64,000 nucleotides of DNA from NCBI GenBank assembly GCA_017409215.1, contig JAFQTD010000023.1, forward strand, positions 1 through 64,000, given 5' to 3'. Position 1 is the first letter of the stretch. Each line of letters begins with the position of its first letter. A program made the position numbers and the translations under genes. Under the pieces are notes generated by a model, which was not told where the DNA came from, did not search any database, and saw only the letters and a list, made by a program, of their open reading frames with translations. The DNA is from Alphaproteobacteria bacterium (GTDB taxonomy: Bacteria > Pseudomonadota > Alphaproteobacteria > Rs-D84). This document shows, one piece after another, positions 1-64,000 of the stretch.

Positions 1-32
1 CCACAAAGCGCGCCTGAAGAGGCGTAAAAAAA

Positions 33-140
33 TCCAACACATCGGTTGGAGTGTGGTGAATATATTGAATAAGCCCACTATTCGTCTTGATAGTCTTTGA
101 ACTCCAACCGCTTTTGATTTTTCTGGGCGGTTTTTGTTTT
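33..140 (+). promoter_or_regulatory. Attenuator-like leader (copy A, 5' end outside window)
   Basis: Four segments can pair in mutually exclusive ways. Segment a (33-38, TCCAAC) pairs with b (45-50, GTTGGA). Segment b, extended to 43-52, pairs perfectly over 10 bp with c (101-110). The end of c (106-111, AACCGC) pairs with d (127-132, GCGGTT), which is followed by TTTGTTTT and so forms an intrinsic terminator. A Shine-Dalgarno and ATG follow within 25 nt. The same layout occurs at 12574-12818 and 19207-19394 on the other strand. The pairings are seen directly; regulation by attenuation is inferred. Confidence 0.6.
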
Positions 141-155
141 ATCAAGGTGGGAAAA

Positions 156-281
156 ATGAACAAGAACAAAGACTTTTTGCGCGAATTAAAACGCCAGATA
201 GCGCAATCATGGGAATCGCAATCATATGACAAAGTGTGCGTTGGGGGTGCCTTCATAAGAAGATTTTGCTTTGTATCTTAA
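156..281 (+). CDS. Small basic hypothetical protein (41 aa)
   Basis: Short reading frame downstream of leader copy A. The ATG at 156 is preceded by AAGGTGGG (144-151) at a suitable distance, which is why this start is preferred over an upstream in-frame ATG at 87 that lies inside the terminator structure. The product begins MNKNKDFLRELKRQ, a charged helix-like stretch, and ends in a Cys/Phe-containing tail. No family is recognised. It is closed by the strong terminator at 304-331. Short length makes chance occurrence possible; the ribosome binding site and the flanking regulatory RNA are the main support. Confidence 0.4.
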   Translation: MNKNKDFLRELKRQIAQSWESQSYDKVCVGGAFIRRFCFVS

Positions 282-303
282 TTGCGAATAGGTTCAATAA
301 TAA

Positions 304-331
304 AAAACGGGATAAATCCCGTTTTTTTAAT
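304..331. terminator. Bidirectional intrinsic terminator
   Basis: AAAACGGGAT-aa-ATCCCGTTTTTTT hairpin between the small plus-strand gene and the convergent prolyl-tRNA synthetase gene; A- and T-runs on both sides allow function in both directions. Confidence 0.85.
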
Positions 332-1763
332 ATGATTTTGCTACAAATACGTATTCAGGATTACTGTCGTCTAAACAACGACGGGTAATCTTGTACTGTT
401 CCATCAGACCATCAAAACGGTCATTCTTGGTCAGTTCGTATTTAATTCGGAAAAATCCAATTTCACCATTGGAAAGTGCAGTTTCCAGTGCGTCTAAATC
501 AGCGACATCGTGTATCATTTCAGCATTGCGTTTTTCAACACGCGCAACCATAGTATCGTGAATATCACGCATAATATCTTTAACGGTTGTAATTAATTCG
601 TCCGAACTGATTGTGCGTTTTGATTCGCGCCCGATGTCACGACGTGTAATGGTCACCATTCCGGATTCCATTTCACGTGCACCAATTTCAACACGCAATG
701 GAACACCGCGCTTAATCCATTTCCACATTTTATCTGGCGCACGCATATCGGTTGTGTCAACCAAGACACGAACACCATTTGCACGCAATTTTTCACCCAA
801 CTGTTCCGCATAGGCATTTAACGCATCCGCGGTTTCTTCACGTGTGATTGGTATAATCACAACCTGATATGGCGCAACCGCAGGTGGCAAAATCAGACCA
901 TCGTCATCAGAATGAATCATAAACATCGACCCCATCATACGTGTTGTCGTTCCCCACGATGTCGTCCAACCATATTGCAATTTACCGTCAGTACCCAAGA
1001 ACTGAATACCAAAGGATTTTGAAAAATGCTGTCCTAAATCGTGCGAGGTTCCCGCCTGTAATGCCTTGCCATCTTGCATAATATGTTCCAGTGTATATGT
1101 ATGGTCTGCCCCTGCGAAACGTTCTTCGGGGGTCTTTTCACCCATAATTGATGGTATTGCCAAAATATCGCGCATATAGTCGCCATACATTTTGTGCATT
1201 TTGCGCGCATCTTCGTTTGCCTGTTCGTGTGTTGCGAATACATTGTGTCCTTCTTGCCAATTAAATTCAGACGTGCGCAAAAACATACGTGGACGCATTT
1301 CCCACCGCATAACATTCACCCACTGATTCAATTTAAGTGGCAAATCACGATAAGACTGAACCCAACGGGACATCGCTTCGCCAATAATTGTTTCAGACGT
1401 CGGACGAATAATATATGGTTCGGTCAATTTTGAATCTGGGTCTGGTTGCAGACTGCCATCAATCATCTTCAGGCGGTGATGTGTGACGACCGCACATTCC
1501 TTGGCAAATCCTGCGACATGTTCTGCTTCTTTATTAAAAAAGTCAATCGGTATCAGCAAAGGGAAATTTGCATTTTGGACACCATGCGCCTTGATGCGAC
1601 GGTCCATTTCATCACGCATTAATTCCCATATTGCCCAACCATATGGTTTAATTGTCATACAACCACGCACAGGTGCATTTTCAGCCAAATCTGCTGCAAC
1701 AATAAGGTTTTGATACCATTCGCTGAAATTTTCCGCGCGTGTTGGTGTAATCGCTGTCTTCAT
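327..1763 (-). CDS. proS: Prolyl-tRNA synthetase, archaeal/eukaryotic-like type (478 aa)
   Basis: Class II aminoacyl-tRNA synthetase that charges tRNA-Pro. The N-terminal region has the type-3 ProRS signature VRGCMTIKPYGWAIWE (32-47), the PTSE loop at 121-124, a motif 2 block RWEMR...RTSEF at 153-167, the SWGTTTRMMG motif-3 region, an anticodon-binding domain, and the terminal Tyr typical of this type. From memory it resembles enzymes of archaea and Bacteroidetes rather than the usual bacterial form. It is about 15 residues shorter than those. It is the last gene of a minus-strand operon, directly downstream of a second, bacterial-type ProRS. All catalytic motifs look intact, so it is not obviously a decayed copy. 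Horizontal acquisition is likely. Confidence 0.93.
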   Translation of the reverse strand: MKTAITPTRAENFSEWYQNLIVAADLAENAPVRGCMTIKPYGWAIWELMRDEMDRRIKAHGVQNANFPLLIPIDFFNKEAEHVAGFAKECAVVTHHRLKMIDGSLQPDPDSKLTEPYIIRPTSETIIGEAMSRWVQSYRDLPLKLNQWVNVMRWEMRPRMFLRTSEFNWQEGHNVFATHEQANEDARKMHKMYGDYMRDILAIPSIMGEKTPEERFAGADHTYTLEHIMQDGKALQAGTSHDLGQHFSKSFGIQFLGTDGKLQYGWTTSWGTTTRMMGSMFMIHSDDDGLILPPAVAPYQVVIIPITREETADALNAYAEQLGEKLRANGVRVLVDTTDMRAPDKMWKWIKRGVPLRVEIGAREMESGMVTITRRDIGRESKRTISSDELITTVKDIMRDIHDTMVARVEKRNAEMIHDVADLDALETALSNGEIGFFRIKYELTKNDRFDGLMEQYKITRRCLDDSNPEYVFVAKSY

Positions 1764-1812
1764 TTCTGTATTCTCTTTTAGTTTATCGTTATATATTGTA
1801 TATCGTTTTTAC

Positions 1813-3093
1813 CTATTTTCCAGACATTTTTGATATTGTTTCCATTATTTCTGATAAATAAGTATCCAACCCAAATGCGGTCTTGTATTCAGATGTATCG
1901 ATATCATTTACACGATATTTCACTTCGATTATATTGTTAGCCAAGTTCTTGGACGAAACAATCAAGCGAATTGGGGCCGCGATTAAGTCTGCATCTGCGA
2001 ACTTTTCACCAGCACGCACCGCACGATTATCAATCAAAACATCTATGCCAGCTGATTTTATGGCGATGTAAATTTGTTCTGTCATTTTAGAAACATAATC
2101 GTCTTTGTCTGACAGACCTATGACCTCTATGGCGAATGGCGCAGTCGCCATATTCCAGATTGGACCATTGTCGTCAGCACTTTCTTCTATGATAGCCGCC
2201 ATAGTACGACCAACACCAATACCATAACAACCCATAATCGGATGTTTTTCGGAACCGTCGGATGCGGTATAGGTCAGATTCATAGAATCCGAATACTTTG
2301 TACCCAGTTGAAAAATATTTCCAACCTCTATCCCGCGAACCATGCGCATTTTTGCACCACACTTTGGACATAATCCGTTTTTTTCGTCGACTAATTCTTT
2401 GTTTGCATTAAAACCACAATCACATAAGAACAATGTATCTTCGCCAACATCACTTATCAATTGAAATTCGTGCGCAATGTTGCCGCCCATATCACCAGTA
2501 GACGCCAAGACACTTACAACATTTCTTAATCCACAACGATTATAAATGCGAACATAAGCATCAAAACAACGATTATAATATTCTTCTAAATCAGATTGCG
2601 TTTCGTGAAACGAATATGCGTCTTTCATAATAAATTCACGCGTACGTATCAAGCCAGCGCGCGCACGTAATTCGTCGCGGAATTTTGTCTGAATCTGGTA
2701 AACCATAAAAGGCATTTGACGATATGTTTCCAAAACAGATTTTACATAATCAACAACAACTTCTTCGTGTGTTGGATTCAGAACATAATCTGCACCAGAA
2801 CGTCCCTTGAATTTTACCAGAACATCAACCCGGTCATAACGACCACTTTCACGCCAAAGGTCTGCACCAGAAACAACCGGCATTAAAATTTCTTGACCGT
2901 CAATAGCGTTCATTTCCTGACGAATTATGTTTTCAATATTATGAACAACACGCCACCCCAATGGACTTAATGTATATCCACCTTGAAAGGTTTGATAAAC
3001 ATAGCCGCCTTTGATTGCCATTTTGTGCCCATGTGTTGTAGCACCAGCAACATCGCCAAATAATCGGCGAACACATAATTTTTCTATTCTCAT
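1813..3093 (-). CDS. proS: Prolyl-tRNA synthetase, short bacterial type (426 aa)
   Basis: Class II synthetase of the short form used by many alphaproteobacteria, which lacks the large INS editing insertion. Motif 2 is at about 139-158 (RDE...RTREFIMKD) and motif 3 GIGVGR at 291-296, followed by the HGTP anticodon-binding domain. Where longer bacterial enzymes carry the editing domain, this one has a compact CxC...CxxC segment (Cys 224, 226, 242, 245) that could bind zinc. It lies 49 nt upstream of the archaeal-type ProRS on the same strand and 26 nt downstream of olsA, so co-transcription is likely. This copy is probably the ancestral enzyme of the lineage. Confidence 0.93.
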   Translation of the reverse strand: MRIEKLCVRRLFGDVAGATTHGHKMAIKGGYVYQTFQGGYTLSPLGWRVVHNIENIIRQEMNAIDGQEILMPVVSGADLWRESGRYDRVDVLVKFKGRSGADYVLNPTHEEVVVDYVKSVLETYRQMPFMVYQIQTKFRDELRARAGLIRTREFIMKDAYSFHETQSDLEEYYNRCFDAYVRIYNRCGLRNVVSVLASTGDMGGNIAHEFQLISDVGEDTLFLCDCGFNANKELVDEKNGLCPKCGAKMRMVRGIEVGNIFQLGTKYSDSMNLTYTASDGSEKHPIMGCYGIGVGRTMAAIIEESADDNGPIWNMATAPFAIEVIGLSDKDDYVSKMTEQIYIAIKSAGIDVLIDNRAVRAGEKFADADLIAAPIRLIVSSKNLANNIIEVKYRVNDIDTSEYKTAFGLDTYLSEIMETISKMSGK

Positions 3094-3119
3094 TTTAGAA
3101 TTCTTTTAGTTATTAAATC

Positions 3120-3938
3120 TTATTTTTTATCTTTTAATTCCATATATTTTGCCGATACTTGTTGTTGCAGAACTTCGGCAATCTGCTTTCTATCTAACCC
3201 CATCAGGGGGGGCGGTGGCAACATTGTGATTTCAACAGTAAAACCACCCAGCATCATTATGTGAAACACTTGACCAAAGGCACTGCGTTCGCGCTTGCAG
3301 TGTGGGCCCATATCCATCTTGGCGTTATCAAAATACGCAAAATGGTCTGCCATTGTTTGTTCGTCAATAACACTGCCATCTTTATAGCGATAATGCATCG
3401 CAACCGGCTGAACCGTTATGTTTGAATTTTCAACAAAATTAAACAGTGTGCTTTTAAATGGTTTTACGTATGCGCCGTTGGTTGTTGTACCTTCGGGAAA
3501 TAAAATCATTGGGTACTGAACAGTTTGAACAGCCTGTTGTACCACAGCCAGCGCGTCCCGCGCGTGCGATGGACGACGATCAACAAATATCACACCAAAT
3601 TTTTTTGCAACCCACCCAACCAAAGGCCAATTTTCCATTTCTTTTTTTGCAATAAAACTGCCCTTGAATACGCATGGAAATGTTGCTAATTCAAATACAG
3701 ATATATGATTTGATACAATCATCAAAGGACGCTTTTTTGAAAGCTGTCCATGAACAACAATTTTGATTCCGGCCAGTTTTATCAAAAACCACATAAATAT
3801 TGGCATATAACGCACCGCCATACGACGTGGCAACACCAGCAACAGTGGTATCTGAATAATCACCATAACCCAAAACAACGCGAACTTAATCGCAGCAGTT
3901 GTTGTGTTGAAAATATTTTGTTTACGTAGTTTTGTCAT
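3120..3938 (-). CDS. olsA: PlsC/OlsA-type 1-acylglycerol/lyso-lipid acyltransferase
   Basis: Membrane-associated O-acyltransferase of the PlsC family (272 aa). There is an N-terminal hydrophobic stretch (about 13-37). Motif I is NHISVFE, in which the catalytic His is present but the usual Asp of NHx4D is replaced by Glu. Motif III is FPEGTTTNG. It follows the OlsB-type N-acyltransferase with a 6-nt gap, which points to the second step of ornithine-lipid synthesis, transfer of a fatty acid onto lyso-ornithine lipid. A general lysophosphatidate acyltransferase (PlsC) is the alternative; the neighbour favours OlsA. Confidence 0.8.
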   Translation of the reverse strand: MTKLRKQNIFNTTTAAIKFALFWVMVIIQIPLLLVLPRRMAVRYMPIFMWFLIKLAGIKIVVHGQLSKKRPLMIVSNHISVFELATFPCVFKGSFIAKKEMENWPLVGWVAKKFGVIFVDRRPSHARDALAVVQQAVQTVQYPMILFPEGTTTNGAYVKPFKSTLFNFVENSNITVQPVAMHYRYKDGSVIDEQTMADHFAYFDNAKMDMGPHCKRERSAFGQVFHIMMLGGFTVEITMLPPPPLMGLDRKQIAEVLQQQVSAKYMELKDKK

Positions 3939-3944
3939 CTGTTT

Positions 3945-4913
3945 TTATTCTTCTTTTTCATCTGCATCGGTGCGATCGCCATCTTCGATATATTCTGCAT
4001 CCGCAGCATCTTCACGCAGCAAGAAATCGACAGCCGCCCGCAAGACCTTGAATGGACCAACAACAGGAAATGTCATAATCTTGCCAACTGTGCGAATAAT
4101 ATTTTCTTTGTCGTCTTCGGGTGTGCCCAGTGCGTTTTCACGACCCAAGAAATGCTTTTGATATGCAGCGTTCATCTTGCGTGTTTCCAGCATTACAAAC
4201 ACATCGTATGTGTTAAATGGCGCATCGATAAACACACCACGACCAAATGTTGCGCCCAAACGCAGATACCCCTTGATTAGTGGTGTCATTTCTGCGCGTG
4301 CGTCTGCCTCGTCCACGAATTCGCGTGGCAGAATATTCATTCGCCCAAGTTTAGGGTTTACACCATCTGCAAACTTTTCTGGTAATACTGTTGCACGCAA
4401 ACGCGACGGTGTCAAATGATTGTAGTATAAATATGATATTGCCTGTGCAGAACGGGCAGGGTTCTTGCCAACAAAGGATGCAACACCAAATACAATACCA
4501 ATTTTTCTGCGGACAATCATTTCGCCCAAACCCGCCCACAATAAACGCATCACCAGACCGTTATCGCGATATGATTTTTCAACACATGCGCGTGACATTT
4601 CTGCGATATTACCACGATATTTTTTTATCTTAGAGATATTATATTCGCTTTCTGTATAGAAACCGTCCATTTTTTCAGCGGCCTTGCGGTCAATTATTCT
4701 ATACGTTCCAACAATACGTCCGTTATGGAACACAGCCATATATTCTGCAAATCTATCATAAGAATCATATTCCTCGCGCAGTGCGCGTTGTTCTTCGGTG
4801 GCGGATGCGCCTTCTTCTTCTACAAATACGTTATAGCGCAGTTGACGGACCTGTCTGCGTTCTTCTTTGTTGCGTGTTAAACGGACTTCAAAATCACGTA
4901 ATTTGATTGTCAT
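3945..4913 (-). CDS. olsB: OlsB-type ornithine N-acyltransferase (GNAT fold)
   Basis: Protein of 322 aa similar to OlsB/hemolysin-like acyltransferases, which move a 3-hydroxyacyl group from acyl carrier protein to the alpha-amino group of ornithine. The N-terminal block (RQLRYNVFVEEEGA, then EYDSYDRFAEYMAVF and IVGTYRI) and the EMSRACVEKSYRDNG block are typical. The acidic C-terminal tail (ADAEYIEDGDRTDADEKEE) is unusual but low-complexity. It is first in the operon with olsA and the two proS genes. Ornithine lipids replace phospholipids under phosphate limitation in many alphaproteobacteria; no Pho box was identified by eye. Confidence 0.82.
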   Translation of the reverse strand: MTIKLRDFEVRLTRNKEERRQVRQLRYNVFVEEEGASATEEQRALREEYDSYDRFAEYMAVFHNGRIVGTYRIIDRKAAEKMDGFYTESEYNISKIKKYRGNIAEMSRACVEKSYRDNGLVMRLLWAGLGEMIVRRKIGIVFGVASFVGKNPARSAQAISYLYYNHLTPSRLRATVLPEKFADGVNPKLGRMNILPREFVDEADARAEMTPLIKGYLRLGATFGRGVFIDAPFNTYDVFVMLETRKMNAAYQKHFLGRENALGTPEDDKENIIRTVGKIMTFPVVGPFKVLRAAVDFLLREDAADAEYIEDGDRTDADEKEE

Positions 4914-4982
4914 AAATAATCCTTAGTGTTCTATACAGGAAAGAATACCAAACAAACGCAGTTTTTTCAATGTTTTTATTTT

Positions 4983-6029
4983 CTAGTGCAAATTATCCGC
5001 TAAATTTGCAATCGCGATTGCATACCAATTAGAATTGTTCCAACGTTTTATGCGATAAAAATTCGGATATGTTAGATATGCGGTTATAACTGGCATTGGC
5101 GCAACATCTGTATCGGATGCGATTGTGTCGCTGGCAGAATTACGAATTGATTCTATTTCCGCAACGTCTGCGACCAGGCCTGCAATCATATCTGTTTGCG
5201 GAATTGCGTTGCCATCTGGGTTCAGAACGCCCATCTGCGCCCATTGTGACAGTGGTTTTTTAGTTTTTCCGTCCAGCAGACTGATGTCAAAGTCCGCAGG
5301 CAATACGACACGTCGAACGATTTTCTCGTTTTTATCCCACCCCAGTCTGTTCAAGTAATTTCCAGCGCTATACATTGCATCACTGATATTATTTATAATA
5401 TCAATTCGACCATCGGCATTTCCGTCTGCGCCATATTGTGCCAATGTAGTTGGGATAAACTGAAAATGTCCCATTGCACCCGCCCACGACCCATGAATTT
5501 TACCAATATCAAGATTGTTTTTATCGGCAATCTTCATCAATGCAATCAGTTGATTTGAAAAGAAAGTTTCGCGTCTGCCATCATAAATCAAAGTCATAAA
5601 TGCATTTATTAATTGATGTCGTGATTTTACAGCACCATAATTAGATTCCATTCCCCAAAATGCCAGCATAACGTGTGGCGGAACACCGTATTTACTTTCG
5701 ACGTGCGACAGCAACGTTGGATATTTTGCGCGCATTTTTTTTCCGCTTGCTATTCGTGATTTACTGACAGTTCTGTCCAGATAATCATCCAGAGTTAACT
5801 TAAATTCTGCCTGATTTTTATCACTTTTCACAATAGATGGAATAAATGCGGTCGACCGAAAAGTTTCATCAATAACACGTTTTGAAATCTGTTCTGTTTC
5901 TGCGCGCGAACGAATTGAATCTGTGACATCGTACCATCGTTCAATATCAAAAGAACCACGCTGCGCAATTGCGTTAAATGGCAGAATAAACATTGCGACA
6001 AGTTGCCACAAAAACCTTTTTTTTAACAT
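4983..6029 (-). CDS. MltB-type lytic murein transglycosylase
   Basis: Periplasmic enzyme that cleaves the MurNAc-GlcNAc bond of peptidoglycan. The start MLKKRFLWQLVAMFILPFNAIAQ gives a clean signal peptide and is preceded by AAGAGG; an earlier in-frame ATG would overlap the upstream gene. The SLT_2 domain includes AFWGMESNYGAV, with the presumed catalytic Glu, then GSWAGAMGHFQFIPTTLAQYG and a DGNADGRID loop. The closing AYLTYPNFYRIKRWNNSNWYAIAI segment is also family-typical. The product is 348 aa. There is no lipobox, so it is probably soluble like Slt/MltB2-type proteins. Confidence 0.88.
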   Translation of the reverse strand: MLKKRFLWQLVAMFILPFNAIAQRGSFDIERWYDVTDSIRSRAETEQISKRVIDETFRSTAFIPSIVKSDKNQAEFKLTLDDYLDRTVSKSRIASGKKMRAKYPTLLSHVESKYGVPPHVMLAFWGMESNYGAVKSRHQLINAFMTLIYDGRRETFFSNQLIALMKIADKNNLDIGKIHGSWAGAMGHFQFIPTTLAQYGADGNADGRIDIINNISDAMYSAGNYLNRLGWDKNEKIVRRVVLPADFDISLLDGKTKKPLSQWAQMGVLNPDGNAIPQTDMIAGLVADVAEIESIRNSASDTIASDTDVAPMPVITAYLTYPNFYRIKRWNNSNWYAIAIANLADNLH

Positions 6030-6048
6030 TGATAAGCCTCTTAAATTC

Positions 6049-7566
6049 CTAGAAAGCGTACTTAAAGCCCAAATGCAAGCCAAATGATTGCCATGTTGCG
6101 CGCTTTAACGAATCTGCTACAAATTCGGTATGTGCGGGGACTGTTTCCAGCAAAGGCACATAATAAATATTACCAAATTCGTCCTCGATTTCTTGCATAA
6201 CATACTGACCATTTTCATCGATTACATACTGACTGTATTCTGCGACATATAATTCCCCAGGAATCTTGCCAACATGGAACAGGTTCATATCAACCTTTAA
6301 TGCCAACTGCAGACGGTCGGACAATTTATAATTATATTCCATTTCAGCCGCATAAGAATATGCGCCATTATTCCCTTCGTCCAGAAAACTGGGGTTTTGT
6401 TGCCAGTCTGTTCGATTTGGCCAGATACCTTCGGATGAATAATTTGGTAAACCAAACTGCATATATATACGCAATTTATCTTTTAGGGTCATTTGCTTTT
6501 CGATTTCCAGACCGATATAAAATCCAGACCACGTTGTGTTATAGATATGTGTTGTTCCTTCGACTATCACAGGGCCGTCACCACCAATAATCACGCATTC
6601 ACCAGAATCAACGCCCCATGGAACTGTCCCCATATCAATATTGTAATCACCAGTCACCAATTCATCGCCCAGATACGGGAATCCATCAACACTTGACCCG
6701 TTAGGCAGGTTTGTGACAACCTTGATATCTTCGGGTGACATACACACCTGATACCAATCTTCGGGTGGGGTTGCGCCAACAGGCACAGAAAAGAATTCGC
6801 CCAGTTCATTACCATAAACATAATATCCCTGATCTGTCATCAACGGCAGATAAACACCAGGGTTTGGATAGTAATGATTTGACATTTCCAAATTATGCTT
6901 AAATATTTCGTATCCAAAGGTTGGTGACAATTTCCATCCACCAATATCCCATATATGATGTGCAGATATGCCCAAACGCAAATGATCGCTGCGTCCAGAT
7001 TGGTCACCAGTGGAAATTGTAAAAATACCATATTCTGGATATGCATCATCAAACGGTTTCAGGTCATAGTCCATAGACAATCCGCCATCAACCATTGTGC
7101 CATGCGTATATTCTGCAAAGGCTGACAAATCAAAATTGCGCAAACTAAAGTTATGGCGGGCACCGACTTGAATCTCGCTCCAAATCATATCGTCCCATTC
7201 CAGAATAGAATTCACACCAGTTTCAAATTCAAAATCTGCAAATCTGCGCTGATAGCCACCCCATATATACGTGTTGTTTTCATTTTCTGGTGGCAGTGCA
7301 ATACCGTTCGGCGTCATTGTACCAGTAAAGGTCGGCATCTGTGGGCGCGGAACCTGATACGAATATGTGCGTGAACCAACAACCTGCTTATTGCCAGAAT
7401 GCCCAACATATTTTGTATAACCCTGGTTGGCATATCGACCATACGATGCCTGATTTGTGTTTGGAACAGCAGAAACTTGATAATATGACGGCACACCTTC
7501 ATTCGCGGCAAACACCGCCAAAGGCGCAAAAAAACCAGTAAAAATCGAAAATATCCTTGCCTTCAT
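6049..7566 (-). CDS. Outer-membrane beta-barrel protein, function unknown
   Basis: Secreted protein with signal peptide MKARIFSIFTGFFAPLAVFAA (the start used here; an ATG 18 nt upstream is less likely). The mature part alternates aromatic and polar residues in beta-strand-like runs, for example FSLRNFDLSAFAEYTH and LRIYMQFGLPNY, and ends in LGFKYAF. A terminal Phe is the usual C-terminal signal for insertion by the Bam complex. Long acidic and Tyr-rich loops suggest surface exposure. It is 505 aa long. It lies 19 nt upstream of the transglycosylase and may share its transcript. No specific porin or adhesin family is recognised. Confidence 0.7.
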   Translation of the reverse strand: MKARIFSIFTGFFAPLAVFAANEGVPSYYQVSAVPNTNQASYGRYANQGYTKYVGHSGNKQVVGSRTYSYQVPRPQMPTFTGTMTPNGIALPPENENNTYIWGGYQRRFADFEFETGVNSILEWDDMIWSEIQVGARHNFSLRNFDLSAFAEYTHGTMVDGGLSMDYDLKPFDDAYPEYGIFTISTGDQSGRSDHLRLGISAHHIWDIGGWKLSPTFGYEIFKHNLEMSNHYYPNPGVYLPLMTDQGYYVYGNELGEFFSVPVGATPPEDWYQVCMSPEDIKVVTNLPNGSSVDGFPYLGDELVTGDYNIDMGTVPWGVDSGECVIIGGDGPVIVEGTTHIYNTTWSGFYIGLEIEKQMTLKDKLRIYMQFGLPNYSSEGIWPNRTDWQQNPSFLDEGNNGAYSYAAEMEYNYKLSDRLQLALKVDMNLFHVGKIPGELYVAEYSQYVIDENGQYVMQEIEDEFGNIYYVPLLETVPAHTEFVADSLKRATWQSFGLHLGFKYAF

Positions 7567-7667
7567 CGTATATACGTTGTGCATATTATATCATAAATTT
7601 TGCTTCGATAAAAGTATTTTAATTTATACCTTGATTGAATATAATCTGGATGTACAATACAAGAACG

Positions 7668-8726
7668 ATGAAGCAATGCCCACATAATATTTATATACAT
7701 ATACCATACTGCAAATCAAAATGCAGATATTGTGCTTTTTTTTCGCACGCGTGTGCCGAACCAGATTGGGAAGATTATACCGATTCAATTTGTAAAGAGG
7801 TTGCTTTCTGGGCATCAAAATTAAACCATTGCACTGTTCCGACTATTTTTTTTGGTGGTGGAACACCATCACTGATACCACAAAAATATATGTGTCAAAT
7901 ACTAAGGACAATTCGGCAAAGCTTCTTGGTTGTCGGTGACGCAGAAATAACGCTAGAGGCTAATCCTGCAACAATTGATGAAAACAAATTACGTGATTTC
8001 CAAGATATGGGTATCAATCGTCTGTCGGTTGGTGTGCAACGGCTAAATGATAAAGAATTACAATTCTTGGGACGCGCACACGATACGCGTGATGCAATTG
8101 AATTGATAAATACTGCGCAAGATTTAAAACTTCGTGTTTCGGCGGACTTTATTTATGGAATTCCTGGTGACACAGAAAAAACTGTTGCGAATATGTGCCA
8201 CCAGATAAACAATCTGGGGTTGACACATTGTTCGTTATACGAATTGACAATCGAAGAAAATACCCCGTTTGGCAAGATGAATCTAAATATGCCAAGTAAT
8301 GATGAAATGGCAATTATGTATCAGACGATTTCATCAAACCTTGAATTGCCACGATACGAAGTTTCAAATTATGCAACGCCTGAAAATCAATGTGTGCATA
8401 ATTCAAATATATGGAATGGCGAACCGTACATCGGTATTGGCCAAGGGGCAGCTGGCAGAATCTTGATTGATGGGGTGTGGTATGAAGAAAAAGGAAACGC
8501 AGAAATCTTTAATCCACTGACAGAAAAAGAACGTGCAATTGAAAAAATCTTAACAGGCCTGCGAACAATTCGCGGTTGTCAATTGACACAGGACGTAAAA
8601 AACGTTATTGATATAGATTGGGTGAAAAATCATCCGCAATATATACAAATTTCAGACGATACTATTTGCGCGACAAATGACGGTATGCTGATTTTGGACA
8701 ACATAATAACTAATGTGGTGAAGTAA
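7668..8726 (+). CDS. hemW: HemW-like radical SAM protein
   Basis: Radical SAM protein of the coproporphyrinogen III oxidase-like HemW family (352 aa), thought to act as a heme chaperone. The N-terminus YIHIPYCKSKCRYCAF carries the CxxxCxxC cluster motif (Cys 15, 19, 22 from the chosen start), followed by FFGGGTPSL and ITLEANP. The extra Cys of true coproporphyrinogen oxidase HemN is absent, in keeping with HemW. Starts at 7635 (TTG), 7650 and 7668 are possible. A -10 like TATAAT at 7640-7645 makes 7668 the most plausible. The next gene begins 2 nt after the stop. Confidence 0.88.
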   Translation: MKQCPHNIYIHIPYCKSKCRYCAFFSHACAEPDWEDYTDSICKEVAFWASKLNHCTVPTIFFGGGTPSLIPQKYMCQILRTIRQSFLVVGDAEITLEANPATIDENKLRDFQDMGINRLSVGVQRLNDKELQFLGRAHDTRDAIELINTAQDLKLRVSADFIYGIPGDTEKTVANMCHQINNLGLTHCSLYELTIEENTPFGKMNLNMPSNDEMAIMYQTISSNLELPRYEVSNYATPENQCVHNSNIWNGEPYIGIGQGAAGRILIDGVWYEEKGNAEIFNPLTEKERAIEKILTGLRTIRGCQLTQDVKNVIDIDWVKNHPQYIQISDDTICATNDGMLILDNIITNVVK

Positions 8727-8728
8727 AA

Positions 8729-10711
8729 ATGAAAAGTAAATTTTGGAACATAATCGGAATCATTGCGGTAATTGCTGCGATTGTTTGGGTACATAATATA
8801 CAAAAGGAGAAAATAGTGAACGCAGGTATAAAACTAGAAAATATGGACACCAGTTTCAAGGTTGGTGATGACTTTTACAATTATGCAACAAACGGTTGGC
8901 AGAAACGTAATCCAATACCTGATGACTATTCGCGATACGGTGCGTTTGATGTGCTGCGCGATACAAACCTGACACGCACACGCGAAATCGCAGAAAATGA
9001 TTCTGGTAAAATTGGCACACTATACAAAATCGCAATGGATGTCGAAAAATTAAACACAGACAAAACGAAACCTGTTGCCCCACAGTTGGCACAAATCGAT
9101 GCGTTGACACGTGAAGGTTTGGTGGAATATTTGGGCAGGATGCATAAATTCTCGTCTGCGTTTTGGGGTGACGGTGTTGCGCTGGATGAAATGGACAGCG
9201 AACACTTCTTGTACAATATTGGTCAGGGTGGCTTGGGGCTGTCGCGTGACTATTATTTTGATACAGATGCTAAATCAATCGAAGTCAGAAAAAAATACAA
9301 AGAATTTATCGCAAAACAAATGAAGAACTTTGGCATTGATGCAGATGTGGAAAAATTATATGCGCTGGAAGAACGTATGGCAAAATCCTTTTATCCAAAA
9401 GAAAAATTGCGCGACCCACATGCGAACTATCACAAGATGAGTATTGCAGAAGTCAAAGAAAAATTTTCCGGATTTGATTGGGACACATTCTTGAATGCAC
9501 GTGGCGCAAGTGCCGCAGAATTTATCAATATTGGTCAGCCCCAGGCAATCACAGAATCAATCGCAATTATGAATGATACAGATTTCGATTTGATAAAAAC
9601 ATATTTAAAGTACAGAATTATCAGTTCTGCTGACAGCCTGCTAGATGATGATACATATGAAATCGCCTTTGATTTTTATAATCGCACAATGGCGGGACAA
9701 AAACAGCAAAAGCCACGCTGGAAACGCGCAGTTGCATTGATTGATGATTCACTGGGCGAAGAGGTTGGTCGTCTGTACGTAGAAAAATATTTTTCAACTG
9801 ACGCCAAGAAACGTATGCAAACACTGGTAAAAAATTTACAACGCGCATACGGTGACAGGATTCAGAATCTGAACTGGATGTCAGATGATACCAAGAAAAA
9901 AGCACTTGAAAAACTGTCGACATTCCGCGCGAAAATTGGGTTCCCTGATAAATGGCGCGATTATTCCGGGCTGGAAATCAGAAATGATTCATTGTGGGAA
10001 AATATGATTCGGGTTGCCGAATTTGAAGATAATTTCTGGATTGAAAAAATCGGTAAAAAGAAAGACCCAAATATATGGTATATGAATGCGCATGAAGTAA
10101 ACGCATATTACGACCCGTCAACAAATGAAATTTGCTTTCCTGCGGGAATACTGCAATACCCGTTCTTTGATATGACTGCGGATGATGCGTTTAACTATGG
10201 CGCAATTGGTGCGGTTATCGGACACGAAATGACACATGGATTTGATGATTCCGGTCGTCATTTTGATAAGGACGGAAATATGAAAGACTGGTGGACGGCA
10301 GATGATGCCCAGGGCTTTGAAGTTCGCGCAAACGTTATGAAAGAATTCTTTGATAAAATTAAAATCAATGACGAAGTCAATGCGAATGGCGAATTTACAT
10401 TGGGTGAAAATCTGGCTGACTATGGTGGTGTCACAATTGCGTTTGATGCATACAAAAAATACGGTCAACCGTCCGGTGCAACGGCCAATTTAACAGCTGA
10501 TATGCGATTCTTCATTGCGTATGCAGGTGTTTGGGGTCAGAACATCAGGCCGGATGAAGAACTGCGTTTAACCAAGATTGACGAGCATTCATTGGGCAAG
10601 AATCGCGTTAATGGGATTTTGCCACATATAAACGCGTGGTACGATGCGTTCGGAATAACCAGTGGTGACGCGCTTTATTTGGCACCAGACGAACGTGTAA
10701 AATTATGGTAA
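8729..10711 (+). CDS. pepO: M13 (neprilysin/PepO) family zinc metallopeptidase
   Basis: Membrane-anchored endopeptidase of 660 aa. A single N-terminal hydrophobic segment (about 6-22) would place the catalytic domain in the periplasm. The zinc site is GHEMTHGFDD with HExxH at 499-503, and the third ligand is in GENLADYGG. The block NAYYDPSTNEICFPAGILQ before it is also family-specific. The protein ends in DERVKLW, the usual Trp-terminated end of M13 enzymes. It follows hemW by 2 nt, so the two genes are probably co-transcribed although no functional link is known. A terminator follows at 10717. Confidence 0.93.
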   Translation: MKSKFWNIIGIIAVIAAIVWVHNIQKEKIVNAGIKLENMDTSFKVGDDFYNYATNGWQKRNPIPDDYSRYGAFDVLRDTNLTRTREIAENDSGKIGTLYKIAMDVEKLNTDKTKPVAPQLAQIDALTREGLVEYLGRMHKFSSAFWGDGVALDEMDSEHFLYNIGQGGLGLSRDYYFDTDAKSIEVRKKYKEFIAKQMKNFGIDADVEKLYALEERMAKSFYPKEKLRDPHANYHKMSIAEVKEKFSGFDWDTFLNARGASAAEFINIGQPQAITESIAIMNDTDFDLIKTYLKYRIISSADSLLDDDTYEIAFDFYNRTMAGQKQQKPRWKRAVALIDDSLGEEVGRLYVEKYFSTDAKKRMQTLVKNLQRAYGDRIQNLNWMSDDTKKKALEKLSTFRAKIGFPDKWRDYSGLEIRNDSLWENMIRVAEFEDNFWIEKIGKKKDPNIWYMNAHEVNAYYDPSTNEICFPAGILQYPFFDMTADDAFNYGAIGAVIGHEMTHGFDDSGRHFDKDGNMKDWWTADDAQGFEVRANVMKEFFDKIKINDEVNANGEFTLGENLADYGGVTIAFDAYKKYGQPSGATANLTADMRFFIAYAGVWGQNIRPDEELRLTKIDEHSLGKNRVNGILPHINAWYDAFGITSGDALYLAPDERVKLW

Positions 10712-10716
10712 ATAAC

Positions 10717-10749
10717 AAAAAAGCAATGTTTTTTACATTGCTTTTTTTT
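10717..10749 (+). terminator. Intrinsic terminator after the M13 peptidase gene
   Basis: AAAAGCAATG / CATTGCTTTT hairpin followed by a run of eight T residues. Confidence 0.85.
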
Positions 10750-10820
10750 ATTCATTTGCAATTAAAATAAACGCGTCCAATATATGCATAAAAAACATAA
10801 GAAAAAAAGGAATACACCCG

Positions 10821-11180
10821 GGTCCTGTGGGGCATTCACCCACAAAAATTTACAATTTTTGCGGGGCCCGAAAAAGCCACAGGATGACAACACTTCGTTA
10901 AAAGTTCGTGTTGCAGGCAAGTTTTGTTAAAAGTTCGGGGTGTGGGTGATGGGTGTGTGTGGTTTTGTTTTCTTTGTTTTAACAATTTTTTTGTAAAAAA
11001 AATTGTCATTCCATGGCTTGACCATGGAACCTAGGTTATGTATTCCTTATTATCGGCACTACCTGGGTCCTGTGGTCAAGCCACAGGATGACAAGAGCTA
11101 AAAATTTGCAATTTTTGCGGGGCCCGAAAAAGCCACAGGATGACAAGAACTAAAAATGCGGGGTGTGGGTGATGGGTGTG
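10821..11180. repeat. Cluster of palindromic and direct repeats in a 570-nt gene-free spacer
   Basis: The spacer 10750-11204 has no convincing gene. A 47-nt unit at 10844-10890 recurs at 11100-11146 with one difference. A 21-nt GT-rich string (10937-10957) recurs at 11160-11180. Two perfect palindromes, TCCTGTGG/CCACAGGA (11068-11088) and TTCCATGG/CCATGGAA (11009-11029), are separated by about 38 nt. Such interspersed palindromes resemble REP/RPE-like elements I recall from alphaproteobacterial genomes; the assignment to a named family is not possible here. Confidence 0.7.
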
Positions 11181-11204
11181 GTTGGTTTTGTTTTAAGGAA
11201 TGTT

Positions 11205-11240
11205 AAAAAAACACCGGCGGGGAAGACAGGTGCCGGTGTT
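11205..11240 (-). terminator. Intrinsic terminator of the surface-protein operon
   Basis: AACACCGGC (11210-11218) pairs with GCCGGTGTT (11232-11240); on the minus strand the hairpin is followed by a T-run. Confidence 0.8.
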
Positions 11241-11281
11241 TCTTCTGTGCTTTGACACAGAAACTGTTAATGCAGTCGGGA

Positions 11282-12298
11282 TTATTTCCATACGGTTGGC
11301 ATCGTGGAATAATCAGACAATTTGGTTGCGCTAAAGTACATATCGCCAACCTGAGATGATGTGGCACTGGGCCAGATTTCATACAGGTATTGCCCATTTA
11401 TACGCGCAGATGGACCGGTTAAGGATCTACAGTTATAGAATGTTCGGTAGAACATATAACTCTGTGCCGTACCAGAAATATTACCAAACAGGTTTTCTGG
11501 GATTGATGTTAATTTACTGCAACCATAAAAGGTGTCGCGGAACATACTAGCTGCTGGTGCGCCAGATATGCCCGCGAATAAGTCAGATGGTATTGAACCG
11601 GTCATATTAGTTGCATTACAAAAAGTCTGATAAAATCGTGGTTGTTTTTGTGTGCCACTGCTGAGTGTTCCAAATATCGCCCCCAGCGAGCCATCAATCG
11701 ATGCGATTTTTTTTATGTTGGTTTCTTTCGCACTTGTGTTAGAACCGACATAAAAACTTATCGCAGCGGTGGATGTGCCGGTATAATATGCCGTTGCCTG
11801 ACCACTGAGGCCGATTGTGTATGCATCGGCAGTGGCATAATCATGCGTATATGTTGTGTTTGTTGTGTCGGCTTTTGTGATTGTTTCAACTGTGCCATCG
11901 CCCCAGTCAACATAGAATTTACCGGCCGCACTGATTGAAAAACTAAAACTGTTGGTTGAGGTGGTTGTCAGGGTGAATTCTGGCCCCTTATCAATTTTCC
12001 GCACCAATGTTTCCACCGCCTGATTCGTGGCGACTGTGTCGGCGGCCTGAAGTGTCGCAAATTCGCCATTACCATAGTCCGTTGTCTTTTCACCATTTAA
12101 AATTTCATTCGCAACATCAATCGCCGTCAGCAGGTATTTCATATTGGCAACATGCATTGGGCTGTCTGCCTTAATCGGTATACTGATATCCCATTCTTGG
12201 GCAATTAATTTATGTATATAATCAATATTTACAATTTGTGCTGCATGCGCACAGAAAACTGTAAAACATCCTATCACAGCAAATAATATACGTCGCAT
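11282..12298 (-). CDS. Secreted BspA/DUF285-like surface protein with PKD-like segment
   Basis: Exported protein of 338 aa. The start at 12298 gives signal peptide MRRILFAVIGCFTVFCAHAA and is preceded by GGGGGT; longer frames upstream run through the preceding gene. A PKD-like strand FYVDWGDGTVETI followed by TYTHDYATADAYTIGLSG is clear. After it come repeats of the type MFRDTFYGCSKLTSIPENLF and MFYRTFYNCRSLTGP, as in BspA-like/DUF285 leucine-rich surface proteins of host-associated microbes. The role is probably in adhesion or surface display. It lies 16 nt after a small exported protein and shares its attenuator-like leader. Confidence 0.75.
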   Translation of the reverse strand: MRRILFAVIGCFTVFCAHAAQIVNIDYIHKLIAQEWDISIPIKADSPMHVANMKYLLTAIDVANEILNGEKTTDYGNGEFATLQAADTVATNQAVETLVRKIDKGPEFTLTTTSTNSFSFSISAAGKFYVDWGDGTVETITKADTTNTTYTHDYATADAYTIGLSGQATAYYTGTSTAAISFYVGSNTSAKETNIKKIASIDGSLGAIFGTLSSGTQKQPRFYQTFCNATNMTGSIPSDLFAGISGAPAASMFRDTFYGCSKLTSIPENLFGNISGTAQSYMFYRTFYNCRSLTGPSARINGQYLYEIWPSATSSQVGDMYFSATKLSDYSTMPTVWK

Positions 12299-12314
12299 AT
12301 TTACCCCCAAAAAA

Positions 12315-12551
12315 TTATTCTGCCGTTGGTAATGTTGGTGTTGGCGCATACATTGCACCAGTGACCGTATAAGTCCCCGCCATTGTTTGATTGGCGGTTG
12401 CTGATGTGTCGACCTTGGTTGAAACAGAATCGGCAATTTGGTTTGCAACCTGTTGTTGCACATATGCGGTTGATGGGATGTTCGCCAATGCGGGCGCCAC
12501 AGTCAACGTCAATATAACCGTTGTGAAAAACTGTATGGTTTTTGATATCAA
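12315..12551 (-). CDS. Small exported protein (78 aa), first gene of surface-protein operon
   Basis: The TTG at 12551 is chosen as start because GGGAGGAG lies 6 nt upstream and because it begins a clean signal peptide (ISKTIQFFTTVILTLTVAPALA). The mature part (IPSTAYVQQQVANQIADS...) is Gln/Thr/Ala-rich, may form a short coiled helix and ends in TPTLPTAE. No family is recognised. It is translated just after the terminator hairpin of leader copy B and 16 nt before the BspA-like gene, so the two are probably regulated together. Confidence 0.6.
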   Translation of the reverse strand: MISKTIQFFTTVILTLTVAPALANIPSTAYVQQQVANQIADSVSTKVDTSATANQTMAGTYTVTGAMYAPTPTLPTAE

Positions 12552-12573
12552 ATTACTCCTCCCTTTGTGTGCA

Positions 12574-12818
12574 AACAAAAAACCGCCACAGGAATTGTAA
12601 GCGGTCGGGGAGTTCACAAATCATAAGCTCGCTGATTCTGCCCGCTTTTAGTGCCTTGCACCTGTTGTATAGCGGACAGCCCCCCGACTATTTCAGTCAG
12701 GGCATACAAAATACAGTGCAAATACGGAAATTTTTAGTTGGATTACGACGCAACTAACCTATTTGCACCGGAGCTTATGGGCTTGTGACAGCCCCGAAAC
12801 CAATTCCCATTGGATTCA
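12574..12818 (-). ncRNA. Structured leader RNA with conserved core (copy B)
   Basis: Transcribed on the minus strand from the promoter at 12825-12854. Helices, by plus coordinates: long-range closure 12771-12779 with 12622-12630 (9 bp); 12760-12768 with 12716-12724 (9 bp); a:b hairpin 12695-12702 with 12681-12689; stem 12672-12679 with 12638-12645, which encloses the core GCUAUACAACAGG (12661-12673) and a small hairpin 12650-12662; segment c (12601-12613) can pair with b or with d (12582-12586). The c:d hairpin plus T-run is a terminator just before the ribosome binding site. Shares core and architecture with 19207-19394. No known riboswitch class is recognised. Confidence 0.7.
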
Positions 12819-12824
12819 TAGAAT

Positions 12825-12854
12825 ACTATAGCATATATTGTAATTTTTGTGCAA
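12825..12854 (-). promoter_or_regulatory. Promoter of leader copy B
   Basis: On the minus strand TTGCAC (12854-12849), an 18-bp spacer and TATAGT (12830-12825); transcription would start near 12818. Confidence 0.5.
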
Positions 12855-12931
12855 TAAAAAACAGTAACGCAATACACAGGTGAATTTTTTCTGTTGTTAT
12901 TTTTTTTTAAATGTTCTAAATTCTAAGCATT

Positions 12932-15163
12932 ATGGGAAAAGAAATTATTGAAAATATTGATTCACAGCAGTTGTCAGACGCATTATCAGAACGTTATTTG
13001 TCTTATGCGGTCAGTACGATTGTTTCGCGCGCACTACCTGATGTTCGTGATGGGTTAAAGCCTGTTCATCGCCGAATTTTATATTCTATGCTGCGTCAAC
13101 GTTTGGCGCCCAACGCCGCATTTCGCAAGTGCGCAACGGTTGTTGGTGATGTGTTGGGGCATTATCATCCGCATGGGGACAGTTCTGTTTACGATGCAAT
13201 GGTTCGTCTGGCCCAGGATTTTTCTGTTCGTTATCCGTTAATAGACGGGCAGGGGAACTTTGGAAACATTGACGGCGACCCCCAGGCGGCATACCGATAC
13301 ACAGAATCCAAAATGACCGAAGCCGCCATGTTAATTATGGAAGGGTTAGACGAAGACAGTGTCGATATGATGCCGAACTTTGACGGCACAACGGTTGAGC
13401 CTGTTGTGATGCCTGGTGCGTTTCCGAATTTGTTGGCAAATGGTGGTATGGGTATTGCGGTTGGTATGGCGACAAACATTCCGACCCACAACGTGGCAGA
13501 GGTTTGTGATGCCCTAAATCTGGTCGTTGATAATCCTGATGCGACCACTGCGCAAATTATCAAGAAGATGGTCGGGCCTGATTTTCCAACAGGTGGCATT
13601 TTAATCGACAGTTTTGAAACCATTGTCAAGAATTATGATACTGGTCGTGGTGCGTTTCGTGTACGTGCGCGCTGGGCGGTCGAAGAACTGGAACGTGGCA
13701 CCTGGCAGGTTGTAATTACAGAAATTCCATATGGTATTATAAAGTCAAAATTAGTAGAACAGATTGCGACGTTAATAGATGGCAAAAAATTACCATTGGT
13801 TGATGATATTGTTGATGAATCGACGACGGATGTTCGTATTGTAATAACACCAAAATCGCGCAATATTCCTGCGGACAAGATGATGGCGCACTTATTTGCG
13901 TTAACGGACTTGGAATATCGTTTTAATATGAATTTCAACGTTATTGATTCCAAGGGCGCACCACGTGTAATGCCGATTGGTGATGTTCTGCGTGAATTTG
14001 TTGCGCATCAAAAAGTTGTGTTATGTCGTCGTACGAATTGGCGTCTGGCGAATATTGCGCGCCGTCTGGAAATCTTGGGTGGTCTGCTGGTCGTATATCT
14101 TAATTTAGACAGGGTTATAGAGATTATACGTAACGAAGACGATGCGAAATCTGTTTTGATGTCTGAATTTAATTTATCAGAAATTCAGGTAGAGGCAATT
14201 TTGAATACCCGTCTGCGTTCCTTGCGTAAACTGGAAGAAATGGAAATCAAGCGCGAAGATGCCGCCCTGCGGGAAGAGCAGGCGCAACTGCAAGCATTAC
14301 TGGCCAGTGAAGATGCCCAAAATAATCAGTTAAAGGCTTGGTTTAACGACATTAAAAAGACCTATGATAAAAAAACAAAACTTGGTCGTCGTCGCACAAC
14401 ATGGGCGGAACAAACCGAAGAAGTTATTGTAAATGCCGACGAATTTATCGAAAAAGAACCGCTTACAATCATTTTGTCTACTATGGGCTGGATACGCGCG
14501 GCCAAGGGGCATCTGGATTTGAATGCGTTGGATTTAAAATTCAAAGAAGGCGACGAATTGCAAACCGCGTTTCATGCGCAATCGACCGATAAAATCAATT
14601 TATTTACATCTGGGGGCAAGATGTTCACGCTATCCGCGAACGAATTGCCGTCTGCGCGTGGTTTCGGTGAATCAGTACGTATGATGGTGGATGTTGGTGC
14701 GGATGAAGATATTGTTCAGGCCTTTGTTCTGGATACAAATGCCAGATATTTACTGGTTTCCCGCCATGGTAATGGTTTTATAATAACGGGCGATGCATGT
14801 GTTGCCCAGACCAAGAATGGTAAACAGGTTATGAATACAGAACCTAAGAATCCTGCGCATATGTGTGTACCGGTGATTGGTGATACAATCGCGATGTCTG
14901 GTTCAAATGACAAGCTGTTGATATTTGCAACTGATGAAATTCCACAAATGTCGCGTGGCAAGGGTGTAATTTTGCAAAAGTATAATGCGGAACGTACATT
15001 TGTCTTGGATGTAATGTTCTTTAATGCGTCTGATGGTTTTGGTTGGACGACGGGACGTGGTACAACCAGGGTCGAAGACTGGTCACCATGGCGTGCCAAG
15101 CGTGCATCACAGGGTCGCACAGTTCCTGTTGGGTTTCCGCGCAGTGGAAAGTTTGGACGATAA
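12932..15163 (+). CDS. parC: DNA topoisomerase IV subunit A
   Basis: Type IIA topoisomerase subunit of 743 aa that cleaves and rejoins DNA during chromosome decatenation, working with ParE. The N-terminal breakage-reunion domain shows [20 protein letters not shown], then [20 protein letters not shown] (the quinolone-resistance region, with Ser and Asp in drug-sensitive-like states), then AAYRYTE with the catalytic Tyr at 123. The C-terminal domain is short and lacks the GyrA box, and the length fits ParC, not GyrA. The start [14 protein letters not shown] is usual for alphaproteobacterial ParC. Confidence 0.92.
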
Positions 15164-15189
15164 AACGCGCCCAAATGGGCGCAGTTTTT
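15163..15189. terminator. Bidirectional terminator between convergent genes
   Basis: GCGCCC (15167-15172) pairs with GGGCGC (15177-15182), with AAAA before and TTTTT after; serves parC and the convergent methyltransferase gene. Confidence 0.8.
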
Positions 15190-16111
15190 ATTTATCGAAT
15201 ACGCTAAACAATTCCCAATGATTGCTGCCAACAAATTGGTCAATTGGTATTAGTGTTGTGACTGTGTATCCCCCAGATTCCAGAATTTTTTTATCGCGCA
15301 CAAAGGTATCTGGATTGCAGGATATATAAATTATACGCTTAACATTGCTTTGTGCTATTTCCTTGCTTTGTGCCATTGCGCCTGCGCGTGGCGGGTCCAT
15401 AATCACACAGTCGTATTGGTTCAGCATTTTTGTGCCAAGTGGTTTTTTGAACAAGTCTCGCTTTACACCTGTTCCGACGACATCAAATCCGTCTGCATTG
15501 GTTTCAAAGGTAAAATTCCCCAGCCCGCAAAACAAATCAGCAATGCGTTTGTATCCGTCTGTATTTTTTTTGACCATCTGTCGCATAATGTCTGCGCTTA
15601 TTGTGCTTGGTTGCAGAAAAGCATTTGTTGGGTATTCGACCTGTTTCTTTCCAAACGCAATCATTGGTATTTCTGTTTGTTTAATGATTTTATCGTTCCA
15701 AGTAATTCTAATCGCGGGCAGGGCAGATGCTGCTGTTTTAAATTCTGGCGAAAAAAATGGTATATTGGCATTGATTGCAATATCGATGCCGTTTTCGCAT
15801 TCTGTAATCAGGCATGCCCCGCTTCCACCCCACGGCAATTCTGCGACAAGCGGCAAAATATCATTAATTGCCTGTGTCAGATTAGGGCAGTATTTAACAG
15901 GGATTATGTTTTTTGTCCCTTTTTCAAAGAATCCAAATTTTCCACCGGCAAATGCGAAGTCTGCGCGCCTGCGAACACCGGCATCAATCCATATTGGCGA
16001 ATTGGTTGTCGGCAGTATATCGATTAATTTTTTCTTGTTTTCTTTATAGTCAGTGGCTGTAAAGTCAAATCCACAGCCACCACATTGTTCAAAAAACGGA
16101 CATTTGTTCAT
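15188..16111 (-). CDS. RlmD/TrmA-family RNA (uracil-5-)-methyltransferase
   Basis: SAM-dependent m5U RNA methyltransferase with an iron-sulfur cluster. Cluster ligands are Cys 4, 10, 13 (CPFFEQCGGC) and 75. The SAM-binding fold has ADLFCGLGNF (191-200) and DPPRAG (239-244). The nucleophilic Cys is in YISCNPDTF (Cys 265). At 307 aa it lacks the N-terminal TRAM domain and is much shorter than RlmD (about 430 aa), so the target, 23S rRNA or tRNA, cannot be decided. It begins 14 nt upstream of a beta-barrel gene on the same strand. Confidence 0.85.
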   Translation of the reverse strand: MNKCPFFEQCGGCGFDFTATDYKENKKKLIDILPTTNSPIWIDAGVRRRADFAFAGGKFGFFEKGTKNIIPVKYCPNLTQAINDILPLVAELPWGGSGACLITECENGIDIAINANIPFFSPEFKTAASALPAIRITWNDKIIKQTEIPMIAFGKKQVEYPTNAFLQPSTISADIMRQMVKKNTDGYKRIADLFCGLGNFTFETNADGFDVVGTGVKRDLFKKPLGTKMLNQYDCVIMDPPRAGAMAQSKEIAQSNVKRIIYISCNPDTFVRDKKILESGGYTVTTLIPIDQFVGSNHWELFSVFDK

Positions 16112-16125
16112 AGTTATTTGCTTGC

Positions 16126-16767
16126 CTAGAATCCGACCCTTGCGCCAACACGAAACTGATGTGCGGTTGGATTCAGATTATCAATAATATTGTTCTTTTG
16201 GTTAAACATATAAGTGTATCTATACCCAAAATCAAGTATAAAATGCGGATTAAACTCTATACCAATTCCTGCCATTGCAGCAACAACAGGTGAAGTTTTG
16301 TTTTCTATGATTGTTGTATCGTTGCCTGTGTTCCATGATGCGCCTGCGCCGATACCGACATATGGCATAATCGTTTGGTTTCGCAGTATTCTGTATATGC
16401 TGTCGATTCTGGCATCGATTATGGCGTTCAGCAAAAATGTTTCACTATCAAAAGACAACTGTTCCCAGTTTGCCTTGGTGTGTATATAATTTAATTCCAT
16501 TCTGAATGTGTCCGAAACCCGCAGACCCGCCAGTGCTTCAAATCCTTGCGCACTTTTACCGATGATTTCAGTATTATTTTCGCTTGTATAATTTTGCCAC
16601 AGTGACAGGTTGTACATTCCGCCGACATAGAATCTGTGTTCGCTGGCAAATGTTTCATTTATCGCTGGTTCAGGCATTATTATTTGTTCGACGCGATATG
16701 GAATCGCCGCATTTGCACACAATGGCGCGACAGATAATACAGAAAAAAGTAATAGTTTTGTTCTCAT
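16126..16767 (-). CDS. Small outer-membrane beta-barrel protein
   Basis: Exported protein of 213 aa with signal peptide MRTKLLLFSVLSVAPLCANAA. The mature part is an eight-strand OmpA/Omp25-like barrel pattern: FYVGGMYNLSLWQNY, FRMELNYIHTKA, YVGIGAGASWNT, FILDFGYRYTYMF and the end FRVGARVGF with terminal Phe. This resembles opacity-type surface proteins of alphaproteobacteria. Another barrel gene of similar kind lies 19 nt upstream, so these are probably a co-transcribed pair. The exact role is unknown. Confidence 0.75.
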   Translation of the reverse strand: MRTKLLLFSVLSVAPLCANAAIPYRVEQIIMPEPAINETFASEHRFYVGGMYNLSLWQNYTSENNTEIIGKSAQGFEALAGLRVSDTFRMELNYIHTKANWEQLSFDSETFLLNAIIDARIDSIYRILRNQTIMPYVGIGAGASWNTGNDTTIIENKTSPVVAAMAGIGIEFNPHFILDFGYRYTYMFNQKNNIIDNLNPTAHQFRVGARVGF

Positions 16768-16786
16768 TTTTTTATGCCTTATGTAT

Positions 16787-17557
16787 TTAGAAATTCATAC
16801 GAATTGATGCGACGATATTGCTGATATTATTTATTTTTGCACAATCAGTTCCCCATCCAAATCCATTTCCAATCAGCATTTGATATTGATACATAACGTC
16901 AACACCGAATAAATCCCCCAGCATTATATTAAACCCAAGTGTTGCGCGTGGCGCTGCAATCATCATACCGTCTTTGCCATCTTGTCCTTGGTAATCGTAC
17001 GTGCCAAAGCCTGCACCAATACCCATAAACGGCACAAACGTTCTGCGTTTTGTTATATCGCCCATTTGAACATATCTGCGCGCGAAATCAAAGTACAGCA
17101 TTCCACCGATGGTGTGTTGTGTTGCCTGTGTATTATCTAATCCTGAAAACTTAAATTCTGACATTTGCAGGTCGATTTCTGCGCGCACATAAGACGACAG
17201 ATTCCACCCCAATCCAATTTGTGCAGAATAACTATTTTTGCTTTCTGCTTTGCCAATGTTGGTATTTGCCTTGCTGGTTGCGAACCCCAGATTAAATCCA
17301 CCCCCCATACGCATATAGTGCGATGTTGGCACGAACAGTCTTATATCGTCTGAATTGACTGCACCTGCGACCTCATAAACCTCGCGCCCCAGTTCCCCCG
17401 GCGCATCGTCCTGAACGTATTCAAATGTTTCTTCTGCAGAAATCAGGTCCAGTCCCTGTGATATTTCCGCTGTAAATTTTTTGTCGTCATACGTGGCATT
17501 TGCACCCGAACTTATCAGTGCAGTCGCCAAGAAAGATAAAGCATAAATTTTTTTCAT
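16787..17557 (-). CDS. Outer-membrane beta-barrel protein, opacity-like
   Basis: The start at 17557 yields signal peptide MKKIYALSFLATALISSGANA; a longer frame upstream lacks signal character. The product is 256 aa. Barrel strands include YMRMGGGFNLGFATS, SYSAQIGLGWNLSSYVRAEIDLQ, HTIGGMLYFDFARRYV and FVPFMGIGAGFGTYDYQG. It ends in ISNIVASIRMNF with terminal Phe. It is divergent from lpxI, the two start regions being about 85 nt apart. Function is unknown; lipid A synthesis next door suggests only a shared envelope theme. Confidence 0.75.
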   Translation of the reverse strand: MKKIYALSFLATALISSGANATYDDKKFTAEISQGLDLISAEETFEYVQDDAPGELGREVYEVAGAVNSDDIRLFVPTSHYMRMGGGFNLGFATSKANTNIGKAESKNSYSAQIGLGWNLSSYVRAEIDLQMSEFKFSGLDNTQATQHTIGGMLYFDFARRYVQMGDITKRRTFVPFMGIGAGFGTYDYQGQDGKDGMMIAAPRATLGFNIMLGDLFGVDVMYQYQMLIGNGFGWGTDCAKINNISNIVASIRMNF

Positions 17558-17641
17558 TTTGTTCTGCCTGTATATATTTTTTATCATTTTATCACAAATT
17601 GCGACTTGATTCCAGTTTGATTTATTCGTACCATACAAAAT

Positions 17642-18469
17642 ATGAAGACAGAAAATACAGATAAAAAGATAGCCTTGGTTGCGGGCGCGTTAGACCTGCC
17701 GTTTTTTACGCGCGATGCATTGCGTCGGGCGGGCTGGGACGTTTTTGTTATTGGTCTTAAAAATTTTGTAGATATGCGTCTTAATCCTGATATTGTAATT
17801 CGCCTTGGTGGGGCAGGGCGCGCGGTTCGTGCGGTCCGACGACTTGGGATTAAAAAGGTTGTATTTGTTGGTGCCTTGGGGCATCCGAATTTATCAGATT
17901 TACGTCCAGATTTTTGGTCGTTGCGTATGTTATTAAAGATAATCAAACATCAACGGGGGTATGATTCTATGGCTGTTGCATTTAACAAGGTTCTTGAAAA
18001 ACAAGGTTTTGAAATCGTCGCTGCTCAGGATTTGGCACCTGAATTAACATTTGAAACTGCGGGTGTTCAAACTAAGAAGAAGCCAACAGCATCGGATGAA
18101 AAGAACATTGCACGCGCGATTGAGGTTTCGCATCTTATCGGTGCTGCGGACATTGGTGCATCTGTTGTTGTTGATAAGCATGTCCTTGGGGTCGAAGCGG
18201 CCGAAGGAACCGCCCGTATGCTGGAACGGGTTGTACAAATGCGTACCAAGGTAAAACGCCCCAGTGGTGTATTTGCCAAGATGACCAAACCAAACCAAGA
18301 TTTGCGCATTGATATACCTGCGATTGGTGTTGATACGGTTAATGCGGTTGCGGCGGCGCACCTGCGTGGGATTGTTGTGAATACCAAAACCTGCTTTGTT
18401 GTCGACAAAGAAAACGTTATAAAACAGGCCGACAAATTGGGAATATTTATCCTTGCATTGGACGAATGA
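17642..18469 (+). CDS. lpxI: UDP-2,3-diacylglucosamine pyrophosphatase LpxI
   Basis: Lipid A biosynthesis enzyme (275 aa) that hydrolyses UDP-2,3-diacylglucosamine to lipid X, replacing LpxH in most alphaproteobacteria. It has the LpxI/DUF1009 layout: an N-terminal ALVAGALDLPFFTRDALRR region, a central VFVGALGHPNLSDLRPD, then GASVVVDKHVLGVEAAEGTARML with its conserved Glu/Asp region, KMTKPNQDLRIDIPAIGVDTV, and a terminal VVDKENVIKQADKLGIFILAL. Because LpxI is usually within the lpx operon, its isolated position here is mildly unusual. Confidence 0.92.
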   Translation: MKTENTDKKIALVAGALDLPFFTRDALRRAGWDVFVIGLKNFVDMRLNPDIVIRLGGAGRAVRAVRRLGIKKVVFVGALGHPNLSDLRPDFWSLRMLLKIIKHQRGYDSMAVAFNKVLEKQGFEIVAAQDLAPELTFETAGVQTKKKPTASDEKNIARAIEVSHLIGAADIGASVVVDKHVLGVEAAEGTARMLERVVQMRTKVKRPSGVFAKMTKPNQDLRIDIPAIGVDTVNAVAAAHLRGIVVNTKTCFVVDKENVIKQADKLGIFILALDE

Positions 18470-18590
18470 TTTTACAAAGAAAGGTCAAAAAAAACCCAGT
18501 AAATTGTGTTTGTTTGGGAATCCCAAAAACCATATTGATTAATGGGGATTTGTTCATTAGACTCTATATCAATACACAAGGGGGTCGCAT

Positions 18591-18791
18591 ATGAAAAAAA
18601 TTATATTTTTACCAGTTGTTTTAGGGTTGACCGCTTGTCAAAAATTTGAAACCATCCGCCCCATGTGGGCGGGTTATTTTTTATATGCATTCCACAACAC
18701 CTCAAACCGTTTGCTGTATTCTTGCGCTGGGTGGGTCAGGAATATGCAGTTTTCGCTGTTATACTTTGTGGCGGCGGTGGTCCAGTTATAG
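18591..18791 (+). CDS. Possible small lipoprotein running through a terminator
   Basis: AAGGGGGT precedes an ATG that starts a good lipoprotein signal, MKKIIFLPVVLGLTAC (lipobox Cys 16). A promoter-like TTGATT (18534-18539), 17 bp, TAGACT (18557-18562) lies upstream. The frame then runs into a strong plus-strand terminator (18656-18682) after only about 22 codons and continues antisense to the end of the PLD gene. The full 66-residue product is therefore doubtful. It may be a truncated lipoprotein gene whose original 3' part was lost. Confidence 0.35.
   Translation: MKKIIFLPVVLGLTACQKFETIRPMWAGYFLYAFHNTSNRLLYSCAGWVRNMQFSLLYFVAAVVQL
18656..18682 (+). terminator. Intrinsic terminator
   Basis: CCGCCC (18656-18661) pairs with GGGCGG (18667-18672) followed by GTTATTTTTTA. 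It points rightward and lies within the putative lipoprotein frame. Confidence 0.7.
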
Positions 18792-19198
18792 GAACCCGTC
18801 ACCATGCGCCGATTATCAAAGACGGCGAATTTGTTGTGTTCAATCTTGTGCCGGTGGTTGGTGCGGACGGGTATGCCGGCGCCCGCCAAATCATCAATCA
18901 TGGACGATTTATGTCCGGACATAGTTCGGTCGGTGACAATTCGCACCCTTGCACCCCGACGGTGGGCGGCGATAATGGCATCGGCAATTTTCGGATTGGT
19001 TATGGAATAAACGGCAATGTCGATTTTATCGGCCCGACCCAGTTCGGCAATTATGCGGTCTTCGCATTCGGTGCCGGGGGTGAAATAAAGCGCCACATCT
19101 GTCGGTGTCATCGTATGGCGTGGTGGCAGTTGCGCCCCGACACCAACCCCAATGGCAAACGCAATCGCAATAACAAAAGTCCATTGTCTGACAAACAT
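18674..19198 (-). CDS. Exported single-HKD phospholipase D-like nuclease
   Basis: Protein of 174 aa with an N-terminal hydrophobic export or anchor segment (about 7-22). The single PLD domain has IDIAVYSITNPKIADAII, RIVTDR and the catalytic motif HNKFAVFDNRRMVTGSYNW (HxKx4D). This matches Nuc-type endonucleases of the PLD superfamily, which work as dimers and cleave DNA or phospholipid. A close paralogue with a longer N-terminus lies in the island at 50430-51512; the two share the strings FTPG, IDIAVYSITN and TGSYNWT. The start codon lies only 9 nt from the T-run of leader copy C, so expression is probably controlled by that RNA. Confidence 0.82.
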   Translation of the reverse strand: MFVRQWTFVIAIAFAIGVGVGAQLPPRHTMTPTDVALYFTPGTECEDRIIAELGRADKIDIAVYSITNPKIADAIIAAHRRGARVRIVTDRTMSGHKSSMIDDLAGAGIPVRTNHRHKIEHNKFAVFDNRRMVTGSYNWTTAATKYNSENCIFLTHPAQEYSKRFEVLWNAYKK

Positions 19199-19206
19199 AC
19201 AACCCC

Positions 19207-19394
19207 AAACAAAAGACCACTCAATGAAAGAGTGGTCGGGAGTTAGTCAGTTTACACAGAAACTCCGTTGCCTTTGGGACAAGCCCTGTTGTATAGCAAC
19301 GACATCCCGACCAGGGTCGGGACATTAAAAGCTTCGCTGTGTAGGGGTGACTAAACCCGTTCACGCTTATAATGCCTTGTGCAATTACTTGCAC
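19207..19394 (-). ncRNA. Structured leader RNA with conserved core (copy C)
   Basis: Minus-strand leader of the PLD-like gene. Helices by plus coordinates: 19348-19354 with 19243-19249 and 19337-19343 with 19253-19259 (long-range closure, 7+7 bp); a (19315-19322) with b (19305-19312); stem 19296-19301 with 19266-19271 enclosing the core GCUAUACAACAGG (19285-19297) and an internal GGG/CCC hairpin; b with c (19234-19241, 8 bp); c with d as terminator 19230-19237/19215-19222 followed by TTTTGTTT. The core sequence is identical to copy B while the surrounding stems differ in sequence but not in pairing. Confidence 0.7.
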
Positions 19395-19400
19395 ACATAT

Positions 19401-19428
19401 ATTCTACACCATTTCCCACAAAAATCAA
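19401..19428 (-). promoter_or_regulatory. Promoter of leader copy C
   Basis: On the minus strand TTGATT (19428-19423), 16-bp spacer, TAGAAT (19406-19401); start expected near 19394. Confidence 0.5.
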
Positions 19429-19441
19429 GGGGCGGTGTGTT

Positions 19442-20308
19442 TTACATCACGATCTGTAATACTTTATTTACATTTCTGTCGGGTGATTTACCCATTTCTA
19501 AATCTTCTTTGATATCACATAACAGATTTACTACAGATTGAAAACGCTGTCTTTCTGGGAAATATACGTCTCCGGTGTCGCCATATCCTGCCAGCAATTC
19601 TTTTGCACCATTGCCATAGTAATAGTGCATGTCGCGTGATGGTTCGGCATATCCCGCTTCGCCAAAGTCAATAAGCCCCACGATTTTTTTTGTGTTTGTA
19701 TCGAACATCATGTTGCCAAAATGCAAATCACAGTGTGTCAAAACTGGTTTTACAGGATATTGTTCAGATAAGTATTTATATCTGTCGCGCACGGCGTTGA
19801 TGTGCTGAATCTGCTCATCTGTGAATTGTTTTTTTACTGTGTCAGGAAAGTATTCGTCAAACACTTCTAGGCTGTCTGTGTAATGTAATGGCGCATCTTG
19901 CAACCAACTGTAATCATTCCCCAGATTATGTAATTCGCGTGCAATTTTACCGATTTGACGTAATATATCGGATTTTGTTTCTTCGTCAAAAGAATCGTGC
20001 ATTTCCTGGGTGTATGTCGTACCGTGTACCAATGTTTCGCCAATGATGTTTCGACCTGACTTGTCCTTTTTGTGATATAAAATTTCTGGAACTTCAAAGC
20101 TCAACTTTCCTTTTAGAAAGTTTAATACTTTGATTTCTTTGTCAGGATTGTTAAATTCCGCGTCTTCTTTTTTAGGCATTCTGAATACAACGCTGTCATT
20201 AACCAATACAGCAATGATATTTCGTCCCGAACCTATTTTTTTTATACTTTTTATTTCTATTTCAGGAAACGTTTCGGTGATGGTTTCCTGGATTTGTTCA
20301 GTTGTCAT
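19442..20308 (-). CDS. Aminoglycoside phosphotransferase-family kinase
   Basis: APH/choline-kinase-like phosphotransferase of 288 aa. The nucleotide-binding lobe has IIAVLVNDSVVFRMPK. The catalytic Brenner motif is LTHCDLHFGNMMFD, and the metal-binding segment is VGLIDFGEAGYAEPSRDM. Such proteins phosphorylate small molecules with ATP; the family includes aminoglycoside and macrolide kinases but also housekeeping enzymes, and the substrate cannot be inferred here. The sequence resembles APH(2'')-like proteins in general layout. It stands alone upstream of leader copy C on the same strand. Confidence 0.85.
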   Translation of the reverse strand: MTTEQIQETITETFPEIEIKSIKKIGSGRNIIAVLVNDSVVFRMPKKEDAEFNNPDKEIKVLNFLKGKLSFEVPEILYHKKDKSGRNIIGETLVHGTTYTQEMHDSFDEETKSDILRQIGKIARELHNLGNDYSWLQDAPLHYTDSLEVFDEYFPDTVKKQFTDEQIQHINAVRDRYKYLSEQYPVKPVLTHCDLHFGNMMFDTNTKKIVGLIDFGEAGYAEPSRDMHYYYGNGAKELLAGYGDTGDVYFPERQRFQSVVNLLCDIKEDLEMGKSPDRNVNKVLQIVM

Positions 20309-20514
20309 TTTTTTATTCCTGTGTTTTTAATTGCCAAAACACCCCAGAAATTCGTGTGAATTTACTGGCTGTTTCGCAACAAATTATTGCGTGATTATAT
20401 TTTTTTTGAGATTTTGCGGCGCGTCAGTGCAATTGCACTATATTGACACAGTCATTGTAAGGTATGATATAGCAAAAGTCAAGATATGTGTTTCGGGGGG
20501 GCGAAAATTGTTTT

Positions 20515-20940
20515 TCATAAATGCACAACTTCTATGTCGGGGAATTGTGATGCGATGTATTCGGCGGCCAAGCGGCGGTGGCATTGGTGTGCGGTCTTTT
20601 CTGTGCACATCAGGCATATGCGGTCCAATTCGTCCGGATTGCGCCCCGCCAATGGCGCACGCCCCGCAATCAGGCGTCTGTAAATCGGTTCGGCATCCGC
20701 CCAGGTTGCCTTTTTATCCTTGAACGCGGTCAGCATTTCAAATTCAGGCGCAAATTCCGGGTGGTATTCATATCGGTCGCCCAAGACAGTCGCCAGGTTT
20801 TCGCCACTGTAATATGGGACATACTTGCTGACCCGCCACAGGCGAATGTCCCACACGCAACGAACACGCGCCGCATCCAACACCTCCAGAAATGCTTCGG
20901 GGCTTTTACCGCTAAAACCGATTGTAAATATCTTTGGCAT
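20515..20940 (-). CDS. DUF488 family protein
   Basis: Protein of 141 aa with the DUF488 signature: N-terminal KIFTIGFSGKSPEAFLEVL, a central LWRVSKYVPYYSGENLA, and near the C-terminus ICLMCTEKTAHQCHRRLAAEYI, where the Cys and Cys-His pair are conserved in the family. Biochemical function is unknown for this family. It ends antisense to no other gene and lies 206 nt from the kinase gene; that spacer shows no gene. The base composition is richer in GC than the neighbouring genes. Confidence 0.8.
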   Translation of the reverse strand: MPKIFTIGFSGKSPEAFLEVLDAARVRCVWDIRLWRVSKYVPYYSGENLATVLGDRYEYHPEFAPEFEMLTAFKDKKATWADAEPIYRRLIAGRAPLAGRNPDELDRICLMCTEKTAHQCHRRLAAEYIASQFPDIEVVHL

Positions 20941-21190
20941 GTAATAACGATAGCCGATTTAAGACAAAATCGCAACAGGGGATTGCCCAGTCATATCCTT
21001 ATTCAAGAACCCCAGCATTTTTGCAATATGTTCAAAATATGTAGATTTTTTTATGGGTTGTGAAATGGTAAGTTATTCATCGGACTGCGGACAGGTTGCG
21101 GATCCTGTGTAGTTGCTGTGTAGCCAAGGGGTTAAATAGTGGTGTTTTTAGGTGGAATGTAGTGTGCCTAAATCCAAAAGTGTTAACAAA
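20941..21190. other. Spacer without recognised gene
   Basis: No supported coding frame, repeat or RNA was seen between the DUF488 gene and the terminator of tRNA-Asn. Confidence 0.5.
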
Positions 21191-21220
21191 GAAAAACGCC
21201 GCAAAATCAACGATTTTGCG
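21191..21220 (-). terminator. Terminator of tRNA-Asn
   Basis: CGCAAAATC / GATTTTGCG hairpin; on the minus strand it is followed by GCGTTTTTC. Confidence 0.75.
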
Positions 21221-21230
21221 ACGGAATTCG

Positions 21231-21306
21231 TGGCTCGGGCAGTTGGACTCGAACCAACGACATACGGATTAACAGTCCGTTGTTCTACCGACTGAACTAT
21301 GCCCGA
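21231..21306 (-). tRNA. tRNA-Asn (GTT)
   Basis: Minus-strand cloverleaf: acceptor TCGGGCA/TGCCCGA, D-arm GTTCAGTCGGTAGAAC, anticodon loop CTGTTAA with anticodon GTT, T-arm GTTGG-TTCGAGT-CCAAC, discriminator G and encoded CCA. It marks the left neighbour of the mobile island. Its 3' end points away from the integrase, so it is not a classic tRNA 3'-end attachment site. Confidence 0.95.
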
Positions 21307-21685
21307 ATAGCGTTGCTTATAATATACTAAAAAAACCCAGAAGTCAAGACCTTTTAGAAGATTTTTATTGTGTCTCACATGTTCCGGAAATCCGCCAGAA
21401 TCTGGGAATTTTACCAAGTTTGGTATAAAAATGTATGTTTTTCAAACTATGTCCTCACAGGTTCTAACAAGTTGAAACAGTGCCTTTTCCTGAAAAATAT
21501 CAAATCAGGTTGTATGTGACTTACTGCTGTTTTCAACATTGATTTCAAGGCCAAAGTCAAGCACACAATCAACGACAAATTTGCACTTTTTACCAGAGTT
21601 GTATTTTTTGCGATGTATTGCTATCGAAACCAGAGAATACACACCCTATCCTAGGGACATACATAGCAAACAAAAGGAGTAAGGC
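21307..21685. other. Gene-free spacer containing the probable left island boundary
   Basis: About 380 nt between tRNA-Asn and the excisionase gene with no convincing gene. An attachment core could be here but no repeat partner exists in the window. AAAGGAG near 21675 is the ribosome binding site of the next gene. Confidence 0.4.
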
Positions 21686-21880
21686 ATGTATGAACAGGAT
21701 AAACTGATGGATTGTAATGAATTAGCGAAGTACCTGGGGGTTACACCCGACACACTGGGGGTATATAGAACCAAGGGAGTTGGTCCCAAATATATCAAGA
21801 TAGGCAGAGTTATCAGGTACAGAGTTGGTGACGTAAGGGATTGGTTGGACCAAAAAGCTAGAACAAAAACTTTTATGTAA
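21686..21880 (+). CDS. Excisionase/AlpA-like helix-turn-helix protein
   Basis: Small DNA-binding protein (64 aa) of the HTH_17/excisionase group: MDCNELAKYLGVTPDTLGVYRTKGVGPKYIKIGRVIRYRVGDVRDWLDQ, the standard MerR-like winged helix with the 'GP.YIKIG..IRY...DV..WL' signature. AAAGGAG precedes the ATG. Its place 75 nt before the integrase gene suggests a recombination directionality factor or regulator of excision. A second protein of the same family lies at 37410-37643. Confidence 0.8.
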   Translation: MYEQDKLMDCNELAKYLGVTPDTLGVYRTKGVGPKYIKIGRVIRYRVGDVRDWLDQKARTKTFM

Positions 21881-21886
21881 GCGGTA

Positions 21887-21956
21887 TGTCTATTTCACTG
21901 GATATTATTCTTTTTATCGCCATTGTTGTGTGTAAACAACACAAGAGGTAAACAAA
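21887..21956 (+). repeat. Leader segment duplicated before two genes (copy 1)
   Basis: Starts TGTCTATTTCACTGGA (21887-21902) and ends in AGAGGTAAACAAATGG at the integrase start. A related segment begins TGTCTATTTCGCTGGA (23220-23235) and ends in AGAGGTAAAAACAATGG at the gene starting 23297, with TGTTGTGTGTA in the middle of both. Probably a duplicated promoter/leader giving common control. Confidence 0.6.
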
Positions 21957-23182
21957 TGGGAAAAATATGGAAATGTGAAAAACGATTGTTCAAGGACCAC
22001 TGGATAAAGAACATTCGTTCAACGCATAAACTTCAAATCACCGATGGTTCAGTTCCTGGACTGTATATGAGGTATTCACCAACAACAAAGCTGGTGACAT
22101 TCTTCCTGGCTTGTCTGATAAGATCAACCGGCGAAAGAAAGAACATCTACCTGGGCAGATATACAGAGTATGAAACAGTTGAAGATGTTAAGAAAAAAGC
22201 AAGGGTCCTGAGAGAACAAATTCTATTGGGAGGAAACCCAATGGCTCAGATCAAAGAAGAAGTAAAAAAACAAGTAATCAAAGAAAGCAAAAAACACACA
22301 TACAAAGAACTATTCCAGATGTACATAACTAAGTACGCAAAAGTATATAAGAAAGAACGAACAGTAAAGTCAAATGAAGACCAAAGCCGCTTATACATAG
22401 AACCAATCCTTGGGGATATGTATGTGGACGAGATAGAAGAGCAGCACGTGTTAGATGCATACCCAGTATGGGTCGAAAAAACATCGTTCTCTACTGCAAA
22501 CAAGGTCCTGTCATTGCTGTCAAGTTTCTGGGATTGGTGTGAAAGTTACAAGTATCTGCCACGTGACAGCAATCCATGTAAGTACGTCAGAAAAGGTAAA
22601 ACGCAAACAGTATGCAAGAAAACAACCCTGGACATAGACGGATACAAGGGATTGTTTGCAGCACTAGAACGTGGACCGATAGAAACAGACATGCATGAGA
22701 AATACTTCCGGATCATAAAATTGCTGGCATTAACAGGGTGTCGCAGTTCAGAAATCCGCTGTCTGAAAGTCAGAGAGGTAGACCTAGAACATAAGGTCCT
22801 GCACCTTGAAGACAGTAAGACAGGTGCAAGGGATGTTAAGTTGCCTGATTTGGCGATAAAAGAATTAGAAATTGCGCTGGCAGAGGCAAAAATGATAGGC
22901 AGCGAATATGTGTTCTCCAGCCGAGGGAACATCTTCCAAGGTGTACAGGATATACGTAAGCCATTCCAATGGGCTCTCAAGAAAGCTGGCCTGCCACAGA
23001 TGAGAATCCACGACCTGCGCCATTCATTCATCACTATGGGGGCTAACACAGGACAGAACATGGTCGCCATGCGAGATGCAGCAGGACACAGCCGGATCAC
23101 CACGACCGAGGGATACACCCATCTGGCCGATGAACAGACTTTCATCGCAGTGAACAATATTGCCAATGCAATATGTGCATAA
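21956..23182 (+). CDS. int: Tyrosine recombinase / phage integrase
   Basis: Site-specific recombinase of 408 aa for integration and excision of the island. An N-terminal arm-binding/SAM-like region (IRSTHKLQITDGSVPGLYMRYSP, typical of P4-type DUF4102 integrases) is followed by a core-binding domain and the catalytic domain. Catalytic residues are Arg263 (TGCRSSEIR), His352 and Arg355 (HDLRH), His378 (GHSR) and Tyr387 (EGYTHL). The start at 21956 is set by AAGAGGT; a longer frame begins at 21923. A terminator follows at 23192. Confidence 0.93.
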   Translation: MGKIWKCEKRLFKDHWIKNIRSTHKLQITDGSVPGLYMRYSPTTKLVTFFLACLIRSTGERKNIYLGRYTEYETVEDVKKKARVLREQILLGGNPMAQIKEEVKKQVIKESKKHTYKELFQMYITKYAKVYKKERTVKSNEDQSRLYIEPILGDMYVDEIEEQHVLDAYPVWVEKTSFSTANKVLSLLSSFWDWCESYKYLPRDSNPCKYVRKGKTQTVCKKTTLDIDGYKGLFAALERGPIETDMHEKYFRIIKLLALTGCRSSEIRCLKVREVDLEHKVLHLEDSKTGARDVKLPDLAIKELEIALAEAKMIGSEYVFSSRGNIFQGVQDIRKPFQWALKKAGLPQMRIHDLRHSFITMGANTGQNMVAMRDAAGHSRITTTEGYTHLADEQTFIAVNNIANAICA

Positions 23183-23191
23183 TTCTTCCAA

Positions 23192-23213
23192 AAACCGCAG
23201 ATTTCTGCGGTTT
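23192..23213 (+). terminator. Terminator after integrase
   Basis: AAACCGCAG (23192-23200) pairs with CTGCGGTTT (23205-23213). Confidence 0.6.
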
Positions 23214-23296
23214 CTGGTTTGTCTATTTCGCTGGACTTGTGTGTTTCTTTCGGTATGTTGTGTGTAGAAACAAGAACAAAAAAAGAGGTAAAAACA

Positions 23297-23545
23297 ATGG
23301 CAAAAATAAAGAAAAACGTATACCTGGCAGCATTCGCAAGAGAGGTAACAGACTATGAGGGCGTAGATGCAATCTGCAAAGCCCTGGGCATCAAAGATGG
23401 CACAGAAAGCGATGCATACTGCTGGCTTGAAGAGGGGCGCACAGAAAAGGAAATAATCCAGATCCTGCGCAAAATTGGATACGACATTCCAAAAGAAATC
23501 GTGGGGTCAACAGAAAAGAAATTTGATAGCACGGTACAAGAATAA
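23297..23545 (+). CDS. Small island protein, TEKEII family, copy 1
   Basis: Protein of 82 aa starting MAKIKKNVYLAAF after AGAGGTAAAAACA. No known domain is recognised. It is paralogous to the protein encoded at 24359-24622: both have VY(L/V)xA, EG(V/I)DA, a WL pair, then TEKEIIxxLRxxGYxI and GSxE near the end. The predicted fold is all-helical. Being retained twice within 1.4 kb suggests selection, perhaps as small DNA- or protein-binding phage accessory proteins. It shares the duplicated leader with the integrase. Confidence 0.6.
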   Translation: MAKIKKNVYLAAFAREVTDYEGVDAICKALGIKDGTESDAYCWLEEGRTEKEIIQILRKIGYDIPKEIVGSTEKKFDSTVQE

Positions 23546-23555
23546 GGAACAAAGC

Positions 23556-24077
23556 ATGATAGAGATAAACAAAGACTTTGGCTACTACGGCACAATGCAC
23601 AACTGGTTCGATGATGAACAGCATGTGGATTCAATCTGGGATGTAACAGTTAAACGTCTGCAACAGCTGTATCCGGACAAGTCAGAAGAAGACATTATAG
23701 AATTCCTAAATTGTTCCGCAGGCAGACACCTGGCAGAGGAAATTATTGATGGCCCGGCAAGCATAACCTATGCAATAGCAATGATGAAGATTGCATTACT
23801 GAACAAAATAAAATTAGGTAGATGGTGGGCGTTTCATTACAACATCATTCCAGTCCTGCCAGCTATCGACAAAAAGACCCTATACATATCAGCCATTAAA
23901 AACGAGATGCGAAAAAAATACGTTAGGGAACTGATGATTGATGTCATAGGTTGTAATAACGATGATGTATGGCAGACCCCTGAGATGTGGTTAAAGGCAG
24001 ATGACACCAACGCTAAGGATCTAGAAATAATGTGGGGCTATATCCAAGAAAAATTATCAAAGAGAGGTAAGAAATAA
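23556..24077 (+). CDS. Hypothetical island protein (173 aa)
   Basis: Starts at the ATG after AAGGAAC. Charged helical protein without recognised motif; the middle contains LYISAIKNEMRKKYVRELMIDVIG, which resembles the start of the TEKEII-family neighbours (VYVSAIRQEMRTMEGIDAM), so it may include a divergent copy of that domain. Its stop codon overlaps the next ATG by one base, showing tight coupling with the following gene. Confidence 0.6.
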   Translation: MIEINKDFGYYGTMHNWFDDEQHVDSIWDVTVKRLQQLYPDKSEEDIIEFLNCSAGRHLAEEIIDGPASITYAIAMMKIALLNKIKLGRWWAFHYNIIPVLPAIDKKTLYISAIKNEMRKKYVRELMIDVIGCNNDDVWQTPEMWLKADDTNAKDLEIMWGYIQEKLSKRGKK

Positions 24078-24355
24078 TGGACACACTAAGAACACTTCAA
24101 CAGAAATTGCGTGCAGTCGAAAAACAATCGGTTGATGCAAAATACCCAACAGGCTTGATAGTGGACCTATCAGGCCCACAGGGAAACATATATGCCTTGA
24201 TAGGCATGTGCAACCACATAATCAGAGAATTGGGGCTGTCACCCCAGGAAAGGGAAGAATATGAAACCGAACTAAATGCTGCCGAGGTTTACAAAGAAAA
24301 ATTGAAAGTCATGAGCAAATGGTTCGGTATCGTATTCACAGGATTGGAGGACTAA
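24077..24355 (+). CDS. Hypothetical island protein (92 aa)
   Basis: Coupled to the previous gene by a one-base stop/start overlap and followed 3 nt later by the next gene. Mostly helical; N-terminal part is Gln/Lys-rich with a possible short coiled coil. No domain recognised. The compact arrangement is the main evidence that it is real. Confidence 0.55.
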   Translation: MDTLRTLQQKLRAVEKQSVDAKYPTGLIVDLSGPQGNIYALIGMCNHIIRELGLSPQEREEYETELNAAEVYKEKLKVMSKWFGIVFTGLED

Positions 24356-24358
24356 GAC

Positions 24359-24622
24359 ATGCCAAGACAAACACAACCACAAAGACCAGAAGAACCGAAA
24401 GAAACCAAAAGTGTATATGTGTCTGCCATTCGGCAAGAAATGCGAACCATGGAGGGCATAGATGCCATGCTGGCAATTATGAAGACCGGCAGCCAGGGTG
24501 TATGGGAATGGCTGCACAAAAAACATACAGAGAAAGAAATAATACTGACACTGCGATTGCTGGGCTACAAGATAGACCCAGCCATCACCGGATCAGACGA
24601 ACAATATCAAATTTACTGGTAA
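24359..24622 (+). CDS. Small island protein, TEKEII family, copy 2
   Basis: Protein of 87 aa. After a Pro/Gln-rich N-terminus (RQTQPQRPEEPKETK) it aligns over its length with the product of 23297-23545: VYVSAIRQEMRTMEGIDAM, then WLHKKHTEKEIILTLRLLGYKI and GSDEQYQ. Preceded by GGAGG. Function unknown. Part of a tightly packed run of small genes behind the integrase. Confidence 0.6.
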   Translation: MPRQTQPQRPEEPKETKSVYVSAIRQEMRTMEGIDAMLAIMKTGSQGVWEWLHKKHTEKEIILTLRLLGYKIDPAITGSDEQYQIYW

Positions 24623-24631
24623 GGAGGCACC

Positions 24632-24913
24632 ATGATAAATTTTAATAGCACTTCATTTGTAACAGAGGCCGCACAATTACTGGCCGTTCTCATGAAAGAT
24701 ATTGTTTGTTCAACTATGGACAAAAGAACCAAGCTGAAACACTTGAAAGAGAAATGCGCTGGATATGGATTCAGGTATGAAAAGACAAGCAAGGACTTGA
24801 GAGAGCTGACCGTAAAATTCTTCTGCCGGAACGTGGAAAGCAAGGCCGTAATCAAAATAGAAAATGTTGGCACAACAATAACGCTAGACTTCAAGGAAGA
24901 AATGCTGATTTAG
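24632..24913 (+). CDS. Hypothetical island protein (93 aa)
   Basis: AAGGAGG precedes the ATG. The N-terminal half is hydrophobic-helical (SFVTEAAQLLAVLMKDIVCS), the C-terminal half strand-like (ELTVKFFCRNVESKAVIKIENVGTTITLDF). No family recognised. It is the last member of the small-gene run; a 70-nt spacer separates it from the acetyltransferase gene. Confidence 0.55.
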   Translation: MINFNSTSFVTEAAQLLAVLMKDIVCSTMDKRTKLKHLKEKCAGYGFRYEKTSKDLRELTVKFFCRNVESKAVIKIENVGTTITLDFKEEMLI

Positions 24914-24983
24914 GCAAAATACAGAATAAATATTGCGAACTAAAAACTTTCATGGCACAATGGACAGAAATAGAGATATATAG

Positions 24984-25505
24984 ATGCTTAATGTTCAAAT
25001 TGATGCTACTAAATTAAAAATTATGGAAACCAAATTAAATTGTAAATTTGGTAACGATGGCGTATTTGTAGAAATGGCACTTGCCTTAAACGAATACCAA
25101 GAACAATTGCCATCCATCAGCGGCGTTTCATTTTGTGTCTATTCTGGAGATTTAGAAAAGATTAGAAAACTTGTCGAAAAAGTTGACTCCAAGTGGAGTA
25201 AATATTTTACAGAGAACACAACGATATTTTGTGCGTTTATAAATAAAGAACCCGTATCTTTTTGTATAGTAACACCTACAGCTGATTCTATTTTGGCTGA
25301 CGATAAATTAAGAATAGGCGGTGTTGCCTGTGTTGGAACTGTACCAGAATATAGAAAACGTGGCATTGGACTTAAAATGGTCGATATGGCAACGATGCAC
25401 TTAAAAAGTCAAGGTTGTGATATTGCCTATATTCATTACACACATTTAGAAAAATGGTATAAAAAGTTGGGGTATGAAACAATCGCAAGATTTTCTATTA
25501 TATAG
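24984..25505 (+). CDS. GNAT-family N-acetyltransferase
   Basis: Acetyl-CoA-dependent acetyltransferase of 173 aa. The CoA-binding motif A is GGVACVGTVPEYRKRGIGLKMVDMA, with the R/QxxGxG/A signature as RKRGIG, and it is followed by IAYIHYTHLEKWYKKLGYE, the usual strand-helix end of GNAT proteins. Substrate is unknown. The gene is notably AT-richer than its neighbours and lacks a clear ribosome binding site, so it may have entered separately. A toxin or antibiotic-modifying role is possible but not supported. Confidence 0.8.
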   Translation: MLNVQIDATKLKIMETKLNCKFGNDGVFVEMALALNEYQEQLPSISGVSFCVYSGDLEKIRKLVEKVDSKWSKYFTENTTIFCAFINKEPVSFCIVTPTADSILADDKLRIGGVACVGTVPEYRKRGIGLKMVDMATMHLKSQGCDIAYIHYTHLEKWYKKLGYETIARFSII

Positions 25506-25548
25506 GCTGTAATCATTGTTGGCGAAATAACAACGAAAGGAGTGTCAA

Positions 25549-25818
25549 ATGCCAAAAATTAAAAAGATATTTACCGAATATGGCCTGGATTTTGATAATA
25601 ATAAATATGGGTTTGGCCGCAGTACAGAGTACGAATACACTGACGGCACAGAGATGAGAACCCATGAACAGGTTGAATTCAAGAAAGTGCATGCAAGGTA
25701 TTTCAGAATTTGGATTGGCAAAATAGTGTTTGTGATAGACTCAGACCGGCCACACTTTTCATTCCGTAAAAAGAAACGCTGGAACTTCAAGATAGTGTAC
25801 GGCAAAAGTGGACAATAA
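25549..25818 (+). CDS. Hypothetical island protein (89 aa)
   Basis: AAAGGAG precedes the ATG. Rich in aromatic and basic residues (YFRIWIGKIVFVIDSDRPHFSFRKKKRWNFKI), probably a small beta-rich protein. No domain recognised. Lies 15 nt before the Nudix gene on the same strand. Confidence 0.55.
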   Translation: MPKIKKIFTEYGLDFDNNKYGFGRSTEYEYTDGTEMRTHEQVEFKKVHARYFRIWIGKIVFVIDSDRPHFSFRKKKRWNFKIVYGKSGQ

Positions 25819-25832
25819 AAAGGGATAAAAAT

Positions 25833-26306
25833 ATGTCAGAACGTGCAATGTTCAAGGGTGTAATAAACCTGATTATCAAGCAAGACGACAAAGTGTTATT
25901 ATTCTTCCGCAATGATGGCTTTTTTAACTATGATGGTGGTTGGTGGGTTCTGCCGGCAGGACACATTGAACAAGGCGAAACTGCTATGGCAGCAGCAATA
26001 CGAGAGGCAAAAGAAGAACTGGACATCGATATCGACTCAGATGACATCAAGTGCGTACACGTCACCAGCAATTTGGCCAGTCGCACAGAATCTTTTGATT
26101 TCTTTTTCGAGGTATCAAAATACACCGGCACAATTCGTAATTGCGAGGGGGACAAGTGTGCAGATATGCAATACTTTACATTGGATGAGGTTGCAAATCT
26201 AAAGAACGTTGTTTCAACCACACGTATATCATTGGCTGGATTGGCCAAAGGCGAGATATATTCAGAATGTAAATCATATAGCAGCGGCAGCAAGGCACAG
26301 TCATGA
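25833..26306 (+). CDS. Nudix hydrolase
   Basis: Protein of 157 aa with a Nudix box at 43-65, GHIEQGETAMAAAIREAKEEL, in which the metal-binding REAKEE core is intact and the usual Gly after EExG is replaced by Asp. Nudix enzymes split nucleoside diphosphates linked to another group, such as oxidised dNTPs, NADH, ADP-ribose or RNA caps. The substrate is unknown. The gene overlaps the next by 4 nt (ATGA). Phages often carry Nudix genes. Confidence 0.88.
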   Translation: MSERAMFKGVINLIIKQDDKVLLFFRNDGFFNYDGGWWVLPAGHIEQGETAMAAAIREAKEELDIDIDSDDIKCVHVTSNLASRTESFDFFFEVSKYTGTIRNCEGDKCADMQYFTLDEVANLKNVVSTTRISLAGLAKGEIYSECKSYSSGSKAQS

Positions 26307-26818
26307 AAATTTTTGTAACAAAAGAATACTATGATAAATCCCAACGGACCGTTCGAGAGTTGCAAGAACGACTGGCCCAGATACGCAACGATAAGACGGC
26401 CGCATACACAGAAGACACAAACACATGGCATGATAATTTTGCATATGAACATTTGACCAGGGAAGAAAAGCAGACAGAAAAATTGGTCGCTGATTTAATG
26501 GCAGACCTGGACAATATGCTTGTCGTACCAAGGAATAAGCCGGCAACCACAGAAACAGTCGGTCTGTATTGCTGGGTATGCGTGACCCAAGAAAATGAAA
26601 CCACTGGTGCAGAAACAAAATGCAGGCTGGGGATTGTGCCATTGGGGGCAGAAGACATACCGCAACAAAAGTACGCATATAATATGCCACTGGTTCATCC
26701 TTTGGTCGGGTTATCAGTTGGGGATGAAATAACCGTTCGTGTGCCATCAGGCGAAATACATATGACAATTCAAACGATTGAACCTATGTTCAACCCCAGG
26801 AATGGAGATAGTAAATAG
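26303..26818 (+). CDS. GreA/GreB C-terminal-like protein
   Basis: Protein of 171 aa. The N-terminal half is coiled-coil-like (SQRTVRELQERLAQIRNDKTAAY). The C-terminal segment MPLVHPLVGLSVGDEITVRVPSGEIHMTI matches the end of transcript-cleavage factors GreA/GreB and Rnk, an FKBP-like fold that binds the RNA polymerase secondary channel. This makes it a candidate secondary-channel regulator, which is an inference. It overlaps the Nudix gene by 4 nt and ends just before the promoter of the tRNA-Trp operon. Confidence 0.6.
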   Translation: MKIFVTKEYYDKSQRTVRELQERLAQIRNDKTAAYTEDTNTWHDNFAYEHLTREEKQTEKLVADLMADLDNMLVVPRNKPATTETVGLYCWVCVTQENETTGAETKCRLGIVPLGAEDIPQQKYAYNMPLVHPLVGLSVGDEITVRVPSGEIHMTIQTIEPMFNPRNGDSK

Positions 26819-26888
26819 ACTCCTCTATGACAAGGAATTACTTCCTGAAAAAAGGTCAAAAAAACAAGCCGTTATACTGATAAATGGC

Positions 26889-26916
26889 TTGACATTCTAT
26901 AAGTCTGCATTAAAAT
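26889..26916 (+). promoter_or_regulatory. Strong promoter for tRNA-Trp and the following operon
   Basis: Consensus TTGACA (26889-26894), 16-bp spacer, TAAAAT (26911-26916). Start expected near 26923, 11 nt before the tRNA. No terminator is seen between the tRNA and the next gene. Confidence 0.7.
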
Positions 26917-26933
26917 ATTATTCTATAACAAAC

Positions 26934-27007
26934 AGGGGCATGGTTCAATGGTAGAACAGCGGTCTCCAAAACCGTTGATGTGGGTTCGATTCCTGCTGCC
27001 CCTGCCA
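26934..27007 (+). tRNA. tRNA-Trp (CCA) inside the island
   Basis: Acceptor AGGGGCA/TGCCCCT, D-arm GTTC...GAAC, anticodon stem GCGGT/ACCGT with loop CTCCAAA (anticodon CCA), T-loop TTCGATT, discriminator G73 as in bacterial tRNA-Trp, and encoded CCA. All helices form, with G-U pairs at 27-43 and in the T stem. Only 19 nt separate it from the next start codon, so it is probably processed from the operon transcript. Its presence next to two TrpRS genes is striking. Confidence 0.93.
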
Positions 27008-27026
27008 CTATAGGATCTAAAATTTT

Positions 27027-28619
27027 ATGGATACAATACTTATTATTGGCACAGGACAAATAGGTAAAGCGACTTTGTTTCGCCTTTTGCAAAAACGGCC
27101 TAAAAAAGTAATTGTGCATAATTTAACTCGTCAAGAAAGTCAAGATTGTATAAAGCTATTTCGTTCATCATTTAAAGGCACAAAATTTGTAGAATCACAT
27201 GGCAATATCTTTATGCCTCATAGTCTTAAGGATCTGACAAGAGAAGAATTATCTGCTCATTCAAGAGAAGTTATAAACTATTTTTACTCCGAGCTAAGTG
27301 AAGATTTATTAAAGCAATCTAGTATTTACAATCTAGTCTCAAAGTACCGACCAGATGTTATAGTTGATGCCGTAAATTCTGCCACGGTGTTGGGAAATGC
27401 GTATAATCCTGAAAAGCGAAAAGAGAAATTCGAAAAAGCCCCTAATAAATGTTGTGTAGATTTGATGGCTAATGATTTTGTAACAAAGCTTATAGTCTTT
27501 GTTTCAAGTCTTAAATATGCACTGGAAAAATTTCCAGTCAAGAGATATATAAAGGTATCTACAACTGGATTGGGTGGAATGGGACTAAATATGCCCTATA
27601 CGCATGGTGATAATCCTCAATTTAATCTATCCTATGCTCTGATGGGCAAAGTGTCTGCTAGTGGTATCATGCATCAACTGCTATGGAGTTTGGCTCACAC
27701 ACCAGGATTTAATATTTCACTTGTTGTTCCTGGAACCTTTGTCGGGCTAGACAGTGTTGAAGACGAACCAGTTGACAATAGCTATGGATTTGTATCAAGG
27801 AGAAAAACACCGCTAATATATCAGCTTATACATGGAAAGGAACTAAAGTATGCAAGTTCAGAGAAGTCTGAAATTATGCATTTCCCAGTTGTTAGAGCTG
27901 GGGAGAATCATGTGTATTCAAAAGAAGAGCTAAAAGTGCTTACGGCAATTGGTCAGATGGAGGCTATAACAAAAGAGGAAGTAGCCAAAGCTGTAACAGA
28001 CATTCTTGATGGCGACAATAAAGGTGATTTATTTACAGCAATGGATAAGGCTGTGTTACAGCCAACGTATGCTGGTAGGCAAATGGTAAATATGGCAATT
28101 GAGTCTCTGAATACAATGGAGGGTATTCATGGTGTTGCGACTGGAAATCTGGGAGGAAAAACTGCCAAACATCTTTATGAACTGTATTGTATCAAACGGG
28201 TTGCGCCCAAATTAAAGGATGTTTTTAGCAAGGATCTTGTAGACAAGGTAAACAACTTCATGCGCAATGACAATGACTTGATATGTGAAACAATATCTCT
28301 CGGAATACCAGTAATATTCCAAGATAATCAGATTGCTATTGGTGATTATACGTTGTTGCCAGAAAAAGATGCTGATAAAAAGATAACAAAAGAACACCTT
28401 GAACGATGGCGTAGCCAATGTTGGATTGATTTAAGTAGGGACAACCTGGAAAAGTGGAAAAAAATATTTAAAGAAATACAGGAAGTTGTTGACAAACGAA
28501 AAAATTGTGTTTATAGTGATTTTGTCAATAAAGAAATTGTCCCCTCAAGTGAGGATTATGATATAGCTGAAATACTGGCCTATTATTATAATTCAAGAGG
28601 TAAAGGCAGAAAAAAATAG
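27027..28619 (+). CDS. NAD(P)-binding Rossmann-fold protein, first gene of TrpRS operon
   Basis: Protein of 530 aa beginning ILIIGTGQIGKATLFRLL, a GxGxxG dinucleotide-binding motif. Further on, PDVIVDAVNSATVLGN, KVSTTGLGGMG and SYALMGKVSASGIMH...ISLVVPGTFVG follow the layout of extended short-chain dehydrogenases, with a possible Tyr/Lys pair, although spacing is YxxxxK instead of YxxxK. The C-terminal 200 residues are helical and unassigned. It may be a nucleoside-diphosphate-sugar or other substrate oxidoreductase. It starts 19 nt after tRNA-Trp and ends 9 nt before trpS. Confidence 0.65.
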   Translation: MDTILIIGTGQIGKATLFRLLQKRPKKVIVHNLTRQESQDCIKLFRSSFKGTKFVESHGNIFMPHSLKDLTREELSAHSREVINYFYSELSEDLLKQSSIYNLVSKYRPDVIVDAVNSATVLGNAYNPEKRKEKFEKAPNKCCVDLMANDFVTKLIVFVSSLKYALEKFPVKRYIKVSTTGLGGMGLNMPYTHGDNPQFNLSYALMGKVSASGIMHQLLWSLAHTPGFNISLVVPGTFVGLDSVEDEPVDNSYGFVSRRKTPLIYQLIHGKELKYASSEKSEIMHFPVVRAGENHVYSKEELKVLTAIGQMEAITKEEVAKAVTDILDGDNKGDLFTAMDKAVLQPTYAGRQMVNMAIESLNTMEGIHGVATGNLGGKTAKHLYELYCIKRVAPKLKDVFSKDLVDKVNNFMRNDNDLICETISLGIPVIFQDNQIAIGDYTLLPEKDADKKITKEHLERWRSQCWIDLSRDNLEKWKKIFKEIQEVVDKRKNCVYSDFVNKEIVPSSEDYDIAEILAYYYNSRGKGRKK

Positions 28620-28628
28620 GTTAAAAAA

Positions 28629-29768
28629 ATGGATACTAAAGAACAAAAGAAAGAAATCTTGCTGACAGGCGATAGACCAACAGGTCAATTGCATTTGGGG
28701 CATTATGTTGGAACTTTAAGAAAACGTGTCGAATTACAGGATGACCCAAGATTCAAACAATACGTATTTATTTCGGATTTGCAGGCATTAACGGACAATG
28801 CACGTGATCCAGAGAAAATTCGTAATAATTTGATTGAGGTTGCGCTGGATTACTTAGCAGTGGGTATCGACCCTAAAAAATCAACGATTTTCGTGCAGTC
28901 TCAGATTCCAGAATTAGCAGAATTGACAATGTACTATATGAACTTAGTTACACTGGCCAGATTGCATAGAAATCCAACCATTAAAAGTGAAATTAAAGAT
29001 CGAGGTTTCGGTGACAACATCCCAACTGGATTTATGACATATCCAATAAGTCAAGCGGCAGATATTACAGCATTTAATGCTAAATATGTGCCTGGTGGAG
29101 AAGACCAGGAACCAATTATCGAACAAACACGAGAAATCGTACGTTCTTTTAATAATATCTACGGTAAGATTTTGGTTGAACCGTATATGATTTTACCAGG
29201 CAATGATGTATGTAACCGCCTACCAGGTATTGACGGGAAAGGAAAGATGAGCAAATCTTTAGGTAATGCGATATACTTGGCAGACGAGCCATCCGTCATC
29301 AAGAAAAAAGTCATGAGTATGTTCACCGATCCTCTTCATCTGAGAATTGAAGATCCAGGTCATTTAGAGGGTAACATACCATTCATATATTTGAAAGCAT
29401 TCTGTAAGCCAGAACATTTTGCAAAGTATTTGCCAGAATATAAAAGCTTAACAGAACTTGAACAACACTATCAGCGTGGTGGATTGGGGGATGGAACTGT
29501 AAAGAAATTCTTGAATGCTATTTTGCAAGAAGAATTGCAGCCAATCAGAGAAAGAAGACAGTTCTATCAAGCAAATATTGAACTTGTATACAACATTTTA
29601 GAGGATGGTAGTAAGGAAGCAAGAAAAGTTGCAGCAGAAACCTTAAAAAAGGTAAGACGGGCGATAGGAATAGAATACTTTGATGATGCAGAGCTGAAAA
29701 GAACGTATCAAAATAAGTATAATAATATTTTGAGTCAAGCAGCTGCAATGCAAAAAAAAACTAAATAA
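28629..29768 (+). CDS. trpS: Tryptophanyl-tRNA synthetase, island copy 1
   Basis: Class I synthetase of 379 aa. HIGH motif as HLGH (22-25) in RPTGQLHLGHYVG, the TrpRS-specific SQIPELAELT and PISQAADI blocks, and KMSKS at 206-210. All catalytic motifs are intact. It is longer than typical bacterial TrpRS (about 330-340 aa), with an extended C-terminal anticodon region. A second, clearly different TrpRS lies 2.5 kb downstream in the same operon, and the host must also have a chromosomal trpS, so this enzyme probably has a special role: charging the adjacent tRNA-Trp, resistance to a Trp analogue, or supply of Trp-AMP or Trp-tRNA to a pathway. Confidence 0.92.
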   Translation: MDTKEQKKEILLTGDRPTGQLHLGHYVGTLRKRVELQDDPRFKQYVFISDLQALTDNARDPEKIRNNLIEVALDYLAVGIDPKKSTIFVQSQIPELAELTMYYMNLVTLARLHRNPTIKSEIKDRGFGDNIPTGFMTYPISQAADITAFNAKYVPGGEDQEPIIEQTREIVRSFNNIYGKILVEPYMILPGNDVCNRLPGIDGKGKMSKSLGNAIYLADEPSVIKKKVMSMFTDPLHLRIEDPGHLEGNIPFIYLKAFCKPEHFAKYLPEYKSLTELEQHYQRGGLGDGTVKKFLNAILQEELQPIRERRQFYQANIELVYNILEDGSKEARKVAAETLKKVRRAIGIEYFDDAELKRTYQNKYNNILSQAAAMQKKTK

Positions 29769-29786
29769 AGGAACGTTGTTGGAATT

Positions 29787-31538
29787 ATGATCGAAGACTT
29801 TAAAACTACGGTCTTAAATATAGGCAAGAAAGCGGAAAATTTAAAAAGAGTAGCCGCTTTCTTGCAAGGAAGAGAAAAAATAATAGTCCCGGATGGAATA
29901 TCGTTAAGTACGGGATGTTTCGAAACGCTTAGACGACAAACCACAGGTCCATGGGTTAGTTACAGGGATGTGGATATCCCCAAAGATTTATGGGAAAATA
30001 TTTGGACAAGCATTAAGCAAACTTTCGGGGATGATAAATTAGTTGTTCGCAGCTCGGCAACATGCGAAGATTCTATCTTTTTTAGTGGGGCTGGACAATA
30101 TGAGTCCTTCTTGAATATATCAACCCCAGAAGAAGTAAAAATAGCAATCCAAAAGATTTATGCTTCGCTTTTCTCGATCAACTCATACTTTTATTCCAAA
30201 ATACATACTATAGATTTAGGCAAAGAATCTATGGCTGTATTGATACAACGTGTTGCGCCTGTCAAAATGTCGGGCGTTTTATTTAGTTGCGATCCAATAA
30301 CATCGGAAAACAAGATCATTATAGAATCGACAAAGGGGTTGGGGACCAATGTAGTATCAGGATTGGGAAATATCAAGAGGTTAGAAATTGACTATGAAAA
30401 TAGCAGTCTTTCACTCTCGCCAGTTCTTGAACGATTAGTCGACGTGGCAAAAGATATAAAGCAGTTCTTTGGATATGATGTGGATATAGAATGGGGAACT
30501 GATGCAGACGATAATTTGTATATTTTTCAAGTTCGTCCAATTATATTTAATGACACACAAGCAGAAATAAAATATCCAGACCCGTTAAGCGATTTACAGA
30601 CATATTCAGTTCTTTCTAAGGGATTGACTATCGGCAGGATTGCACCATTCTCAGGGGCGGACAGTAATAAAATTGTTTGCCAAGATGGACACATTGATGT
30701 TAACGATTTGAAAAAAATAATCCAATCAAAGGGCATGGTCCTTCATACAGATGGTCGTCTTTCTCACTTTGCAAACATTGCAAGGGAATTAAAAAAGCCA
30801 TGTATCGTAATGAAGGATTTTTCTCCTGACCCAGACAAAGTGTACCTACTTGATGGATTTAATGGTTTCCTGGTTGAAATGGATAAACTGACATCGAACA
30901 ACAAGGCATGCGCCTTATGGAGTTTTATTGAACAAAAAGTCAATAATTTTAATGCAGGAATAGAACAATTTAATGGGATGATAACTGCATTTTGTGAAGA
31001 TAAATACGAACAGGTTCATTTTGATGTTGATGGCGCAGAAATCGAAAGGATTTTGCTAGAAAATAATTTTGTAAAGAATAGCATTTTGCAAAAGATAATA
31101 ACATTTGATTTTCCAGACAGGAAATTGATTGAACAAGGAAGAATTATTCGTATTCAGCACACAAACTGCACAACTAGAATTCAGACCAAGGAATTAGAAT
31201 CAAGTCTGGGAAACTATAGACACGAAAAAAACAATCTGATCGAGGTTGAGAATCAAACAGTTGGAATAAAAATGATGCTGGAACTTGGATTAGAGGAAAC
31301 CGGACGACAAGAAAGGCATATTGTACAATATTCTAGTGAACAATACAATACCAGTGTGAACATCATACAATGGCCCAACTCCCCATGCTACATAGGTGTT
31401 GAGGGTAATACTACGGAAGATATTGATAAAACAGTGAGATTGTTGGGGCTAGACCCAAAAGACGGTTCGGCACCTAATGGAAAACAGATATTTGAGAAGT
31501 TAAACCTAAAACTAACAGATTGCAGCTTTGGAGGCTAA
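29787..31538 (+). CDS. PEP-synthase-like ATP-grasp/phosphohistidine protein fused to a CYTH-like domain
   Basis: Three parts in 583 aa. Residues 1-252 are a PPDK_N/PEP-synthase ATP-binding domain (VVRSSATCEDSIFFSGAGQYESFLN, IEWGTDADDNLYIFQVRP). Residues about 295-365 are the swivelling phosphohistidine domain with the active-site His 327 in TDGRLSHFANIARELKKPCIV. Residues about 408-555 resemble a CYTH/CyaB domain: HFDVD, IRIQHTN, TKELE, RHEKNNLIEVEN and IGVEGNT follow its strand order, but the first ExExK motif is degenerate. The PEP-binding TIM barrel is absent. The layout recalls rifampicin phosphotransferase, so transfer of a phosphate to an unknown acceptor held by the CYTH part is plausible but inferred. 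Confidence 0.75.
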   Translation: MIEDFKTTVLNIGKKAENLKRVAAFLQGREKIIVPDGISLSTGCFETLRRQTTGPWVSYRDVDIPKDLWENIWTSIKQTFGDDKLVVRSSATCEDSIFFSGAGQYESFLNISTPEEVKIAIQKIYASLFSINSYFYSKIHTIDLGKESMAVLIQRVAPVKMSGVLFSCDPITSENKIIIESTKGLGTNVVSGLGNIKRLEIDYENSSLSLSPVLERLVDVAKDIKQFFGYDVDIEWGTDADDNLYIFQVRPIIFNDTQAEIKYPDPLSDLQTYSVLSKGLTIGRIAPFSGADSNKIVCQDGHIDVNDLKKIIQSKGMVLHTDGRLSHFANIARELKKPCIVMKDFSPDPDKVYLLDGFNGFLVEMDKLTSNNKACALWSFIEQKVNNFNAGIEQFNGMITAFCEDKYEQVHFDVDGAEIERILLENNFVKNSILQKIITFDFPDRKLIEQGRIIRIQHTNCTTRIQTKELESSLGNYRHEKNNLIEVENQTVGIKMMLELGLEETGRQERHIVQYSSEQYNTSVNIIQWPNSPCYIGVEGNTTEDIDKTVRLLGLDPKDGSAPNGKQIFEKLNLKLTDCSFGG

Positions 31539-31539
31539 T

Positions 31540-32289
31540 ATGAAAAGAAAAGTAGTTGTTCTAACGGATTGTGTAGATGTAGCATGGCAGGAAATACGAG
31601 GTTCCATTTACAGTAATTCAAATGAGTATGATGTCGAAATCGAACCTGTTGTTCCTGTAGATTCTTACAATATAGTTAATGCGAATTTCCTTGTAAAATT
31701 GATTGCAGAAATTTATCCAGACAACACAATAATATGTGTCATTGTAAACCCCTTAAAGGAAAGAACAGAACGAATCATTGGCCGCACAAAACGTAAAAAT
31801 ATCATTTTCGAGGGAACAAACACGGGTGCATTTGGCTGGTTGATTGATGATTTTGGCTGTGAAGAACTATATGAGTTGTTTGACCCTGGATTTGTCCCAT
31901 TCGGTGGTAAATACGTACACGCACCAGCAGTTGGAAAGGCAGCGTCTGGTATTGAGATCAGCAAACTGGGCAACCCTTTTCCTGTAGAAAAAATCAGAAA
32001 ACAGAATCCGCTGCCAGGTCAGGTAATGCATATTGACAACTTCGGTAATTTGAAAATTTTCCATAAGTTTGACAAGGAAATTGATGGAACTGAATATGAA
32101 ATTACAATTAACGACAAAACATTTAATATGATATTTAACACCAGAATGATGGCTCGAAATGATGGCGAATTGATCATCTACCCAGGGTCCTCATTTGGGT
32201 ATACAGAAATAGGAACAGTGAGAGGGAACTTTGCTAAAGAATATGATGTAAAGGTGGGGGATGTAGTTATAATCAAAAAAAAGGCATAA
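31540..32289 (+). CDS. SAM hydroxide adenosyltransferase (DUF62/fluorinase) family protein
   Basis: Protein of 249 aa; the ATG at 31540 follows GGAGG and starts one base after the preceding stop. Family blocks: VVVLTDCVDVAWQEIRGSI at the N-terminus, GAFGWLIDDFG, PFGGKYVHAPAVGKAASG, GQVMHIDNFGNLKI and GSSFGYTEIGTVRGNFA. This superfamily splits S-adenosylmethionine to adenosine and methionine, or makes halogenated adenosine. The usual DPGVGxxR block is altered to NPLKERTER, so activity on SAM itself is uncertain. In an operon with a radical SAM enzyme it may control SAM or process a SAM-derived compound. Confidence 0.8.
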   Translation: MKRKVVVLTDCVDVAWQEIRGSIYSNSNEYDVEIEPVVPVDSYNIVNANFLVKLIAEIYPDNTIICVIVNPLKERTERIIGRTKRKNIIFEGTNTGAFGWLIDDFGCEELYELFDPGFVPFGGKYVHAPAVGKAASGIEISKLGNPFPVEKIRKQNPLPGQVMHIDNFGNLKIFHKFDKEIDGTEYEITINDKTFNMIFNTRMMARNDGELIIYPGSSFGYTEIGTVRGNFAKEYDVKVGDVVIIKKKA

Positions 32290-32292
32290 TAT

Positions 32293-33276
32293 ATGGATAG
32301 AATGTTATCAGGAGGGAGGCCCACAGGAAAGTTACATTTAGGACATTACATGGGGGCTTTTAAGTCGTTGGCTGAGCTGCAACAGAAATATGAAACATTC
32401 TTCATTATTTCAGATATGCATATGCTTACAACTAAATGCTCAAAGGAACATATCAATTCCATGTATAACAATACCATCAATATGGTTATTGATAGCATTG
32501 GAATGGGTGTCTCCCCAGATGATACAACATATTATCTGCAATCTCAGATCCCAGAATTGTCTAACATTTTCGGGCTGATACAAAATATGACGACTGTGGA
32601 CAGAGTCGCACAAACACCAAGTCTGTTGGAAATGTCAAAACATGCCAAACAGGACGAAATGACCCTAGGATTATTGGCTTATCCCGTTTTAGAGGCGGCA
32701 GATATTTTTGGTATGAATGCCAAGTATGTACCAGTTGGTAAAGACAATATAGACCATATAAAAATCACCCAGGAAATAATCAAATTTATAAACACCGAAT
32801 ATGGTGCTAGTTTTGATATTCCCGATTATATAACCACAAAGAATAACTATGTTTTGGGGATAGACGGATCAAATAAAATGAGCAAGAGCCTGGACAACTG
32901 TATCTACGTTAGAGATAGTATCGATGCTATCAAGGAAAAAGTTGGTAAAATGCAGTGGGCGGAACCAGGCTCAGATAAGCTTAATGTCGTAATGCATTAT
33001 CTTGACATCTTTGGCAAGCCAGAGGACAAAACCATTGTTCAGCGTTTCAATGATGGGGAAAGCCAGCATTCAAGGACCAGTAGAGATTTGCTAACAGATC
33101 GATTGATTGAAATTGTGGAACCTATGCATTCAAGAATGCAGCCATATCTGAAAGATAGAACAGCTGTGGTTGACTTATTACAGGCAGGAACAAGCAAGGC
33201 AAGAGAAATTGTTCAGAAAAGACAACAAGCTCTCTTTTCCACTATGGGAATGATAAACTTGTACAAGCAAAAGTAA
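32293..33276 (+). CDS. trpS: Tryptophanyl-tRNA synthetase, island copy 2
   Basis: Compact TrpRS of 327 aa with HLGH (15-18) in RPTGKLHLGHYMG, SQIPELSNI, PVLEAADIFGMNAKYVPVG and KMSKS at 195-199. It differs along its whole length from the copy at 28629 (for example, no RGFGDNIPTGFMTYP segment), so it is not a recent duplication. Both have intact motifs. It sits 3 nt after the SAM-family gene and 5 nt before the radical SAM gene. Length is that of housekeeping TrpRS. Two TrpRS types in one operon suggests one for resistance or general charging and one specialised. Confidence 0.92.
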   Translation: MDRMLSGGRPTGKLHLGHYMGAFKSLAELQQKYETFFIISDMHMLTTKCSKEHINSMYNNTINMVIDSIGMGVSPDDTTYYLQSQIPELSNIFGLIQNMTTVDRVAQTPSLLEMSKHAKQDEMTLGLLAYPVLEAADIFGMNAKYVPVGKDNIDHIKITQEIIKFINTEYGASFDIPDYITTKNNYVLGIDGSNKMSKSLDNCIYVRDSIDAIKEKVGKMQWAEPGSDKLNVVMHYLDIFGKPEDKTIVQRFNDGESQHSRTSRDLLTDRLIEIVEPMHSRMQPYLKDRTAVVDLLQAGTSKAREIVQKRQQALFSTMGMINLYKQK

Positions 33277-33281
33277 ACACT

Positions 33282-34574
33282 ATGGTTGAAAAAGTATTGC
33301 TTATAAGCCCACCGTACATGCAGTTATCAAAACCGCCATTTCCTGTGCCGGGCTCATTATTGCAAGGTGTTCAATACATGAACCCAGGCTTGTTGATATC
33401 CTCATCAATTCTTGAAGAACAAAAGATTGAAAACAAAATAATCAAGGTCAAGGATGTTAACGAATTAAGCGAGGTTTTTAATTGTTTGGGGAATAGTAAG
33501 AATTCAATCGTTGGATTGAGCTGTACCTGTGCATGGGAGTATCTTGAATGTTTAGAGATCGCACGAAAATTAAAACAGCATGCTCCACGTTGTAAAATCT
33601 TCATTGCAGGTTGGCAAATTAAAAGCGTAAAAGAACAAGTCTTTGAGGATTCTCCTGATATTGATTATGCTATTCTTGGGGATGCAGAATATACGTTAAA
33701 GCCACTAATAACCGGAGAATCTATCGATTCTATTCCTGGTGTTATTTCCAGAGATTATCCCAAGGACAACACCAGGATATACCCCAAGGTGGATTTTAAA
33801 ATATTGGATTTTTCACGATATCCTGAGTATCAGTCATATATACCATATGTAGAAGAAAGTAGAAACTGTCCTGGCAAATGCACTTTTTGTCTGAATTCTT
33901 GCGTTGTGGATAGATATCAGATTGTTCCTATGAACGTATTTGAGGCTAATGTAAATAATATAGAGAACACATATGGCAAGAATGCTTGTGCTGTTCTTCT
34001 TGCCGCTAATTTTGGGGTCAGTTCAAAGCATACATTACAAAAATTAAATTTTCTAAAGAGCAAAGAACTAAAATGGAACATGGAGTTGCACATTGATAAT
34101 CCATGGGAGGAATACCTTGATGATTTAGTGCCAGCTGGAATTTCCAAACTTAGTGTGGGATTTGAATCTGCATCTAGAACAATGCTTAGAAAGATGGATA
34201 AAACCAAAAACCCAGACAAATATTTAGAACGTTTAGAAATATTATTGAATGAATTAAATGACAGGAATATTCAAATAAGCTTGAATACATTGTTTGATTA
34301 TAGGGAAACACCAGAAACTATTGCAGAAACCATTGATTTTTTAGAAAAGCATAAGGGAAAGTATAGAGCTGCAAAAATGAACTTCATGATAGGTTTTGAG
34401 GGGTTGTCCAGCAAGATTCCTGATTTCTATCAACATACCATGAATAATGAATATACAAAAAAAATCCATGCGTATCCAATGCTACCACAAGGATATAGTA
34501 TAGAAAGCATGGTAGACTTTATCGAGAAAAAAGAAAGATATTTTAAAGTAAGACAGGAACAAAGAGTAAGATAG
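33282..34574 (+). CDS. Radical SAM enzyme with N-terminal B12-binding-like domain
   Basis: Protein of 430 aa. Residues 1-150 match the cobalamin-binding-like Rossmann domain common in class B radical SAM methyltransferases (VLLISPPYMQL, VGLSCTCAWEYLECLEIARKLKQ, IFIAGWQ, DYAILGDAEYTLKPL). The radical SAM motif is CPGKCTFC (Cys 196, 200, 203), followed by MELHIDNPW and KLSVGFESASRTMLRKM. No clear DxHxxG was seen. Such enzymes methylate unactivated carbons, e.g. in indole-derived natural products, or rearrange peptides. It is the last gene of the operon; a terminator follows. Confidence 0.87.
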   Translation: MVEKVLLISPPYMQLSKPPFPVPGSLLQGVQYMNPGLLISSSILEEQKIENKIIKVKDVNELSEVFNCLGNSKNSIVGLSCTCAWEYLECLEIARKLKQHAPRCKIFIAGWQIKSVKEQVFEDSPDIDYAILGDAEYTLKPLITGESIDSIPGVISRDYPKDNTRIYPKVDFKILDFSRYPEYQSYIPYVEESRNCPGKCTFCLNSCVVDRYQIVPMNVFEANVNNIENTYGKNACAVLLAANFGVSSKHTLQKLNFLKSKELKWNMELHIDNPWEEYLDDLVPAGISKLSVGFESASRTMLRKMDKTKNPDKYLERLEILLNELNDRNIQISLNTLFDYRETPETIAETIDFLEKHKGKYRAAKMNFMIGFEGLSSKIPDFYQHTMNNEYTKKIHAYPMLPQGYSIESMVDFIEKKERYFKVRQEQRVR

Positions 34575-34656
34575 CTAAGGACAACTATCCTGTAAAACAA
34601 GAAATCTTTCCTGTTGAAACCCTTATTATTGTAGTATAAAATCAAAGCAGAATAGG

Positions 34657-34688
34657 AAAGGAGTTAGCCGTTTGGCGACTCCTTTTTT
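34657..34688 (+). terminator. Terminator of the tRNA-Trp/TrpRS operon
   Basis: AAAGGAGT...AGCC-gttt-GGC...ACTCCTTTTTT hairpin with T6; closes the operon that begins with tRNA-Trp. Confidence 0.88.
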
Positions 34689-34714
34689 GCTATTCTATGC
34701 ATGGTGAGGGCAAG

Positions 34715-35395
34715 ATGATAGAGATTGATATTCCGCATGTCTTTCTGGACGTGGAAGAGCTGGCCAAGCGATGGCACTGTGGAATCGGCGTTATAGAAAT
34801 GCTGGCAGAAACAGGACAGATAGGTTGCTGTATTAGGCCAGTTGCGCTGGAAATCGCACTAGACAGCAACTGGCCTGAAAAAGAACGACCTAGCAGTCAA
34901 ATCCCATTACACCACCATCTCGATCAGAAAGAAATATATCGACTTTTTCGTCACCCCACCATCCCCCAAACCATAAATAGCCATAAGAAAAAAATCCCAG
35001 ATGCACCGGACATCAGTATCGTGTTTGCAGACATTGTGTTCTTCCTGGAATGTATCAAGGACTTTGAGGACAGAAACAAGATACACAAAGAAAGCGATTT
35101 CCAAATAGCGACCAGCGACTTTACATGCATTATCTGGCAAGGCAAGGAATTGAAATTCGGTGAAACCCAGGGCAAAGTCATAAGAATGCTGTGGGAGGCC
35201 AGAGAGAAAGGCGAGCTGTGGGTCTATGGTAAACGCATACTTAGCGGCATAGGTTCCGGATCGGCAAGAATACAAAGCATATTCAGGAACCACAAGACAT
35301 GGCGTGAAATCATAGCAACAGACAGCAAGGGAAGATACAGATTAAAACTGCCACCTAAACCTGGTTTATGCAGCAGGATTGACCTCGGCCAGTAA
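34715..35395 (+). CDS. Hypothetical island protein with HTH-like ends (226 aa)
   Basis: GAGGG before the ATG at 34715 fixes the start. The N-terminus VFLDVEELAKRWHCGIGVIEMLAETGQIG resembles an excisionase-type helix-turn-helix, and the C-terminus GETQGKVIRMLWEAREKGELWVYGKRIL...FRNHKTWREIIATDSKGRYRLKL resembles a winged helix. It is probably a DNA-binding regulator, but no family is recognised. Its last 30 nt overlap the end of an antisense small gene. Confidence 0.55.
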   Translation: MIEIDIPHVFLDVEELAKRWHCGIGVIEMLAETGQIGCCIRPVALEIALDSNWPEKERPSSQIPLHHHLDQKEIYRLFRHPTIPQTINSHKKKIPDAPDISIVFADIVFFLECIKDFEDRNKIHKESDFQIATSDFTCIIWQGKELKFGETQGKVIRMLWEAREKGELWVYGKRILSGIGSGSARIQSIFRNHKTWREIIATDSKGRYRLKLPPKPGLCSRIDLGQ

Positions 35396-35608
35396 ATCAT
35401 CAAGAACGGCAACACGTTTGCGCTTTTTGCCATGGGTACCAAACTGCTCAATCAGGCCATCGATCTTCTTGGCACGCAAATCATAGGACAGAATAAAACA
35501 CCGCTTTGGATCAATTGTAGGCAGAATAACACACACATGCCGGTTGCCAGGATTGGCCGCAGCAGCAAGTTGTATCTGCTCACGAATAAAACGAGTTGTA
35601 TATTGCAT
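35366..35608 (-). CDS. Hypothetical small protein downstream of YolD-like gene (80 aa)
   Basis: Third gene of a minus-strand set after uvrX-like and yolD-like genes, with a 21-nt gap. Sequence QYTTRFIREQIQLAAAANPGNRHVCVILPTIDPKRCFILSYDLRAKKIDGLIEQF; no family recognised. The short overlap with the 3' end of the convergent gene is compatible with a real gene pair. Confidence 0.5.
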   Translation of the reverse strand: MQYTTRFIREQIQLAAAANPGNRHVCVILPTIDPKRCFILSYDLRAKKIDGLIEQFGTHGKKRKRVAVLDDLLAEVNPAA

Positions 35609-35629
35609 GGCCGCACTATAACGAAAAAA

Positions 35630-35956
35630 TCAGTCTGATTCAACAACTTCCGCACCGGAAACATCAACGATATCATCAAACGGAATCTTGGTTTTCACGA
35701 TTGTCAGATAACGATACTCCGGATCAACCCTCGTAACAATCCCCTCAACAGTTTCATAGGCATCCACACGATAGAACCGGACCCGAACCATCATACCCTT
35801 TTTCAACTGCCCCAGCTTTGCAGACAAGCGATCCGCAGCATCACCGATAAGTTCCCGTCTGGGTTCAACAACACGGTTCTTGGACAGAATCATGGCATAA
35901 TAACCACGCAAGGCAGCAAACGGCATAAACTGTTTAGCACGAGATACGTCAGCCAT
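35630..35956 (-). CDS. YolD-like protein
   Basis: Protein of 108 aa with the YolD layout: RAKQFMPFAALRGYYAMI near the start, RRELIGDAADRLSAKLGQLKKGMMVRVRFYR, then a short domain ending in TKIPFDDIVDVSG. In Firmicutes YolD-like genes sit next to UvrX/YqjW Y-family polymerases and are thought to play the UmuD-like partner role. Here it overlaps the polymerase gene by 8 nt, the same arrangement. This strongly suggests import of the pair from a Gram-positive mobile element. Confidence 0.82.
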   Translation of the reverse strand: MADVSRAKQFMPFAALRGYYAMILSKNRVVEPRRELIGDAADRLSAKLGQLKKGMMVRVRFYRVDAYETVEGIVTRVDPEYRYLTIVKTKIPFDDIVDVSGAEVVESD

Positions 35957-37211
35957 TGTGTCCCCCCACCAAAGTATTGCGCTTTTTGCCAGTGGACTTT
36001 TCATAGAAATTGATACCACGCAGGACAGAATTCTTACCGAATTTGCCCTTGATGTCCAACAAGGCATGCTGCAGTTTGTTTTCACGTTCCTCGGCCGCAG
36101 TATCGGCAAACAGATCCAGCTGCAGATGGACAGTATCAGCATCCATCAGATTGCCAAGACCGATGGACAGTTTACGGATCGGAACACCTTTGACGGTCGT
36201 TTCCTGGTACAGGCGTATAAACTCACGAACCAGCGACTTATACGATGACGTGTGCGCTGGTAATTTCCTGCTGCCCCCTGTGGGCCTGTGAACGTCCTTA
36301 GAATAGCCAATCCCCAAAGACAACTCATTGGCCACCAAATTCTTTTCCACCAACTCCAGGACCAAATTATCCACCATTTCCTGCATTACAATCAAAGCAT
36401 CGTCATACGCATAATCTTCAAACAGAATCTGGCTATTAGACAACGAATGGGACTTTGACTGGTAATTATGAATGTCGGCAATAGTACACGGCTCAACACC
36501 ATGAGCATGGTCGATAAGATACTCAGCATTCGTTCCAAATTCCTTGTAAAGCACTTCTTCCGGCATTTCTGTTATTCCGTGCAGGTCGTGTACACCGTAC
36601 TTTTCCAGCCTTTTTGCAATTCCATTTCCAATATTCCACACATCTGTCAGAGGCTTATGATGCCAAAGGTGTTTGCGGAACAAATCCTGGTCCAGATACC
36701 CGATATGGTCTGGAACCTTTTTAGCCGTGATATCCAGGGCAACTTTGGCCAGAAACAGATTGGTCCCAATGCCGGCAGTGGCACAGATGCCAGTTTCAGC
36801 CAGGACGGCATCCATCAGCATAATAGCCAATTCTTTGGGCGTTTTTTTATACAGTTTCAGGTACGGTGTCGCATCAATAAAGCACTCATCAATCGAATAA
36901 ACATGAATATCCTCAGCGGAAATATAGCGCAGGTAGATACTGTAAATCTGGGCAGAAACTTCCATGTACTTTTTCATGCGTGGAACGGCCGTGATGTATT
37001 CCACATTCTTGGGGATTTCAAAGACACGGCACCGATTACGAATACCCAGTTCCTTCATTGCCGGTGTAATAGCCAGGCAGACAGAACCGGAACCACGTGA
37101 CGGATCCGCAACAACCAGGTTCGTGGTAAATGGATCCAGCCCCCGGTCAACAGCTTCAACCGAGGCAAAAAAGCTTTTCAAATCGATACAAAGATAGAAC
37201 CTTTCCGCCAT
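35949..37211 (-). CDS. Y-family DNA polymerase, UvrX/UmuC type
   Basis: Translesion DNA polymerase of 420 aa. Catalytic carboxylates are in YLCIDLKSFFASVE and VYSIDECFID. The block DPFTTNLVVADPSRGSGSVCLAITPAMKELGI is typical of the Firmicutes UvrX/YqjW group, not DinB or proteobacterial UmuC. The fingers/palm end with TAGIGTNLFLAKVALDITAK, and the little-finger region includes SLSNSQILFEDYAYDDALIVMQEMVD. The start at 37211 (MAERFYLCID) is preferred; a longer frame has no homology. Coupled to the YolD-like gene. Probably mutagenic repair under stress. Confidence 0.88.
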   Translation of the reverse strand: MAERFYLCIDLKSFFASVEAVDRGLDPFTTNLVVADPSRGSGSVCLAITPAMKELGIRNRCRVFEIPKNVEYITAVPRMKKYMEVSAQIYSIYLRYISAEDIHVYSIDECFIDATPYLKLYKKTPKELAIMLMDAVLAETGICATAGIGTNLFLAKVALDITAKKVPDHIGYLDQDLFRKHLWHHKPLTDVWNIGNGIAKRLEKYGVHDLHGITEMPEEVLYKEFGTNAEYLIDHAHGVEPCTIADIHNYQSKSHSLSNSQILFEDYAYDDALIVMQEMVDNLVLELVEKNLVANELSLGIGYSKDVHRPTGGSRKLPAHTSSYKSLVREFIRLYQETTVKGVPIRKLSIGLGNLMDADTVHLQLDLFADTAAEERENKLQHALLDIKGKFGKNSVLRGINFYEKSTGKKRNTLVGGHNG

Positions 37212-37409
37212 TTCAAAATCAGTATAAATGATAGCCCATAAAAAAGCAAAAGAGATAATTCCGTACCAAAGTGTCACACCCAGCATACCAAAACACACCT
37301 GCCGAGGATTCGTGAAACAACGGCATATCGGATGGCAAGCAGACCGACAAACTAAGCCGGCTCAAATAGACTTAAAACATAGTCAAACATAGTAAAAGGC
37401 GGTGTGAAA

Positions 37410-37643
37410 ATGGATAAAAACAACAATAAGCGTAAAAATATTATTACCGAGGCAGAGTTGGCCAAATACTGGCAAATGTCAGAAAGAACCCTACAAAAGT
37501 GGCGTAGCCTGGGAACTGGTCCTGTATATATAAAAATAGGAGGTAAAGTCCGATATACGAAGAAAGCAATCAGAACGTACGAGAACAATAGAAAGTTCAT
37601 AAGTTCATCTGAAAGATACGCAGAAAAAGGTGGAAAGAAATGA
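37410..37643 (+). CDS. Excisionase-like helix-turn-helix protein, second copy
   Basis: Protein of 77 aa; GGCGG precedes the ATG at 37410 (a GTG at 37404 is also possible). ITEAELAKYWQMSERTLQKWRSLGTGPVYIKIGGKVRYTKKAIRTYE is the same HTH_17 family as the protein at 21686-21880. No second integrase is nearby, so it may regulate the prophage remnant that starts here. It overlaps the next gene by 4 nt. Confidence 0.75.
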   Translation: MDKNNNKRKNIITEAELAKYWQMSERTLQKWRSLGTGPVYIKIGGKVRYTKKAIRTYENNRKFISSSERYAEKGGKK

Positions 37644-38044
37644 GCAACAATGTCACTTTCTGCCCGACGTGCGGAAGAAAATCTGTCGATTATAAGCATT
37701 CAATAAATAAAACTCTAATATCTGGCTTAGCACGCTTAAATGCGGTTGGAGGGAGAGCAAGATTGGACAGTCTTGGGTTGGATAACACCATATTCAATAA
37801 TTTTCAGAAACTGCAGTATTTCAGGCTGGCAATACCAACACATGATAATTGTGAATGGCAAATCACCAACGAGGGAATCTGGTTCTTGCAGGGTCGTGTG
37901 CAGATCCCAAGATATGTAATAACAAGAAATGCAACGGTCATAAGGACAAGTCCAGAACAGATATTCATTACCCAGGTTAAAGACTGTGTGAAATACAAAA
38001 TAGAATGGCAAGCTCAGGCAAAACAACCCGGTTTGTTTGACTAA
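37640..38044 (+). CDS. Phage-type protein with N-terminal zinc-ribbon-like Cys pair (134 aa)
   Basis: N-terminus VTFCPTCGRKS has one CxxC pair, followed by a helix-turn-helix-like segment (KTLISGLARLNAVGGRARLDSLGLDNTIFNNFQKL) and a strand-rich C-terminus. No family recognised with confidence; similar small proteins occur in early regions of phages. Start/stop overlap ATGA with the excisionase-like gene. Confidence 0.6.
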   Translation: MSNNVTFCPTCGRKSVDYKHSINKTLISGLARLNAVGGRARLDSLGLDNTIFNNFQKLQYFRLAIPTHDNCEWQITNEGIWFLQGRVQIPRYVITRNATVIRTSPEQIFITQVKDCVKYKIEWQAQAKQPGLFD

Positions 38045-38055
38045 GGGAGGCTAAG

Positions 38056-38613
38056 TTGAAAATTTTGATAGACCCAAAATTAGCTGTGTTTGTGAAAGAT
38101 ATGACGGATGCCCAATGCGCAGAATTACTCAGATGCATATTTGAGTATCCCAATAGAGATTGCAAGTTAGGATTGTGGAAATACATGAAAGACCAGATCC
38201 AACAAGACGAGGAAAAATACAGGGCAAAATGTGAAAGGATAGCGATAAGCAGAACAATGAAATCAGAGATGAAATCAAGAATGATATCAACGGTAACGAA
38301 AGAAGAAATAGAAAATAAAAATAAAGAAAAAGAAATAAAAAGAAGTGAAAGAAGAAATGCATCTGAAAATGTTGAAAACCATGTTGAAAAGCCGTTGGAG
38401 TTTTTTGTCGATGATTTTTTTAGCTTTGAGGCTATAGCGAAAAAGGTTTCAAAATTTCAAGGATACTTGGAACTGTTTCCTATAAGCGTTGTTACCAAAG
38501 CAGAACAAACATTCAAAAAAAAGAGAAAGAACCAATGGGCAAACATGCAGCATATATTGGATTGGCTTGAAAAAGAAAACACATTTTACAAAAGATCAAC
38601 GGAGGAAAAATAA
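38056..38613 (+). CDS. Phage replication-region protein, DUF6291-like (185 aa)
   Basis: TTG start at 38056, supported by AAGGGAGG 7 nt upstream. N-terminal MTDAQCAELLRCIFEYPN...YMKDQIQQDEEKYRAKCERI resembles phage replication-initiator-like proteins of the DUF6291 group. The middle is a highly charged Lys/Glu/Arg linker, the C-terminal part a helical domain ending in NMQHILDWLEKEN. Probable role in phage DNA replication, by analogy only. Confidence 0.6.
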   Translation: MKILIDPKLAVFVKDMTDAQCAELLRCIFEYPNRDCKLGLWKYMKDQIQQDEEKYRAKCERIAISRTMKSEMKSRMISTVTKEEIENKNKEKEIKRSERRNASENVENHVEKPLEFFVDDFFSFEAIAKKVSKFQGYLELFPISVVTKAEQTFKKKRKNQWANMQHILDWLEKENTFYKRSTEEK

Positions 38614-39029
38614 TGAAAATAACAAGAAAGGAATGGAACAGAGAACTTGTTGAGGAATGGCTACAAACCGCAGCACTTGTTGATCAAAGTCTCCCACCCG
38701 TTTATCATAAGGGGGCAACAAAACAACGCATAGAAATACAAAGAACATTAACTGAGTTATTGTGGGATACAGATGATATCAAAAAGCGGCACCCAAGATG
38801 GCAACCAACAAGTCACCAGATATCAATGTGGGAAGAAGTAATTTTATGTTGGTTCCCATTGATAGGGGATGGTAACGATAAAAAAATTGTCTGGTTGTAT
38901 TCTACTGGCATAGATTACAAGAGAATTGCAAAGATTGTGAAATTTTCAAGAATAACAGTATCAAAACGGTATAATAAGGCGGTAGAACGACTTGTATCAG
39001 CCTTAAACATACTTAGTAGTAATACATAG
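38613..39029 (+). CDS. DUF6362-like phage protein (138 aa)
   Basis: One-base overlap with the previous gene. The C-terminal part IVWLYSTGIDYKRIAKIVKFSRITVSKRYNKAVERLVSAL is a sigma-factor region-4-like helix-turn-helix, and the upstream block EEVILCWFPLIGD fits the DUF6362 family found before terminase genes. Possibly a transcription regulator of late genes; this role is inferred. Confidence 0.65.
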   Translation: MKITRKEWNRELVEEWLQTAALVDQSLPPVYHKGATKQRIEIQRTLTELLWDTDDIKKRHPRWQPTSHQISMWEEVILCWFPLIGDGNDKKIVWLYSTGIDYKRIAKIVKFSRITVSKRYNKAVERLVSALNILSSNT

Positions 39030-39180
39030 TAAAAGAGCAAAGAAGAGTAAAAAAAACTAGCCTAAAAAGGGTTAAACAATACTTAAAAACGGCCACAGCA
39101 AAAATTGATAAAAAAATACCCCTTTACACGAAATCAAAAAAAATGCATGATTTTGGATATAATTGGGAAACCAATATACG

Positions 39181-39204
39181 AAACCGCAAAACAGCGGTTT
39201 TTTT
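39181..39204 (+). terminator. Terminator before the tail-like gene
   Basis: AAACCGC (39181-39187) pairs with GCGGTTT (39194-39200), followed by TTTT. Confidence 0.8.
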
Positions 39205-39213
39205 ATTACCAAA

Positions 39214-39765
39214 ATGGCCATCATAAATCTTGAATTATCGACAACTGATACGAACAGACTAATGACATTGTGCGAACAGAATGTGCGCTTCGTCATGGCA
39301 AAGACATTGACCCAGACGGCACAAATCGCACAGGCCGAAATAAAGCAACACATCAGGAACACCTTTGTGCTGCGTAAACCCAATTTTGAAAAGTCCATCA
39401 AGGTGCGCCCAGCCACGAAACAAACACTGACCGCCAGTGTTTATACCATGGCAGGCTTTGCAACATTGCAGCAGACTGGAGGCAAGCGATATGCCAAGGA
39501 TGGACGACTTGCTGTCCCCCAGTACGAAACACTGCAGCAAGTCAAAGCAACACGCAAAAGCGATGTCCCTGGATCATTCATAATGAAACTGAAGTCCGGT
39601 GGCATAGTGATTGCACAACGCAAGAACACAGAGATAGAAATCCTATACCACATCAAGAACCTGGCGTACGTTCCAAAGCGGCTTGACATGCTTGAAATCG
39701 GCGAAAGCACAGCCAAGACCGAAATCCCTCGCTTATTTTCCCAGAACTTACAATCACTTAAATAA
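39214..39765 (+). CDS. Phage minor tail protein Z-like
   Basis: Protein of 183 aa; the start at 39214 lies just after a terminator, which excludes the earlier in-frame ATG. The pattern AEIKQHIRNTFVLRKPNFEKSIKVRPATKQTLTASVYTMAGFATLQQTGGKRYAKDGRLAVP is typical of gpZ/HK97-gp10-like tail completion proteins. Its position ahead of the terminase, not after the head genes, is unusual and may reflect rearrangement in the remnant. Confidence 0.55.
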   Translation: MAIINLELSTTDTNRLMTLCEQNVRFVMAKTLTQTAQIAQAEIKQHIRNTFVLRKPNFEKSIKVRPATKQTLTASVYTMAGFATLQQTGGKRYAKDGRLAVPQYETLQQVKATRKSDVPGSFIMKLKSGGIVIAQRKNTEIEILYHIKNLAYVPKRLDMLEIGESTAKTEIPRLFSQNLQSLK

Positions 39766-39845
39766 AAAATAGGTTCTGTCGGGAATTAAAACGCCCGAGG
39801 GTAACGGCGACCTCGGGACCTTGCTACACACAGAGTTGAAAAAAA

Positions 39846-39940
39846 GGTTCGCAGGTTCGCACTTGGTGTTGTTTTAGAGCAAATTCAAGCAGTTATGTGC
39901 GAACCAAGGGTGCGAACCTAGGTGCGAACCTGGTTCGCAC
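39846..39940. repeat. Six GTGCGAACC/GGTTCGCAC repeats before a DNA methyltransferase gene
   Basis: Units at 39846-39853 and 39854-39862 (GGTTCGCA, GGTTCGCAC), 39897-39905, 39910-39918 and 39922-39930 (GTGCGAACC), and 39932-39940 (GGTTCGCAC). Pairs in opposite orientation could form hairpins or bind a dimeric protein. A separate hairpin CCCGAGG/CCTCGGG lies at 39794-39817. Probably an operator or iteron-like region. Confidence 0.8.
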
Positions 39941-39967
39941 TTTTCACATCAACAGAAAGGAAAGGAC

Positions 39968-41293
39968 ATGGAAATAAATTTCAAAGAATTGAAACTGGAC
40001 ATTCAGTACTTAGACATCAATCTGATAAAACCGTTTGCACGCAACCCACGCACGCACAGCAAGGAACAGATTCAGCAGATTGCTACATCAATGATGAAAT
40101 TCGGCTGGGTCAATCCAATCCTGGTTGACGAGAACTTCGAAATCATCGCAGGACATGGCCGAGTGCTGGCCGGCAAAGAATTGGGCTATGAAACAATTCC
40201 TGTGGCACAGTTAAAGCACCTGAGCAAAGAAGAAAAGCTGGCATTGCTGATTGCGGATAACAAGATATCCGACAACGCAGGCTGGGACGAAGACCTATTG
40301 CGCAGTGCGATGGAAGAACTGTACAACGGCGACTTTGAGCTGGAGGTTCTGGGATACACAAACAAGGAACTGGAAAAGTTCAAACAAGAGTTCGCAGCAG
40401 AAAAGCAGATGGCAGAAATCGAAGATGTGGTGCCAGAGTTCGCAGAAGAAACCAAGGTTGTCAGCAAACAAGGCGACCTGTGGCAACTTGGCGAACATAT
40501 GCTGCTGTGCGGCGATGCGACTGTTGCTGAAAACTATGACCGTTTGATGGATGGCGAACTGGCCAACATGGTATTTACTGACCCACCATACAACGTGGCA
40601 TACGATGAAAGTTTTAGGAATACCAAAAACGAGAAAGGCGAAAACCCACGGTTCATCAAAAACGACAACCTGGGCAGTGAATTCCAAGGGTTCCTGACAA
40701 CAGCCCTGACAAATATCCTGAACCACACAAATGGGTCGGTATATGTTTGCATGGGCGGCAGCGAACTGCATACCCTGTACCACGCATTTTCGGATGCCGG
40801 TGGAAAATTTGAGGCCTATATCGTCTGGGTAAAGAATTCGTTCGCACTGTCCCGTGCCAGATACCAGCACCAGCACGAATGGATGGTATTCGGCAACACA
40901 GAATCCGTGTACAAGGAACAGCACGAATGCATATTGCTGGGCAAGAACCCAGGCGAAAGCACACCATGGTATGGTGGCCGGAACCAGTCAGACGTTTGGA
41001 ACTTTGACAAGCAGACAAACAATGACCTGCACCCAACAATGAAACCGGTAGCACTGATTGAACGTGCCATAAACAATTCCAGCCGCACGATGGATATCGT
41101 ATTGGATGCGTTTGGTGGTTCGGGTTCAACCCTGATTGCTGCAGAAAAGACAAACCGCCGTTGCAGAATGATTGAATTGGATGAAAAGTATGTGGACATA
41201 ATTATCAAACGCTGGGAGGACTTTACAGGCAAAAAAGCCATACATAAAGACACCGGCAAGACGTATGCAGAGCTAGCGGCTGAACGCAAATGA
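39968..41293 (+). CDS. ParB-like domain fused to N4/N6 DNA methyltransferase
   Basis: Protein of 441 aa. Residues 1-130 form a ParB/Srx-like domain (LIKPFARNPRTHSKEQIQQIATSMMKFGWVNPILVDENFEIIAGHGRVLAGKEL). The methyltransferase has DPPY at 205-208 (FTDPPYNVAYDE) and the SAM-binding motif DAFGGSGSTLIAAEKTNRRC near the C-terminus, the order of the beta class of amino-methyltransferases. Such fusions are usual just before terminase in proteobacterial prophages and protect phage DNA from host restriction. Repeats just upstream suggest possible self-regulation. Confidence 0.9.
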   Translation: MEINFKELKLDIQYLDINLIKPFARNPRTHSKEQIQQIATSMMKFGWVNPILVDENFEIIAGHGRVLAGKELGYETIPVAQLKHLSKEEKLALLIADNKISDNAGWDEDLLRSAMEELYNGDFELEVLGYTNKELEKFKQEFAAEKQMAEIEDVVPEFAEETKVVSKQGDLWQLGEHMLLCGDATVAENYDRLMDGELANMVFTDPPYNVAYDESFRNTKNEKGENPRFIKNDNLGSEFQGFLTTALTNILNHTNGSVYVCMGGSELHTLYHAFSDAGGKFEAYIVWVKNSFALSRARYQHQHEWMVFGNTESVYKEQHECILLGKNPGESTPWYGGRNQSDVWNFDKQTNNDLHPTMKPVALIERAINNSSRTMDIVLDAFGGSGSTLIAAEKTNRRCRMIELDEKYVDIIIKRWEDFTGKKAIHKDTGKTYAELAAERK

Positions 41294-41300
41294 TTAGGCC

Positions 41301-41777
41301 ATGGGAATATCTATCAGAGAATATGCGGAACAACGTGGTGTTTCTGAGGCTGCTGTTCGTAAGGCCAGAGATAATGGTCGAATTACAACGGAACCAGACG
41401 GAACCATTGACCCAGCAACGGTAGATAAGCAATGGTCCGAAAACACCGCAAAGAGAGTCGCAACCAAGGCAACCTCGACTGAAACCTCTGTTTCATACCA
41501 GAAAAGCCGAGCCAACAAAGAGTTCTTCGAGTTCCTGTTAAAGAAACTGGAATACGAAGAAAAGAACGGCAAGATGGTGGAACTGGCCAAGATGGAAACA
41601 GAGGCGTTCACCGCAGCCAGGGTCGCCAGGGATAGATTGCTCAGCATATCAGAAAGAGTAGCTCCACAACTGGTTGGAAAAACCGACATTCAAGAAATCA
41701 AAGAGATATTGAGGCGAGAGATAACAACATCATTACAAAACCTGACGGACTTTATGCATGCTGGAACTCAATCCTGA
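41301..41777 (+). CDS. Terminase small subunit, Nu1-like
   Basis: Protein of 158 aa. The N-terminal winged helix (ISIREYAEQRGVSEAAVRKARDNGRIT) recognises the packaging site. The C-terminal part (KTDIQEIKEILRREITTSLQNL) is the segment that contacts the large subunit in phage lambda gpNu1. It overlaps the large-subunit gene by 20 nt. DNA packaging function is inferred from family and position. Confidence 0.8.
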   Translation: MGISIREYAEQRGVSEAAVRKARDNGRITTEPDGTIDPATVDKQWSENTAKRVATKATSTETSVSYQKSRANKEFFEFLLKKLEYEEKNGKMVELAKMETEAFTAARVARDRLLSISERVAPQLVGKTDIQEIKEILRREITTSLQNLTDFMHAGTQS

Positions 41778-43656
41778 CAGTTTTATAGTCTGGGCCTTTG
41801 CAGAGGGGTTCAAGCCTGATCCTGAATTGACAGTCAGCGAATGGGCGGACGAGAACAGATACCTGTCCAGCATTGCATCAAGCGAGCCAGGTCGTTGGAA
41901 TACCGCACGCACACCATACCTGAAAGAAATCATGGATGCACTGTCACCGCACGATCCGTGCGAAAAAGTGGTGTTTATGAAAGGGGCTCAAGTTGGTGGA
42001 ACCGAATGCGGAAACAATTGGATGGGTTTTTGCATATGTAATGCACCAGGCCCGATGCTGATTGTAAATCCAACAACGGAAACGGCAAAGCGCACATCAC
42101 GCATGCGTATAGATCCGGCAATTGAACATTGTCCGGCATTGCGTGAAAAAATCAAAAGCCCACGGTCCAGGGACAGCGGCAACACAACACTTATGAAAGA
42201 GTTTCCAGGTGGGATTTTAATCCTTACCGGTGCGAATTCAGCGGTGGGACTGCGTTCTATGCCTGTTCGGTACCTGTTCCTAGACGAGGTAGACGGCTAC
42301 CCCGATGAGGCCAGTACCGAGGGCGATCCGGTGGACTTGGCAATTCAACGAACTGCCACATTTAACAACAAGAAAATATTCGTGGTGTCCACCCCGACAA
42401 TCAAAGATGCCAGCCGTATTGAGCAGGCATTCTTGGAGGGGGACCAACGGTATTACTATGTGCCATGTCCGCATTGTGGACACTTTCAAGTGCTGCGCTG
42501 GCGGAACGTGGTATTTGACCCAAAAAACCTGACCGAGGCAACATACAGATGCGAAGAATGCAACATATTATGGCACGACTGGCAAAAGGACGAAATCCTG
42601 CGGAAAGGCAAATGGATTGCAACCAACCCCAATGGCAACAAAGGGGTTGTTTCATTTCGTCTGTCGTCTTTGTATTCGCCGCATGGCTGGACATCATGGA
42701 CCGCAATTGCGAGAGAATTTTTGGATTCTAAGGATGACCCATCACGACTGCAGGTATGGACCAACACCAAGCTTGCAGAAACATGGGAAGACATGGCCGG
42801 AACCCAGATAGACCCAACCAGCCTGATGGTACGCAAAGAAAAATGGGGGCCAGAATTACCACCGCAGGTTGTGATATTGACCTGTGGGGTAGACGTTCAG
42901 GACAACCGATTAGAGGTCGAAATCGTTGGCTGGGGACGTGGCGAAGAATCCTGGTCAATCGATTACCAAATCCTGTATGGGGATCCAAGTACACCCGAGC
43001 TGTGGGCGCAGCTGGACGAAGTCCTTAGCCGCAAATACATACACAGCAAAGAGGTGCCAGACCTGACAGTGGCCGCAACCTGCGTGGACAGTGGTGGACA
43101 CTATACGGACTATGTAATCAATTACTGCTATGCCAGAAGATTGCATGGTGTCTGGGCCATCAAAGGGGTTGGTGGTGTTGGTAAACCAATCTGGCCGGCA
43201 ACGGCAAGTAAGAGCCACAACACCAAAAAGCCTGTTTATCTGATTGGTGTAAACGATGCCAAGGACATACTGATGCGCCGTCTGCATCTTGAAGACAGCA
43301 GCGGTCCAGGTGTCTGGCATTTTCCATCAGACCGTCAGGTCGAATGGTTCGAACAGATCACCAACGAGGTAGCACGCAAAAAGCTGTCCAAGGGCCGCCT
43401 GATACGTGAATGGACCCCACGCAAAGAGGGAGTCCGAACCGAGGGCCTGGACTGTCGTGTGTATGCGTATGCAGCACTTCGTGGTCTGGTCCGCAACTAT
43501 CGTATGAACCTGGACCTTGGTGCAGACAAACTGGCCGAGGTTCGCATGAAAACAACACGGAAACCTGTGGTAACGCAACCGGAACACCCCGAACAACCGG
43601 CACCGGTGCAGTTTATCCCACGTGGCCGAACAGTTCGCAGCAGAGGTATTGAATGA
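41758..43656 (+). CDS. Terminase large subunit, lambda gpA type
   Basis: DNA-packaging ATPase and nuclease of 632 aa. ATPase part: KGAQVGGTECGNNW (Walker A variant) and YLFLDEVDGYPDEAS (Walker B). A zinc-knuckle-like pair CPHCGHF...CEECN follows. Nuclease region: ILTCGVDVQDNRLEVEIVGWG and VAATCVDSGGHYTDYV with the acidic residues. Full length compared with lambda gpA (641 aa). The gene is intact, although the prophage lacks its capsid genes. Confidence 0.92.
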   Translation: MLELNPDSFIVWAFAEGFKPDPELTVSEWADENRYLSSIASSEPGRWNTARTPYLKEIMDALSPHDPCEKVVFMKGAQVGGTECGNNWMGFCICNAPGPMLIVNPTTETAKRTSRMRIDPAIEHCPALREKIKSPRSRDSGNTTLMKEFPGGILILTGANSAVGLRSMPVRYLFLDEVDGYPDEASTEGDPVDLAIQRTATFNNKKIFVVSTPTIKDASRIEQAFLEGDQRYYYVPCPHCGHFQVLRWRNVVFDPKNLTEATYRCEECNILWHDWQKDEILRKGKWIATNPNGNKGVVSFRLSSLYSPHGWTSWTAIAREFLDSKDDPSRLQVWTNTKLAETWEDMAGTQIDPTSLMVRKEKWGPELPPQVVILTCGVDVQDNRLEVEIVGWGRGEESWSIDYQILYGDPSTPELWAQLDEVLSRKYIHSKEVPDLTVAATCVDSGGHYTDYVINYCYARRLHGVWAIKGVGGVGKPIWPATASKSHNTKKPVYLIGVNDAKDILMRRLHLEDSSGPGVWHFPSDRQVEWFEQITNEVARKKLSKGRLIREWTPRKEGVRTEGLDCRVYAYAALRGLVRNYRMNLDLGADKLAEVRMKTTRKPVVTQPEHPEQPAPVQFIPRGRTVRSRGIE

Positions 43657-43868
43657 CAGTAAAAATAAAGACATTTGAAGAACAACTGGCCGAGGTACAA
43701 CATGCAATCACGGACATTCTGACCGGTGCGCAAGAGGCATCATATAACGGCCAGAAAGTTCGCAAGGCAGACCTGATTGCGCTTCAGGCACGTGAGGAAT
43801 ATCTGCAAAAGAAAGTCGCAAGCAACAGACGTGGCGGCATCCGTGTTCGTGGTGCAACCCCAGCATAA
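43653..43868 (+). CDS. Head-tail joining protein, gpW-like
   Basis: Protein of 71 aa, KTFEEQLAEVQHAITDILTGAQEASYNGQKVRKADLIALQAREEYLQKKV, matching lambda gpW in length and in the YNGQxVRKADL-type loop. It overlaps the terminase gene by 4 nt. In lambda the portal gene follows directly; here a cytosine methyltransferase gene is inserted between them. Confidence 0.8.
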   Translation: MTVKIKTFEEQLAEVQHAITDILTGAQEASYNGQKVRKADLIALQAREEYLQKKVASNRRGGIRVRGATPA

Positions 43869-43879
43869 AGGCAAGTGAA

Positions 43880-44956
43880 ATGAAAAAAGGAATTACATAC
43901 TTAGACCTGTTTTCAGGTATAGGAGGATTTGCATTAGGTTTAGAAAAAAGTGGTGTGAAAATAAAACACCACTTTTTTAGTGAAATTGACCCATATGCAA
44001 TCAAGTTATATCAACAAAAATTTCCAAAAGCAAAAGGACTAGGAGATGTCGCAACAATTAAATCTTTTTCAGAACTCGGCCACATCGATCTTATTACGTT
44101 CGGCTTCCCGTGCCAAGATCTTTCAATTGCTGGCAAAGGGAAAGGGTTTGACGGAACAAGAAGTAGCCTGTTTTATGAGGCAACACGAATTGTCAGGGAA
44201 ACAAAACCAACACATTTTATCTTTGAGAATGTTAAAGGATTGCTCTCACACGACAATGGGCGGACTTTTGAAAAGGTCTTGCAAGAAATTGCCGACATTG
44301 GGCTTTATGACTGCGAATGGCAACTTGTTAATACAAAGTGGTTTCTACCCCAAAATAGAGAACGTATTTACTTTATCGGACATCTTAGAGGAAAATCCGG
44401 ACCAAAAGTATTTCCTATCACAGCAAGTTCTGTCGAGGCTTCTGGGGTATCAAGACAGTATGCTAACACCATTACTACAAGGTACGGAACAGGAGTCAGT
44501 AACGGAGCGTATGTTGCTGAGAGTCAACTCGTACAGAAAACCAAAAGAAATTCGCAAGGGACAAGAATAAACAGCATATTTGGAAATAGCACATGTTTAA
44601 CTGCGTCTTCTGGCGGATTGGGCAAACATACAGGCTTATATGCTGTGAGAGCAATATTAACACCCGATAGGATTAAAAAAAGACAGAATGGCAGAAGAGT
44701 GAAAGATATTGGCGAGCCTGCGTTTACCTTAACCACTCAAGATAGGCATGGAATAATCATACCAGCAGAAATGGATGATTGTCCACAGTTCAAGGGTTTG
44801 GCTGTCAGAAAACTGACCCCACTTGAATGTGAAAGACTTCAAGGTTTCCCTGATGGGTGGACTGCGGGTTTCTCAGATAATCAGCGATATAAAATGCTTG
44901 GTAATGCAGTTAGTGTTCCATTACCAACTTTAATTTTCAACAGGTTGTACTCATGA
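43880..44956 (+). CDS. DNA (cytosine-5)-methyltransferase
   Basis: C5 methyltransferase of 358 aa. Motif I TYLDLFSGIGGFALGL, motif IV GFPCQDLSIAGKG with the nucleophile Cys 78, motif VI ENVKGLL, motif VIII QNRERIYFIG, and the closing LTPLECERLQGFPDGWT plus MLGNAVSVPL. The target-recognition region (about 190-290) is long enough for a specific site. It stands between gpW and portal, is AT-richer than either, and overlaps the portal start by 4 nt. No cognate restriction endonuclease is seen, so it is an orphan or phage-borne antirestriction enzyme. Confidence 0.92.
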   Translation: MKKGITYLDLFSGIGGFALGLEKSGVKIKHHFFSEIDPYAIKLYQQKFPKAKGLGDVATIKSFSELGHIDLITFGFPCQDLSIAGKGKGFDGTRSSLFYEATRIVRETKPTHFIFENVKGLLSHDNGRTFEKVLQEIADIGLYDCEWQLVNTKWFLPQNRERIYFIGHLRGKSGPKVFPITASSVEASGVSRQYANTITTRYGTGVSNGAYVAESQLVQKTKRNSQGTRINSIFGNSTCLTASSGGLGKHTGLYAVRAILTPDRIKKRQNGRRVKDIGEPAFTLTTQDRHGIIIPAEMDDCPQFKGLAVRKLTPLECERLQGFPDGWTAGFSDNQRYKMLGNAVSVPLPTLIFNRLYS

Positions 44957-46383
44957 AGAAAATCACATTACCACCACAGAACTTTTTTGACAAAGCAATC
45001 AGCTGGATATCACCACAGGCCGGACTGAAAAGATGGCAGGCACGAACCCAGATGGCAATCATGGGTGGATACACCGGTGCCAGCAAGAAACGCAGACAGA
45101 CCCAGACCTGGAACCCAGCAATGGGATCCGGCGACAATGTATCGCTGGACGATTTACCTGTTCTACGAGATCGCAGTCGGGATTTGCTCCGTAATGCTCC
45201 CCTGGCAGTTGGGGCGGTCAGCACCGTTGTGACCAATGTTGTGGGAACTGGACTGAAACCCCAGGCACACATTGACCGCACGATACTGAAACAGTACCTG
45301 AAAACTGATGAGGCAATGGAGGCGTGGGAAAACAAAGCGGAACGAATATTCCAAGTCTGGGCAGAAAGTCGGGATTGCGATATCACACGTGGCCAGACTT
45401 TTGCAGAAATGCAGGCACTGGTCCTGCGTTCCTGCCTGGAATCTGGGGACGTGTTTGTGCTGCGGAAATACAAAGAAAGGGTTGGCAACGCATTTGGCAC
45501 ATCAGTACAAATCATAGAGGCAGACCGTGTCGCAGATCCCACCAACTGTAATGACAACATCATCGCAGGGGTTGAGATAGATACAGACGGCGCACCGGTG
45601 GCATACCACGTTGCAAACCGACACCCTGATGACCACGACAAAGGAACATTGTCCTATGCACGTGTGCCGGCATTTGATAACAGCGGAATCCGCCAGATGC
45701 TGCACATATTCACACGGAACAGACCAGGAATGACACGTGGCATACCATACCTGGCACCGGTTATTGAAAGCCTGAAACAACTGGACCGATATACCGAGGC
45801 CGAAATCATGGCAGCCGTCATATCGTCAATGTTCACAATCTTTGTGAAAACCGAGAGTGATGAGGGGCTAAAACCGATGGTGCCGATGGGTGCAGAAGAC
45901 ACAGCACCGGCACGCAACAGCGACTATAAATTGTCCCCTGGGGCAATCCTGGACCTGCAACCCAACGAGGCAATTGAGATCGCAGATCCCAAGCGGCCCA
46001 ACCAGGCATTTGACGGCTTTGTACAATCAATTCTGCGACAAATCGGGGTTGCGCTGGAACTGCCGTTTGAAATCCTTATCAAGCATTTCACCGCCAGTTA
46101 TTCAGCCGCACAGGCAGCACTGGTCGAGGCTTGGAAGACATTCAGTAGCAGACGAAAATGGATGGCATCACAATTCTGCCAACCCATCTATGAAATGGTC
46201 ATAACCGAGGCAATCGCCCGAGGATACCTGGATGCACCAGGGTTCTTTTCAGACCCATTTGTGCGTGCAGCATACCTGGGTGCGGAATGGATTGGGCCAC
46301 CAAGGGGCCAGATTGACCAGTTGAAAGAAATACGTGCCGCAGCATATCGTGTGAATCTGGGCGTATCAACGCTATCAACATGA
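44953..46383 (+). CDS. Phage portal protein, lambda gpB type, C-terminus truncated
   Basis: Portal protein of 476 aa forming the DNA entry ring of the head. Family blocks: LRNAPLAVGAVSTVVTNVVGTGLKPQ, RQMLHIFTRNRPGMTRGIPYLAPVI, FDGFVQSILRQIGVALELPFEILIKHFTASYSAAQAALVEAWK. It ends at VNLGVSTLST, where lambda-type portals normally continue after 'GxST' for another 20-40 residues. The stop overlaps the ATG of a tape-measure fragment. The end therefore marks a deletion junction. Confidence 0.88.
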   Translation: MKKITLPPQNFFDKAISWISPQAGLKRWQARTQMAIMGGYTGASKKRRQTQTWNPAMGSGDNVSLDDLPVLRDRSRDLLRNAPLAVGAVSTVVTNVVGTGLKPQAHIDRTILKQYLKTDEAMEAWENKAERIFQVWAESRDCDITRGQTFAEMQALVLRSCLESGDVFVLRKYKERVGNAFGTSVQIIEADRVADPTNCNDNIIAGVEIDTDGAPVAYHVANRHPDDHDKGTLSYARVPAFDNSGIRQMLHIFTRNRPGMTRGIPYLAPVIESLKQLDRYTEAEIMAAVISSMFTIFVKTESDEGLKPMVPMGAEDTAPARNSDYKLSPGAILDLQPNEAIEIADPKRPNQAFDGFVQSILRQIGVALELPFEILIKHFTASYSAAQAALVEAWKTFSSRRKWMASQFCQPIYEMVITEAIARGYLDAPGFFSDPFVRAAYLGAEWIGPPRGQIDQLKEIRAAAYRVNLGVSTLST

Positions 46384-47573
46384 TGGCCAGCCGCTTGAAA
46401 CTGATACCGGTGTCCAGCGGTGCCGCACGTGATGCCTTTGACCAGCTAGGCATATCAATGGAACATTATACCGAACTGGTGGAATCTGGCAAAGGAACTG
46501 AGGCAATGCTGACGGTGCTTGAGGCACTGACCAAAGTCCAAGGTGTAAAGCGTTCCCAGATCATGAAAGACATGTTTGGCGAGAATGCAAATCGCCACAT
46601 CAATTCATTGGTTGAGGGGCTGGACACACTGAAAGCAAACCTGCACCTGGTTGCAAATGAAACCGAGTATGCCGGATCAATGCAGCGTGAATTCGCAGCA
46701 CGATCCGCCACAACGGAAAACAACCTGCAACTGTTAAAGAACCAGATGGCGGTTCTGGCAACGAATGTTGGTGCAACATTACTGCCGGCAATCAACAGCG
46801 TTGTTGGCATATTCGGCAAAGCAGCCAGCAGTCTGGCTGAATTTGCAGAAAAGCACCCGACACTGGTCAAATACATTGGCCTGGCGGTGGCAGGCATGAC
46901 ATCGTTCAAGATTGCATCGTTTGCACTGGGGTATGGGTTCACATTCCTCAAAGGCGGTGCGCTGGCCATCATCGGGGTATTCAGCAAGGTTAAGACGATA
47001 TTCTCAGTTGCCAAGATAGCATTGGGGGCTGTGATACCGGTTATCAAAGCGGTTGGGACGGCTTTCCTGACCAATCCGGTGGGGCTGATAATCACAGGGA
47101 TTGCAGTCGGGGCCGCACTGATAATCAAATACTGGAAACCGATATCCGCATTCTTCAAGCGGTTATTTGAGCCAGTGGTTCAGGTTTTCAAGCAGGTATG
47201 GAACTGGATCACAAACCTGTGGGAAAAAGCCAAGAACATATTCAACGGCGTAAAAGAATGGGTCAAAGACAGTTGGGTGGGGAAAGCCTGGAATTGGGCT
47301 TTTGGCGATGACGAAGAAGAAACAGAAAAACCGCCAAAGGTTGGCGATACTGTATCCGTCATCAACGAAATGACCAATGCCGCAGCACCGGTTGAACTGC
47401 CACAATCCAAGATATCCAGCAACAACACATCAAGTGTGGCGATATCGGCACCCATAACAATAAACGCAGCACCTGGCATGTCGGCCGAAGACGTTGCCGC
47501 AGCCGTCCAGACAGAACTGAATAATCGTGAAAACCAGGCAACACGGCGAACACGCAGTGCAAACTATGACTAA
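46380..47573 (+). pseudogene. Tail tape measure protein, C-terminal fragment
   Basis: 397 aa corresponding to the C-terminal part of a P2 gpT/TP901-type tape measure. It begins MMASRLKLIPVSSGAARDAFDQLGI, which in full proteins lies well inside the sequence, and continues with LLKNQMAVLATNVGATLLPAINSVV and several hydrophobic segments (about 160-255). The N-terminal half and all genes between portal and tape measure are gone. ATCAAC occurs twice at the junction (46365-46370, 46374-46379). The frame is open and overlaps the portal by 4 nt, so a protein may still be made, but a functional tail is unlikely. Confidence 0.8.
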
Positions 47574-47583
47574 GGGATAAACA

Positions 47584-48081
47584 ATGGCAATCGGGGACTT
47601 ACTGAAATCAGTTGGTGGGGATATGAACCTGAACTCGGCCCTGGACATCAACATGATGATGATTCTGGGGGCGTACAGGTTCTGTATATCCAATGCAGCA
47701 TACCAGAGCCTTAGCCGGTCAACCGAATACAACTGGGCGGAACAAGAACGGTTGGGATCAGGACCGGCTTTGCAGTTTGTTGGTGCCGGCCCAGAAAAGA
47801 TTAGCCTGCATGGGGAAATATATCCGCACTTCAAAGGCGGTCTGCGCCAGGTAACACTGATGCGTGCCGAGGCCGGACTGGGAATCCCCCTGATGCTGAT
47901 ATCGGGTAATGGAATGGCGTTTGGCCGATGGTGCATAACCAGCATCAGCGAAGACCAGACATATTTCCTAAAAGACGGAACCGCACGCAAGATATCGTTT
48001 TCAATAACCCTGCAGAAATACGGCGAAGAAACACAGGCCGGTGCGCTGGGGATCGTTCAACAAGTGGTGGGTGCATTATGA
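47584..48081 (+). CDS. Phage tail protein U-like (P2 gpU)
   Basis: Protein of 165 aa. FCISNAAYQSLSRSTEYNWAEQERLGSGPALQFVGAGPEKISLHGEIYPHF and MLISGNGMAFGRWCITSISEDQTYFLKDGTARKISFSITLQKYG follow the P2 gpU pattern. In P2 it terminates the tail tube. Gene order T-U-X-D is that of P2. The stop overlaps the next start by 4 nt. Confidence 0.88.
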   Translation: MAIGDLLKSVGGDMNLNSALDINMMMILGAYRFCISNAAYQSLSRSTEYNWAEQERLGSGPALQFVGAGPEKISLHGEIYPHFKGGLRQVTLMRAEAGLGIPLMLISGNGMAFGRWCITSISEDQTYFLKDGTARKISFSITLQKYGEETQAGALGIVQQVVGAL

Positions 48082-48284
48082 CAATTTACACAAGTAAAGA
48101 TGGCGAAACCCTGGACTATATCGTCTGGAAACATTATGGCAAGACCGCCGGTATCCTGGAACAGGTTCTGGTCCAGAACCGGCATCTGGCCGGATATGAT
48201 GCGGTCCTGCCGGCAGGCGTTCAAATAACACTGCCCGACATAGTCCAAGACACAAACAAGCAGAAGATAAAGATGTGGCAATGA
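48078..48284 (+). CDS. Phage tail protein X-like (P2 gpX)
   Basis: Protein of 68 aa with a LysM-like fold: YTSKDGETLDYIVWKHYGKT...VLVQNRHLAGYDAVLPAGVQITLPD. P2 gpX is a baseplate/tail component of this size. Flanked by gpU- and gpD-like genes with 4-nt overlaps on both sides, the standard P2 order. Confidence 0.85.
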   Translation: MTIYTSKDGETLDYIVWKHYGKTAGILEQVLVQNRHLAGYDAVLPAGVQITLPDIVQDTNKQKIKMWQ

Positions 48285-49264
48285 AACCGAAATACAAAAT
48301 CATTGCGGACGATAACGACATAACCGAACTGATACATAGCCGTCTGATATCGCTAAGTATCAGCGATGAAATCGGAATTGTGTCCGATACGATGACAATG
48401 GAACTGGACGATAGGGATTCAGCATTCGCACTGCCATCGTCTGGTGCCGTGCTAAGTGTTGCGATGGGGTATGACGAACTGTACCCGATGGGACAGTTTG
48501 TTGCAGATGAAATAGAACTGAACGCATCGCCCCAGACATTAACCATAACCGCACGTGCATCAAACTCAAACCTGCACGACATGGGGGAATTCAAAGCCCC
48601 AAAGACGGAATCCTGGGACAAGAAAACCCTGACCAACATCGTGCAGACCATCGCCGGCAGGTATGGTATAACGGCTGCCATATCTGCCACCTTTGCAGGC
48701 ATTCAGATTGACCACGTGGATCAGACCGAAGAAAGCGATTGCGCATTTATCCAAAGGTTGGCCAGCGAATACGGCGCAGCAATCAAGATTGCAGGCGGCA
48801 AACTGATGTTTATAGATCCGCTGACTGGCAAATTCCCAGACGGATCGCCATTGCCAACGATTCCGGTAACAACAGTATCCAGCATGCGCCTGCGGATAAC
48901 GGAAAGGAATAAATACGGAAAAGTATCGGCAAAATACTATGACGTGAACAAAGCCGAAGAGCAAGAAATCACAGTTGGCACATCATCACCAACATACCAA
49001 CTAAGGGACACATACAGCAATCAGCAACAGGCACAACTGCAGGCCCAGGCCAAACTGAATGAAATAGCAGATGGCACATACGCACTGACAGTTGAAATGC
49101 CAGGCAACCCAATGTTGGGGGCAGAAAGTGTGATTGATATACAGGTTGGACGGACTGAATTCAGGGGCAAGTGGGTAATCAAATCCTGCCGGCACACAAT
49201 GAACAGTTCTGGCTATAAAACCAGTATAGAGGCAACCAGACCAAGGGAGGCAACCGATGGTTAA
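48281..49264 (+). CDS. Late control / tail protein D-like (P2 gpD)
   Basis: Baseplate hub protein of 327 aa (start ATG 48281 overlapping gpX; a GTG at 48275 is an alternative). Typical blocks: LISLSISDEIGIVSDTMTMELDDRDSAF, LTITARASNSNLHDMGEFKAPKTESWDKKTL, EESDCAFIQRLASEYGAAIKI and KWVIKSCRHTMNSSGYKTSIEATRP. It is the last structural gene; no baseplate-wedge or tail-fibre genes follow, another sign that the prophage is incomplete. Confidence 0.88.
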   Translation: MKPKYKIIADDNDITELIHSRLISLSISDEIGIVSDTMTMELDDRDSAFALPSSGAVLSVAMGYDELYPMGQFVADEIELNASPQTLTITARASNSNLHDMGEFKAPKTESWDKKTLTNIVQTIAGRYGITAAISATFAGIQIDHVDQTEESDCAFIQRLASEYGAAIKIAGGKLMFIDPLTGKFPDGSPLPTIPVTTVSSMRLRITERNKYGKVSAKYYDVNKAEEQEITVGTSSPTYQLRDTYSNQQQAQLQAQAKLNEIADGTYALTVEMPGNPMLGAESVIDIQVGRTEFRGKWVIKSCRHTMNSSGYKTSIEATRPREATDG

Positions 49265-49499
49265 ACAACAAGAACGAGAGGGATTCAAGATGAGAGTGGA
49301 CGGCAGACTTTTGTATGGCTTGATGGCGGCATTGGTCGGCTTTGTGGTTCGTGCAGAATCACACCACGCATCAGTAAATACACGTCTGATGCAACTGGAA
49401 CACAGGACCGATACCCTGGAATCCGACCTAAAGATAATCAAGGAATCCCTGTACGAGATACGTGGGGACGTAAAAATCTTAATCAAAGGGGCAAACTGA
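49257..49499 (+). CDS. Small membrane protein with coiled coil, lysis-region (80 aa)
   Basis: One hydrophobic segment (LLYGLMAALVGFVVRA) is followed by a heptad-like region (NTRLMQLEHRTDTLESDLKIIKESLYEIRGDVKILI). The layout resembles phage proteins before the holin (XhlA-like). The start overlaps the tail gene by 8 nt. The role, perhaps accessory to the holin, is inferred from position. Confidence 0.55.
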   Translation: MVKQQEREGFKMRVDGRLLYGLMAALVGFVVRAESHHASVNTRLMQLEHRTDTLESDLKIIKESLYEIRGDVKILIKGAN

Positions 49500-49705
49500 T
49501 GAAAAACGCAATCACATACATAGCCAAGATATTCAGTGACAAGAACGGAAACCCATCTGCCAAACGATATGCGTGTGCATTATTCGGCATAACGGCAGTC
49601 GTGCTGGCAGCATGCGGATTTGGCGTTGAAATAGTCGCACTGTTCGTAGCGGCAGCACTGGGGGAAAACATAACAAGTTTATTCGAAAGAAAGGAAAAGA
49701 AATGA
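49499..49705 (+). CDS. Holin-like membrane protein (68 aa)
   Basis: Two hydrophobic segments (ALFGITAVVLAACGFGV and EIVALFVAAALG) and a charged tail (FERKEKK), as in small class II holins. Start overlaps the previous stop by one base; the next gene encodes a putative lysozyme-like enzyme, supporting a lysis role. Confidence 0.6.
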   Translation: MKNAITYIAKIFSDKNGNPSAKRYACALFGITAVVLAACGFGVEIVALFVAAALGENITSLFERKEKK

Positions 49706-50112
49706 AACGCAAACCACCAAGGGGAATAAGAAACAACAATCCAGGAAACATCAGATACACCGGCACACAATGGGCCGGTTTATCTTTGCCACCATCGGAC
49801 GGGGAGTTTTGCATATTTACAGAACCAAAATGGGGCATTCGTGCGCTGGCCAGGGTCTTGAAAGTATATCAAACCAAATACGGCATCTGCACAGTATCGG
49901 GCATAATCAGACGGTGGGCTCCATCATTTGAGAACGACACCGCAGCATACGTCAAAAGCGTGTGCCACCAAACCGGCTTTGGGTCCGGATCGGAACTGAA
50001 CCTGTTTGACAACGACACAATGTTGGCACTGGTAAAGGCCATCATTCAGCATGAAAACGGCCAGATGCCATACACCAAAGAACAACTGTTAGAGGGCATA
50101 CGATGCGCATAA
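49702..50112 (+). CDS. Phage virion/lysis muramidase-like protein
   Basis: Protein of 136 aa starting KRKPPRGIRNNNPGNIRYTGTQWAGL, the RGIRNNNPGNI signature of the P5-type virion transglycosylase/'structural protein' family. The rest (FTEPKWGIRALARVLKVYQTKYG, IIRRWAPSFENDTAAYVKSVCHQTG) fits too. Positioned between holin-like and spanin-like genes, it is likely the cell-wall-degrading enzyme. Overlaps both neighbours. Confidence 0.75.
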   Translation: MKRKPPRGIRNNNPGNIRYTGTQWAGLSLPPSDGEFCIFTEPKWGIRALARVLKVYQTKYGICTVSGIIRRWAPSFENDTAAYVKSVCHQTGFGSGSELNLFDNDTMLALVKAIIQHENGQMPYTKEQLLEGIRCA

Positions 50113-50324
50113 AAGAATATTGGAACAAATACAAAGCATACATAATCGCCGGTGCGGTTGCGCTGGCTTATTTAATCGGCATAAAGAAAGGAAAGACCAA
50201 TGAAAAAGCACGCCAGACTAAGACGGTTTTACAGAACGTACAAAGGGCTAATAAAGCTAGGGATTCTGTTGCTAATAATCCTGATGTTGTGCAGCGGTTG
50301 CACAAAAAATATAACAGGCGGTGA
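50103..50324 (+). CDS. Inner-membrane spanin-like protein (Rz-like)
   Basis: Protein of 73 aa with an N-terminal membrane segment (YIIAGAVALAYLIGIKKG) and a basic, helical periplasmic tail (NEKARQTKTVLQNVQRANKARDSV). A lipoprotein gene starts within it in another frame, the usual nested Rz/Rz1 arrangement. Together they would fuse inner and outer membranes at lysis. Confidence 0.65.
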   Translation: MRIKEYWNKYKAYIIAGAVALAYLIGIKKGKTNEKARQTKTVLQNVQRANKARDSVANNPDVVQRLHKKYNRR

Positions 50325-50433
50325 TTACTGCCTGTTATACCGTCCGATATATGCGGACTACACCAACGACACAGCCGAAACCATAGAACAAATAGATGCA
50401 AACAACATCGTCTATGACCGCCTGTGTGACTAA
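50200..50433 (+). CDS. Outer-membrane spanin-like lipoprotein (Rz1-like)
   Basis: Protein of 77 aa whose first half is encoded inside the i-spanin gene in a shifted frame. The hydrophobic signal ends in a lipobox LCSGC (Cys 34). The mature part GGDYCLLYRPIYADYTNDTAETIEQIDANNIVYDRLC matches a common phage o-spanin-like pattern. Its stop overlaps the end of the convergent PLD gene by 4 nt. Confidence 0.65.
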   Translation: MKKHARLRRFYRTYKGLIKLGILLLIILMLCSGCTKNITGGDYCLLYRPIYADYTNDTAETIEQIDANNIVYDRLCD

Positions 50434-51512
50434 TCGGAATACAAATCCCACAGTTCTTCAAAGTGAATGCTGTATTCTTTGTTCGGCTGCTCAAAGAACA
50501 GACAGTTTTCACTATTGGACTGGGTTGCGGCCTTGGTCCAGTTATAGGAACCAGTCACAATCGTTTTGCCATCAAATATGGCGTATTTGTTGTGCATAAT
50601 TTTATGCTTTTTATGAATCACCACCGGAATACCGGCAGCAGCCAATTCTTCATCTAGCGAATACTTATTTGATGACATCAGACGGTCAGTGATGACACGC
50701 ACTTTTGCCCCACGTTTCTTTGCAGCCAAAATGGCATCAACGATTTTGCGGTTGGTAATAGAATAAACGGCGATGTCAATTTTCTTGGCTTTGTTAATCT
50801 CGGCTACAATGTTGTTTTCACAATCAGGACCAGGGGTAAAATAGATACGAATCCAGTCCTTTGCCTTAATCTCTTGCAATTCAACCGGTGTCTCAACCGG
50901 CTGTGTTTCCTCAACTTCATAGGATTTATTCCACAACCTAGACCAGAACGATGGCTTGTCGTCATTTACTTTTTTTTTGCTGCCAGTTGCAGCAAGACCA
51001 CCATCAAACCGTTTCAAGAATTCGGCACGTTTGTCAGAATCTTTGGCCAGCAAGATAACATAAATCTCGGTATCGCTGACTTTGCCAATGACCAACAAAT
51101 CACCTTCGGTCATTATCTCGGTCACATCATTGGTCGGATAATACAGGGCATAAATCGGCTTCTTGGACTTTTTATTGATGAAATAATACCAGGTCGCTTT
51201 ATCAACCACCGAAACAACATTATTGTCAGAAATACGCATATAGTTGGTCTTGAAACGAACCTTGCGACTTTCATCTTTTACTTCACCAAGAATATCAATC
51301 AGCTTACGCACACCCAAGAACTCATGCCGGTCATGAACCATAGTTTCAGACTTGGTCAGGTTTTTAATTGCAACGGATTTGAATTCAGGAACTTTCTTCT
51401 CGCTATCAAAGACAACCTCAAAAGCAGAGTGATAGCTGGCTGCATGAACAACCGAACTATGGCCACAGAATATGCAGACCAAGACGGATAAAATCAGCAG
51501 GAATTTCTTCAT
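50430..51512 (-). CDS. Exported PLD-family nuclease with extra N-terminal domain
   Basis: Protein of 360 aa; the start at 51512 gives signal peptide MKKFLLILSVLVCIFCGHSSVVHAA. Residues about 25-200 form an unassigned domain. The C-terminal 140 residues are a single PLD domain with HNKYAIFDGKTIVTGSYNW (HxKx4D). That domain is closely similar to the whole chromosomal protein at 18674-19198, so one probably derived from the other. It follows the EcoRI-type methyltransferase gene by 14 nt. Export argues against a classic restriction role; DNA degradation or phospholipid cleavage outside the cytoplasm is more likely. Confidence 0.82.
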   Translation of the reverse strand: MKKFLLILSVLVCIFCGHSSVVHAASYHSAFEVVFDSEKKVPEFKSVAIKNLTKSETMVHDRHEFLGVRKLIDILGEVKDESRKVRFKTNYMRISDNNVVSVVDKATWYYFINKKSKKPIYALYYPTNDVTEIMTEGDLLVIGKVSDTEIYVILLAKDSDKRAEFLKRFDGGLAATGSKKKVNDDKPSFWSRLWNKSYEVEETQPVETPVELQEIKAKDWIRIYFTPGPDCENNIVAEINKAKKIDIAVYSITNRKIVDAILAAKKRGAKVRVITDRLMSSNKYSLDEELAAAGIPVVIHKKHKIMHNKYAIFDGKTIVTGSYNWTKAATQSNSENCLFFEQPNKEYSIHFEELWDLYSD

Positions 51513-51526
51513 AGCAAGATTATGAA

Positions 51527-52387
51527 TCAAGCAGCAAAGACTGTCAAGTTATCATTATCATTGGCAATAACTGATGCCGATTTCTTGCGTATAAAAATGC
51601 GTGCATACAGGCGTTGACCATTTATGGTGCAACGGTCCCGATTGTCGGTCAATTCTTCGTCCAGCCCCATTAAAACAAACTGTGCAGGGTTATAACAACC
51701 CATGAATGTAATAGGCACACCAATCAACCCATCATAGTCCATCGGAATATCCTTGATACGGCCAACATTTATTGCATCGATGTTGTCATATTTTGGATAG
51801 CAAGACTCATTACCGAAATACTGCTTGGACAATACCAGACCATTTTTGTCAGGTGTTTGCAGGTTCGTAAACCAGCATACCGCAACCACCGCCTTTGGCA
51901 CACCATCAACCACCTTATAGGTCTTGTCCGGTTCAACCACCGGAACATCAAACAACAACGGCCCAAAGGATTTGTATCCCAAACGAACCTGACCAGACAT
52001 AAACAAAGGAAAAAAATCCTTATACGAAACGGCGTTCTGATTACCCAGGATCAGGAACTGCTTGCCAGACTCAATCAACTGGGCCACATATTGCCGGAAC
52101 AAAGAAAAAGGCGGATTGGTAACAACCACATCCGCCTGCTGCAACATAGCAACTGATTCCGGACTTCGAAAGTCAATGCCACCCAGACCACCAGAGCAGA
52201 TGACATCACGAATAATCCCCTGGGATTTCAGGTTCAAGAAATAACGCACAAAATTGCTGCACTCAGTATCACAATTACAGTATATGACCTTATTCCTAAA
52301 CTGATCCAGGTAATGGTCACATTCGGCAGCGATATCTTGATACTGGGTATAGAATTCATCGTTTTTAGTGTTTTTGGCACGCTGCAT
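51527..52387 (-). CDS. EcoRI-type adenine-specific DNA methyltransferase
   Basis: N6-adenine methyltransferase of 286 aa. DEFYTQYQDIAAECDHYLDQFRNKVIYCNCD, then NFVRYFLNLKSQGI and the catalytic DVVVTNPPFSLFRQYVAQL (NPPF) are those of the M.EcoRI family. AAGGAG supports the start at 52387; an in-frame ATG at 52408 after GAGG is also possible. No EcoRI-like endonuclease is adjacent. The leader carries two minus-strand terminators, so transcription may be attenuated. Confidence 0.87.
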   Translation of the reverse strand: MQRAKNTKNDEFYTQYQDIAAECDHYLDQFRNKVIYCNCDTECSNFVRYFLNLKSQGIIRDVICSGGLGGIDFRSPESVAMLQQADVVVTNPPFSLFRQYVAQLIESGKQFLILGNQNAVSYKDFFPLFMSGQVRLGYKSFGPLLFDVPVVEPDKTYKVVDGVPKAVVAVCWFTNLQTPDKNGLVLSKQYFGNESCYPKYDNIDAINVGRIKDIPMDYDGLIGVPITFMGCYNPAQFVLMGLDEELTDNRDRCTINGQRLYARIFIRKKSASVIANDNDNLTVFAA

Positions 52388-52423
52388 GCCAGCTCTCCTT
52401 CCAGACATATAAACCTCGCATAG

Positions 52424-52479
52424 AAAAAGCCCCAGCACAAAGCCAGGGCAGAATAAAAAAAGACGGCTTAAAACCGTCC
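52424..52479 (-). terminator. Two tandem terminators in the leader of the EcoRI-type methyltransferase gene
   Basis: On the minus strand GACGG/CCGTC (52479-52463) followed by T7, then a GCCC/GGGC hairpin (52450-52429) followed by TTTTT. They lie 15-70 nt before the start codons, with no minus-strand gene upstream, so they would act on the methyltransferase's own transcript. Confidence 0.65.
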
Positions 52480-52632
52480 GCTTGATGGCAAACATTATAA
52501 CACAAAACGAACAAAAAATCAATCAAAAATCCAAATGTGGGCAGTGGTAAATGAAGTCGGTCCTCTGTAAGCCACAGCCAGATCGGGGTTGGAGAATTTT
52601 TTGCCTAAAAACAATAAAATCAAGCGATTTTT

Positions 52633-52661
52633 TTGGAAAAAGCTAAAAATTATGGTAAAAT
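52633..52661 (+). promoter_or_regulatory. Probable BREX operon promoter
   Basis: TTGGAA (52633-52638), 17-bp spacer, TAAAAT (52656-52661), about 65 nt before the brxA start. Confidence 0.55.
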
Positions 52662-52725
52662 ATATTAAATCCACTTGCACGGATCCGGAACGGGTGGTAT
52701 AAGTGTTCAAAAGAATAGGAAAAAA

Positions 52726-53325
52726 ATGAAAAAAGTCGGGAAAAAGTACACGGCCGATATGACGGCTGGGTCATTGCTAACATACGAAACCAGAATAATT
52801 GCTGGCTTGTTGGTCGAGGGGAATGACTTCAAGCAAATCCGACAATTGGTTGAAAAGCAGAACGTTTTGCAGAAACGCAGCATAGAGGCAGCAAAAAGGA
52901 TGTTCTCGCTGATTAAAAACCGCCTGGATGACTTTGATGCCGAATTTTACAAGATGATTTATTATGCAGATGCCGATACAGCCAAACAAGCAATCCTGGT
53001 TGCAACAATCAGCAATAGTTTAATAATGGAAGAGTTCATGTTGTCCACGATCAGGGAAAAGTATCTAACAGGCGACAGGCAACTGACTAAAGCAGCATGG
53101 AATAGATTTGTTGATAACTCACGGCTGGGGAATCCAGACTTTCCAAAGTGGTCTGAACAAACATTTTATAAAATTGGTGACTGTATTTATCGTTCATTGA
53201 ACGAGGCGGGTTTCTTGTCCGAAGAGAATGAATTGCAGGCGGTATATGTGTCCAGAGAGTTGAAAGTGTATTTGGAAAACAAAAAAGAATATCAGCTGTT
53301 GAAATGTTTGGAGGTTTCGTTATGA
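52726..53325 (+). CDS. brxA: BREX protein BrxA (DUF1819)
   Basis: First gene of a type I BREX phage-defence operon; 199 aa. YTADMTAGSLLTYETRIIAGLL near the start and AAKRMFSLIKNRLDDF, then LTKAAWNRFVDNSRLGNPDFPKWSEQT, are typical of DUF1819/BrxA, a small DNA-binding protein. The start at 52726 is preferred after AATAGGA; an in-frame TTG lies further upstream. Overlaps brxB by 4 nt. Confidence 0.9.
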   Translation: MKKVGKKYTADMTAGSLLTYETRIIAGLLVEGNDFKQIRQLVEKQNVLQKRSIEAAKRMFSLIKNRLDDFDAEFYKMIYYADADTAKQAILVATISNSLIMEEFMLSTIREKYLTGDRQLTKAAWNRFVDNSRLGNPDFPKWSEQTFYKIGDCIYRSLNEAGFLSEENELQAVYVSRELKVYLENKKEYQLLKCLEVSL

Positions 53326-53900
53326 GTCATGACATTGATTTCGCCTTTCAGCAAATGTTGCAGCGAGTAAGCAAAGCTGATTTTTTTTCGCAGACGGGTC
53401 GTGGAAACGACTTGGCTTTTTACATATATGATTATGCCCCAAGCGCAGAACTGAAAGTGCGTGAACATACAACAAAGTTCATTGAGGCCATCAATAGCCG
53501 TTTGGGACGAACTGCGCTAGAGGTTGATGTCCTGAACTTGATGGTTGAAACACTGCGGAATTATGGTTTCCTGGAAAGAGCATACGATATGCAAAAACAG
53601 ATGTCACAGGAAGATTTTTTTAATGAACTTAACGGTGTGCTTGGTCCAGACAGAATTGCAGAATACATACAAGAGAAAGTAAGACAGGCAGAAAAAAAGC
53701 CAGACATGGTAATTATAACAGGAATAGGTAAATCATACCCAATAGCCAGGGCGCATGGGATACTGAATAATCTTCATTCCAGACTGGACGAGATGCCAGT
53801 GATACTTTTTTATCCTGGCACCTATGACAAGGCATCATTAAGCCTGTTCAACGAATTCAAAGAAAATAATTATTATCGGGCATTCAAAATGCTGGATTAA
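53322..53900 (+). CDS. brxB: BREX protein BrxB (DUF1788)
   Basis: Protein of 192 aa; the start at 53322 follows GGAGG and overlaps the brxA stop. DUF1788 blocks: DLAFYIYDYAPSAELKVREHTTKF, VLNLMVETLRNYGFLERAYDMQKQMSQEDFF, KPDMVIITGIGKSYPIARAHGILNNL and DEMPVILFYPGTYDKASLSLF. BrxB is essential for BREX function but has no known enzymatic activity. Confidence 0.92.
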   Translation: MSHDIDFAFQQMLQRVSKADFFSQTGRGNDLAFYIYDYAPSAELKVREHTTKFIEAINSRLGRTALEVDVLNLMVETLRNYGFLERAYDMQKQMSQEDFFNELNGVLGPDRIAEYIQEKVRQAEKKPDMVIITGIGKSYPIARAHGILNNLHSRLDEMPVILFYPGTYDKASLSLFNEFKENNYYRAFKMLD

Positions 53901-53915
53901 CCAAAGAGAACCAAA

Positions 53916-56900
53916 ATGAAAATACAGAATATATTCGAAAGAGATGTAACAAGAAATATCAACGGCGTTATCAAAGCGGATCAAACGGATGAAGTAAGTC
54001 GCTGGGTTGAACTTGATGAATATGTCGTAACAAAAGAAATCCAAGATTGTTTGGATGTGTTTTTTAATGGTTATAACAACACAGCAAACAAAGATTGCTG
54101 CGGCGTATGGATTCGTGGTTTCTTTGGTAGCGGTAAATCGCATTTGATTAAGATTTTATCATATCTGTTTGAGAACAAGCCTGTGACCAAGGACAACCAG
54201 ACAAAGACACCTTTGCAGTTCTTTTCTGAAAAGATCGAAGATGGCCTGTTAATGGGGGAAATTACCAAGGCTGTCCAGAATACAGACACAGATGTTATTT
54301 TGTTTAATATTGACACGGTAGCAAATCAGTTTGGCAATACAATGCTCTCAGCATTCCAGAGTGTGTTTGACGAAAAAATGGGATTTTGTAAGAAATACGC
54401 ATATGTTGCCGATATAGAACGTTTCCTGTCCGTGCAAGGAAAATTTGATAATTTTGTCCAGAATCTGAAGTTGGCTGGACTGGATTGGTTCGAAATTAGA
54501 GATAGGGGTATTGAATGGTATTCCAAGGAAATTGATGCTGCGCTGGGCGCAACTTTAGGAATATCAGCTGAAGAGGCAAACAAGATCAGAGCAGAACGTA
54601 AAAGCAATTATGCTCTGTCTGTAGAAAGTTTTGTTGATGGGGTTGAACAATACCTGAAATCCAATCCAAAGAAACGCATTGTTTTCTTTGTTGATGAAAT
54701 AAGTCAGTTTATAGGTACAGACAACTCAAAGATGCTGAACTTGCAGTCAATTGCTGAGGGGCTGGCATCACGCTGCAAAGGTCGTGCATGGTTGGTTGTA
54801 ACTGCGCAAGCAGCAATAGATTCCGTTTTTCAAGATGGCAAGGGTGTAGAGTTCTCCAAGATTGTTGCACGTTTTGGCATTAAAATATCTTTGTCGTCAT
54901 CAAATGTAGATGAGGTAATTCGTCAAAGATTGTTGAAGAAGGTTCCAGATGCGATAGCGGAGTTATCAGCAGTTTATGATAACAAGGGTATCACAATCAG
55001 CAATCAAACAATATTTTCAGACATTGCAAAGACATACAGTTCCGTTTCCTCAAAGGAAGACTTTGTAGCGTGTTATCCGTTCCTGCCATATCAGTTCTCA
55101 CTGGTACAGAAGATATTTGAGGGGATTTCGAAACGAGCAATTGGTGGACTGTATCTATCAAATGGCGCAAGATCGTTGCTGGATTCATTCCAGAAAGCTG
55201 TTCATTCGGTTAAAGATGAGCAGTGCGATACAGCATTGGTCCCATTGCATACATTCTATGCGCCGATCAGCGAATTCCTGAATACCAAGATTATTGCGAC
55301 AATCAGACAATCCGAAGAAAATGCTGTATTAACTGATTTTGACCGCAATTTATTAAAGACATTGTTGCTGATCCGTGTTGTAGATGATATGCCAGGAACA
55401 ATAGATAACTTGAACATCCTGACTATATCTGAAATTGACGTAGACAAACTGGCACAGAGGGATATGATTGACAAAAGTCTGGCCAGATTAGAGGGGCAGA
55501 ACCTGATTAACCATAATGGCGATAAATACTATTTCCTGACTGACGAGGAACAGGATGTGGCCAAAGAAATACAACGTCAAAGTGTATCAAATACGGAATT
55601 AGACAAATATATCGGCGAAACCATATTGGCTAATCTGTATTCGGACAATAATAGATTCCGCTACAAGCCAAACGGCAAGCACTTTGCGTTTGATCTGAAG
55701 TACAATGACCAATTGATCAAATGCAACAACACAGAGGATTTGCACGTAACAATTGTTCCTGCATCGGCAGGATATGATACAAGTAAATGTGTGCTGGCAT
55801 CGTCTGTGTGTGATTGCGGTTTATTGATTTGCTATAAAGACGATGAACGTCTGATGAAAGAGATAAGAAAGTATCTGCAGGTCAAGAAATACCTGACAGC
55901 AAATAATTCAAGTTCCGTACAGGCAGACCGCAAGCAGATATATTCAACGTATCAAACAGAAAATGCAGAACGTGGATCAAATATTAACAGCACCTTGAAA
56001 GAATTGGTAGTAAATGCAGACTATTATGTGTCCGGGAACGTTGCAGACGTATCCGGCAACATGGCCAGACAAGTACTGGAAGATGCATTGGAAAAGGTTG
56101 TTGATGCAAACTACCACAAGTTGAAATTGCTGGAACGTCTGTCGATGAATGCTGATGAAGAAATTGTTGGGCTATTGCGTGACGACAGTGCGCTGGGCTA
56201 TGGAGTAAATGCAGCAAACACTAATGCAGAGGCCAGAAAAGAAGTCGAAACATATTTGGCATTACAGCAACAACGTTCCGGACAGGTTGTTCTGAAAGAA
56301 TTGATTGAAAGATTTGGCACATGTCCATATGGTTGGCCAGAAAGCGAAGTCTTGCTGATCCTATCTCGTTTATATGCGATGGGCCAAATCAACTTTGTTG
56401 CCCAAGGGAATGTTTTGGCACCAGATGCAATCATTTCGTATATGTCTGGTCCACGCAAATGGAATGAAGTAACGATCGCCACAAAGACACAAATTGGTGA
56501 TACTGCGCTGCAGAAAGCAAAAAATCTGTTACGAAACCTGTTTGGCACTTCGGTTGTCGCAGACCAAGATGAGGTATTCAAGGCTGCAAAAAAGGAATTT
56601 GCAGCCCGTATGAAACAGATGGACCAAATTCGTGGTATTATAAGCAGCCACAAAAACAGCCAGAACAATTGGCCTGGAACAGATATAATCGACACTTACT
56701 ATCCAGAAATCGCAGCGATAATGCAGGTTACAGATCCGGCAGTATTTATTAACAAAATAATAGATTCCGAGGATATGTTAAAGCAGTTCATCGATAAATA
56801 CGAGGATGTTAGTGGATTCTATATCAACAATACTACGGCATGGTCAAAGCTTGAAACGGCATTGAATGAATACAAGACAAACCGTTCATACTTTGGTACG

Positions 56901-57437
56901 GATGCGTTGTTGATGATAGACGAACTGGGGGCCATTCTGAAAGACCCGAACCCATACTCAAAGGTAAGTACTGCAAACAAACTGTCCGAACAGATTGCTG
57001 CCCTGCAACAGAATGTGCTTAAAGAGTACAGAGATAAGGCCATTGCACAGGTTGATGCATTCATTGAACAAGTTCATCAGGACTTGAAAAACAATGGTGT
57101 AAATAATGAAAAAGACCTTTCAAACAAGTGTCTGCAGCCATTGCAACAACTGCGTTCCAGAATTGCGGATGAAAACAACATCCTAAGCCTGGAAAATGAA
57201 TACAAACAGCGTGCCACCAACTGTCGTGAAGATGCGCTGGATGCGATTACAGAATTCCAGACGGCACAGAACCAGAAAGTAATAGCAAGTCGTTCAAAGA
57301 CGGTGTTCGTTCAGAACCACATGCAGGCAGATGTGCCATACCTGAAAACCAAGGAAGATGTGAAGAAATTCATAGAATCATTGGAAAAAGAAATGAACGC
57401 AATAATTGATCAAGACAACTATGTAGTAATCAAATAA
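53916..57437 (+). CDS. brxC: BREX ATPase BrxC
   Basis: Large AAA-type ATPase of 1173 aa. The N-terminus IQNIFERDVTRNINGVIKADQ is characteristic. Walker A is GFFGSGKSHL (68-77) and a Walker B-like segment RIVFFVDEISQFIG lies near residue 255. The C-terminal half has long helical coiled-coil-like regions. BrxC probably drives assembly or movement of the BREX complex on DNA. Full length, no interruption seen; 8 nt before pglX. Confidence 0.93.
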   Translation: MKIQNIFERDVTRNINGVIKADQTDEVSRWVELDEYVVTKEIQDCLDVFFNGYNNTANKDCCGVWIRGFFGSGKSHLIKILSYLFENKPVTKDNQTKTPLQFFSEKIEDGLLMGEITKAVQNTDTDVILFNIDTVANQFGNTMLSAFQSVFDEKMGFCKKYAYVADIERFLSVQGKFDNFVQNLKLAGLDWFEIRDRGIEWYSKEIDAALGATLGISAEEANKIRAERKSNYALSVESFVDGVEQYLKSNPKKRIVFFVDEISQFIGTDNSKMLNLQSIAEGLASRCKGRAWLVVTAQAAIDSVFQDGKGVEFSKIVARFGIKISLSSSNVDEVIRQRLLKKVPDAIAELSAVYDNKGITISNQTIFSDIAKTYSSVSSKEDFVACYPFLPYQFSLVQKIFEGISKRAIGGLYLSNGARSLLDSFQKAVHSVKDEQCDTALVPLHTFYAPISEFLNTKIIATIRQSEENAVLTDFDRNLLKTLLLIRVVDDMPGTIDNLNILTISEIDVDKLAQRDMIDKSLARLEGQNLINHNGDKYYFLTDEEQDVAKEIQRQSVSNTELDKYIGETILANLYSDNNRFRYKPNGKHFAFDLKYNDQLIKCNNTEDLHVTIVPASAGYDTSKCVLASSVCDCGLLICYKDDERLMKEIRKYLQVKKYLTANNSSSVQADRKQIYSTYQTENAERGSNINSTLKELVVNADYYVSGNVADVSGNMARQVLEDALEKVVDANYHKLKLLERLSMNADEEIVGLLRDDSALGYGVNAANTNAEARKEVETYLALQQQRSGQVVLKELIERFGTCPYGWPESEVLLILSRLYAMGQINFVAQGNVLAPDAIISYMSGPRKWNEVTIATKTQIGDTALQKAKNLLRNLFGTSVVADQDEVFKAAKKEFAARMKQMDQIRGIISSHKNSQNNWPGTDIIDTYYPEIAAIMQVTDPAVFINKIIDSEDMLKQFIDKYEDVSGFYINNTTAWSKLETALNEYKTNRSYFGTDALLMIDELGAILKDPNPYSKVSTANKLSEQIAALQQNVLKEYRDKAIAQVDAFIEQVHQDLKNNGVNNEKDLSNKCLQPLQQLRSRIADENNILSLENEYKQRATNCREDALDAITEFQTAQNQKVIASRSKTVFVQNHMQADVPYLKTKEDVKKFIESLEKEMNAIIDQDNYVVIK

Positions 57438-57444
57438 CAAAACG

Positions 57445-60400
57445 GTGACCACCATGAATACAAATCAGTTGAAAACATATGCAGCACAAGCCAGAAAGGA
57501 CTTTATGGCTGCAGTTGCAGCAAAGGCAGCAAGATACGGAATTATGCCGGATCAGAACCTGCCGTGTCAGGAAAGTGGTGACTATTTGTTGATTGGTGGC
57601 AATGCATACCCACGTAGCATCAAACCTGCGTACCAGGGTGTGCTGTCAAAGATTGAAAAAATCGGCTATGCCGAGGCAATAAACGAGATTGCATACACAT
57701 GGTTCAATCGCATGATTGCGTTGCGTTATATGGAATTACATGGAATGTTGTCACATGGTTACCAGATTATTGGGAATCCAGACCGACCAGAAATAATGCA
57801 AAATGCGGCAACACTGGACATGCCAGGGCTGGATCGGAACAAGGTAACGGACATGTTGCTGGATGGAACCAAGGACGAGCAGCTGTATGCATATTTGTTG
57901 CAGGTTCAGTTAAACGAACTGAACAAAGTAATTCCAGGATTGTTCGAGAAAATAGACGACCCGACAAACCTGTTAATGCCGGATGGCCTTATCATGGCGG
58001 ACAGTATCCGTGCCAAGATGGCAGAGCTGGACCCAAGTAACTTTGACCAGATAGAAGTAATTGGGTGGCTGTATCAGTTCTACATTGCCGAACAGAAAGA
58101 CATCCTGATGGATGCCGGCAAGGCATACAAGAAAGAAGAAATTCCAGCAGTTACACAGTTGTTCACCCCGAATTGGATTGTAAAATACATGATTCAAAAT
58201 TCACTGGGTGCAAAATGGCTTGAAACATATCCAGATTCCCCATTGAAATCCAAAATGGAGTTTTACATTGAACCTGCAAAACAAACGACCGATGTGCAGG
58301 CAGAACTGGATAGAGTAAAAGACAAATCAATTGATCCAGAAACACTGACAGTGATTGACCCTGCGTGCGGTTCAGGACATATTTTGGTAGAGGCCTATGA
58401 TTTGCTACGTGACATATACCTGGAACGTGGTTATGCATTGCGTGATATTCCAGAATTGATACTGAAGAACAACCTGTATGGAATAGACATAGACAAACGT
58501 GCAGCACAATTAGCAACATTTGCATTGTCTATGAAAGCGGCACAGGATAACCCAAGATTGTTGGGTAAAACAATACCAGTAAATATTATTGATATTGTAG
58601 AAAGTAACGGTTTAGATGCGGATGCGATTGCAAACACGCTGTCAACACGTGATGTATCAGCAGAAACGATCAAGTCATTGATGGACAACTTCGAGAATGC
58701 ACAGACGTATGGCAGTTTGATAAAAATCAAGCATGAATTAACCGGAAAATTAGACGACATATCTGAACTGCTTGACAAGGCAGAAACCACTGGCGATATG
58801 TTGAAAAGAGAATACGCATCACAACTTAAACCCTTTGTAAAGCAAGCGACTTATTTGGCGAAGAAATATGACGTGGTAGTTGCCAATCCGCCATACATGG
58901 GGTCAAAGGGACAAAATGCTTTATTAAAAGCATTCCTTGCAGAGAATTATAATGATGTTAAGGCAGATCTTTTCGCAGCGTTTATAGACCAGAATTTATT
59001 CTTAACAAAATCAAATGGAAAGCTGGGATTTATGACTCCATTCGTGTGGATGTTTATTGCATCATACGAAACATTAAGAACGAAGATTATTGAACAGTAT
59101 GATCTTAGTACTTTAATACAGCTTGAATATTCGGGATTTGATGGTGCAACAGTTCCCATTTGCACATTCACTGTGTCAAAACAGCATGTTGAGAATAAAA
59201 CCAATTGTTTCATAAGGTTATCAGATTTCAAAGGTGCATCAAATCAGGCCCCAAAGACTCTTGAGGCAATCCAAAACAGAAATTGTGGCTGGTTTTATGA
59301 AACGCAGCCAACCAAATTTGAAAAAATTCCTGGTACTCCTATAGCCTATTGGATTGGTGAAAATATAAGAGAATCATTTTCAAAATTCTCCCGATTGGGA
59401 GAAATTGCAGAACCAAGACAGGGAATGGCTACATCAGACAATAATAGATTCCTAAGATTGTGGTTCGAGGTTTCTGCTAATAATGTTTTATATGATTGTC
59501 CTAATGCCGAAAAAGCCCGAACATCGGGGAAGCGGTGGTTCCCTTACAATAAGGGGGGGGATTTTAGAAAATGGTACGGGAATCAGGAGTATCTAGTTAA
59601 TTGGGAAAACGATGGGAAAGAAATTAGGAATTTTACTGATCAAAGTGGTAGATTATTATCTCGACCTCAAAATACGCAGTATTTTTTCAGGCCATCTATT
59701 ACCTGGTCTTTTGTTAGCTCAGCGTACTTTGGGGTAAGATATTCTCCGCAAGGTTTTTGTTTTGATGTGGGAGGATCAAGTGTGTTCCCCGATGAAAATC
59801 AAATATTCAAAATTACAAGTCTATTGTGCTCAAAGTTATCATTCAGATTTTTAACGATTTGTAATCCAACACTTAATTTCCAGGTTGGAAATGTTGCAAG
59901 TATTCCTTATGCAGAGCCGTCCTCAACGGCTGAGCAAATAGGTAAAACACTTATCGGCCTGTCTCGTGTAGATTGGAACTCTTACGAAACATCATGGAAT
60001 TTTGAAAGATTACCGATGTTGATGGACGCTTTCCGCAAAGATACGGTCGCTGCATCATATGCAGCATGGCGTGAACAGAACGCAGCGGACATCGCCGAAA
60101 CAAAACGATTAGAAGAAGAAAACAACCGTCTGTTTATTGATGCATATGGTTTGCAGGATGAAATCACACCGGATGTGCCAATCGAACAAATCACACTGAC
60201 AGTGAACCCAAGATACAGATACAAGGCGGATGCGACAGATGCAGAGCTGGAAGAACGGTTCAAGGCCGACAGTATCAAAGAACTGATATCATACATCATC
60301 GGATGCTATATGGGGCGGTATTCATTGGATCAGATTGGATTGGTTTATGCTAATGCGAACAACGATGGATTTGATCACAGCAAATATCAAACTATACCGG

Positions 60401-60993
60401 CAGACAATGATGGCGTAATACCGGTAACAGATACAGCATGGTTTCCAACAGAAGATGCAACAAATCGTATCGAAGAATTCGTTGCAAAGGTTTGGGGGCA
60501 AGACAAGCTACAGGAAAACCTGAACTTTATCGCTAATGCATTGGGTGGCAAGCCAACCGAAACTGCATCCGAGGCAATACGCAGATATATGCTGGATGGA
60601 TTCTATAAAGACCATACAAGCCGTTACCAAAAAAGACCAATTTACTGGATGTTCAGTTCTGGTAAAAACCACGCATTTGATTGCCTGGTTTACATGCACA
60701 GAATAAATTCACAAACACTGGCCCGTATTAGAACGCAGTTTGTAATCAAACTGATTGACCAGATGCAGACCCAGTTAAACGCATTACAGGATGCAATTGC
60801 GGCGACAACCAGTGCATCAGAACAACGACAGATGAACAAAGATGCCACACGTCTGCAAAAACAATTACAGGAATTATTAGAATATGATGAAAAGCTGAAC
60901 CATGCAATTAACCAGAAGATTGAAATTGATCTGGACGATGGCTTCAAACAGAACTATCCAAAATTCACAGGATTGGTTGCAAAAGTTGCATAA
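57445..60993 (+). CDS. pglX: BREX adenine-specific DNA methyltransferase PglX
   Basis: N6-adenine methyltransferase of 1182 aa that marks host DNA and is also required for phage exclusion. Motif I DPACGSG (305-311) and catalytic NPPY (481-484) are intact. The target-recognition region (about 600-850) is encoded by AT-richer DNA (about 59280-59980) than the flanks, suggesting exchange of specificity modules. A run of eight G (59553-59560) encodes part of YNKGGDFRKWYGN; slippage there would truncate the protein and switch the system off. In the sequence given the frame is open (ON). Confidence 0.93.
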   Translation: MTTMNTNQLKTYAAQARKDFMAAVAAKAARYGIMPDQNLPCQESGDYLLIGGNAYPRSIKPAYQGVLSKIEKIGYAEAINEIAYTWFNRMIALRYMELHGMLSHGYQIIGNPDRPEIMQNAATLDMPGLDRNKVTDMLLDGTKDEQLYAYLLQVQLNELNKVIPGLFEKIDDPTNLLMPDGLIMADSIRAKMAELDPSNFDQIEVIGWLYQFYIAEQKDILMDAGKAYKKEEIPAVTQLFTPNWIVKYMIQNSLGAKWLETYPDSPLKSKMEFYIEPAKQTTDVQAELDRVKDKSIDPETLTVIDPACGSGHILVEAYDLLRDIYLERGYALRDIPELILKNNLYGIDIDKRAAQLATFALSMKAAQDNPRLLGKTIPVNIIDIVESNGLDADAIANTLSTRDVSAETIKSLMDNFENAQTYGSLIKIKHELTGKLDDISELLDKAETTGDMLKREYASQLKPFVKQATYLAKKYDVVVANPPYMGSKGQNALLKAFLAENYNDVKADLFAAFIDQNLFLTKSNGKLGFMTPFVWMFIASYETLRTKIIEQYDLSTLIQLEYSGFDGATVPICTFTVSKQHVENKTNCFIRLSDFKGASNQAPKTLEAIQNRNCGWFYETQPTKFEKIPGTPIAYWIGENIRESFSKFSRLGEIAEPRQGMATSDNNRFLRLWFEVSANNVLYDCPNAEKARTSGKRWFPYNKGGDFRKWYGNQEYLVNWENDGKEIRNFTDQSGRLLSRPQNTQYFFRPSITWSFVSSAYFGVRYSPQGFCFDVGGSSVFPDENQIFKITSLLCSKLSFRFLTICNPTLNFQVGNVASIPYAEPSSTAEQIGKTLIGLSRVDWNSYETSWNFERLPMLMDAFRKDTVAASYAAWREQNAADIAETKRLEEENNRLFIDAYGLQDEITPDVPIEQITLTVNPRYRYKADATDAELEERFKADSIKELISYIIGCYMGRYSLDQIGLVYANANNDGFDHSKYQTIPADNDGVIPVTDTAWFPTEDATNRIEEFVAKVWGQDKLQENLNFIANALGGKPTETASEAIRRYMLDGFYKDHTSRYQKRPIYWMFSSGKNHAFDCLVYMHRINSQTLARIRTQFVIKLIDQMQTQLNALQDAIAATTSASEQRQMNKDATRLQKQLQELLEYDEKLNHAINQKIEIDLDDGFKQNYPKFTGLVAKVA

Positions 60994-61007
60994 TATAGGA
61001 ACGAGAG

Positions 61008-63599
61008 ATGAATGAAACACAGATAAAGCAAGCATTACAAAAATACTTCGAGGACAACCGCATCGTTTTGTGGTATGACGATAATGCTGAGTTTTCAGAA
61101 CTGGTTGCTGAGATTGATTATGTGAAAGTAATCAATCTAAAAGAAATACCGGCACTGCAAGCACGTGTAATGTTTGATGTTGATAACCCAACAGAAAAGT
61201 TCCTGTTGTATGCACCATTTCCAAAGCCAGAATATACACATGATTGGTTCCTGGATGTATCCAAATACGCCCCGATATTCAAGACAGATGCAGCAACACT
61301 GATAATGAATGATTTAGGCCTGGGGGACCGACCAGAGCTGTTTACATACTTCAGTAAACGTAAACGCTTCTTTGCAGAAAAAAATCGTATGGCAAAGTTC
61401 AAATCAACAATGGGAACATACGACCTATGTCCAGAAAACATGGACCTTGCAATGCTGGCAATTGACACCAAGGCTGCAAGTGTAGATGTCTTTGCTATGC
61501 TGATATCGCTGCTTTGTGACTGGGTTGAGGGCGAGGAATGTGATTTGGATACGCCATCAGATGCGTGGAAAACCATTGAAAAACATCAAATGACAGATGG
61601 GTTCTGGAATTGGATGAATATATCCTTTGGATACCAATCGGAGGAACCGAACATCAAGGACTTTGTGCTTAGATTGTTTGCAACAGATGTTTTGAGCTGC
61701 TTTAAGGGCGAAAAGAAACCCAAAGCCATAACAGCATTACAATTGCCAAAAGCAGATAATGCATTTGTGTGTCTTGGAAAATGGCGTGACAGCACATCGC
61801 AGAGAGCAAAGTATGATGAATTCTCGCATCAGGTGGAGGAGTTACTGAAAGTAAAATCATGGGATGTAACAGAAGACCCAGATGCGTGGACCAACGTTGT
61901 GACGTTCCGCACGATAGAAAACAAACTTCTGGCATATATTACTGATGCCGTAGTTAGCGCAACTGGAATGTTGGAAACTGAATACTACGAAGATTTCATC
62001 CGTGAACGACAGCATGGATATTGGGCAAGCCAGACACATCAGGAACAAAAGTTCTACAACATGTATAATGCGATACTGGATGCCTGTTCCATGGCGGCAC
62101 TGATAAATTCTAACGCAGATAAGCTGACCACGTTGTCAGACCTTCCAACACTGTACAAGGCATACACAGGTGAATTGTATAAGATTGACTATCATTACAG
62201 ACACGCAATCCAAAATATCAAGTTAGTAGCAAGCACAAGTCCAATCGTAACAGCTGTGTTGGACTTTGTTGAAAAATTATACTGCCACAACTTTATAGAC
62301 GTATTGGGCGTAAGAATAAACGACATAGTGGACTTTGCGTTGGCACAAAATTGGAAAGTGCCAGAGATCTCCAGACAGGTGGATTTTTATAGTAGATATA
62401 TCAGTCCAATTGCAGACAAAGACGAAAAAGCGTTTGTAATCATCAGCGATGGTATGCGTTATGAAATTGCAGATGAGTTAGCAAGAGTAATTAACGCAAA
62501 GAACCGGCTGACAGCAAATATTGGGTCTATGTTGGGTGTTTTGCCATCTTATACTGCGCTGGGAATGGCCGCTTTGTTGCCGCATAAAACATTATCGTAT
62601 AATGCAAACAATGATGTTCTGATTGACGGAAAGTCCACAACTGGTATAGATAGTAGATCAAGAATCCTATCAGCTGTTAAGGGTACGGCAATAACATTTG
62701 ATGAATTCAGAAAGATGACCAGAGAACAGGGTCGTGATTTCGTAAAACAATACAACGTTATTTACATATATCATAACCAGATTGATGCCACAGGCGACCA
62801 ACAAAAAACAGAAGAACAGGTTTTTGCAGCAACGGAAACATCAATACAGGATATCGCAGATATGGTCTCATTCATGGCAAATAACTATAGTGCGAAAAAG
62901 ATATTCATAACAGCCGATCACGGATTCTTGTTCCAGTATCAACCACGCACAGCAATAGACCAGACCAAGGCGGAAAAACCAGATGAATCAGCGGTATTCA
63001 AGAAACGCTATTCATACGGCAAGGGATTGGCAAGATTTCCTAATTCTCTGTACGGTTCAACAGAAACAACCGCCAAAACAGATGCCGATGGATCCGTCAC
63101 ATTCAATGTCCCATGTGGTGCCAATGTATATAATTTTATAGGTGGCTCAAGATTTGTCCATGGTGGTGCAATGCCCCAGGAAATCATTGTGCCATTGATA
63201 CAGATACAACAAAAAGTATATGGTAAAGCAAAAGAGGCGGCAAGGGTTCAAGATGTAGGTGTGACATTTATGGCTGCACCTGCACGAATAACAAACAAAA
63301 TCCAAAGTTTCAGACTTATACAGACAGATGCAGTAAATGATAAAAATCAGCCTGCAGAAATAAAGGTTGCCGTCTATGAGGATGAAACCATGAACAACCC
63401 AATAACAAATGTTGTAAATATGACATTTGATAGCGAGTCTGCAAACATGGATGAAAGAATACAAGTGGCCACACTGACCTTGATCAGCAAGCCATATGAC
63501 AAGAAAAAGGATTATTTTTTGCGTATCACAAATACAAATGATATAATCCTATCAGAGTATAACGTTAAAATAGATTTGGTGTACGATGATGAATTCTAA
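61008..63599 (+). CDS. pglZ: BREX alkaline-phosphatase-fold protein PglZ
   Basis: Protein of 863 aa. The phosphatase-superfamily core shows FVIISDGMRYEIADEL with metal-binding Asp 481 and FITADHGFLFQY with Asp 637-His 638. An N-terminal helical region and a C-terminal beta-rich region follow the PglZ pattern. It forms the hallmark component of all BREX types. The end overlaps the brxL start by 14 nt. Confidence 0.92.
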   Translation: MNETQIKQALQKYFEDNRIVLWYDDNAEFSELVAEIDYVKVINLKEIPALQARVMFDVDNPTEKFLLYAPFPKPEYTHDWFLDVSKYAPIFKTDAATLIMNDLGLGDRPELFTYFSKRKRFFAEKNRMAKFKSTMGTYDLCPENMDLAMLAIDTKAASVDVFAMLISLLCDWVEGEECDLDTPSDAWKTIEKHQMTDGFWNWMNISFGYQSEEPNIKDFVLRLFATDVLSCFKGEKKPKAITALQLPKADNAFVCLGKWRDSTSQRAKYDEFSHQVEELLKVKSWDVTEDPDAWTNVVTFRTIENKLLAYITDAVVSATGMLETEYYEDFIRERQHGYWASQTHQEQKFYNMYNAILDACSMAALINSNADKLTTLSDLPTLYKAYTGELYKIDYHYRHAIQNIKLVASTSPIVTAVLDFVEKLYCHNFIDVLGVRINDIVDFALAQNWKVPEISRQVDFYSRYISPIADKDEKAFVIISDGMRYEIADELARVINAKNRLTANIGSMLGVLPSYTALGMAALLPHKTLSYNANNDVLIDGKSTTGIDSRSRILSAVKGTAITFDEFRKMTREQGRDFVKQYNVIYIYHNQIDATGDQQKTEEQVFAATETSIQDIADMVSFMANNYSAKKIFITADHGFLFQYQPRTAIDQTKAEKPDESAVFKKRYSYGKGLARFPNSLYGSTETTAKTDADGSVTFNVPCGANVYNFIGGSRFVHGGAMPQEIIVPLIQIQQKVYGKAKEAARVQDVGVTFMAAPARITNKIQSFRLIQTDAVNDKNQPAEIKVAVYEDETMNNPITNVVNMTFDSESANMDERIQVATLTLISKPYDKKKDYFLRITNTNDIILSEYNVKIDLVYDDEF

Positions 63600-64000
63600 T
63601 ACTGAAACACGTGATTTGAATCAATTGCTGAATGCGAACTTTGCTGGCAAGGTAGTTCGCAAGGATTTGACTAAACTGATTAAAGAGGGGGCAAATGTTC
63701 CTATCTATGTACTGGAATACCTGCTGGGAATGTATTGCGCATCGGATGACAATGATGTCATAGAGCAAGGACTGGAACGGGTAAAACAAGTTCTGGCACA
63801 GAACTATGTGCGCCCTGACGAGGCAGAAAAGGTAAAATCCAAAATCAAAGAGGCAGGTGCATACAAAATCATAGACAAGGTAGAAGTTAAGCTGAACGAG
63901 CATAAGAATTGCTATGAGGCAACATTGTCTAACATAGGATTGAAAGGCGTTCGTATACCGGATGCGCTGGTCCTGAAATATGAAAAATTGTTTGTTGGTG
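63586..64000 (+). CDS. brxL: BREX Lon-like protein BrxL (cut by window edge)
   Basis: About 138 N-terminal residues are visible: LNQLLNANFAGKVVRKDLTKLIKEGANVPIYVLEYLLGMYCASDDND..., the standard BrxL start. BrxL is a AAA+ Lon-like DNA-binding hexamer. Start at 63586 or the next in-frame ATG 63589. Its presence as the sixth gene defines the system as type I BREX. The ATPase part lies outside the window. Confidence 0.9.
   Translation, partial: MMNSNTETRDLNQLLNANFAGKVVRKDLTKLIKEGANVPIYVLEYLLGMYCASDDNDVIEQGLERVKQVLAQNYVRPDEAEKVKSKIKEAGAYKIIDKVEVKLNEHKNCYEATLSNIGLKGVRIPDALVLKYEKLFVG

Follow-up and report, generated by a model that had tools for sequence, protein, structure and literature searches.

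The window, by which we mean the whole 64,000-nucleotide stretch of DNA that was analysed, carries two structured leaders on its minus strand, each lying just before a gene for an exported protein. The first, leader B, precedes an operon that opens with a small secreted protein.

12825-12830, minus strand: -10-like box TATAGT, assigned from sequence; TATAAT-like boxes occupy the equivalent site in other copies
12818-12576, minus strand: leader B, whole element
12796-12817, minus strand: 5′ hairpin P1, GAAUCCAA..UUGGUUUC, common to most copies
12779-12795, minus strand: hairpin P2, GGGGCUGUCACAAGCCC, with segment b1 (UCACAA, 12783-12788) in its loop
12771-12779, minus strand: segment a1, CAUAAGCUC, complement of a′
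12716-12769, minus strand: hairpin P4, GGUGCAAAUA..UAUUUGCAC
12696-12702, minus strand: 5′ strand of P5, CCCUGAC (predicted anti-antiterminator), pairing with the middle strand
12680-12688, minus strand: middle strand GUCGGGGGG, with the 5′ strand of P5 and the 3′ strand as alternative partners
12638-12679, minus strand: P6 stem with the conserved core GCUAUACAACAGG (12661-12673), an inner hairpin and AAAG; aligns to Rfam family RF02221
12614-12630, minus strand: segments a′, GAGCUUAUG (12622-12630), and b′, UUGUGA (12614-12619)
12604-12612, minus strand: 3′ strand CUCCCCGAC, forming helix P9 with the middle strand and overlapping the terminator
12576-12605, minus strand: predicted intrinsic terminator ACCGCU..GGCGGU-UUUUUU
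12315-12551, minus strand: first gene, a 78-aa secreted protein (LISKTIQFF..ANIPSTAYVQQQ) with a TTG start and GGAGG at 12558-12562
11282-12298, minus strand: second gene of the operon, a signal-peptide protein (MRRILFAVIG..), its start chosen inside ORF 11282-12463

Leader C has the following parts.

19401-19406, minus strand: -10-like box TAGAAT
19394-19211, minus strand: leader C, whole element
19344-19358, minus strand: hairpin P2, GGGUUUAGUCACCCC, with b1 UUAGUCA (19348-19354)
19337-19342, minus strand: a1, ACACAG
19305-19322, minus strand: P5, UCCCGACC/GGUCGGGA
19266-19301, minus strand: P6, CGUUGC/GCAACG, with the core (19285-19297)
19243-19259, minus strand: a′ CUGUGU and b′ UGACUAA
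19211-19241, minus strand: 3′ strand UCCCGACC, overlapping the predicted terminator GACCACUC/GAGUGGUC-UUUU
18674-19198, minus strand: gene for an exported PLD-like nuclease domain protein of 174 aa

The window also contains a third, divergent copy.

31-136, plus strand: AATCCAAC..GGTTGGAG..CTCCAACC, core AATATATTGAATAA

From the positions of the -10-like boxes, the transcripts of leaders B and C would be expected to start near 12818 and near 19394, respectively. PLDc_2 (PF13091) had a single match in the scanned protein set, which was assigned to the gene after leader C from its sequence. The third copy is of the CTCCAACC/GGTTGGAG subtype, has its 5′ end cut by the start of the window and is followed by a 44-aa ORF. 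Elsewhere in the window, a tRNA (21306-21234, minus strand) has a tyrosine-recombinase-like integrase ORF (21923-23182, plus strand) in its vicinity, and 21234-23182 is possibly an integrated element.

Anatomy and covariation of the leaders

An initial annotation of this DNA had proposed that leaders B and C share an identical 13-nt core, and exact copies of GCTATACAACAGG do occur at 12661-12673 and at 19285-19297, the only two in the window. Allowing up to two mismatches gave three matches in the window versus 0.88 expected by chance; in the 1.13-Mb genome the core occurs exactly five times, the fifth occurrence (L005) sitting in unrelated sequence. As the annotation had also described, the stems flanking the core differ in sequence and keep their pairing (CUGUCCGC/GCGGGCAG in B, CGUUGC/GCAACG in C), the small hairpin within the loop is GUGC/GCAC in B versus GGG/CCC in C, and the long-range closing helix is real (CAUAAGCUC/GAGCUUAUG in B, ACACAG/CUGUGU in C). 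Beside the closing helix we found a second long-range helix that had been missed (UCACAA/UUGUGA in B, UUAGUCA/UGACUAA in C). The claimed competition of the terminator with another pairing was recovered in both leaders, with 3 of 10 terminator base pairs in B and 5 of 8 in C clashing with the alternative helix P9. At the level of sequence the terminator thus excludes the alternative helix and stands before the start codon, as in a transcription attenuator.

Eleven copies from the window's genome, found by the core pattern, were aligned (alignment A1) and used to build covariance model R1, with which leader B scored 124.7 bits, leader C 82.5 bits and the third copy 23.1 bits. In these 11 copies, 95.2% of the cells are paired and 10 pairs show double changes versus 3.7 in shuffles; the covariation is well over both shuffled and slid controls. 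A set of 24 diverse copies behaved in the same way (94.1% of cells paired, 13 double-change pairs versus 6.2, and 56 double-change cells versus 15.8). The leaders are a real, abundant RNA family, and their earlier description as structured attenuator leaders is upheld by the many homologues with compensatory changes and by the overlap of the terminator with an alternative helix.

Distribution and gene context

The initial annotation had suggested a covariance model search for homologues with compensatory changes. In such a search, R1 gave 32 matches at E values up to 1 in the window's genome, about 30 of which are credible. It matched 174 of 183 genomes of the family (gut Alphaproteobacteria, relatives of Candidatus Enterousia), with all 13 genera represented, and 184 of 201 genomes in the order. 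Among 385 sampled genomes of the class, 22 were matched, several other families among them; there the layout is alike, with P5 and a terminator ahead of a gene, for example one for a surface protein, a DNA methyltransferase or a glycosyltransferase. When named genomes were scanned with a pattern, the matches came almost only from gut Alphaproteobacteria, including Candidatus Enterousia. Two copies, L146 and L172, lie on contigs labelled Endomicrobiia and Gastranaerophilales. These labels are probably wrong, reflecting a binning or contamination error, because the model score of L172 equals those of L166 and L167, at least the first of which is labelled alphaproteobacterial.

In 103 of 116 loci the start of an ORF (minimum length 50 aa) lies no more than 60 nt from the element end, the median distance being 23 nt. 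By a crude test, 84 of 115 downstream proteins have a signal- or TM-like N-terminus, and Pfam matches downstream of the leaders include glycosyltransferases, outer-membrane barrels and autotransporters, among others. Multi-copy secreted proteins of about 75 aa (IPSTAYVQQQVANQIADSVSTKVDTSATANQTMAGTYTV) stand behind many leaders (12315-12551 in the window, L021, L023, L038, L042). A divergent subtype with the core AATATATTGAATAA and without the inner hairpin (L036, L038, L039, L040, L041, L042) is found mostly upstream of small secreted proteins of the IPSTAYVQQQVANQIADSV family.

Relation to sRNA-Xcc1 and to phage C4 RNA

The initial annotation recognised no known class and took a strong match to a known Rfam family as grounds for refutation; the first of these views does not stand up well, and a match of that kind was only half found. 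At gathering score, an Rfam scan of the window returned two tRNAs only and matched no known riboswitch aptamer family. With relaxed thresholds, RF02221 (sRNA-Xcc1) recurred exactly over the core in many loci, and in about ten of them its three-helix model was matched at full length (1-87 of 87) at E values from 1.6e-5 to 0.8. Leader B scored 28.4 bits, and the best scores in the order were 46.9 bits (L079, E 1.6e-5), 41.1, 40.6 and 40.4 bits. No tested copy attained the gathering score of 53 bits, and because the best score is below it the leaders are not members of RF02221 by Rfam's rule. We then worked in the opposite direction with a second covariance model, R2, which covers the core only and was built solely from 24 of these leaders. 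R2 recognised 17 of 30 independently fetched RF02221 loci in place (E 4e-9 to 2e-3) as well as a second copy in L233, its sole off-target being one reverse-strand match at E 0.14. Because of the relaxed matches over the core and this reciprocal recognition, we conclude from sequence comparison that the leader core is homologous to RF02221, with divergence.

The likeness extends to the whole anatomy. Leaders and sRNA-Xcc1 loci share the outer helix, the P6 stem with its AUACAA core and inner hairpin, and a third hairpin with a′ in its loop followed by b′. Upstream of its core, each leader carries first b1, in a hairpin loop, and then a1, which are complementary to the core segments b′ and a′, and in RF02221 loci of other Proteobacteria an upstream hairpin loop and its adjoining strand likewise complement the loop of the third hairpin and the segment after it. 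We evaluated these address segments as chains of exact matches, with a threshold of at least 12 nt, against partners swapped between loci. The leader's own a1/b1-a′/b′ reached the threshold in 107 of 125 leaders of the order versus 8.6% of swapped pairs, and in 28 of 30 RF02221 loci versus 9.7%. All 26 copies examined in the window's genome have their own a1/b1, of 11-18 nt and in 26 different combinations. A genome-wide search for trans targets, carried out for B, found its combined a1/b1 target pattern exactly in its own leader alone.

The RF02221 loci differ from the leaders in what surrounds the core. Those examined have no evident 5′ strand of P5 and no 3′ terminator, and many of them have instead a terminator-like hairpin before the core and a third complement, a2/b2, at the ribosome binding site (RBS) of an antirepressor, Rha or SymE gene. 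In 17 of 30 RF02221 loci, versus 3.5% of swapped pairs, this a2/b2 falls around the Shine-Dalgarno sequence of the gene downstream. Near the downstream RBS in the order it was found in 19 of 125 leaders versus 5.8%, mostly as A-rich matches and with no convincing third copy, and in a duplex-energy test on the downstream RBS swapped partners scored nearly as well as the leader's own. RBS sequestration by a2/b2 was rejected for the leaders of the order on the weak excess and the A-rich matches. The terminator-like hairpin is frequent between a1 and the core in L213-L242 (CCGCACCCGNCAG..TGCGGTATTTTTGTGCC) and resembles that of phage P1; P4 of leader B occupies the position of this hairpin in RF02221 loci and in P1. 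A CRISPR array of about 20 repeats adjoins the RF02221 copy in L227.

Phages silence their own antirepressor genes with antisense RNAs. The C4 RNA, a processed RNA of about 77 nt that acts in trans, uses a2/b2 at the icd/ant RBS to prevent translation. The annotated order in phage P1 is a1, b1, c4 RNA, a2, b2 and icd/ant; Rfam's C4 and c4-a1b1 families both match the P1 sequence, and its hairpin and U-run between a1/b1 and c4 are by eye very similar to those of RF02221 loci. Like C4 and c4-a1b1 of P1/P7 (RF01695, RF03163), the leaders present a promoter, a1/b1 and a hairpin with a U-run, next a core RNA with a′/b′ partly in a hairpin loop, and then a gene. Unlike the P1/P7 loci they lack a2/b2, and the C4 core sequence is unmatched by R2. 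The genes after the leaders are, by Pfam, not antirepressors, whereas antirepressors follow many RF02221 loci, where the downstream genes include Bro-N, Rha, P22_AR_N, KilA-N and SymE proteins. RF01695 (C4) and RF02944 (c4-2) matched none of the scanned loci of the order. On sequence, RF02221 loci and P1 C4 have a common organisation; since R2 does not match the P1 sequence, their common descent is no more than likely.

Two further phage systems, IsrK of Gifsy-1 and the CI RNA of satellite phage P4, are similar in layout, with a leader RNA whose own segments complement each other, an early terminator that is read through, and antirepressor or replication genes downstream. In its short form IsrK acts in trans to activate the read-through transcript; P4 CI RNA pairs with seqA and seqC, up- and downstream, and so brings about termination (PMC4825925). 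These loci occur once per phage element, unlike the some 30 chromosomal surface-gene leaders described here. By analogy, the RF02221 hairpin between a1 and the core suggests a short a1/b1 RNA as in IsrK. Papers on sRNA-Xcc1 treat it as an integron-linked or virulence sRNA (PMC2996969, PMC12444791, PMC12189769); a link to C4-type organisation was not found in the accessible sRNA-Xcc1 literature. We regard the leaders as a variant of the C4/sRNA-Xcc1 kind that would be new in its use as a terminator-based leader, an assignment that is strong for the anatomy and predicted for the regulation.

The strand switch, a proposed mechanism and its alternatives

In the leaders of the order, the strand 5′ of the core resembles the 3′ strand, and the middle strand is able to pair with either. 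All three strands visibly change together in the divergent copies L036, L038 and L040-L042. P5 has at least 6 bp in 115 of 131 loci, the helix of middle and 3′ strands overlaps the terminator stem by at least 2 nt in 124 of 131, and at least two terminator pairs clash with the alternative helix in 123 of 125 leaders. In 85 of 117 whole leaders, the minimum-energy fold combined the a1:a′ helix with P5 and the terminator. For the core taken by itself, the median energy difference between the two states is 2.8 kcal/mol; forcing P9 in the whole leader cost a median of 14.7 kcal/mol with the address helix lost. These energies strongly favour the OFF fold described below and, as the calculation cannot treat pseudoknots, do not show that the ON fold can be reached, which counts against the mechanism proposed here.

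The reading that we favour, with a probability of about 0.6, is that an antisense module of the C4/sRNA-Xcc1 type has been recruited in these leaders as an attenuator of transcription in cis, each gene having a private a/b address. The sequences themselves show the pairings and how they covary, the overlaps, where the family occurs in genomes, which genes follow it and how it relates to RF02221; that the terminator works, which of the two folds is ON and what would trigger a change between them are inferred. The transcript would open with the two short address segments, b1 in the loop of P2 and then a1, followed by the core RNA with their complements a′ and b′ and by the intrinsic terminator just 5′ of the start codon. 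In the proposed OFF fold, a1/b1 on a′/b′ would close a domain holding P4, P5 and P6; the middle strand would be held in P5, so that the terminal GACC of the 3′ strand is free, and the terminator would form. In the ON fold, the middle and 3′ strands would form P9, the outer helix that defines sRNA-Xcc1; this would take 2-5 nt of the terminator stem so that polymerase reads through. Which fold forms would hinge on the cis pairing of a1/b1 with a′/b′, which is either made or captured, be it by another RNA (the core RNA released from the locus itself would be one candidate) or by a factor that binds the conserved core. The energies predict that the address helix keeps the leader in a terminating fold, and capture of a1/b1 or a′/b′ would therefore favour read-through. 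The precedents of IsrK and P4 CI act both ways, and either direction may apply to the leaders. For the window, leader B probably decides whether transcription stops before the surface-protein gene.

Base pairing alone does not explain the conservation of UAUACAACA/AAAG, the internal loop of P6, which could be a protein or ligand site and keeps both of the corresponding models alive. An RNA chaperone or antiterminator acting on this core, with the terminator as its output, would account for one core in some 30 leaders per genome amid variable surroundings, which suits one trans factor for surface genes. The private a/b pair of every copy would then be superfluous and the factor itself is only hypothetical, and we consider protein control unlikely, although it is the best placed of the alternatives. 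Less probable than this is that the leaders are still trans-acting antisense RNAs, in which a core RNA of about 90 nt is cut out to silence or activate other mRNAs and the terminator merely ends the sRNA. The size would agree with sRNA-Xcc1, which RACE mapped as an 88-nt RNA (PMC2996969), and the a2/b2 of RF02221 loci fits the same role, but the weak, A-rich a2/b2 matches of the order and the restriction of B's exact target pattern to its own a1/b1 argue against it.

The initial annotation had offered a riboswitch or a protein-binding attenuator, and its attenuator pattern holds, whereas nothing indicates a small-molecule ligand. A metabolite riboswitch would have its ligand pocket in the internal loop of P6, with the a1/b1-a′/b′ helices as scaffold only. 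Conservation of the core beyond the needs of pairing, the many copies per genome and an attenuator platform 3′ of the core are all compatible with such an RNA, which we nonetheless rank below trans antisense action, as the targets (secreted proteins, outer-membrane barrels, glycosyltransferases, autotransporters) have no common pathway and the same core precedes phage antirepressor genes in other Proteobacteria, with a third complement at the RBS there. A c-di-GMP riboswitch was rejected, since the genome encodes no GGDEF protein. Several copies are indeed found close to the ends of contigs and upstream of genes that resemble one another, but the compensatory changes, the presence in nearly all genomes of the family and the placement of leaders close before ORFs leave non-functional mobile-element repeats or chance resemblance with next to no probability.

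A bolder extension of the attenuator reading is that each C4-like leader RNA recognises only its own leader through a private two-part address, giving up to about 30 parallel, mutually orthogonal antisense circuits per genome; we hold this tentatively and would not bet on it. If it were true, phage immunity logic would have become a gene-specific on/off system for surface proteins. The orphan family sRNA-Xcc1 gains an anatomy and a likely logic, with a1/b1 upstream, a′/b′ internal and, where phage antirepressor genes follow, a2/b2 at the RBS, an arrangement shared with P1 C4. The same module appears to have been recruited many times as a terminator-based surface-gene leader across a whole order of gut bacteria, and RNA-based control of surface proteins is thereby directly testable with compensatory mutants.

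Some relatives (L083, L093, L095, L103) have no separate terminator hairpin; a short U-rich run comes immediately after their 3′ strand, CUCCCCGCG, and in them the helix of middle and 3′ strands could itself be the terminator, which speaks against the proposed switch.
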